Made by a program: the position numbers and the translations under genes. Below, in pieces: positions 1 to 32,435 of a stretch of DNA of 32,435 nucleotides; positions within the stretch are counted from its first letter, which is position 1; each line of letters starts with the position of its first letter. The notes below the pieces were generated by a model. It saw only the letters and a list, made by a program, of their open reading frames with translations, was not told the origin of the DNA and searched no databases. Source of the DNA: Patescibacteria group bacterium (GTDB lineage Bacteria; Patescibacteriota; Minisyncoccia; Minisyncoccales; Staskawiczbacteraceae); NCBI GenBank assembly GCA_018895235.1, contig JAHIOM010000014.1, positions 69,203-101,637 on the forward strand, in the 5' to 3' direction.

Positions 1-454
1 TGAATAATAATATATCCATACCTGCGTGTATCAACGTTGCCACTGCCAATCCAAAAACAGGTTTGTTTCGCTTAATAAAATAAGCGATGGTAATAGTTAA
101 GACAATCTGCATAACAAACCCGAGGTTACGCCTAAACCAAAAAGTAAAGCTTAAAAGATCACCAAGTCTCCCCATGATAATAACCATTGGCATGTCTTTA
201 ACGAACATCTCGAAGAGTGCGTAACCTAAACCTAAAAAGATACAATAATAAGGGAATTTGCCCCATCTGGAGACTAATAAAAACTTTATACCCTCCTCTA
301 CAAAACCAACGGCAATGATGAAATATGGAATAACAACCAATAAATTATCGAGTTTTGGGATTGGTATCTCAACCAACGAAGAAAATATGAGAAGGAACAG
401 TGCCCCGCTTGCTCCTGCTAAAAAAGCTACAATAACTTTGCTGGTTTTTATCAT
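1..454 (-). CDS. PrsW/CPBP-like intramembrane protease-type membrane protein (3' end beyond window edge)
   Basis: Not in the ORF track because it runs off the edge. Reverse strand from ATG at 454: MIKTSKVIVAFLAGASGALFLLIFSS...FIIAVGFVEEGIKFLLVSRWGKFPYYCIFLGLGYALFEM...ATLIHAGMDILLF; EExxK and HAGMD motifs in hydrophobic segments. Confidence 0.65.
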   Translation of the reverse strand, partial: MIKTSKVIVAFLAGASGALFLLIFSSLVEIPIPKLDNLLVVIPYFIIAVGFVEEGIKFLLVSRWGKFPYYCIFLGLGYALFEMFVKDMPMVIIMGRLGDLLSFTFWFRRNLGFVMQIVLTITIAYFIKRNKPVFGLAVATLIHAGMDILLF

Positions 455-543
455 ATAATAGCGCCTCATCGCGGACCCTAAATTAATATATTGACGTCAA
501 AATAAACACGGCCTGGTTTTTTTATATTTGTTTTTTCAATTTA

Positions 544-573
544 CCAAAAAACCACCTTAATTAAAAGGTGGCT
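544..573 (-). terminator. Rho-independent terminator (minus strand)
   Basis: Minus strand AGCCACCTTTTAATTAAGGTGGTTTTTT: stem plus T-run. Confidence 0.7.
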
Positions 574-701
574 CTTCTGGGATATGCGCGGGATCGTGAA
601 CAACGTTAGAACCGAGATTATGACAAATTACGAACAAATTCACATACCAGACCTTATCCCACCTTGCGACTAAATATAGTTTTGGAATAAAAAATGACAA
701 G

Positions 702-1778
702 TTATGAATTTCTTGGGTCTCTGATATTCTTTCTTAAAATAATAGCGGCAACCGGAAAAAGTATTTTTTTGAATGACTGATATCTGTATGATTGCCGTGT
801 GAATTTAACAGGGTCCCTATCAGAACAATGTTTAATAAACCATTTGTAAGCCCTTTTACCGAATGCCATAAAAAACAGGCGGTTCACCACAGAAGCCTTC
901 ATTCTTGGGATAAGATCCTTTTGGCAAAGCTCATAGAAATCCCTACCCTCAATAATACTTCTTGCAGCATAGTAACCAGACTTCATTGCGTATCTCATAC
1001 CAAAACCAAACAAATAATCCTGAAATCCGCCAGCCTCTCCAATATAAACTTTTCTGCTCTTTGGTATTTTAGGCAAAAAGAAATTTCCTGTCCCCACAAA
1101 TTTTTTAACATCTTCCATTTTGAAATTTTTATATTGCTTAAAAATTTCTAATGTTTTTTCTATATATTTATCAAGTTCTCTATAATTTCCGAAAATACAG
1201 GTAGCAAGTGTAGCCTGACCATCATGAACAAAAAAGTAAGAATACCCGTTTAGCGCGCAACTATCATCTAATAGCCCTATATGACAATCCTCTAAATCTG
1301 TCTTAAAGGCATAACCCGAAACTAATGCATCCTTGTTTGGGTCGTTTAGAACAGGCCCGGTTGCCATAATATCTACATCTTTTGATTTTATCGGATGATT
1401 ATAAAATATTTTTACCCCAAATGCCAAAGCTTGTTTTTTTAATCCCTGGTCTAACGAATCTTCCACGGTTCCCCTTCTTACTAAATAATAAGCCGAGCGG
1501 GGTAACTTAAAATCCCTATGGCAACCATCGGGCGCCCATAGAGAAAGTTTGTTAGACCCCCAGTAATAGAAATTTAATTCAATATTTATATCCTTTAAGA
1601 AATCTAAAGCGTCCTGTTCGTAGCTCCAATTCTCTATGCCTTGGAAATCGTTATTGAACCGTATGCCGCTGTCTTTTGTCATATCAAACACCTCAACCTT
1701 ATATCCCGCCTTAGCTAAATTGATAGCTGCTGTCAAACCAGATATTCCCGCACCTCCAATTTTGATGATTTTATCCAT
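702..1778 (-). CDS. FAD-dependent oxidoreductase, geranylgeranyl reductase-like
   Basis: N-terminal Rossmann motif IGGAGISGLTAAINLAKAGYKVEVFD; later GEAGGFQDYLFGFGMRYAMKSGYYAA typical of GGR-type flavoproteins. Confidence 0.75.
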   Translation of the reverse strand: MDKIIKIGGAGISGLTAAINLAKAGYKVEVFDMTKDSGIRFNNDFQGIENWSYEQDALDFLKDINIELNFYYWGSNKLSLWAPDGCHRDFKLPRSAYYLVRRGTVEDSLDQGLKKQALAFGVKIFYNHPIKSKDVDIMATGPVLNDPNKDALVSGYAFKTDLEDCHIGLLDDSCALNGYSYFFVHDGQATLATCIFGNYRELDKYIEKTLEIFKQYKNFKMEDVKKFVGTGNFFLPKIPKSRKVYIGEAGGFQDYLFGFGMRYAMKSGYYAARSIIEGRDFYELCQKDLIPRMKASVVNRLFFMAFGKRAYKWFIKHCSDRDPVKFTRQSYRYQSFKKILFPVAAIILRKNIRDPRNS

Positions 1779-1791
1779 ATTTATATTTTAC

Positions 1792-1814
1792 CAAAAAGCC
1801 GCCTAAATGGCGAC
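1792..1814 (-). terminator. Probable minus-strand terminator
   Basis: Minus strand GTCGCC-ATTTA-GGCGGC-TTTTT. Confidence 0.5.
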
Positions 1815-1953
1815 TTAGTTCAAATCCCGTTGCCTGTAACCCAAAATTAGATGAAATTTACGAACAAAAAATAGTGAAAAAACGGTGCGCGGCGCCGTGA
1901 ACAACGTTAGAACCACGATTATGGCTAATTATGAACAAATACACATACCAGAC

Positions 1954-2367
1954 CTATTTAGTTAAAAATTTATCAATTAGGTTAAAACAGTCTTCTGTAG
2001 TTTTATATTCTTTAATTATAAGCTTATTATTACCGCTTATCATCGCCGAAAGTTTTTTCTCGCCTGTATCTCGGAAAAGACAAAGTATTTTTTTGTTAAG
2101 TTCTTCTGCTAATCTTAATTCGTAGCCAACGCCTAATGACGGAGTAGAAACTTCTGCGATGACAACGTCTGCTTCCTTCACCCAATTTACATCTCTTTCA
2201 AATATATATTCATCGGTTAGATTTTTTTCTCCCAAATCATCTATTGTTTTAGCTCCGACATGTTCAGAAAGAACATCTCCATATTGTTTGAGATGTTGTA
2301 TCATCTTAAAATATTCTTCATTGTTCTCTCTGCCGCCCCTTATTGAACCTGCAAAATATATTTTCAT
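1954..2367 (-). CDS. Nucleoside 2-deoxyribosyltransferase / DNPH1-like protein
   Basis: MKIYFAGSIRGGRENNEEYFKMIQHLKQYG...ADVVIAEVSTPSLGVGYELRLAEELNKKILCLFR. Confidence 0.8.
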   Translation of the reverse strand: MKIYFAGSIRGGRENNEEYFKMIQHLKQYGDVLSEHVGAKTIDDLGEKNLTDEYIFERDVNWVKEADVVIAEVSTPSLGVGYELRLAEELNKKILCLFRDTGEKKLSAMISGNNKLIIKEYKTTEDCFNLIDKFLTK

Positions 2368-2389
2368 AATTTTATTAATTTATCCTACC

Positions 2390-2417
2390 AAAAAGCCACC
2401 TTAATTAAAAGGTGGCT
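2390..2417 (-). terminator. Rho-independent terminator downstream of tRNA-Asp
   Basis: Minus strand AGCCACCTT-TTAATT-AAGGTGGCTTTTT just after the tRNA 3' end. Confidence 0.8.
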
Positions 2418-2427
2418 TCGGAAAAAG

Positions 2428-2501
2428 CGCGGGCGACGGGATTTGAACCCGTGATCTCTGCCGTGACAGGGCAGCGCTTTTCCAAACTAAGCTACGCCCG
2501 C
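2428..2501 (-). tRNA. tRNA-Asp (GTC)
   Basis: Minus strand GCGGGCGTAGCTTAG...CTGCC-CTGTCAC-GGCAG...ACGGGTTCAAATCCCGTCGCCCGC: 7-bp acceptor, anticodon GTC, canonical T-arm, discriminator G. Confidence 0.92.
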
Positions 2502-3155
2502 ATTTTTGTAAATTTTATATTTTCTTTTTAAATAAATCAACTCAGTCATCTTATTATTGTTATACATAAACTTAAATAATTTTTTAGAATCGTTAACGCC
2601 ATAATTTAATCTCCATGTATTTTCACTCACATTTACTGATCCATCAGTCCCAACTATATTACCCAATTTAATTTTCAGATTATCTAAAATTAGTCTACTC
2701 CCCGAAGTAAATCGTGTACGCAAAGTATATGATTTATTTTTTCTATCTGGTTTTTTAAAATATCCCGAAAGTACATTGCCGTCACCATCAAAATATCCTC
2801 TAACAAAATGCGAAAAATATTGATCGGGTATTTTTGGTAAATCAATTATCTTACTTTTAGCTGGCATTAAACCCAATTTCAGTAAATCATTAAACATCTC
2901 CTTACTACCAATTTGTAAGCGGAACGCCTTTTTCCATTTATTATTTCTCTTACGTTCTGCAATTTTGTGGTTAGATCCAAACAACTCTCTAATTTTATAT
3001 AACAAATCTTTATCTGTTATTTCGAATTCTATAAAATGCGCACCTCTCTTATTTTTTATCATTGTTCCATCGGCCGTAAAAAATCCTAATACATAAGCCA
3101 TTTCTGGCGTCCACTTTTTGAAAAAATCTTCGTTCTTGGTTTTAAAAATTGGCAT
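2487..3155 (-). CDS. LAGLIDADG-family homing endonuclease-like protein
   Basis: Two motif copies: YVLGFFTADGTM and FVRGYFDGDGNV. Stop codon lies inside the 5' end of tRNA-Asp. Confidence 0.85.
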   Translation of the reverse strand: MPIFKTKNEDFFKKWTPEMAYVLGFFTADGTMIKNKRGAHFIEFEITDKDLLYKIRELFGSNHKIAERKRNNKWKKAFRLQIGSKEMFNDLLKLGLMPAKSKIIDLPKIPDQYFSHFVRGYFDGDGNVLSGYFKKPDRKNKSYTLRTRFTSGSRLILDNLKIKLGNIVGTDGSVNVSENTWRLNYGVNDSKKLFKFMYNNNKMTELIYLKRKYKIYKNAGVA

Positions 3156-3168
3156 TTTTAAAACTTAA

Positions 3169-3241
3169 TGCCGGAGGTGGGATTTGAACCCACGACCTCT
3201 GCCTTATGAAAGCATTGCTACTACCACTGAGCTACTCCGGC
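3169..3241 (-). tRNA. tRNA with CAT anticodon (Met, or Ile2 if lysidinylated)
   Basis: Minus strand GCCGGAGTAGCTCAGTGGTAG...TTCATAA...GTGGGTTCAAATCCCACCTCCGGC. Confidence 0.85.
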
Positions 3242-3498
3242 TTTTTACGATTTCCGTATTTAATTAAATGCTCTTTCTTTCCTCTCCGCCATCCTTTTAT
3301 TTGTCTTTCTCTATTTAGGACTTCTATCTTCGTAAAAAATTCTTCTTTATAAACAATTTTTATCGGCTTATGTAATTTTGTATATCTGCCGCCTTTTTTA
3401 TGACTATGTTCTGCAAAGCGTCTATCTGTATTTGAGGTTGACCCAACATAAAAACTTCCATCCTCGCATTTAATTAAATACATAAACCACTTTATCAT
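3232..3498 (-). CDS. GIY-YIG nuclease family protein
   Basis: MYLIKCEDGSFYVGSTSNTDRRFAEHSHKKGGRYTKLHKPIKIVYKEEF...NRERQIKGWRRGKKEHLI. Confidence 0.85.
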   Translation of the reverse strand: MIKWFMYLIKCEDGSFYVGSTSNTDRRFAEHSHKKGGRYTKLHKPIKIVYKEEFFTKIEVLNRERQIKGWRRGKKEHLIKYGNRKKPE

Positions 3499-3501
3499 AA
3501 T

Positions 3502-3590
3502 GTATGCCCTTCGGCAGGCTCAGGGCACTTCGCCTCGCCCAGTTGATCTTTTATTGGCTTGCACTGAGCGAGCGAAGCGAGTCGAAGTGT
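3502..3590. repeat. Intergenic palindromic (REP-like) segment
   Basis: TGCCCT-tcggcaggctc-AGGGCA hairpin, then cactgagcgagcgaagcgagtcgaagtg with internal complementary GAGCG/CGCTC-type units. Confidence 0.5.
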
Positions 3591-3660
3591 TGCGCTGCCT
3601 GGAATTGCACCAGGGCCTCCAGCTTATGAGACTGGCGAGGTACTACTCCTCCACAGCGCT
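3590..3660 (-). tRNA. Divergent initiator-like tRNA with CAT anticodon
   Basis: Minus strand AGCGCTGTGGAGGAGTAGTACCTCGCCAGTCTCATAAGCTGGAGGCCCTGGTGCAATTCCAGGCAGCGCAA: GCGCTG/CAGCGC acceptor pairs, A1.A72 mismatch, anticodon arm CCAGT-CTCATAA-GCTGG, T-stem CCTGG/CCAGG. Confidence 0.7.
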
Positions 3661-3666
3661 AGGCCG

Positions 3667-3695
3667 ATTTTAACATAAAAAAAGCAATTAAGCAA
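3667..3695 (-). promoter_or_regulatory. Putative promoter of the tRNA cluster
   Basis: Minus strand TTGCTT-N17-TAAAAT, predicting a start near tRNA position 1. Confidence 0.5.
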
Positions 3696-3701
3696 GCCAA
3701 C

Positions 3702-5492
3702 TTATTGCCTGCTTTTGAATATCTCCAAAAATGCCTGGTGGGAAACTTCTACTTTACCTCTTTGCTTCAGCAGTTTTTTGCCTTTTTTCTGTTTTTCCAG
3801 AAGTTTTCTTTTGCGGGTTACGTCGCCTCCGTATAAATAACCGGTAACGTCTTTTCTCCTGGCCCTGATAGTTTCTCTAGCGATTACCTTACTTTGGACA
3901 ACCGCCTGTAAGGCAACTGAAAACTGTTCTGCCGGTAAAACCTCTTTTAGTTTCTCAACTAAAAACTTCCCTTCCCTATATGCTTCACTTTCAGCAACTA
4001 TTTTTGAAAACGCCTCTTCGGGAGTACCTGCGATCCAAATCTCCATTTTTACCAAATTACCCGGCCTAAATCCCAACACCTTATAACTCATTGAAGCATA
4101 ACCCTGGCTCACGCTTTTAATTTTATCGTATAAATTAGTGATAATACCGCGTAAAGGAATCTCATAAATAATAATCGCTCTGTCAAAACTTAAGTATTGG
4201 GTATCAATATATTTTCCGCCGAGTGATTTTAAAACTTCCATTAACTTGCTTAAGTAAATTGAGGGAGTTATCAATTCCAAAGACACCCATGGTTCTTCGC
4301 TTGATTTAATTTGGCTTACTTGTGGCCAATCTGAGGCTGAATAGATAAAATCTTCTTTTCCTTTCTGGTCAATTATTTTATACACTACCGAAGGTGTGGA
4401 AATCACGAGCTCCAAACCGAATTCCCTACGCAACCTTTCAGATATAATTTCAACGTGCAAGGTTCCCAAAAATCCACATCTGTAACCCCGACCTAGCGCC
4501 TCCTTGGTTTCAGGCTCGTAAATAAAAGCAGGATCTGAAAGTTTCAGTTTTGCTAAAGCATCTTTTAATAGATCGAAGTCATTAGCATCCTGGGGGTAAA
4601 AACTAGCAAAAACCATAGGGCTTGGTTCTTGATAACCGTGTAATGGTTCAATAGAATTATTTATCTTAAACTGAGAACTAATAACTATTGTATCCCCCAC
4701 TCTTACTTTGCCAGGTTCTTTAATTCCCGTGGCAATGTAGCCGATTTCGCCGGCTGAAAGTTTTTTTTGAGGTGATAAACCCGGATTAAAAAATCCGATT
4801 TCTTTTACTTCGGCCTCTGTTTTAGTGGCCATTAATCTTATCTTTTCTCCGCTTGAAATTTCACCATCAATAACACGGACAAAAGCGATAACTCCTTTAA
4901 AAGAGTCGTAATTAGAATCAAAGATTAAAGCTCTAAATGGTTTTTGGATATCTATTTCCGGAGCCGGCACAACCTCAATTACTTTCTTTAAAAGCTCTTC
5001 GACATTGGCGCCTGTTTTCCCTGATATCTTTAAAACTTCTTTCGGATCTATGTTTAAAAGATTGGCTATTTCCTGCTGGGATTGTTCAATTCTTGCATCA
5101 GCTGCATCAATTTTGTTAACTGCGGGAATAATTACCAAGTTTTGTTTTTTAGCCAAATCTAAATTAGCCAGTGTCTGGGCTTGAATGCCCTGGGTTGCAT
5201 CAACCAGTAAAATGGCGCCCTCAACCGCAGCCAGAGCTCTAGAAACCTCGTAGGAGAAATCAACATGGCCGGGGGTATCAATTAGATTCAAAATAAAATC
5301 GCCATAGTTCATCCTCACCGGCTTTAGTTTTATAGTAATCCCCTTTTCTCTTTCCAAATCCATCCTGTCTAAAAATTGGGGCTTCATTTTCTTCAACTCA
5401 ATGGTTTTGGTAATTTCCAAAAACCTGTCAGCTAAAGTTGACTTGCCATGGTCAATGTGGCTAGAAATAAGAAAATTTCTTATGTTTCCCAT
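3702..5492 (-). CDS. lepA: Elongation factor 4 (LepA)
   Basis: MGNIRNFLISSHIDHGKSTLADRFLE, DRMDLEREKGITIKLKPVRM, LIDTPGHVDFSYEVSRALAA, LEP C-terminal region. Confidence 0.97.
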   Translation of the reverse strand: MGNIRNFLISSHIDHGKSTLADRFLEITKTIELKKMKPQFLDRMDLEREKGITIKLKPVRMNYGDFILNLIDTPGHVDFSYEVSRALAAVEGAILLVDATQGIQAQTLANLDLAKKQNLVIIPAVNKIDAADARIEQSQQEIANLLNIDPKEVLKISGKTGANVEELLKKVIEVVPAPEIDIQKPFRALIFDSNYDSFKGVIAFVRVIDGEISSGEKIRLMATKTEAEVKEIGFFNPGLSPQKKLSAGEIGYIATGIKEPGKVRVGDTIVISSQFKINNSIEPLHGYQEPSPMVFASFYPQDANDFDLLKDALAKLKLSDPAFIYEPETKEALGRGYRCGFLGTLHVEIISERLRREFGLELVISTPSVVYKIIDQKGKEDFIYSASDWPQVSQIKSSEEPWVSLELITPSIYLSKLMEVLKSLGGKYIDTQYLSFDRAIIIYEIPLRGIITNLYDKIKSVSQGYASMSYKVLGFRPGNLVKMEIWIAGTPEEAFSKIVAESEAYREGKFLVEKLKEVLPAEQFSVALQAVVQSKVIARETIRARRKDVTGYLYGGDVTRKRKLLEKQKKGKKLLKQRGKVEVSHQAFLEIFKSRQ

Positions 5493-5634
5493 ATTTTAAT
5501 TATTTTTATTCCTATTATTTACTAAACCAACTTGGCTATATAAGCCAGTTGCCAATAGCCCTTTCTGCTGCAACTTGAAATTTTGGCTGCAAATTGATAA
5601 AAAATTCGTCAGCTTATACTGTGTATAAACCTCC

Positions 5635-7332
5635 TCATTTTTTACAATTTTCGCTCGAAATTTCTTCGTTTCGCGACGAAAAACTATTGGGCAACTGGCT
5701 TAAAATGAAGTTCCGCAAAAGCTTTACCTCAGGCAATCTGAAAAGACCGGCTGTTAACAAATAAATAACCAAACCTAAAATGCCGACAACGCTTGTTTGT
5801 AAAAAGAGGATTATAAAGGTTTCAGATCCCAAAAACCCTCCTAGCATTTGGCGCAAAAAATAAGATAAGGCCATTGTCAAAGTTGTAACTAATAAGACCC
5901 TACCGAAGAAAAACAACAACTCTTTTGCCTTAAAATCGCCTATTTTTTTCTTTAAAAGAAGTAATAACAAAACAAGCTGGAAAATCGCTGATAAAGAAAC
6001 AGCTAAAGGCAAACCAACCACAGCCAGGTTTTTCATTCCTTGAATTTTTAGGCCGCTAGCCACCATATTGGAAAAAGCATTATTAAAACTTAAAGCCCAA
6101 ACAAAAGAATAAGCTAGGGCCGTATTTATAGCCACGCTAATAATACTGGCTATTGTTGGAATAACAGTATTTTTTACTGAATAAAAAGTTTTTGATACCA
6201 AATAAATTAACCCCTGGGCAAAAAGGCCGAGCATAAACACCCCAAAACAAGCAGCGGTTAATTTGGTGTCTGTCCAATCAAAACGTCCCGCTCCAAAAAC
6301 AATCCTTACTAATTGGGCCCTTAAAATGAACGCCAAACCGCTTAATGGAATAATTAAAAAAAGAATCTGGCGAAAAACAGAAACGAATTTCTGCACTAAA
6401 GCCTCTTTTTCTCCTTTGGCAAAAGACAATGATAAAGCTGGAAAAACAGCAACGGCAAAAGGAACAGCAATTAAACCTATTATTGGTAAAGACAGGTCGT
6501 TGGCTAAATTAAAAACGCTAACACTCCCAGCCAACAAAGTAGAACCAATAATAGTAATTACAATTAGATTAATTTGAGTAGCAGCCAAACCAATAGCCCT
6601 TGGTATTGTTAATTTAATAGTTAGCAAAAAATCAGAATCAAAAAAACTAAATATTTTCTTGATTTTAAAACCGGTCTTAAATAAAGCTGGGGCCTGAATA
6701 AGTAAATGCATTAAGGCCCCAAAAACAATACCCCAGGCAAGGCCTTTAATACCCATAATCGGCACAAAGAACAAAATACCGACAATACTTCCTAGATTGT
6801 AAACTATCGGAGCTAAAGCCGTAATTAGAAATCTTTGGAAAATCCTTAACACAGCTGAAATTATATTGCTAATACCCATCAGTATCGGGCTTATAAACAT
6901 TATCCTGGTCAGCAGGGTTGTTATCTCTTTTTTATCCATCGAAAATCCTGGCGCGATTAAAGAAGTCAATTGAGGAGCTAAAATAAATAAAACTGCGCAG
7001 ACCAAAATCAAAACAAGCAAAGAAACATTTAATAAATTAGCTAAATAAGAAAAAGCTTTTTCTTTGCTTTTAACTAAGTTCTGGGTAAATATCGGGACCA
7101 CTGCCACACTTATGGCTCCTGTCATTAAAACTAAAGCAATAAAGTCGGGAATTCTAAAAGCAGTATAATATACATCTAACTCATTACCTGCGCCAAAACT
7201 ACTGGTTAATAAACGATCTCTGATTAAACCTAAAACAAAACTCAAAAAAGAGGCAATAGATAAAATCAGGGCAGCAGCTGAAATGCGCTGAGTTTGATGG
7301 TTTGATATTCTTTGAAGAAACTTTTTTATCAT
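5635..7332 (-). CDS. murJ: Lipid II flippase MurJ (MviN)
   Basis: Multi-TM protein with SFVLGLIRDRLLTSSFGAGNELDVYYTAFRIPD and VVPIFTQ motifs. Confidence 0.93.
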   Translation of the reverse strand: MIKKFLQRISNHQTQRISAAALILSIASFLSFVLGLIRDRLLTSSFGAGNELDVYYTAFRIPDFIALVLMTGAISVAVVPIFTQNLVKSKEKAFSYLANLLNVSLLVLILVCAVLFILAPQLTSLIAPGFSMDKKEITTLLTRIMFISPILMGISNIISAVLRIFQRFLITALAPIVYNLGSIVGILFFVPIMGIKGLAWGIVFGALMHLLIQAPALFKTGFKIKKIFSFFDSDFLLTIKLTIPRAIGLAATQINLIVITIIGSTLLAGSVSVFNLANDLSLPIIGLIAVPFAVAVFPALSLSFAKGEKEALVQKFVSVFRQILFLIIPLSGLAFILRAQLVRIVFGAGRFDWTDTKLTAACFGVFMLGLFAQGLIYLVSKTFYSVKNTVIPTIASIISVAINTALAYSFVWALSFNNAFSNMVASGLKIQGMKNLAVVGLPLAVSLSAIFQLVLLLLLLKKKIGDFKAKELLFFFGRVLLVTTLTMALSYFLRQMLGGFLGSETFIILFLQTSVVGILGLVIYLLTAGLFRLPEVKLLRNFILSQLPNSFSSRNEEISSENCKK

Positions 7333-8027
7333 TATGTTTTTCGGATAATGATTATCGGTGTTTGCTCATCTGCCTGGCCAGCCGGGTTATCTTTTAAAAT
7401 CTTTAATAATAGTTTTTCTTTGCCTTTTAAGTCCTGGCTCTTGCCCAAAACATTACCGCCCAGATCATTAACATCGGCAACAAAAAAAGAAAAACCAAAC
7501 TGATTTTTTAATTTATCGCACAGTGAATCGCAGTCCAAAGGACCCAAAAGACCAACATCACCATATTGGGGATAGAATTTTCCGTAAAAGCCGTCCAGTT
7601 CATTTATCTGGTGGCCGGCTATTCTGTAAAAGGCGCCTGATATGCCGAATAATTTAGCAACCATACTGCAAATGCCGGCTAAAATTATCCTTGGCAAACC
7701 AGCCATATTAATGGCTATCTGCATCTTTAAGGGATTGCCCACTGAAAACCCATAAGGAGTTTTCTTGGCAAACTTGGATAAAAACTTAGCCCAAAAGCCA
7801 ACCTTAACATCTTTTTTAAAAATTATCCTCTTTTGGATAATAGAAACGATTTTCTGGCCCAAAGCAATAATGTCGCTTTTTTGGGCGACAGGCATAATAT
7901 ACTTCTGGACAATATTTTCAAAACTATCTTCTGAATCAATAAAATGGGTTTTGACGGGATAACGAGCCCATTGCTGTCCATCAACCTCTATTATCAATTT
8001 TTTACCTTGGTTGGGATTTATATCCAT
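7332..8027 (-). CDS. Coenzyme F420-0:L-glutamate ligase (CofE)-like domain protein
   Basis: DIIALGQKIVSIIQ..., GGNVLGKSQDLKGKE, PAGQADEQTPIIIIRK; overlaps the murJ start. Confidence 0.65.
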   Translation of the reverse strand: MDINPNQGKKLIIEVDGQQWARYPVKTHFIDSEDSFENIVQKYIMPVAQKSDIIALGQKIVSIIQKRIIFKKDVKVGFWAKFLSKFAKKTPYGFSVGNPLKMQIAINMAGLPRIILAGICSMVAKLFGISGAFYRIAGHQINELDGFYGKFYPQYGDVGLLGPLDCDSLCDKLKNQFGFSFFVADVNDLGGNVLGKSQDLKGKEKLLLKILKDNPAGQADEQTPIIIIRKT

Positions 8028-8031
8028 ATAT

Positions 8032-8303
8032 TAGAGTGCAGGATTCGGACCAAAATCAATTGAGCGGAACGAATTTAGTCAATCTTCAAGACACGAGAAG
8101 CGATACGTACCTTTAGGTACGTGAGTGACGAGAAACGCCGAAGGTTGGCTAAATTCGCCCGCCCCGAAGGGAAATTAAAAAATGGCCGATTTCTTCGTTG
8201 CTCCTCCTCAATGTGGCATTTACCATAATCTCGTTGTCGCGCCTAGAAATCGTCTCATTTTTTAATTTCTCAAGCTGATTCTGGTTCGAACCCTGTACTC
8301 TTA
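8032..8303 (-). ncRNA. Candidate structured RNA / 5' leader: outer inverted repeat enclosing two long arms
   Basis: Outer stem 8032-8064 with 8269-8303. Arm A 8071-8087 with 8140-8156, tipped by ACGTACC-TTTA-GGTACGT (8105-8122). Arm B 8171-8184 with 8256-8269, continued by CGATTTCT 8187-8194 with AGAAATCG 8245-8252. Confidence 0.6.
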
Positions 8304-8331
8304 ATTGTATTCATTTTTTGGGATTTTTCAA
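8304..8331 (-). promoter_or_regulatory. Putative promoter of the structured element / cofE-murJ
   Basis: Minus strand TTGAAA (8331-8326)-N16-TACAAT (8309-8304). Confidence 0.5.
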
Positions 8332-8342
8332 ATGCTTAGGGC

Positions 8343-8371
8343 TTGACTTGGTTCCAAAAATTTGGTAAAAT
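8343..8371 (+). promoter_or_regulatory. Sigma70-type promoter of rnpB
   Basis: TTGACT (8343-8348)-N17-TAAAAT (8366-8371), ~7 nt upstream of the rnpB 5' end. Confidence 0.75.
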
Positions 8372-8377
8372 ATAAAA

Positions 8378-8732
8378 GTCCTAGTAAGTTAGGTGATCGC
8401 TGGCCGCGAAAGTGGCTGGAGGAAAGTCCGAACACCAACGCCCTCAAAAGAGGGGTTAAAATAGTAGCGGCTAACAGCCGCCCACCGCAAGGTGCGAGGT
8501 GCGAACAGTGACGGCTTTGATCGAAAGATCAAGCATCCCGGTCCCGGGATAATTCTATAGCAATATAGAGGTGAAACGGCTAAATCCTTATTGGGTGCAA
8601 GAACAAAGCAGAAATTCGGGTTAAATTCATCTTGAATTTCTGTTAAAAGTAGTTCGCCAGAGCTAATAAGTAATTATTAGCCTAGACAGATGATCATCCT
8701 CGACAGAATTCGGCTTATCGACTTGCTAGGAC
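8378..8732 (+). ncRNA. rnpB: RNase P RNA
   Basis: GAGGAAAGTCCGAACACC conserved core, ACAGAATTCGGCTTATCG 3' core, P1 pairing GTCCTAG/CTAGGAC at the ends. Confidence 0.95.
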
Positions 8733-8737
8733 ATCAA

Positions 8738-8763
8738 AAAATCCGCCTCGGGCGGACTTTTTG
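8738..8763 (+). terminator. Rho-independent terminator of rnpB
   Basis: TCCGCC-TCG-GGCGGA-CTTTTT. Confidence 0.85.
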
Positions 8764-8784
8764 ATTATAGAAATATTTTAATTC

Positions 8785-8927
8785 TTAGATTAATGTTTGG
8801 CTCTTGCGGGTATTGTCCAACGCTTCATTCACCAACCTGTCTGCTTCTTTGTTTTTTTCTCGTGAGATATATTTAAACTTTATTTTCTTAAAATCCAACC
8901 TTAGATTCCATAATTCCAAAAATAATT
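8785..8927 (-). pseudogene. Truncated duplicate of the rnhA 3' end
   Basis: 8789-8927 matches 13327-13465 at 137/139 positions (read by eye); keeps the frame ...KKIKFKYISREKNKEADRLVNEALDNTRKSQTLI* but has no 5' part. Confidence 0.9.
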
Positions 8928-8930
8928 ATT

Positions 8931-9488
8931 TTATAATTCCTCAATATTGCCATTAGCCAAATATTGGCGAATTTTTTCCCATTCAGTTAGCACTTTTTCT
9001 TTACCGATATCGTTTTGATGCCAATTATCCTTGGTAAAACCATAAATATCATAAGTAACCGGAATCAATTCCACAGTTTTAGGAAAATGTTTTTTTAAAG
9101 TCATTAGTGCTCTTCGAGAGTGATAATGTTTTACTACGGCAATTATTTTTTTAATTTTAGGGAAACCGATCTCTTGTTCGATTTTCTTTTTTGAAAACAA
9201 GACATTTTCTAAAGAGTTGGTCGACTTATTTTCTAAAATCAAACCTTCTTTTTTTACTCCTTTGGCGACTAAATCATTTACCATTTGTTCGGCTTCATTT
9301 TGACCAGTAATTTTATTAATACCACCGCTGAGCAATATTCTAGGAACCAGACCTTTTTGATATAACTGAAAAACTTTTTTTAACGCTTCTTGGTGTCTAG
9401 TGCCGAAGACAATCGCCAAATCGGCTTTGCGGAGTTGAGAATCTAAAAAAATGTATTTGGTAATTTTTTTTATTTCTTCTTTTTTCAT
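8931..9488 (-). CDS. YdcF/DUF218 family protein
   Basis: ADLAIVFGTRHQEAL...GLVPRILLSGGINKITGQNEAEQM...ILENKSTNSLENVLFSK...VKHYHSRRALMTLKKHFP. Confidence 0.85.
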   Translation of the reverse strand: MKKEEIKKITKYIFLDSQLRKADLAIVFGTRHQEALKKVFQLYQKGLVPRILLSGGINKITGQNEAEQMVNDLVAKGVKKEGLILENKSTNSLENVLFSKKKIEQEIGFPKIKKIIAVVKHYHSRRALMTLKKHFPKTVELIPVTYDIYGFTKDNWHQNDIGKEKVLTEWEKIRQYLANGNIEEL

Positions 9489-9515
9489 AAATAACTTAGT
9501 TAGTGATAATTATAT

Positions 9516-9546
9516 ATAAAAAGGGGCAGTTTGACAATCTGCCCCC
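9516..9546 (-). terminator. Rho-independent terminator of the radical SAM operon
   Basis: Minus strand GGGGCAG-ATTGTCAAA-CTGCCCC-TTTTTATATA. Confidence 0.8.
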
Positions 9547-9552
9547 GACGCA

Positions 9553-11414
9553 CTACTTTTCGTCTTCCCAAAAGTAATGCTCTGTCATTGTATTGAGATC
9601 ATAATCCTGAAGGATTTCCGCTACTGATTCAGCGACTTTCTCGCTGTCAAACGATTTGACTGGCAACGATTCAAACGGTTGGATTAACCCTTTTCGTTCA
9701 AGAATTTCCATTTGGCTAATTACCGCTGGTTCCAGATTTTCGGTAGACTGTTCGTTAATCAAGGTGCGCAGACCTCTTAAGAGATTGCTATCAACCGGGA
9801 ATATCCGAGAACCGACCAAATCCAAGCAGTAGCTAGCGTCGTTTTTGCAAAACGGATACAGCCGAAACTGCCACGCACAGGAAATTTTCAGCGTTTCCCG
9901 AGCCTTGAGATAAGCAACGACTTGATTGATCCGATCCTGAACTTCTTTAAGCAAAGCTCTTATCTCGGCTCGATCGGCTCTGTCGACCCTTACCCAACTA
10001 ATGAGTCTAACCATAATATCAGCTTGAATTTCCCAAATCAGCCGTAGATATTTGTCATACTCTTGTCTGGCGTTAAACGAGGTTGACTTCTTTAGCCGAG
10101 CGACAATATCCTGGCAGTCCGCCTGCATCGGATCAATAATCCTGCTCCATACCAACTTTAAAGATTTGAAAACCCGTGCCACGCCGTTGTCGACAGTATA
10201 TTCATGATATCCCTCCTCAAAAGGAACGAGTTTTAACCGACCGCAGGCCAATAGTTGATCTTTGATTTCGGTTGAATCGTGAACTTTCAGGGTTTTTGAA
10301 ATACTTACGCCAAAAGATCTCGTTACTCGTAGAAATTCAAGGTCGGTCTCCAACTGACCTAAACTGGAATAGGGATTAAACATCATAAACCCTGGAATTA
10401 CGCTAAAACCCAACTCTTCAAGTAAGGTGAGCTTCTCGCTGATCTGAACTAGTGAAATCTCTTTTTATACTCCCGCAATATAGCGGGCACGGTCGACTCA
10501 ATGCCTACTAGTAAGCGCTCAAAGCCAGCTTTACGCATCAATGCCATAACCTTATGTTCAATGTCGTTGATGCGACAATAAGCCATAAGACTGACTTTAA
10601 CCCCTCGTCTAATAATTTCCTCGCAAATTCCGATTACTCTTTCACGTCCAGTCTCGCCAGGACCGAAAATGTTGTCGTCATTAAACTTAAACATACCGAT
10701 GTTGTAATCCCGATTGATGTTTTCCATTTCGTCGACAACGTTTTCCGGACCCCGACCGCGCCAACGAGGACCAGGGTTCTTGCATTTAAAAGCGTTCTGA
10801 GGACAAAAAGTGCAATTGCCGTAACAACCGCGACTTGAAATCAGATTGGCATACCCCATGCGCCCGAAAGCGTCAGTCAGAAAATCCCGACTCGGAAACG
10901 GTAACGTATCAAGATCTTTAATTAAAGGCCGCGGCTGATTAATTACCACAGAAGTGCCGTTATGGTAAGCCAACCCCGAAACACAGTTCCAGGGACTGCC
11001 GTAGTCAAGACATTCAACCAGATCGAGAAATGTCTTTTCACCTTCACCAACAACCACCGAATCAATCTCCGTCGCGCGATTCAAAAAATCCTCAGTGCAT
11101 AATGACGGTAAATAGCCACCCGAGGTTATATGACCGACAAAACCGCGTTTCCGAAGCAGTTCAACTGTCTTAAGAACCGAGGGTGCCGCACGCTGGGTAA
11201 GTGAAAATCCGACTACAGCGGGATTGTGGAAAAGAACAATGTCGACAGTCTGCTCCACCGACAAACCGTAGTAATCGGCTTGAAGAACAGATACTTCATA
11301 ATCTTCACTTCTTAAAACCGCCGCCAGGTACAAAAGGCCCAAGGGCTCTTTTGACTCGTGATCGCCAATCCGATTCCCCAAATAGACGTTAGGTAACACC
11401 AATAGAACGTTCAT
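9553..11414 (-). pseudogene. B12-binding-domain radical SAM protein, split by a frameshift
   Basis: ORF 10449-11414 has a B12-binding-like N-terminus and SSRGCYGNCTFC, and ends ..LREYKKRFH*. ORF 9553-10413 continues in another frame with ..LEELGFSVIPGFMMFNPYSSLGQLETDLEFLR. The combined span is 1862 nt, one short of a multiple of 3. Confidence 0.8.
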
Positions 11415-12196
11415 AGTTGTACCTCCTTGGTTTTTTCTTGGGTTTTTCGAGCGATGAAGAAATACTGACCTTGCCAGCGATGTCGCTTAATCTCGCCGCT
11501 GTCGTAACCAACTACCAAACTGTCAACAACGTCAAATCCGCTCTTGACTAATAATCGCCGAACCTCGCCGTAAGAAAACCCGTGGACGAAACCTCTTATC
11601 CGTCGGCCGTTTAACGACAGGGTAAAGAATAAATTGCCCCGGTTTTCTAGGTCAGGGAATAAAGACCTGACGTACGTTCTAAGGGCGGTAAAAACCGATT
11701 GTCTAAAACTTAAACCTTCGCCCAAATGCCACCGGTTCATGAAATCAACAAATAACAACCCAGAAGGCTTAAGCACTCGACGGAACTCCCGAAAAGCTCT
11801 AATTCGTTGAGTTGGAGTGCCCAAATAACCGATGACGTTAAACAAACAGGTTATCGCCTCAAAAGATTCTTCCTAAAAGGGCAGAGAACGCATATCAGAA
11901 TGTACTAAACCGGCCAGACCTTTTGTTTTGGCAATTGCCAGCATTTTTGGTGAAATATCGGATCCATAAATTTCAATCATTGGTAAAGCAGAAAAAATAG
12001 ATTTTGTTCGAGTCCCTGTTCCACAACCAACGTCCAAAACTTTACCTGCTTTCAATCCCTCTCCAGTCATTTTTTCGACAATCAGTCTGTTAATTGCCGA
12101 TAAGTATTTATTCCTCGCTGAAGACTTAATCTCGTATTGATCGGATAAAGCGTCGAAATGATCACAAACAAGCGAAACAATTTCGTTATCCTTCAT
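11411..12196 (-). pseudogene. Class I SAM-dependent methyltransferase interrupted by an in-frame TAG
   Basis: KAGKVLDVGCGTGTRTKSIF...DMRSLPF-TAG-EESFEAITCLFNVIGYLG...RVLKPSGLLFVDFMN: same frame on both sides of the TAG at 11873-11875. Confidence 0.8.
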
Positions 12197-12246
12197 GGCG
12201 TGATCTCCTTCGTTTAGTTGTTAACGTGCTTTTTTACCTAAATTTA

Positions 12247-12275
12247 TTATCACCAAATTTTAAAGTTTTGTCAAG
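12247..12275 (-). promoter_or_regulatory. Sigma70-type promoter of the methyltransferase/radical SAM operon
   Basis: Minus strand TTGACA-N17-GATAAT. Confidence 0.65.
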
Positions 12276-12288
12276 GGAAAGAGGTAAT

Positions 12289-13275
12289 GTATACAGACAT
12301 ATTGCACTTTTCTGGTAGTCTAAGGGCATATGAAAACTATGCCCAAATCAACAAAAGAAGAGAAGTTCAGGTGGATAAAACCCATTCTGGATAAAGAGAT
12401 ATCAATTAAGGACATGCCAAGGTCTGTCTTTTCTCGGAAAGGTCCTTAAAGTATTGGTTGGCTGCCTTTAAGGAGTTCGGCATCGATGGTCTGGAAAACA
12501 AATCAAGAAGGCCAAAAACCAATCCACGAGAAACGCCGATACGGATTAAAGAACGCATTATCGAGTTAAGAAAAGAAAAGAACGAATGCGCTCTGAAAAT
12601 ACAATGGGATTTAGAAGACGAAGGAATAGGCATACATTTTCAAACAATTCAAAAAATAATTAAAATTGAGGGATTAACAAGAAAATACCGAACAAGGAAA
12701 ATACATTACAACTATGTTAGAATACCATTAAAGAAAGGCGAGTTAGTGGAAATTGACGTTAAGTTTGTCCCGGATAGAATAGAGGGACAGAGATATTATC
12801 AATTCACTGCCATTGATTGCTCTTCAAGGTGGAGATATATGCAGGCATACGAAAACGCAGACAACGTGAGCTCGATAGCATTCTTAGAAGAATTGATGAG
12901 TGTTGCTGATTTCAAAATTCAAGCAGTAAAGACAGACAACGGCTCCTGTTTCACCAATAGATACACCGGCTACAATAAATCGTCCGACCCGTTAAATCTA
13001 AGACTGCATGCCTTTGATATTCTGTGTAGCAAGCTGGGAACTCCACACTGTTTGATTGACCCAGGCAAACCGCAGCAGAACAGCTTTGTGGAACGATCGC
13101 ACAGAACAGACCAGCAGAAGTTCTACGACCAGCTAATTTTTCAATCGTTTGAAGATTTAAAGTACAAATTAAGATTGTGGAATATGTATTACAACGATAC
13201 CAAGCATTGCGGACTTAATGGTAAAACACCTAATCAAGCTCTTAGATTATTCTGAGTGCAAAATGTATGTATCTA
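12289..13275. mobile_element. IS481/IS3-like insertion sequence
   Basis: Imperfect terminal inverted repeats TGTATACAGACATATTGCACT and (reverse complement of right end) TAGATACATACATTTTGCACT, 17/21 identical, flanking a DDE transposase. End coordinates +/- a few nt. Confidence 0.75.
12330..13255 (+). pseudogene. DDE transposase (rve/integrase core), frameshifted near the N-terminus
   Basis: MKTMPKSTKEEKFRWIKPILDKEISIKDM in one frame, AKVCLFSERSLKYWLAAFKEFGIDGL... in another; catalytic core VEIDVKF...VKTDNGSCF...GKPQQNSFVERSHRTD intact. The span is one nt short of a multiple of 3. Confidence 0.8.
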
Positions 13276-13283
13276 AAACAAAG

Positions 13284-13311
13284 AAAAAACCCGTGTTCCC
13301 ACGGACTTTTT
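13284..13311. terminator. Bidirectional terminator-like hairpin next to rnhA
   Basis: AAAAAACCCGTG-TTCC-CACGGACTTTTT. Confidence 0.6.
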
Positions 13312-13322
13312 GATTAGTATTT

Positions 13323-13766
13323 TCATATTAATGTTTGGCTCTTGCGGGTATTGTCCAACGCTTCATTCACCAATCTGTCTGCTTCTTTGTTTTTGTCTCG
13401 TGAGATATATTTAAACTTTATTTTCTTAAAATCCAACCTTAGATTCCATAATTCCAAAAATAATTTTTGGATTTTCTCGTTTAAAACCTTATACTCGCCG
13501 TTGACCTGCAAAACCAAAAATTCAGAATCGCATCTTATTTCAATTTCCGTATGTTCAGCAAGTTTTTTACCAAAAAGCGCTTTGAATTTCTTCAGGGCAA
13601 AAATTACCGCCTGATATTCAGCTTCATTATTTGTTAAATTATCCCCCAGATATTCTCCGTATTTTTTCAGCTCCTGCTCTTTCTCGTTATAAATCGCAAC
13701 ACCTATTGCTGAAGGCCCCGGATTTCCCCGAGAGCCGCCGTCGGTATAAATGATAAATTTTTTCAC
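13323..13766 (-). CDS. rnhA: Ribonuclease HI
   Basis: FIIYTDGGSRGNPGPSAIGVAIYN, NNEAEYQAVIFALK, CDSEFLVLQVNGEYKV, ISRDKNKEADRLVNEAL. Confidence 0.93.
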   Translation of the reverse strand: MKKFIIYTDGGSRGNPGPSAIGVAIYNEKEQELKKYGEYLGDNLTNNEAEYQAVIFALKKFKALFGKKLAEHTEIEIRCDSEFLVLQVNGEYKVLNEKIQKLFLELWNLRLDFKKIKFKYISRDKNKEADRLVNEALDNTRKSQTLI

Positions 13767-14902
13767 GGTTTGATAAAATATTTAGTTAAACATTTTTTAA
13801 ATTGTTCCAAATTCTCATTTTTAACTCTGAAACCTGATGCCGGAGGATGCCCGCCATAAGTTATCAAAAGGTTTTTGCAAGAATTCATTGCGTCAACTGA
13901 ATTTAATTCTTTGGAAACCCTTACCGAGCCGTAAGATTCGGACTCGCCCTTTTTAAATATGAAAGCCGGTTTCCCATATTTTTGAGAAAGTATTGAAGCA
14001 ACAGAGCCGGCTAAAATCAAAGGCCAGGAGGAATCTCCCTCAAATATAATTGCTTCTGTTAGTTTGGCTGCTATTTTTCTTTCAACTGCCCGGACCATTT
14101 CTTTCACCTGAAATTGTTTTTTATCGGCCCTGTCGATTAAATTTTGAGCTATTTTCTTGGCTTCTTCAAAAGAAGGGGTAATTAAAAGAAGATATACTTG
14201 GTTAATATTATCTATTATCTCACAAGTATTTAGGGCTGCAATAATTTTTTGAAGGTTGCCCCTGCTATCACCTAAAATCTCAAAGAACGCCCGCAATCCG
14301 GGCCGAAAAGTATTGGGGAAAACACTTAAACCCTCTTCAATAAAAACCTTATTATCCTCTTCTTGAGGCATCATATCTGCCAAGGTTGCCAAAGCGGTCA
14401 ATTCAAGAAAACTGTTTTTCAGATTCCCGGAAGGTTTTTCTCCCAAAAGAACCTGAGAAAGTTTAAAAATTATTCCCGCAGTCGCTAACCCCTTAAAGGG
14501 ATATTTATCACCTTTTTGTTTGGGATCAACAACAACTGATGCTTCGGGAAGACGGCCTAATATCTGATGATGGTCAATAATAACTATTTCGAATCCTCTT
14601 TTTTTAGCCAACCTTACTTCTTTAAAGTTCCCTATACCTAAATCCAAAGAAATAAGCAATGATGGTGTTATATCTTTTAATTGGTCAAGAGCTTTCTCGG
14701 TAATGCCATAGCCGTCATTTTCCCTATTGGGAAAAAAAACAGCAGAGATTTGACCGCCCAAATTCTGAATGGTTTCTTTTAATATTACAACCGAGGCAAC
14801 GCCGTCTAAATCCGCATCGCCATAAAGTATGATCTTCTCTTTGTTTTTTACGGCTTTTAAAATGCGCTTAGCGGCTTTTTTTAAGTTTTTTATTTCTGTC
14901 AT
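13763..14902 (-). CDS. recJ: DHH-family phosphoesterase / RecJ-like exonuclease
   Basis: YGDADLDGVASVVILKE, LDLGIGN, IVIIDHHQ, C-terminal DHHA1-like YGGHPPASGFRV. Confidence 0.85.
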   Translation of the reverse strand: MTEIKNLKKAAKRILKAVKNKEKIILYGDADLDGVASVVILKETIQNLGGQISAVFFPNRENDGYGITEKALDQLKDITPSLLISLDLGIGNFKEVRLAKKRGFEIVIIDHHQILGRLPEASVVVDPKQKGDKYPFKGLATAGIIFKLSQVLLGEKPSGNLKNSFLELTALATLADMMPQEEDNKVFIEEGLSVFPNTFRPGLRAFFEILGDSRGNLQKIIAALNTCEIIDNINQVYLLLITPSFEEAKKIAQNLIDRADKKQFQVKEMVRAVERKIAAKLTEAIIFEGDSSWPLILAGSVASILSQKYGKPAFIFKKGESESYGSVRVSKELNSVDAMNSCKNLLITYGGHPPASGFRVKNENLEQFKKCLTKYFIKP

Positions 14903-15978
14903 CCTTTTGGTCTTAATGCCTCCAAACCAGGGAGCGGCTCTCCGGCGATAAAACTTAGCATAGCTCCTCCACCGGTTGAAACATGGTCAAATTTGGAAAT
15001 CAGGCGCTTTCTATTTAAGAATTCTATTGTTTCTCCCCCTCCGGCCACGGAAAAACAAAACCATTTTCTGGCAATTGCTTTGGCGATTTTAAAAGTTCCT
15101 TTCTGAAATTCCTCTTTTTCCGTCATTCCAAAAGGACCATTCCAAAAAATTGTCTTTGCTTTTCTAATTTTCTTTTTAAAAAGCTTTATTGTTTTTGGCC
15201 CTATATCTAATCCTTTTCCCTCGCAAATAATACTATCAACCGGTCCTATTAACTTTTCTGGATATTTAAAAACCATTCCTGTTTTTTCTATTTCTTCTTT
15301 AATTAAGCCACTTATTAAAACAAAATCAGCAACTTCTAAAATTTTATCAATAACTTTTGATTTCGTCCCTACTTTTTTCCCGCCGATCAAAGCAATCATC
15401 GGCTTTTTCGGATTTTTCAATAACCTTTCCAGATTTTGAATTTCTTTTTCGATTAAAAAACCGATGCCACATGGCAAGTACTGAGGAACCCCGACAACCG
15501 AAGCGTGAGACCTATGGCAAACGCCAAAAGCATCGTTAATATAAATATCGCCGAGCCGTGAAAGAGATTTGGCAAACTCTGGGTCGTTATCGGTTTCCTC
15601 TTTGTAAAATCTTAGATTTTCTAAAAGCAAAATTTCGGAGGGCTCTAAACCAAAAATATATTTTTCAATCTCATAACCCTTGCAGCTTGGCGTTTTTGTT
15701 ATAGAAACATCTAAGTGTTCTGATATTTCCAAAATTTCTATTAATCTTTCTTGAATTTTATCCATCTGCAACTCAGGCACCATTTCCCCCTCCGGATTCC
15801 CTAAATGGCTCATTAAGATTATTTTTGCCTTTTCTTTAAGTAAATATTTTATTGTCGGAATCGTCTGGCGGATTCTAAAATCATTTAAAATGTTCCCTTG
15901 CTCGTCTAAGGGAACATTGAAATCACATCTTACCAAAACCCGTTTGTTTTTAACATTAAAATCGCGAACGGTTTTCAT
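14899..15978 (-). CDS. pgk: Phosphoglycerate kinase
   Basis: RVLVRCDFNVPLDEQGNILNDFRIRQTIPTIKYLL, LMSHLGNPEG, NDAFGVCHRSHASVVG, FWNGPFGMTE, HVSTGGGAMLSFIAG. Confidence 0.96.
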   Translation of the reverse strand: MKTVRDFNVKNKRVLVRCDFNVPLDEQGNILNDFRIRQTIPTIKYLLKEKAKIILMSHLGNPEGEMVPELQMDKIQERLIEILEISEHLDVSITKTPSCKGYEIEKYIFGLEPSEILLLENLRFYKEETDNDPEFAKSLSRLGDIYINDAFGVCHRSHASVVGVPQYLPCGIGFLIEKEIQNLERLLKNPKKPMIALIGGKKVGTKSKVIDKILEVADFVLISGLIKEEIEKTGMVFKYPEKLIGPVDSIICEGKGLDIGPKTIKLFKKKIRKAKTIFWNGPFGMTEKEEFQKGTFKIAKAIARKWFCFSVAGGGETIEFLNRKRLISKFDHVSTGGGAMLSFIAGEPLPGLEALRPKG

Positions 15979-16001
15979 TATTTTTAATACTGAGTATTAT
16001 T

Positions 16002-17888
16002 CTAAAATTTTACTGTTTCCCCCGGCTTTATCTCTCCTTTTTTTGTCTTGTCTTCTATTGTCTCGCTCTCTTTTTTAGGATTTTCTTCTTTTCCTTCTTC
16101 TTCTTTTTTCTCAAGCCCCGTTAGAGGCTTAATAACCATACCCTGAGGTTTTTTCTCAGACCTCTCAGCCTCTAACGGGGCAAGCGATTCTTCTAGGGCT
16201 TTTCTTAATTCTGCTATATCCACCTCTTTTCTTTTTGGTTTTTCTTTCTCAATCTTTTTTCTCGGGTACGAAAAAGGAACTGCTTCTTTCCCAAACGCCT
16301 CTTTCAGAGAAATCATTGGTTTTTCTACTGCTCTTTCTCTTTGATTAAATTCCATCCTAGAAGGACTATCCTCACGGGGTTTTGTTGGGTTTATTCTGTT
16401 AAATTGTTCGTCTCGGCGAACACCACCTGGGCTCCCTTCGGGACGAGATTTAGCTGGATGAATTTTTTTAAGGCAGTTCTTGCAATAAACCGGCCTTCCT
16501 TTTTCCGGCTGGAAAACAACTTTTGTAGGTTTGCCGCAAGAAGAACACTGGGCGTCATAAAGGGTTGGTGCTTCTGAATGAGCTCTAGCAACCGGCTTCT
16601 GCTGCTGTTGTTCCGCTAAACCTGTCCAACGTCTGATTTTGTCTTCAACTATCTCTCTTTTGACGCTATACCTTTCCCGGCTGGCTTTGATAATTTTTTC
16701 CCTATTGGATTCTTCTTCTACGGGAAGCGGCGGCAGAGTTTCTGCTGAAAAAGGACGGCCAGCCATTCCATCAATCATTAATTTCAAATAAATATTATAT
16801 TTAGTTAAACTAACCAAATCCTGGGCGGTAAAATCCGGCATAAACTCTCTTTCCAAAAACTCGGCGTCTTCGGCTCCTATTCGGAAAAGAATCAAGGTTC
16901 CGACATTGCCGAAAACAGCGTCTCTTACCTCTTCTTCCATTTGAGTGATGTATTGATGTCCTAAAGTTAGACTTAATCGATATTTTCTGGCTTCAGATAG
17001 AATGTTGGCAAAAGACATGGTAGCAAAGTTTTGGAATTCATCAACATAGAGATAAAAGTCCCTTCTTTTTTCCTCGGGAATATCCACTCTCGACATTACC
17101 GCTAATTGAATTTTTGTGATTAAGAGGGCTCCTAAAAGCCTTGAATTGTCTTCCCCTATTCTTCCCTTAGATAAGTTGAGAATTAATATCTTTCCCTCGT
17201 CCATAATCTTTCTCATATCAATAGTTGATTTTACCTGGCCGACTATGTTTCTAATTAATGGATTTGAAACGAATTGGCCGACTTTATTTTGAATAGCAGC
17301 TGTTGCTTCTATTTCGTAACGCTGAGTATAACGGGCGTATTCATTAACCCAGAATGACTTAATTACCGGATCTGTTACTTTAGCCACCACCTTCTCCCGA
17401 TATTCGACATCTGCCAGCATCCTGTTAACGCCCAAAATAGTTGATTCGGGGTATTCGAGAAGGGCCAAAATAGTATTATTTAAAATATATTCCATTCTGG
17501 CTGACCAAACGTCGGGCCAAACCTTTTTAAAAACACCCATTAACCCGCCCGCCACTAAATGGCGGTATCTGAAATCAACTTGTTCCATCACGTTGAAGGC
17601 GATCGGGAAATCAATATCAGCCGGATTAAAATAAACCACATCGTTTACTCTTTTTGAAGGAATAAAATCCAATAATCCTTCAGATGCCTCACCGTGAGGA
17701 TCAACAAAAGCCATCCCATTGCCTTTTTTAATATCTTGAATAGCCATATTCTCCAAAAGAACCGTCTTACCCATGCCGGTTTTACCAATAACATAAACGT
17801 GCCGCCTTCTATCATCGAGCTTTATTCCAAATTTTTTTCTTTGGTTGCGAAAGGTTGTTTCGCCTAAAAGAGTTATTTCTTCTTTCAT
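16002..17888 (-). CDS. TraD/VirD4-like type IV secretion ATPase with C-terminal zinc-ribbon
   Basis: YVIGKTGMGKTVLLENMA (Walker A), YVDEFQNFATMSFANILSEARKY, and CSSCGKPTKVVFQPEKGRPVYCKNCLKKI; charged low-complexity tail. Confidence 0.85.
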   Translation of the reverse strand: MKEEITLLGETTFRNQRKKFGIKLDDRRRHVYVIGKTGMGKTVLLENMAIQDIKKGNGMAFVDPHGEASEGLLDFIPSKRVNDVVYFNPADIDFPIAFNVMEQVDFRYRHLVAGGLMGVFKKVWPDVWSARMEYILNNTILALLEYPESTILGVNRMLADVEYREKVVAKVTDPVIKSFWVNEYARYTQRYEIEATAAIQNKVGQFVSNPLIRNIVGQVKSTIDMRKIMDEGKILILNLSKGRIGEDNSRLLGALLITKIQLAVMSRVDIPEEKRRDFYLYVDEFQNFATMSFANILSEARKYRLSLTLGHQYITQMEEEVRDAVFGNVGTLILFRIGAEDAEFLEREFMPDFTAQDLVSLTKYNIYLKLMIDGMAGRPFSAETLPPLPVEEESNREKIIKASRERYSVKREIVEDKIRRWTGLAEQQQQKPVARAHSEAPTLYDAQCSSCGKPTKVVFQPEKGRPVYCKNCLKKIHPAKSRPEGSPGGVRRDEQFNRINPTKPREDSPSRMEFNQRERAVEKPMISLKEAFGKEAVPFSYPRKKIEKEKPKRKEVDIAELRKALEESLAPLEAERSEKKPQGMVIKPLTGLEKKEEEGKEENPKKESETIEDKTKKGEIKPGETVKF

Positions 17889-17895
17889 AAAAATA

Positions 17896-17982
17896 ATGCC
17901 AATATGCTAATTCAATGCTAATTTCGCGAATTGCGAATCGATTCGTAATTTGTAGATTGGCATATTATTTGTAGATTAGCAT
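17896..17982. repeat. Compact intergenic cluster of direct and inverted repeats
   Basis: ATGCCAAT, ATGCTAAT, ATGCTAAT, then AATTGCGAATCGATTCGTAATT (near-perfect 22-bp palindrome), then TTTGTAGATTGGCAT and TTTGTAGATTAGCAT. Confidence 0.75.
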
Positions 17983-17989
17983 CATGTTG

Positions 17990-19378
17990 TTATTCTACTG
18001 GTAAATCAGGCGGCGGGCCACCCTTCTTGGCTTCTACCCGGGTTACTGTAGGGATACTGATTCCGCTAATTTTAGTGGGAAAATGAAAAAGAGTAGCTAA
18101 TTCCTCGGTGTTAAAAATAGGGCATAGTTCCAGCAAATCTGGAAATAGCGGCGGGAATCTCAAAACATAATAAATAAAAAGCTTTTTTTGCCTTAAAAAC
18201 TTTCTTCTTGCCCGCCAAATATAGTGAATTTTTGACCTTGTTTTTAATGAGAAACGAAAATGATTTAAATTCTGGGCTGCAAAATGCATAAAATAGGCCC
18301 TAACAATTTTTCCATGAGGACCGTGAAAAGCATCTCTTTTGGCTAAATAAAGACCCCTGATACTAGTTTTAAAAGCTAATTTTTTAATTTTTTCTTCAAT
18401 TGCTGCAAGAATTTCTCTTTCTCCTGGCGTGAGAATCATTTCTTTTTCTCCCTCTTCGGAACGAGCCGGAGACAGAAATTTTTCTTCCCCTTCTTTTGGC
18501 GGAGAAAAAAGTCCAAAAGCTATCGCGCTAATTACCTCTTGAATATACTCCACAAAAGACTTGGTTTTCTTTTCCGGCCTTCTGGAAAGTTTGGCGATTA
18601 GTTTTTTCGCCTCCTCTCTCCAAGGAATATCTACGTCAGCAACAGGTGTGGTTATCATTTGGAACCAAACTTGCTCCCCCGGCCCTACTCTGGCCATATC
18701 CTCAAGCAAAGAAACAATAGGATCAATTCTTTTTTCTTCTTGAGATATTCTTTCACCTTGAGGTTCAAAAAACTTTGAATATGTCTTAATGGGATAACTG
18801 TTTTCCCGACCTAAAATATAATCCTCTCCATAAAGATCCCAATCTTCGTTGGGAATGTTCTGAGGAACATTTTTGGTATAATCAGCCGCTGGTGTAATCT
18901 CTAATTCTGGGTAATGCGAATAAAGAACCGATTCAATAACATGACGATGGTCGGTTGAACATCTGATATAAAAGTGAATTTCCCCCTCAATGCTTGCTAT
19001 TTCCCAAGAACACCAATATGGACCCAATGGCAATTCTCCTTCGCACCATATTTCCCTCCAATTTGGTTTATCAACAATACTCCAAATAACGCTAAAAACA
19101 TCTTCCATCGCAGAAAGAGGGGCTAAAACTTCTTTTGGAGGAATAAGCTCTAACATCACCCATTTGTTTTTTGGATACCAAAAATCCCATCCTACCCACC
19201 ACAGATAAAGGCTTTGCAAACGATAGGCTAAAATAAGGGGGGCTAGCAACCACCACCAGACCCTTAATACGGGAACGGCAAAAACAACTGCCAGCAAAAT
19301 CAGCCACCAAAAGGGAGTCCAGATGATTTTCTTCGGCGCTTCCAACCACCAAAAAAGGTCAACAAATTTCATAAGCAA
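17990..19378 (-). CDS. Large conserved W-rich N-terminal membrane protein, probable partner of the adjacent ATPase
   Basis: N-terminal WWLEAPKKIIWTPFWWLILLAVVFAVPVLRVWWWLLAPLI plus long soluble domain; same strand and immediately upstream of the TraD-like gene. Confidence 0.6.
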   Translation of the reverse strand: MLMKFVDLFWWLEAPKKIIWTPFWWLILLAVVFAVPVLRVWWWLLAPLILAYRLQSLYLWWVGWDFWYPKNKWVMLELIPPKEVLAPLSAMEDVFSVIWSIVDKPNWREIWCEGELPLGPYWCSWEIASIEGEIHFYIRCSTDHRHVIESVLYSHYPELEITPAADYTKNVPQNIPNEDWDLYGEDYILGRENSYPIKTYSKFFEPQGERISQEEKRIDPIVSLLEDMARVGPGEQVWFQMITTPVADVDIPWREEAKKLIAKLSRRPEKKTKSFVEYIQEVISAIAFGLFSPPKEGEEKFLSPARSEEGEKEMILTPGEREILAAIEEKIKKLAFKTSIRGLYLAKRDAFHGPHGKIVRAYFMHFAAQNLNHFRFSLKTRSKIHYIWRARRKFLRQKKLFIYYVLRFPPLFPDLLELCPIFNTEELATLFHFPTKISGISIPTVTRVEAKKGGPPPDLPVE

Positions 19379-19396
19379 TAAATAAATATAATGTAA

Positions 19397-19606
19397 TTAA
19401 AAAAGCTGGGGTATATATTCCAGCAAAAGTGAAAACGCGATTACTACTAAAAAACCGACTATAAAAAACTTAAACGTATAAAGCAGCGGAACTATTAAAT
19501 AAGTAAACCTGGCCTGATGCCAGTAATAGGTCAGGCCAAAAAATATTGCGTAAAAAACAATTGTTAATAAAAAAAGTATCTTTATTAACAAGAGAAAGTA
19601 TATCAT
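19397..19606 (-). CDS. Small membrane protein
   Basis: 69 aa, two hydrophobic segments; same strand and spacing as its neighbours. Confidence 0.55.
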   Translation of the reverse strand: MIYFLLLIKILFLLTIVFYAIFFGLTYYWHQARFTYLIVPLLYTFKFFIVGFLVVIAFSLLLEYIPQLF

Positions 19607-19627
19607 AATCCTTATTCTTGTATTATA

Positions 19628-20656
19628 CTACGCGGTTTGGGTTTTTCTCAAGATATATTTCCCTTGCTCGTCTTTCAAAAAATATTTCTTGTCGTTCAAA
19701 TTCATTAGAACGGTGTTTTTCGCCACGAGACGTTGGGAAAGCACTCTTTCAATGAGCTTATCTTTTGCTACGGGTCCGCTGTTCTCTTTCATAATATTAA
19801 TAAGAACATCTTTAACGGTCCCTGGGTTGTACCCCCATGATTTTAAAGCGTATGTACCTCTTCCCACCAAAACAAATCTTTGGTCTTTTATTAATTCATT
19901 ATGAACGGTCTGAGGAAGAGTTTTCTTATTCGGCAAGTTATAGTTAAACTTATCAATAAGACCAGCCACCTTAGTGAAGTGAAGCGGTTTTTCCTCTTTT
20001 TTAAACACCAAGAAAGCCCTATCCCTTACTCCTCTTGGGTTAATTTCCGGCCATTCAACTAAACCTATTTTTTCTTCGTTGTTTTCTTTAATGTTTTTTG
20101 ACACTTCAAGATAAGATAAAAGGGCATTAGTATTTAAATTATATTTAGAGCTAAAATTGGTTAAAAAATCTTTCTTGGCCAAAAGATTATTGTCTTTTTT
20201 GAGACCGGCAACAAAAGAAGATAAATTTTTCTTAATGGTCTGTTCGCCGTCTGGCAAGATTGTCCAAAAAGAATAAAAATCTCTTTTTTCGCAAACGCGG
20301 GAAAATTGCTCTCCCAAGCTTAGTAAAAACAAAATATAGGGTTGAAAATTATCTCCACCCAAATCCGCTAAAACCAGGTCTTCCCTTTTAAAATTGCCGC
20401 TGTTTTTAAAATAAGTTAAAAATTCTTTAAATAGTTTATCTAAAGTTTCTTTCTTTTGATTTTTAATATGGGAAAAACCCGTTGCCTCTATCTGGCGCAC
20501 TCTTTCTCGGGTAAGGTTTATGCTGCTGCCGATTGATTCCAATGTTTCTCTTTCTTTTTGGCCTATGCCAAAACGCCGGCTGAAAACTTCTTTTGTTTTG
20601 GCCGGAAGATCCTTTATTAAAGAGGAATATGTTTGTGAATAGTTGGTTTTTGACAT
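19628..20656 (-). CDS. Sigma-70 region 4-like HTH fused to HARE-HTH domain
   Basis: ESIGSSINLTRERVRQIEATGFSHIKN (sigma region 4) and LHFTKVAGLIDKFNYNLPNKKTLPQTVHNELIKDQRFVLVGRGTYALKSWGY (HARE-HTH). Confidence 0.75.
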   Translation of the reverse strand: MSKTNYSQTYSSLIKDLPAKTKEVFSRRFGIGQKERETLESIGSSINLTRERVRQIEATGFSHIKNQKKETLDKLFKEFLTYFKNSGNFKREDLVLADLGGDNFQPYILFLLSLGEQFSRVCEKRDFYSFWTILPDGEQTIKKNLSSFVAGLKKDNNLLAKKDFLTNFSSKYNLNTNALLSYLEVSKNIKENNEEKIGLVEWPEINPRGVRDRAFLVFKKEEKPLHFTKVAGLIDKFNYNLPNKKTLPQTVHNELIKDQRFVLVGRGTYALKSWGYNPGTVKDVLINIMKENSGPVAKDKLIERVLSQRLVAKNTVLMNLNDKKYFLKDEQGKYILRKTQTA

Positions 20657-20718
20657 AAAAATAAAGGTTTTATTAATTGTTATTGTCTATTTTGCCATAT
20701 TAAATATAAGCTGTCAAG

Positions 20719-21621
20719 TTAAATATTCGGGGACTTTCGCTCTTTCCATTTCAGCCAAGTAACCAACAGGGGCGCTGCTAAAAATAAGGAAGAATAGGTT
20801 CCCGCCACAATTCCCACAATTAAAGTTAAAGAAAAGTATTTAAGGGTTTCTCCTCCCAATAAAAATATCGCAAAAAGCACTAAAAGCGTACAGGTTCCCG
20901 TGCTAAGCGATCTGAAAATTGTTTCATTAAGACTTTTGTTAACCAGCTCCTTAAAATCATCACCCCTTCTTTTTAAAAGACTTTCTCTCACCCTGTCAAA
21001 GATAATAACTTTATCGTTTATAGTGTAGCCCAAGATGGTAAGCAGGGCCGTGATAACGGGAATGTTAAACTGAGCGTTATAATATTTTCCCAAAATCGCA
21101 AAGAAACCAATAGTTAATAAAACATCGAAAGTAAGGGCAATAATTGAAATTACGCCGTACTGCCAGCTTGAAAGAGGCCAAGAAACATTCTTAAAAGCAA
21201 TACTGATATAAACAAGAAGAACTATTAAAGAAACGACTACTAAAACAATGGTCTTTTCTCTTAATTCCCTGCCTATTGTGGGACCTATGTTTTCAAATCC
21301 CTTTTCTTCAAGGTTAGAAAGCTCTTGGAGTTGAGAAACAATTTTTTGATGGGTCTCGCTGTCAATTTCTTTTGTTTTAATTACAACCTCTCTTTCCCCT
21401 CTTGGTTGAATAATTATCTCCCCCAGTTCAAGATTATTTATTTTCTCTTGAATTAATTGGTTTGAGGGCCGATTTTCAAACTCAACTTCCAAAATACTGC
21501 CACCTGTAAAATCAATCCCGAATTTCAAACCGAAAGAGAGCAAGCAGACAACAGCTAACACTAAAAGCAAAAGAGAAAGAAGATAATAAATTTTTGTTAT
21601 TTTTAGAAACTGTATGTTCAT
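20719..21621 (-). CDS. secF: Protein translocase subunit SecF
   Basis: FGIDFTGGSILEVEF, GYTINDKVIIFDRVRE. Confidence 0.95.
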   Translation of the reverse strand: MNIQFLKITKIYYLLSLLLLVLAVVCLLSFGLKFGIDFTGGSILEVEFENRPSNQLIQEKINNLELGEIIIQPRGEREVVIKTKEIDSETHQKIVSQLQELSNLEEKGFENIGPTIGRELREKTIVLVVVSLIVLLVYISIAFKNVSWPLSSWQYGVISIIALTFDVLLTIGFFAILGKYYNAQFNIPVITALLTILGYTINDKVIIFDRVRESLLKRRGDDFKELVNKSLNETIFRSLSTGTCTLLVLFAIFLLGGETLKYFSLTLIVGIVAGTYSSLFLAAPLLVTWLKWKERKSPNI

Positions 21622-21636
21622 GCTTTTTTTATCTTT

Positions 21637-23061
21637 TTATTTCCAAAGCCACATTGGTCTTGGCGTTTTTCCTCTTGAAAAAAACTTTAAAAAATGGTTG
21701 GTGATAAAAATTGAAGTAAACATGCCGATTATATTACCCAACATTAAAGTTAGGGCAAATCCTTTTACAAAACTGGTGCCGAGAAAGAATAAAACTAAAG
21801 CAACTAAAATAGTGGTAAAATTCCCATCGCGGATTGAGGGCCACGCTCTTTTCAAACCCTCGGCAATGCTCTGCTGAAAGGTTTTACCGCTTTTTATTTC
21901 TTCTCTCATACGAGAGAAAACCAAGATGTTGGCATCGACGGCCATACCCATTGATAATATAAAACCGGCGATTCCGGCCAAGGTCAGGGTAATTGAAAAA
22001 AGCTTAACCAAACTTAACATTAAGACGATATAAAATAATAAGGAAAAAGAAGCAAGAAGGCCCGGGATTCTGTAAAAAATAATCAAGAAAAGAAGAATCG
22101 CTAAAAATCCTAAAATTCCCGCCAAAAGCGATTCTCGCAAGGAAACCTCTCCCAGAGTAGGGCCTACTGCTTTTTGAGAAATCGGAGTACCTATTTTAAC
22201 AGGCAGAGCGCCAGAGTTTAACCGCCTTACGATTTCGTTTGCCCTCTGGGTACTCATATCTCCTGTAATTACCGCCTTACCTCCGGATATTTTATCTTGG
22301 ACAATCGGCGCATAAATATCGGCTTGAGTGATTTGGTTATCAGCGTCAGTATCGACAATAGACATTCCGTCTAAAAATATAGCTAACGGATTTCCCACAT
22401 TTCGTTCCGTAACCTGCTCAAACAATACTGCTCCTTCGTCGTTAAATTGAAGTTGAATCGTCGGCTTATAACTTGTTTGATCAAAAACAACTTGTGATTT
22501 CTTTAAATATTTGCCTGTTAATTCCGTGGGTTTAAAATATGGGTGCTGAAAAGCCAATTCCCAATTTTCAACTTCCTGCATCTCTTCAATTGTTTTGCCC
22601 TGAACTTCTGTTATTTTATCTATAATCTGTTTTGTTTCTTCTTCTGTCCTCTGCTCTAAAAATTCAAGATATGGCGTCTCACCTATCATTCCTATTGCTT
22701 CATCAACATCTTTTATCCCGGCCAACTCAACAATTAACCTGTTTTCTCCGCTTACTTGGACTGATGGCTCTGTCACTCCAAAAAGGTTAACCCTTCTTTC
22801 AATAACATCTCTGAGCCCTGCCATTACCTCTGCTTTATCTTTATCATCAATATTAGTTAAATCAGCTTCGTAAATTAAGCTTACCCCGCCTTGTAAATCC
22901 AAACCTAATCTAAATGGCTTTGTCCAAAAATGAGAAAAATTTAAAGAAAGCCTTTGATTCAAAAGATCAACGCCCTTATTAAAATAATCGGAGTAAACAA
23001 AATTCCCAGCGAAAAATGCCAGGAGCAAAATACCGATAAAGATTAGGTTTTTATGCCGCAT
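21637..23061 (-). CDS. secD: Protein translocase subunit SecD
   Basis: FRLGLDLQGGVSLIYEADL, RRVNLFGVTEPSVQVSGENRLIVELAGIKD, GMAVDANILVFSRMREE. Confidence 0.96.
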   Translation of the reverse strand: MRHKNLIFIGILLLAFFAGNFVYSDYFNKGVDLLNQRLSLNFSHFWTKPFRLGLDLQGGVSLIYEADLTNIDDKDKAEVMAGLRDVIERRVNLFGVTEPSVQVSGENRLIVELAGIKDVDEAIGMIGETPYLEFLEQRTEEETKQIIDKITEVQGKTIEEMQEVENWELAFQHPYFKPTELTGKYLKKSQVVFDQTSYKPTIQLQFNDEGAVLFEQVTERNVGNPLAIFLDGMSIVDTDADNQITQADIYAPIVQDKISGGKAVITGDMSTQRANEIVRRLNSGALPVKIGTPISQKAVGPTLGEVSLRESLLAGILGFLAILLFLIIFYRIPGLLASFSLLFYIVLMLSLVKLFSITLTLAGIAGFILSMGMAVDANILVFSRMREEIKSGKTFQQSIAEGLKRAWPSIRDGNFTTILVALVLFFLGTSFVKGFALTLMLGNIIGMFTSIFITNHFLKFFSRGKTPRPMWLWK

Positions 23062-23192
23062 TTATTAATAAAAATTATCTTGTATAATATTTGTAAGTGA
23101 GGAAGAATGGAAAAAATTTATTTTTGCCTTTTGACCGAACGCGCAAATATGTGTTAAAAACACAATACCTTTTTTCTGGTAAATAATCAAGG

Positions 23193-23657
23193 CTATTCTA
23201 ACTTTTCTAATATCTTTAATTCTAATCTATCAGTATTTGTATCATAGATAGCAAAAGTGGGTTTATATATCTGGCCGGCTGCTTCGCCGGGGTTTATCAT
23301 TCGGCAGTCCCCTGTTCTTTCCTCCCAAGGACGATGAGTATGACCGTAAAATACCAAGTCGTATTTCGCGGTTTGCGCTAATTCTTTTGCGGTTCCCGGA
23401 TAATGTGTAAAGGATATTCGTTTTCCACCAAATTCAAATTCTATTTTTTCCGGCAAATCTTTTAAATTATGATCGGCATTTCCTCGAACGAATTTTACCT
23501 CACCCTTAAAATTATTTTTGATTTCATCAGTTGCTTCTTGTGAATTAATATCACCGCAATGTAAAAGCAAGTTGATTTTTTCTTTATTCAACCAGTCAAC
23601 CACTTTTTTTATATTCGTTAAATTATCGTGAGTGTCTGAAATAATCGCAATTTTCAT
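23193..23657 (-). CDS. YfcE/MJ0936-family metallophosphoesterase
   Basis: MKIAIISDTHDNLTNIKKV, LLHCGDINS, VRGNADHN, FYGHTHRPWEE, NPGEAAG. Confidence 0.9.
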   Translation of the reverse strand: MKIAIISDTHDNLTNIKKVVDWLNKEKINLLLHCGDINSQEATDEIKNNFKGEVKFVRGNADHNLKDLPEKIEFEFGGKRISFTHYPGTAKELAQTAKYDLVFYGHTHRPWEERTGDCRMINPGEAAGQIYKPTFAIYDTNTDRLELKILEKLE

Positions 23658-24082
23658 TAATTTTTTAAATCAACGATATAACTTTTTAAAAATTTAACAA
23701 TCGCCATTACGGTTTCGTCCTTAAATTTCGGGCTGCTTGTTGCCACCCAAACGGCAAAATTGTAAAACTCTTTTTGATCAACGCTAATCCATTTCTTGTT
23801 CTTGTGCAAAAAAACCATCAGAGTCGTCATTGCTATGCGTTTATTGCCATTCTGAAATGGATGATTTTTAATTATGAAATAAAAAAGGATTGCGGCTTTG
23901 CCGATCAATCCTTTGTATAAGAATTTTTTCTCAAACTTTTGGAATGGAGCGAATATTGAACTTTCCAAAATGTGTGGAAAACGAGTCGCAAAATCCGGGA
24001 TTGGTTCATCGAAAGACATCAACTCTTTTGCTAATCTAAAAGCAGTATATTCCATTTCTTCAACAGACAATAATTTTATCAT
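23657..24082 (-). CDS. doc: Doc/Fic-family toxin
   Basis: HPFQNGNKRIAMTTLMVFL, Doc-like K at the signature position. Confidence 0.8.
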   Translation of the reverse strand: MIKLLSVEEMEYTAFRLAKELMSFDEPIPDFATRFPHILESSIFAPFQKFEKKFLYKGLIGKAAILFYFIIKNHPFQNGNKRIAMTTLMVFLHKNKKWISVDQKEFYNFAVWVATSSPKFKDETVMAIVKFLKSYIVDLKN

Positions 24083-24336
24083 GTATCCCCAAGCATTTTT
24101 AAGGTTTGACCGTATTCTTTAACGGTTTTTTTGACAGCTGCGTCTATTTCTCTTTTGCCTTCATCTGAAATTCCCATCGGCAGGATACCAGTCAGATTTT
24201 TTTTACGTATAATAAAACTTCTGCCGACTTTCATGGCTTTAATCTTTCCTTTTTTAATCTTTTTGAAAACAGCAACTCTGCTTATGCCTAAAATTTTCGC
24301 AAGTTCTGCTGTTGATAGAAATTCTTTATTTTTCAT
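24079..24336 (-). CDS. Excisionase-type HTH protein, probable antitoxin of the doc-like gene
   Basis: LSTAELAKILGISRVAVFKKIKKGKIKAMKVGRSFIIRKKNL; 4-bp overlap with the doc-like gene. Confidence 0.75.
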   Translation of the reverse strand: MKNKEFLSTAELAKILGISRVAVFKKIKKGKIKAMKVGRSFIIRKKNLTGILPMGISDEGKREIDAAVKKTVKEYGQTLKMLGDT

Positions 24337-24347
24337 AAAAGATATAC

Positions 24348-24401
24348 GTTAACTAATTAATTATATGTTAACAGTGGATAACCGCTTTGTCAACGGTTAA
24401 C
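24348..24401. promoter_or_regulatory. Possible operator of the toxin-antitoxin operon
   Basis: GTTAAC at 24348-24353, 24367-24372 and 24396-24401 directly upstream of the HTH gene. Confidence 0.4.
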
Positions 24402-24431
24402 GGAGTTTTTCCTGGTTATTTCTTGTCTTTT

Positions 24432-26873
24432 TTACCGACCGTGACAGTGCTTATATTTCATTGGTCGGCCATCGGGATGTTTCGCCCCACATGGACAGGG
24501 ATCATTGCGACCTACTGTTTTTTTATCTCCGACTTTTATTGGCTGCGGCTGAATCGGCTTTTGTTTTGTTACTTCTGCTTTTAAAATGCTGTTGGCGATC
24601 ACTGCTTCAACCTCGCTTAATAATCTCTGGAACATTCTTCTGCCTTCGTTTTTATACTCTATCAAAGGATCCTGCTGGCCATAAGCCCTCAATCTAACAG
24701 AATCCCGCAGATACTCCATATTTTCCAAGTGTTCTATCCAAAAAGTATCTAAAGCCCGCAAACAAACCAGTTTATCAATCTGTCTCATAACATCCTGACC
24801 AACTTCTTTTTCTTTTTTATTGTAATCTTCTTCTGAAACTCCATTCTTTTTTAAAATTTCCAAAACATATTCTTTTAAAGTATTATTTTCAGCTCGTTCC
24901 AAAATCTCTTTCCTTTTTTTATAAAACACCCCTCGGTGTTTATTCATCACTTCGTCGTATTCTAAGACATGCTGCCTGACATCAAAATTAAATCCTTCAA
25001 CTTTTGCCTGGGCTGATTCAATCACCTTAGAAATCATACCCGACTCTATTGGTTCGTCTTCCGGCACTTTAAATGTTTCCATTATTGGTTTTATCCTGTC
25101 GCCGCCGAAAATTCTCATTAAATCGTCCTCTAAAGATACAAAAAACTGGCTGGAACCCGGGTCTCCCTGTCTGCCAGACCTTCCTCGCAATTGGTTATCA
25201 ATCCTTCTGGCTTCATGCCTTTCAGTACCAATCACGTGCAATCCGCCTGCTTCAATAACTTTTTTCTGGTCCGTTGGATCAGACGGATTTCCGCCCAAAA
25301 CAATATCAACTCCCCTACCCGCCATATTAGTAGCAATAGTAATGGCGCCGGTTTTTCCTGTTTGAGCAATAATTTCCGCTTCTTTCTGGTGATTCTTAGC
25401 GTTTAAAATATTGTGGGGAATTCCTTCCTTCTCTAATAATTTGCCCAGATACTCATTTTTATCAATTGAAACTGTACCAACCAGAACCGGCTGGCCAACC
25501 TGATAACATTTTTTAATTTCTCTTACGACTGCTGTAAATTTACCGTTAACAGATTTGAAAATTTTATCAGACGCATCTTTCCTTACCATTGGTTTGTTGG
25601 TTGGAACGGAAATAACATCAAGCTTGTAAACCTTATCAAATTCTTCTGCTGAGGTTAGGGCTGTACCCGTCATACCTGACAGGGTTTTGTACATTCTGAA
25701 ATAGTTCTGGAAAGTAATTGTTGCCCAGGTTCTTGATTCCTCTTGGACTTTCACTCCTTCTTTTGCTTCAACTGCCTGATGAAGGCCCGAGGACCATCTG
25801 CGCCCCGGCATTAATCTGCCGGTGAACTCGTCAACTATTACAACCTCACCCTCTTTTACCACATAATCCCTGTCTTTTTGAAAAAGATTTCTGGCTTTTA
25901 GGGCTGACTCTAACTGGTGGGTTGTAGCAATATCATTTTCCAGCCAAGGATCAGAACCCAAATCTTTTACTATTTTATTCTGACCGCCTTCGGTAAAGGT
26001 GACTGCTTTCATTTTCTCATCAATTTCATAATCTTCTTTTTCTTTCAGCCGACTGATAACTTTGGCAAAATGATAATATTTTTCAGTTGATTCTCCGCCT
26101 GGCGAAGAAATTATTAATGGCGTCCTCGCTTCATCAATTAAAATTGAATCAATTTCATCCACAATAGCAAAATTATGGCCCCGCTGAACCTGCTCTTTTA
26201 AATCATAAACCATATTGTCCTTTAAATAATCAAAGCCAAACTCATTGTTGGTGCCATAAGTAATGTCTGCCAAATACGCTTCTTGCCTGGAAACCGGTTT
26301 TAAAAAATCTTCTATAATTTTAAAACCCCCAAGCTTATCACGCATTTGGTCTTTTTCTGTGTCGGGTTTTTTGTAATCAGGGTCGTATAAAAACGACTGG
26401 GCATGATTAATGCAGCCAACAGTTAGCCCTAAAAAATTATATATCTGCCCCATCCAAACAGTATCTCTTATGGCCAAATAATCATTAACCGTAATAATAT
26501 GAACTCCTTTTCCTGTTAAAGCATTTAAATATGCAGAAAGGGTTGCAACTAAGGTTTTACCTTCCCCGGTTTTCATTTCAGCAATCTTGCCTTGGTGCAA
26601 AGTAATGCCGCCCATTAGTTGAACGTCAAAATGCCGCTGCTTTAGCGTTCTTTTTGCTGATTCCCTAACTAAAGCAAAAGCTTCGGGCAGCAGCTCGTCT
26701 AAACTTTTCCCCTGAGTTATTTTCTCTTTTAGTGCTTGGGTAGCTTGCGAAAGGTCCTTGTCGGATTTATCTTTGAATCCTGCTTCAAGCAAGTTTATTT
26801 GGGAAACTAACGGATATAGTTTTTTTAAGTATTTTTGGTGAGTATCGCCAAAGATTTTCGTAATTATTGACAT
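24432..26873 (-). CDS. secA: Preprotein translocase ATPase SecA
   Basis: MKTGEGKTLVATLSAYLNAL, VDEIDSILIDEARTPLIIS, GRSGRQGDPGSSQFFVSLEDDLMRIF, SEC-C motif GRNDPCPCG...KYKHCHGR. Confidence 0.97.
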   Translation of the reverse strand: MSIITKIFGDTHQKYLKKLYPLVSQINLLEAGFKDKSDKDLSQATQALKEKITQGKSLDELLPEAFALVRESAKRTLKQRHFDVQLMGGITLHQGKIAEMKTGEGKTLVATLSAYLNALTGKGVHIITVNDYLAIRDTVWMGQIYNFLGLTVGCINHAQSFLYDPDYKKPDTEKDQMRDKLGGFKIIEDFLKPVSRQEAYLADITYGTNNEFGFDYLKDNMVYDLKEQVQRGHNFAIVDEIDSILIDEARTPLIISSPGGESTEKYYHFAKVISRLKEKEDYEIDEKMKAVTFTEGGQNKIVKDLGSDPWLENDIATTHQLESALKARNLFQKDRDYVVKEGEVVIVDEFTGRLMPGRRWSSGLHQAVEAKEGVKVQEESRTWATITFQNYFRMYKTLSGMTGTALTSAEEFDKVYKLDVISVPTNKPMVRKDASDKIFKSVNGKFTAVVREIKKCYQVGQPVLVGTVSIDKNEYLGKLLEKEGIPHNILNAKNHQKEAEIIAQTGKTGAITIATNMAGRGVDIVLGGNPSDPTDQKKVIEAGGLHVIGTERHEARRIDNQLRGRSGRQGDPGSSQFFVSLEDDLMRIFGGDRIKPIMETFKVPEDEPIESGMISKVIESAQAKVEGFNFDVRQHVLEYDEVMNKHRGVFYKKRKEILERAENNTLKEYVLEILKKNGVSEEDYNKKEKEVGQDVMRQIDKLVCLRALDTFWIEHLENMEYLRDSVRLRAYGQQDPLIEYKNEGRRMFQRLLSEVEAVIANSILKAEVTKQKPIQPQPIKVGDKKTVGRNDPCPCGAKHPDGRPMKYKHCHGR

Positions 26874-26950
26874 TGTTTTTTATTTTGAGTAAAGCGAAAA
26901 TCAAGGTTCTGCCAGGAGGCATGGTTCTTATTTTAGATGAAAAGGACTTA

Positions 26951-26984
26951 AACAACAAGCCCCGCCTAAGCGGGGCTTGTTGTT
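26951..26984. terminator. Strong bidirectional terminator-like hairpin
   Basis: AACAACAAGCCCCGC-CTAA-GCGGGGCTTGTTGTT: 15-bp perfect stem. Confidence 0.7.
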
Positions 26985-27001
26985 TTGTTGAGTTATTTTA
27001 T

Positions 27002-29758
27002 TTACTTTTTAAAACCTCGGATAACCCTTGATAATCCTACTAGAACTAATATCACAATAATGATTATCAGTAATATGTAAATCGGCCTGTTAAGATTAAC
27101 CCCCAGCAAACCAGCCAACCATCCTTCTGATTCGGAAATTATCTGTTGTCCTTCTTTCAAGAAGTTAATCTGGACATTATCTGAATCCGAACCGCTGGCA
27201 GTAGTAATTGTTCCTACAACATCAGCTGCTGGCCTGAATATTGAGCTTTCTGAAGTAATCTCACCCTTAAATGTTATGATCTTGGTGGTTCCTGGAGCCA
27301 AAGAGCCCAAGGTTACTCCGCTTCTAATATCTCCATTATACGGAACACCTTCAAGCATTAATTCTCCCTTGTATAACACCTCTTGAGGAAAATCAACTTT
27401 AACTACTACGTTATCCATTGTTCTGTTTTCTCCATTACTAACAACTGCAAGGAAATCAATTTTTTCTATTGAGCCGGCGCTAAAAGACTTTAACCATTGA
27501 ACTGCTTCGCTTTCTTTTTTGCCAAAAAGGGTAAGAGCTAAACCGATAACCTGGCAATCATTCTCACAAGAAGATATGGTTTCACCGCAATTACAAGCTC
27601 CGTCTCCGCAGTAGTCACAAACATTACAATAATCAATTGATCCCTTGGCGCAAGTGGCTCCATCGCAACGGAGTTCGTTTTGGCATTGGTTATTGAAACA
27701 GTTATCTATTGTACATTCATTTGCGTCCTGACAATCACGATACTTATCCTGCCTTACATTTAAAGAATCGTACCAGTAAAGATCGCTGTCATAGCATTTT
27801 TTGGCGTAATGAAGGATATATGAGGAACCACCGCAGCCTGATTTTGGCTGACAAACTGAATTACCATAAACACAAGTTTCTTCAGTTGAACAATAATCAA
27901 CCGTTGTCCAGCTGGATAAACCTGTCCAGCTGCTCCAAATACCGGTACAAGAAGCGCTGTATCCTGAACAATATTGATTTCTAGTTTTTGTTCTTTGCCC
28001 GACATCTGAACCGCAGGCTGAACCCCAAGGACAGCCGTATTCATTTTGGGTTTCGGTGTTACAAATTGAAGAGGTGTTTTTATAATGGCAGCCGTCACAA
28101 CAAACACCTGAAGTACACTCGCAGGCACTTGTACAAGATCCATTCTGGCAGGTTTGACCATAACCGCAGGTCTGGACAAATTGGTTGTCTGAGTAAGAGG
28201 TGGTGCTATAGCAAGCATTACCCGTACAACCTCGGTTGTAGCAGGTTCTTTGGCGGTAAATACTGTTGCCTACACAATAATTAGATCCTGTATCAGTACA
28301 ATAGCTGTCGCCGCAGTCCTGGTATTTTTCTTGTCTACCTCCAAGGTAGTCATACCAATAAACATCATTGTCGTAGCAGTTTAAATAGCGGTTCTGGTTC
28401 TGTCCACCGCACTGGTTGTTTTGGCAGGTTTGGCCTGATGCTGAACAATCCTGGTAATTATCGTATCTTAGGGACTGCTGACAAACTCCAGCAGAACACC
28501 ATCTTATGTTTTTTTGTCTTTGTAACCAGGTTGAACCTGAACATTGATAGTTTGAGGTCCAACTGTCATCTCCGCAGTCCTCGTACATTTCCTGCCTGGT
28601 GCCTTGAGAGTCGTACCAGTAAACATCGTTGTTGTAACATTGTTTGTAGGAATGATTAATATTCTGGGAGTTTACGCTAACTGAACAATTTGCATTGCCT
28701 GTTTGTGTCCCCGAGGTAACACTTACTGTAGCTGTATATGTTCCTGCATTTGGGAATGAGTTTGAACAGCTTTGAGAAGACCCTGCACAAGACCCTGACC
28801 AGGAATAAGTATATGAACCTGTGCCTCCTGAGGATGAAGAGCTGAAGTTTACTGTTTGATTGGTGTTGGCTGGGTTGGGTGAAGCAGAACAGGAGATAGA
28901 TAAAGAAGGAATAGGTTGACTGACATTAACTGAACAGTTAGCTGACCCTGTTTGTGTTCCTGAAGTAACGCTCACTGTAGCTGTATATGTTCCTGAGTTT
29001 GAGAATGAGTTTGAACAGTTTTGAGAAGATCCTGTGCAAGACCCTGACCAAGAATAAATATATGAACCTGTACCTCCTGAGGATGAAGAGCTGAAGTTTA
29101 CTGTTTGGTTGGTGTTGGCTGGGTTGGGTGAGGAAGAACAGGAGACATTAAGAGTGGGAGTGGGAGGAGAATAGCTTGCCAGAGTTATAAATTCTGAAGG
29201 ATAACTTTTGTAAGCGCCATTGTTCACGCCCATAACAAAACCGCGACCGTTCCCAGATATACTATTATAATCACTCAGCGGCATTTCTATGGTCCTAGTA
29301 ACCACCCATATAATATTTCCCGAACATCTTGAATCTGTTTCTCCGCGCACTACTACTTGAAAACTGGGGTTTATTAAATGGTATTGAGATGGCCAAACGC
29401 CAATAACAGGGTTTAGGTGCCAGCAACACTTTCTACTTCCATAACCACCAATCCCGCATTCCCCTCCTGGAAAATTAAGAGTACATACCTGTGTTTTTGT
29501 ACCAAAAAGCCAGTGGGTGGCGGCTATCCCCGACCAGGGAGTTTGCTTACATATCTTACCCTCTATGACCAAGGTAATTTTATTTGTAGCGTTATTATAG
29601 CTAGTGGAGTAGGTTGCAACTGGCCTTGTTGTATAGTTGCTCGCTTGAGTCCCATAGCAATACCAATGGGCATATGTAATGCTTGGTATAAACAGGATTA
29701 CAAAAAATCCCAAAATTATGGATATATATAATAGTTTCTTATAATTAAACATATTCAT
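27002..29758 (-). CDS. Cys-rich PKD-repeat surface protein with signal peptide and C-terminal TM anchor
   Basis: N-terminal hydrophobic signal; two tandem PKD-like repeats (PNPANTNQTVNFSSSSSGGTGSY.YSWSGSC); three CYxxDxYWYDsxxxRQxxYxDC modules; C-terminal PIYILLIIIIVILVLVGLSRVIRGFKK. Confidence 0.8.
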   Translation of the reverse strand: MNMFNYKKLLYISIILGFFVILFIPSITYAHWYCYGTQASNYTTRPVATYSTSYNNATNKITLVIEGKICKQTPWSGIAATHWLFGTKTQVCTLNFPGGECGIGGYGSRKCCWHLNPVIGVWPSQYHLINPSFQVVVRGETDSRCSGNIIWVVTRTIEMPLSDYNSISGNGRGFVMGVNNGAYKSYPSEFITLASYSPPTPTLNVSCSSSPNPANTNQTVNFSSSSSGGTGSYIYSWSGSCTGSSQNCSNSFSNSGTYTATVSVTSGTQTGSANCSVNVSQPIPSLSISCSASPNPANTNQTVNFSSSSSGGTGSYTYSWSGSCAGSSQSCSNSFPNAGTYTATVSVTSGTQTGNANCSVSVNSQNINHSYKQCYNNDVYWYDSQGTRQEMYEDCGDDSWTSNYQCSGSTWLQRQKNIRWCSAGVCQQSLRYDNYQDCSASGQTCQNNQCGGQNQNRYLNCYDNDVYWYDYLGGRQEKYQDCGDSYCTDTGSNYCVGNSIYRQRTCYNRGCTGNACYSTTSYSDNQFVQTCGYGQTCQNGSCTSACECTSGVCCDGCHYKNTSSICNTETQNEYGCPWGSACGSDVGQRTKTRNQYCSGYSASCTGIWSSWTGLSSWTTVDYCSTEETCVYGNSVCQPKSGCGGSSYILHYAKKCYDSDLYWYDSLNVRQDKYRDCQDANECTIDNCFNNQCQNELRCDGATCAKGSIDYCNVCDYCGDGACNCGETISSCENDCQVIGLALTLFGKKESEAVQWLKSFSAGSIEKIDFLAVVSNGENRTMDNVVVKVDFPQEVLYKGELMLEGVPYNGDIRSGVTLGSLAPGTTKIITFKGEITSESSIFRPAADVVGTITTASGSDSDNVQINFLKEGQQIISESEGWLAGLLGVNLNRPIYILLIIIIVILVLVGLSRVIRGFKK
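28681..29144 (-). repeat. Tandem 249-bp (83-aa) PKD-encoding direct repeat
   Basis: 28681-28895 and 28930-29144 align with no gap and high identity. Confidence 0.85.
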
Positions 29759-29806
29759 AAATATGTATTTTTTCTTAGTTTTTAAACTCTTGTTTGAATT
29801 AATAGT

Positions 29807-29835
29807 ATTATATCAAATTGCGCTGTTTTTGTCAA
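29807..29835 (-). promoter_or_regulatory. Perfect consensus sigma70 promoter of the surface protein gene
   Basis: Minus strand TTGACA-N17-TATAAT. Confidence 0.8.
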
Positions 29836-29907
29836 TATCGAAGGGGTAATTCTCCGTCGGGTTTTTGTACTACCAAATTACAACAATTTTAAAATTTTTG
29901 CAAATAT

Positions 29908-29933
29908 TTTAAAACACCTCGAACATCGAGGTG
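29908..29933 (-). terminator. Terminator of the arginine decarboxylase gene
   Basis: Minus strand CACCTCG-ATGTT-CGAGGTG-TTTTAAAAT. Confidence 0.7.
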
Positions 29934-29963
29934 ATTTAAAAAGACAAAATTTTATCAAATGCA

Positions 29964-30506
29964 CTACGGCACAAAAATTGCTGCTGCTACTACTGTAGTC
30001 CACAAACCATTCTTATTTCCTTGGGCCGTCTGAGTAACATTGGAAGAGGCAATAATTTTACCTGACATTTTAAAAACCTTTTCTTTTTCATCCCAGGCGC
30101 TTTCGGGATTAAATTCAATGCCGAGAGTCGTCGCCAGCATTGTCGCTGCTAAATCTTCAGTATAGTCGCTGACTTTTTCTTCTATTTCTCCAAAAGAATG
30201 GTGTTCTGAAAGATAACCGTATTGGTTATCTCCTGCCGGCACGGCACAGCCGATTGAGGCACCAATTAACCTGTTTGGTTCATTTGTTTCGGTCCTTGCT
30301 AAAACAGTAAAAACCACCTCGCCGGCTTTTAAAAGTTCCAGTCCTTTCTCGCGAGGCACCCTTTTGCAACCCGGAGGCAAAATACTAGAAACCGAAACTA
30401 AGTTGAATTTTTCAATTCCGGCGCTTCTAAGAGCTAACTCAAAAGAGCTTAATCTTTCTTTGGAAACTCCTACTCCTTTGGTAAAGAAAAACTTTGTTGG
30501 GATCAT
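29964..30506 (-). CDS. pdaD: Pyruvoyl-dependent arginine decarboxylase
   Basis: [48 protein letters not shown], with the Ser-Ser self-cleavage context. Confidence 0.88.
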
Positions 30507-30546
30507 TAATTTATTAAATTATTATAATTAGTTAGTTATTTTCCAA

Positions 30547-30957
30547 TTAACTTTTATTTTTGCGGAATCTGGCGTCTGGGGCTATATGTAAAGATTTTTT
30601 AAGACTTCTTGCTTGTCTCCGCCTCAAATCAATTTTCCTCAATTTATATCTTTTAATCTCTTGCTGCATTTCATCTTTTACCTCAACAATCGCAGACCTC
30701 AAATCTTCTCTTGTTGCTTCGCACCTAATGCTTTTCCCCGGTAAATGCATTTGGACTTCTACCCTAAAAAACGGCCCTTTTTGATGGTGTCTGGTTTCTT
30801 TTTCTACTTCCACAAAAACCTCAACCAGCGGTTTACCGATAGTTCCCTCTTTTCTTAATATATTAATGAATTTTTTAAGACCCCCTATCTTTTCTTCTAT
30901 AAAAGTATCTATTGATTTACTTGGTTCGATATTTTTTGATCTAATAATGATTTTCAT
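30547..30957 (-). CDS. hpf: Ribosome hibernation promoting factor / RaiA-like
   Basis: MKIIIRSKNIEPSKSIDTFIEEKIGGLKKFI...VEVFVEVEKETRHHQKGPFFRVEVQMHLPGKSIRCEATREDLRSAIVEVKDEMQQEIKRYK. Internal ATG at 30957 preferred over the ORF-track start at 30996. Confidence 0.88.
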   Translation of the reverse strand: MKIIIRSKNIEPSKSIDTFIEEKIGGLKKFINILRKEGTIGKPLVEVFVEVEKETRHHQKGPFFRVEVQMHLPGKSIRCEATREDLRSAIVEVKDEMQQEIKRYKLRKIDLRRRQARSLKKSLHIAPDARFRKNKS

Positions 30958-30973
30958 AATTATGAATGAGGAA

Positions 30974-31034
30974 GGAAAATGAAAACTTGTTTTCATTTTC
31001 CGACCGAATGATTAATTATATAGACCGGAGGTCT
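30974..31034. promoter_or_regulatory. Two hairpins in the murB-hpf spacer
   Basis: GGAAAATGAAAAC-TT-GTTTTCATTTTCC (13-bp stem) and AGACC-GGA-GGTCT. Confidence 0.5.
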
Positions 31035-31042
31035 CTATAAGT

Positions 31043-31939
31043 TTAGAAGCCTAAGTATTGTATTTCTTCTTCTAATTCTATTTTGAATTTACTTTTTACT
31101 TTTTGTTTTATTATTTTTATTAATTTTACCACATCTTTGGCTTTAGCTCCTCCCAAATTAACAATAAAGTTAGCGTGCTTTTCGGAAATTTGAGCGCCAT
31201 CTATCTTTTTTCCTTTTAAACCGCACTTGTCTATTAGTTCGCCGGCCGAGAACCCTTTTGGATTTTTGAAAATACAACCGGCCGAAGGAAAAATAAGTGG
31301 TTGTTTTCCTTTTCTATAAAACTGGAATTTTTTAATTTTACCTTCAATTTCTTTTTTACCGCCCTTTTGTAATTCTAAAATGACAGAGAGGATTATAAGA
31401 TTTTTATTTCTTTTAAAAATGCTGTTTTTTTCGCCAAACCTGCATTCTTTTTTAGATAAATCACTAATTTTTAAATTATTGGCGTCTAAAATTTCTACAC
31501 TTTTTATTATCTCTGCCATTGTAGAACCAAAGGCTCCAACATTGCCATAAGCTGCGGCCCCCAAAGTACCTGGTATTCCAACCGCCCATTCCAAACCCCT
31601 TAATGATTTCTTAACGCTGAAAACTACTACGCTGCTTAAGATGGCCCCCGCTTCAGCATAAATAGTTTCTAGTCTAGAATTGTGGTTTTTAATTTTTAAT
31701 TTTGAGTTTTGAATTTTTATCACCAGTCCCTTATATCCCCTATCTGAAACTAATAAATTACTTCCTCCCCCAAAAATAAAAAACGGCAAATGATTCTTTT
31801 TTGCTACTTTTATAGCTTGAACCAGTGCTTTTGGGTTTTTTGCCACAAAAAAATATTTTGCCGGCCCGCCGATTTTAAAGGTGGTATACTCGGCCATTGA
31901 TATATTCTCTTTTATTCCCGGCAAATCTTTTATTTTCAT
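31043..31939 (-). CDS. murB: UDP-N-acetylenolpyruvoylglucosamine reductase
   Basis: YTTFKIGGPAKYF, FIFGGGSNLLVSDRGYKGLVI, GLEWAVGIPGTLGAAAYGNVGAFG, PSAGCIFKNP, AGELIDKCGLKGKKIDGAQISEKHANFIVN. Confidence 0.95.
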   Translation of the reverse strand: MKIKDLPGIKENISMAEYTTFKIGGPAKYFFVAKNPKALVQAIKVAKKNHLPFFIFGGGSNLLVSDRGYKGLVIKIQNSKLKIKNHNSRLETIYAEAGAILSSVVVFSVKKSLRGLEWAVGIPGTLGAAAYGNVGAFGSTMAEIIKSVEILDANNLKISDLSKKECRFGEKNSIFKRNKNLIILSVILELQKGGKKEIEGKIKKFQFYRKGKQPLIFPSAGCIFKNPKGFSAGELIDKCGLKGKKIDGAQISEKHANFIVNLGGAKAKDVVKLIKIIKQKVKSKFKIELEEEIQYLGF

Positions 31940-31949
31940 AACGCCTAAA

Positions 31950-32435
31950 TTATTTTTCATTTGATAAAAGCAGTTTGAGAAAGAATATTGTTTCTGTTTT
32001 AAGTTTTGCCCGCGCCCAATCTTTTTGCGGCTCGCTAAGAGATTCTCCTAAGCCGTCAAGAATACGGCGGTTATCCGTTTTTTCTAATAAATCTATGCAT
32101 TTTTGCAAAACTTCTTTAAACGTCTTTTTTGAACAATTTTCTACTATTGTTTTGTTAATGTCCCAATTATTTTTTGCGAAAAAATAAACATCAAAAATAT
32201 CTCGGCTTGTTTTTCCGACGCGCTTGTGCATTGCCATTAACTTGTGGGCGAACATATCTTCCTTAACCATTACCAGCATAGAAATGCCAAGCAGGGTTTT
32301 TAGTTCATATTTTGAGCCAAATTTTCTGCGATTAACTTCAATTTTTATATTTTGAGATTTCTCGTCGTACGAAATTACATTAATTAAATTAAATCTTTTA
32401 ACGTGGGAATCAATTACTTTTCCATAACTTGCGGC
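31950..32435 (-). CDS. AbiEii/AbiGii-type nucleotidyltransferase toxin-like protein (5' end beyond window edge)
   Basis: Frame is open to the window edge: AASYGKVIDSHVKRFNLINVISYDEKSQNIKIEVNRRKFGSKYELKTLLGISMLVMVKEDMFAHKLMAMHKRVGKTSRDIFDVYFFAKNN. Confidence 0.65.
   Translation of the reverse strand, partial: AASYGKVIDSHVKRFNLINVISYDEKSQNIKIEVNRRKFGSKYELKTLLGISMLVMVKEDMFAHKLMAMHKRVGKTSRDIFDVYFFAKNNWDINKTIVENCSKKTFKEVLQKCIDLLEKTDNRRILDGLGESLSEPQKDWARAKLKTETIFFLKLLLSNEK

Follow-up and report, generated by a model that had tools for sequence, protein, structure and literature searches.

The gap between the divergent genes for a cofE-like ligase and the RNase P RNA (rnpB) of this Staskawiczbacteraceae bacterium, a member of the Patescibacteria (CPR), holds a 272-nt inverted-repeat element. 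The question raised by the locus is whether this element is a structured RNA that serves its neighbours or a mobile sequence that has landed beside them; an initial annotation of the window (the whole stretch of 32,435 nt analysed here) had named it a candidate structured RNA and listed a cis-regulatory leader, a processed ncRNA and a MITE-like element as options. Our comparative analysis argues for mobility: with a probability of roughly 85%, the window element is one member of a family of small, palindromic and non-autonomous mobile elements found in CPR bacteria, and a dedicated regulatory RNA of the cofE/rnpB locus is not supported.

The sequence and coordinates given by the initial annotation agree with the window (Table 1), the Rfam match to rnpB and the annotation of cofE and MurJ place the element between rnpB and cofE-murJ as described, and its left end (8032) does stand 4 nt away from the start codon of cofE (8025-8027). 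Provided that the promoter-like site facing cofE is used, the element may form the 5' leader of that gene. The reported lack of an ORF was borne out (none of at least 80 aa inside 8032-8303), as was the lack of a recognised RNA family: an Rfam scan of the element gave no family at gathering score and only weak miRNA and lncRNA matches far under threshold. Around the element copies, only adjacent or enclosing tRNA, rRNA and rnpB genes scored above threshold.

Table 1. Features of the element and its surroundings, in window coordinates
Feature	Position	Strand	Basis or remark
MurJ	5635-7332	-	neighbouring gene
cofE-like F420-0:gamma-glutamyl ligase (PF01996)	7332..8027	-	flanking gene, outside element
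Element, inverted doublet with three-arm fold	8032..8303	.	fold z ~-8.7 on both strands, family profile, arm model
Outer stem, left half (terminal inverted repeat), consensus YTAGGG...TTTAG	8032..8064	+	fold, end consensus, alignment
Arm A hairpin	8065..8161	+	arm-A covariance model from other copies
Arm A tandem G.A mismatch ladder, 5' side	8088..8103	+	mismatch count over copies
Arm A tandem G.A mismatch ladder, 3' side	8123..8143	+	mismatch count over copies
Central mini-hairpin CCC..GGG between arms	8163..8171	+	alignment/consensus pairs
Arm B hairpin, opposite-strand homologue of arm A	8172..8268	-	arm-A model match, alignment score
Outer stem, right half, consensus CTAAA...CCCTAR	8269..8303	+	fold, end consensus, alignment
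Promoter-like TTGAAA-16-TACAAT facing cofE	8304..8331	-	consensus match only
Promoter-like TTGACT-17-TAAAAT, TG preceding	8343..8371	+	consensus match only; directly upstream of rnpB, outside element
rnpB, RNase P RNA class A (RF00010)	8381..8733	+	Rfam match; outside element

RNAfold, applied to both strands of 8032-8303, reproduced the outer stem, arm A and arm B that had been drawn by eye. The plus strand reached -109.2 kcal/mol against -65.4 +/- 5.1 for shuffled sequences (z -8.67), and the minus strand -109.1 kcal/mol (z -8.75). An arm-A covariance model, built from 28 copies that did not include the window copy, matched arm A of the window (8058-8170, plus strand, E 1.4e-22) and also arm B on the opposite strand (8163-8275, minus strand, E 9.8e-12). 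Over all copies, arm A aligned to the reverse complement of arm B with a mean score of 38.3, compared with 18.9 +/- 3.7 for shuffled sequences and 17.0 for the two arms as read. The model matches and alignment scores thus identify the arms as inverted homologues, and the element, judged by its sequence, is an inverted doublet of homologous hairpins and nearly its own reverse complement. Neither the homology of the arms nor the dispersed-repeat nature of the element was part of the initial annotation.

The family comprises about 70 non-redundant copies of ~260-280 bp, distributed patchily across Patescibacteria; its profile, which included the window copy, aligns to 8032-8299 with E 3e-63. Six copies are present in the genome of the window (837 kb, 40 contigs): besides the window copy, one each lies on contigs 7, 16, 10, 27 and 28, and most of these are ~70-77% identical to it. 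Among 58 relatives, 14 have the element. A degenerate pattern applied to GTDB contigs also matched in other phyla, many of these matches being due to chance, and only profile-confirmed copies were used; these lie on contigs named Staskawicz-, Berkel-, Nealson-, Yanofsky-, Harrison-, Azam- and Curtissbacteria. The arm-A model, run on a sample of 294 genomes from across the phylum, detected the element in 7, several of them in other classes and some with multiple copies. A viral origin was rejected, since phage and plasmid records yielded no match and none of five IMG/VR pattern matches fitted the profile, which marks them as chance.

Several copies carry alterations of their own. The contig 10 copy (L004, G000:C10:35487-38663) has lost its left part, the left half being replaced by a different inverted repeat, CCCCCACACCAATTT...AAATTGGTGTGGGGG, which is possibly another palindromic element inserted into arm A. 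Small extra hairpins occur at recurrent places in the arms of L019/L047, L048 (G037), L299, L301 (G283) and L050 (G030), sometimes as an identical insert in two copies of one genome. A cupin-type gene, glucose-6-phosphate isomerase-like by eye, has its stop codon inside the contig 27 copy (L005, G000:C27), so that the C-terminus of its protein is element-derived. The right arm of L005, read as a coding 3' end, had raised the possibility that the outer stem was picked up from the target as an inverted copy; this was rejected because that arm aligns with the outer stems of the family, so that it is the gene that has run on into the element.

Evidence of movement comes from near-identical copies at unrelated sites: four copies in one genome (G030), three of them on a single contig, are 97-99% identical with unrelated flanks, and two other bins hold sets of copies at 88-95% identity. 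The divergent cofE/rnpB gap is element-free in eight relatives, where it measures 61-104 nt, and here it measures 353 nt, which equals 81 nt plus the 272 nt of the element. Most copies are intergenic or sit at gene ends, with 34 of 57 outside ORFs compared with ~24% of random points. With respect to co-directional neighbour genes their orientations divide 32:15 (p 0.019, the copies being not fully independent), a skew compatible with strand-biased insertion or with some effect of RNA. The same element stands before, behind and inside unrelated genes, including those of 23S and 16S rRNA, which speaks against the proposed cis-regulatory leader or processed ncRNA, while the dispersed copies, their near-identity at unrelated sites and the eight empty gaps bear out the MITE-like option in so far as it meant a mobile repeat.

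The copies in rRNA genes allow filled and empty sites to be compared directly. L039 of the window's genome (G000:C28:36808-40038) and L020 (G005:C8) occupy one and the same 23S rRNA site in two genera, their stems differing by compensatory changes, and L044 (G018:C10, at a contig end) lies in the tetraloop of 16S helix 6 in a third genus. The empty 23S site of G007 reads GAGAACAAAGTTAT, the filled ones GAGAACAA[element]AAGTTAT or GAGAACAA[element]AGTTAT; the empty 16S site in the genus of L044 reads GGGGCCGCAAGGCACC. The comparison shows no target duplication; no more than a single base, and that an ambiguous one, is repeated. An empty 23S copy was not found in the genome of the window with a pattern able to detect one. 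These three copies, and not the window copy, resemble rRNA intervening sequences in lying within an rRNA gene and being closed by a long stem. Bacterial rRNA intervening sequences (PMC4990558) and CPR rRNA insertions (PMC11270868) are likewise stem-closed, non-intron and located at the tips of 16S or 23S hairpins, but the rRNA copies described here belong to a dispersed family that is also intergenic, and they lack an S23-type ORF. A 2024 survey of CPR rRNA insertions describes a remainder that are neither introns nor ORF-bearing, most of them shorter than 200 bp, and places the majority of insertions at either the top or the base of a stem-loop (PMC11270868). The family could be a candidate source of some of these uncharacterised insertions.

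Compensatory changes preserve the fold in each of the three arms. In an alignment of 39 sequences, double compensatory changes were found in 61 of 73 consensus pairs, and many positions of the outer stem show three or four pair types. In arm A, tandem G.A/A.G mismatches alternate with standard pairs: those at columns 64/103 and 65/102 occur in 51-56 of 70 copies, those at columns 67/100 and 68/99 in 49-51 of 70, and at most sites the tandem G.A is present in 49-64 of 70. Arm B has C.T/T.C at the equivalent places and thus carries the G.A ladder on the other strand. Some copies have standard pairs in place of the G.A mismatches, which suggests that the helix is kept and not the sequence.

Covariation of this strength could arise from an RNA, from folded DNA or from homogenisation of the arms alike. 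A functional structured RNA, acting as a cofE leader or a processed ncRNA and perhaps disseminated in the manner of a mobile regulatory RNA, would account for the covariation, for tandem G.A mismatches, which are typical of structured nucleic acid, and for the location of some copies within transcribed rRNA; the orientation excess and the promoter-like site that would transcribe the element into the cofE leader also fit. However, gene context is not conserved and the same gap is element-free in the eight relatives, and on either strand one arm is G.A-rich while the other is its C.T complement. Nor are the wobble pairs biased to the transcribed strand. With one count per cluster of similar copies, the ratios of G.T to A.C for the outer stem, arm A and arm B were 40:44, 44:22 and 15:23, respectively. 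Selection on a minus-strand transcript should produce an excess of A.C, yet copies with neighbouring genes on the minus strand showed 77 G.T against 42 A.C, opposite to the RNA expectation, which argues against a role as single-stranded RNA. We therefore consider a functional RNA very unlikely. The covariation in homologs that the initial annotation had named as a check is amply present, but its rule that covariation supports an RNA needs qualification: the wobbles are balanced overall and show no transcribed-strand bias, so that covariation alone does not indicate an RNA. Constraint acting at the level of folded DNA would fit these patterns best; the G.T excess in arm A is left without explanation by that reading and counts against it.

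A neutral palindrome whose arms are homogenised by template switching would also covary, without any selection. Complementarity does outlast sequence change, as quasi-palindrome correction would produce, and in G030 two copies (L013 and L026) are 94% identical in the interior while their outer stems, each still self-complementary, are entirely different; it looks as though stem or interior had been swapped as one unit. Nevertheless, fixed mismatches survive in most copies (G.T at profile columns 155/228 and 170/214, and the tandem G.A/C.T loops), there are invariant loop bases, and four pair types occur at many positions, which makes homogenisation a most improbable account of the family.

The ends of the element bear on how it may have moved. 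Over 61 copies the end consensus is symmetric, YTAGGG / CCCTAR. A scan of the flanks of the 61 copies for duplications found no repeat of 2-9 bp enriched at any offset; this statistical result and the two rRNA sites, one of which two genera probably share by inheritance, are together the basis for the absence of a duplication. A direct flank duplication was discarded as a candidate, the raised mean being mainly due to two copies in locally repeated DNA. Hence, of the MITE signature sought after the initial annotation, the dispersed copies were found and target duplications were not detectable. Targeting of hairpin loops was likewise rejected, as flank complementarity in 60 copies (6.03) was not above that of shuffled pairs (5.82 +/- 0.20); a few clear insertions into hairpin loops do exist (L017, L034, L155 and both rRNA sites). 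Sequences resembling GGATTCGAACC/GGTTCGAATCC appear in both outer arms of one widespread subfamily, in the window at 8032-8058 and 8277-8303. Derivation of the outer stem from the 3' end of a tRNA, considered for the T-arm-like GGTTCGAATCC, was rejected, since the motif is absent in several subfamilies and ARAGORN and Rfam found no tRNA; the likeness of GGATTCGAACC/GGTTCGAATCC to a T-arm is probably coincidental.

In an ordinary MITE, the outer stem would come from a conventional DDE transposon as its terminal inverted repeat and would function as duplex DNA, and the internal folds would be incidental. The symmetric ends, the inverted-repeat layout and the dispersed copies agree with this, and the element shares with bacterial MITEs and small mobile sequences (PMC2229807, PMC10969869) its short, non-autonomous form, its terminal inverted repeats, the want of a transposase gene and the capacity of transcribed copies to fold. 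Against it stand the missing target duplication and the terminal stems, which are almost entirely different between subfamilies and still complementary within each copy, varying by compensatory change where a MITE would have a fixed recognition sequence. The strong covariation of arms A and B is a further obstacle, as terminal repeats alone predict none there. An ordinary MITE is thus an unlikely explanation.

An element of the REPIN type, moved by a RAYT/Y1 transposase (IS200/IS605 superfamily), would explain the inverted hairpin doublet, the TAG-containing ends, the absence of target duplication and the mostly intergenic location, and Y1 transposase genes (PF01797) are present in 34 of 58 relatives, with one in the genome of the window. 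That gene (G000:C11:68206-68568, a strong match) lies on the same contig, ~0.6 kb to the left of the window start; evidence linking it to the element was not seen. Y1 presence does not follow that of the element: Y1 genes are absent from G030, G025, G032 and G003, which carry copies, and G042 has 15 Y1 genes and no element. Y1 was accordingly rejected as the partner, as was an IS110 transposase, found in only 2 of the 14 genomes tested. REPINs and REP sequences (PMC3116915, PMC3733652) are likewise small, non-autonomous, non-coding palindromes forming inverted hairpin pairs and dispersed mainly between genes, but a REP measures 20-40 bp and the element ~270 bp, with a long outer stem that closes the hairpins into a three-way junction and with the tandem G.A ladder. 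Moreover, the element has neither a GTAG (PMC3733652) nor a CGTC tag, its ends being YTAGGG with T or C before TAG in most copies and G in only 5 of 61, and solo arms were not seen in the genome of the window. A REPIN origin therefore appears doubtful, and as the REP tag, the RAYT link and target duplication were not found, we regard the element as REPIN/MITE-like and do not file it under either family. No longer, gene-carrying or autonomous version was present among the element loci collected, and no excised form was seen.

Integron attC sites and the ends of IS200/IS605 elements take part in recombination as folded single strands, and it is in this form, conserved mismatches included, that they are recognised. 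The element is similarly foldable with conserved mismatches and might be recognised as a single strand; unlike those substrates, it is strand-symmetric, shows no attC core-site match by eye and has no integrase or Y1 partner that we could find. Tentatively, and with slightly less than even confidence, we propose that the mobile element moves as folded DNA. An enzyme acting in trans would recognise the element as a folded single strand, or as cruciform DNA, and move it in that form; both strands would present the same fold owing to the inverted doublet, and the arm with the G.A ladder would be the likely recognition part. On the mobile-element reading as such, the window copy landed in the ~80-nt divergent cofE/rnpB gap without taking in the promoter-like site of rnpB, and it may now serve cofE as a 5' leader. 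The bolder proposal of an undescribed mobile class, a strand-symmetric folded three-way junction recognised by its G.A ladder, moved by an enzyme that is neither Y1/HUH nor IS110 and also supplying rRNA intervening sequences of CPR bacteria, seems to us improbable in its entirety.

A limited literature search for palindromic repeats or MITEs in CPR bacteria found nothing, which does not imply their absence elsewhere. Although CPR bacteria have streamlined genomes, the element family has persisted in several classes of the phylum with an elaborate fold kept by compensatory change, and it enters rRNA genes, which are often single-copy in these bacteria. The G.A-ladder fold, mirrored between the strands, constitutes a defined substrate with which a mobilising enzyme may be sought. 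The family also carries a warning for RNA-discovery pipelines, as strong covariation and energy z-scores may come from folded mobile DNA.
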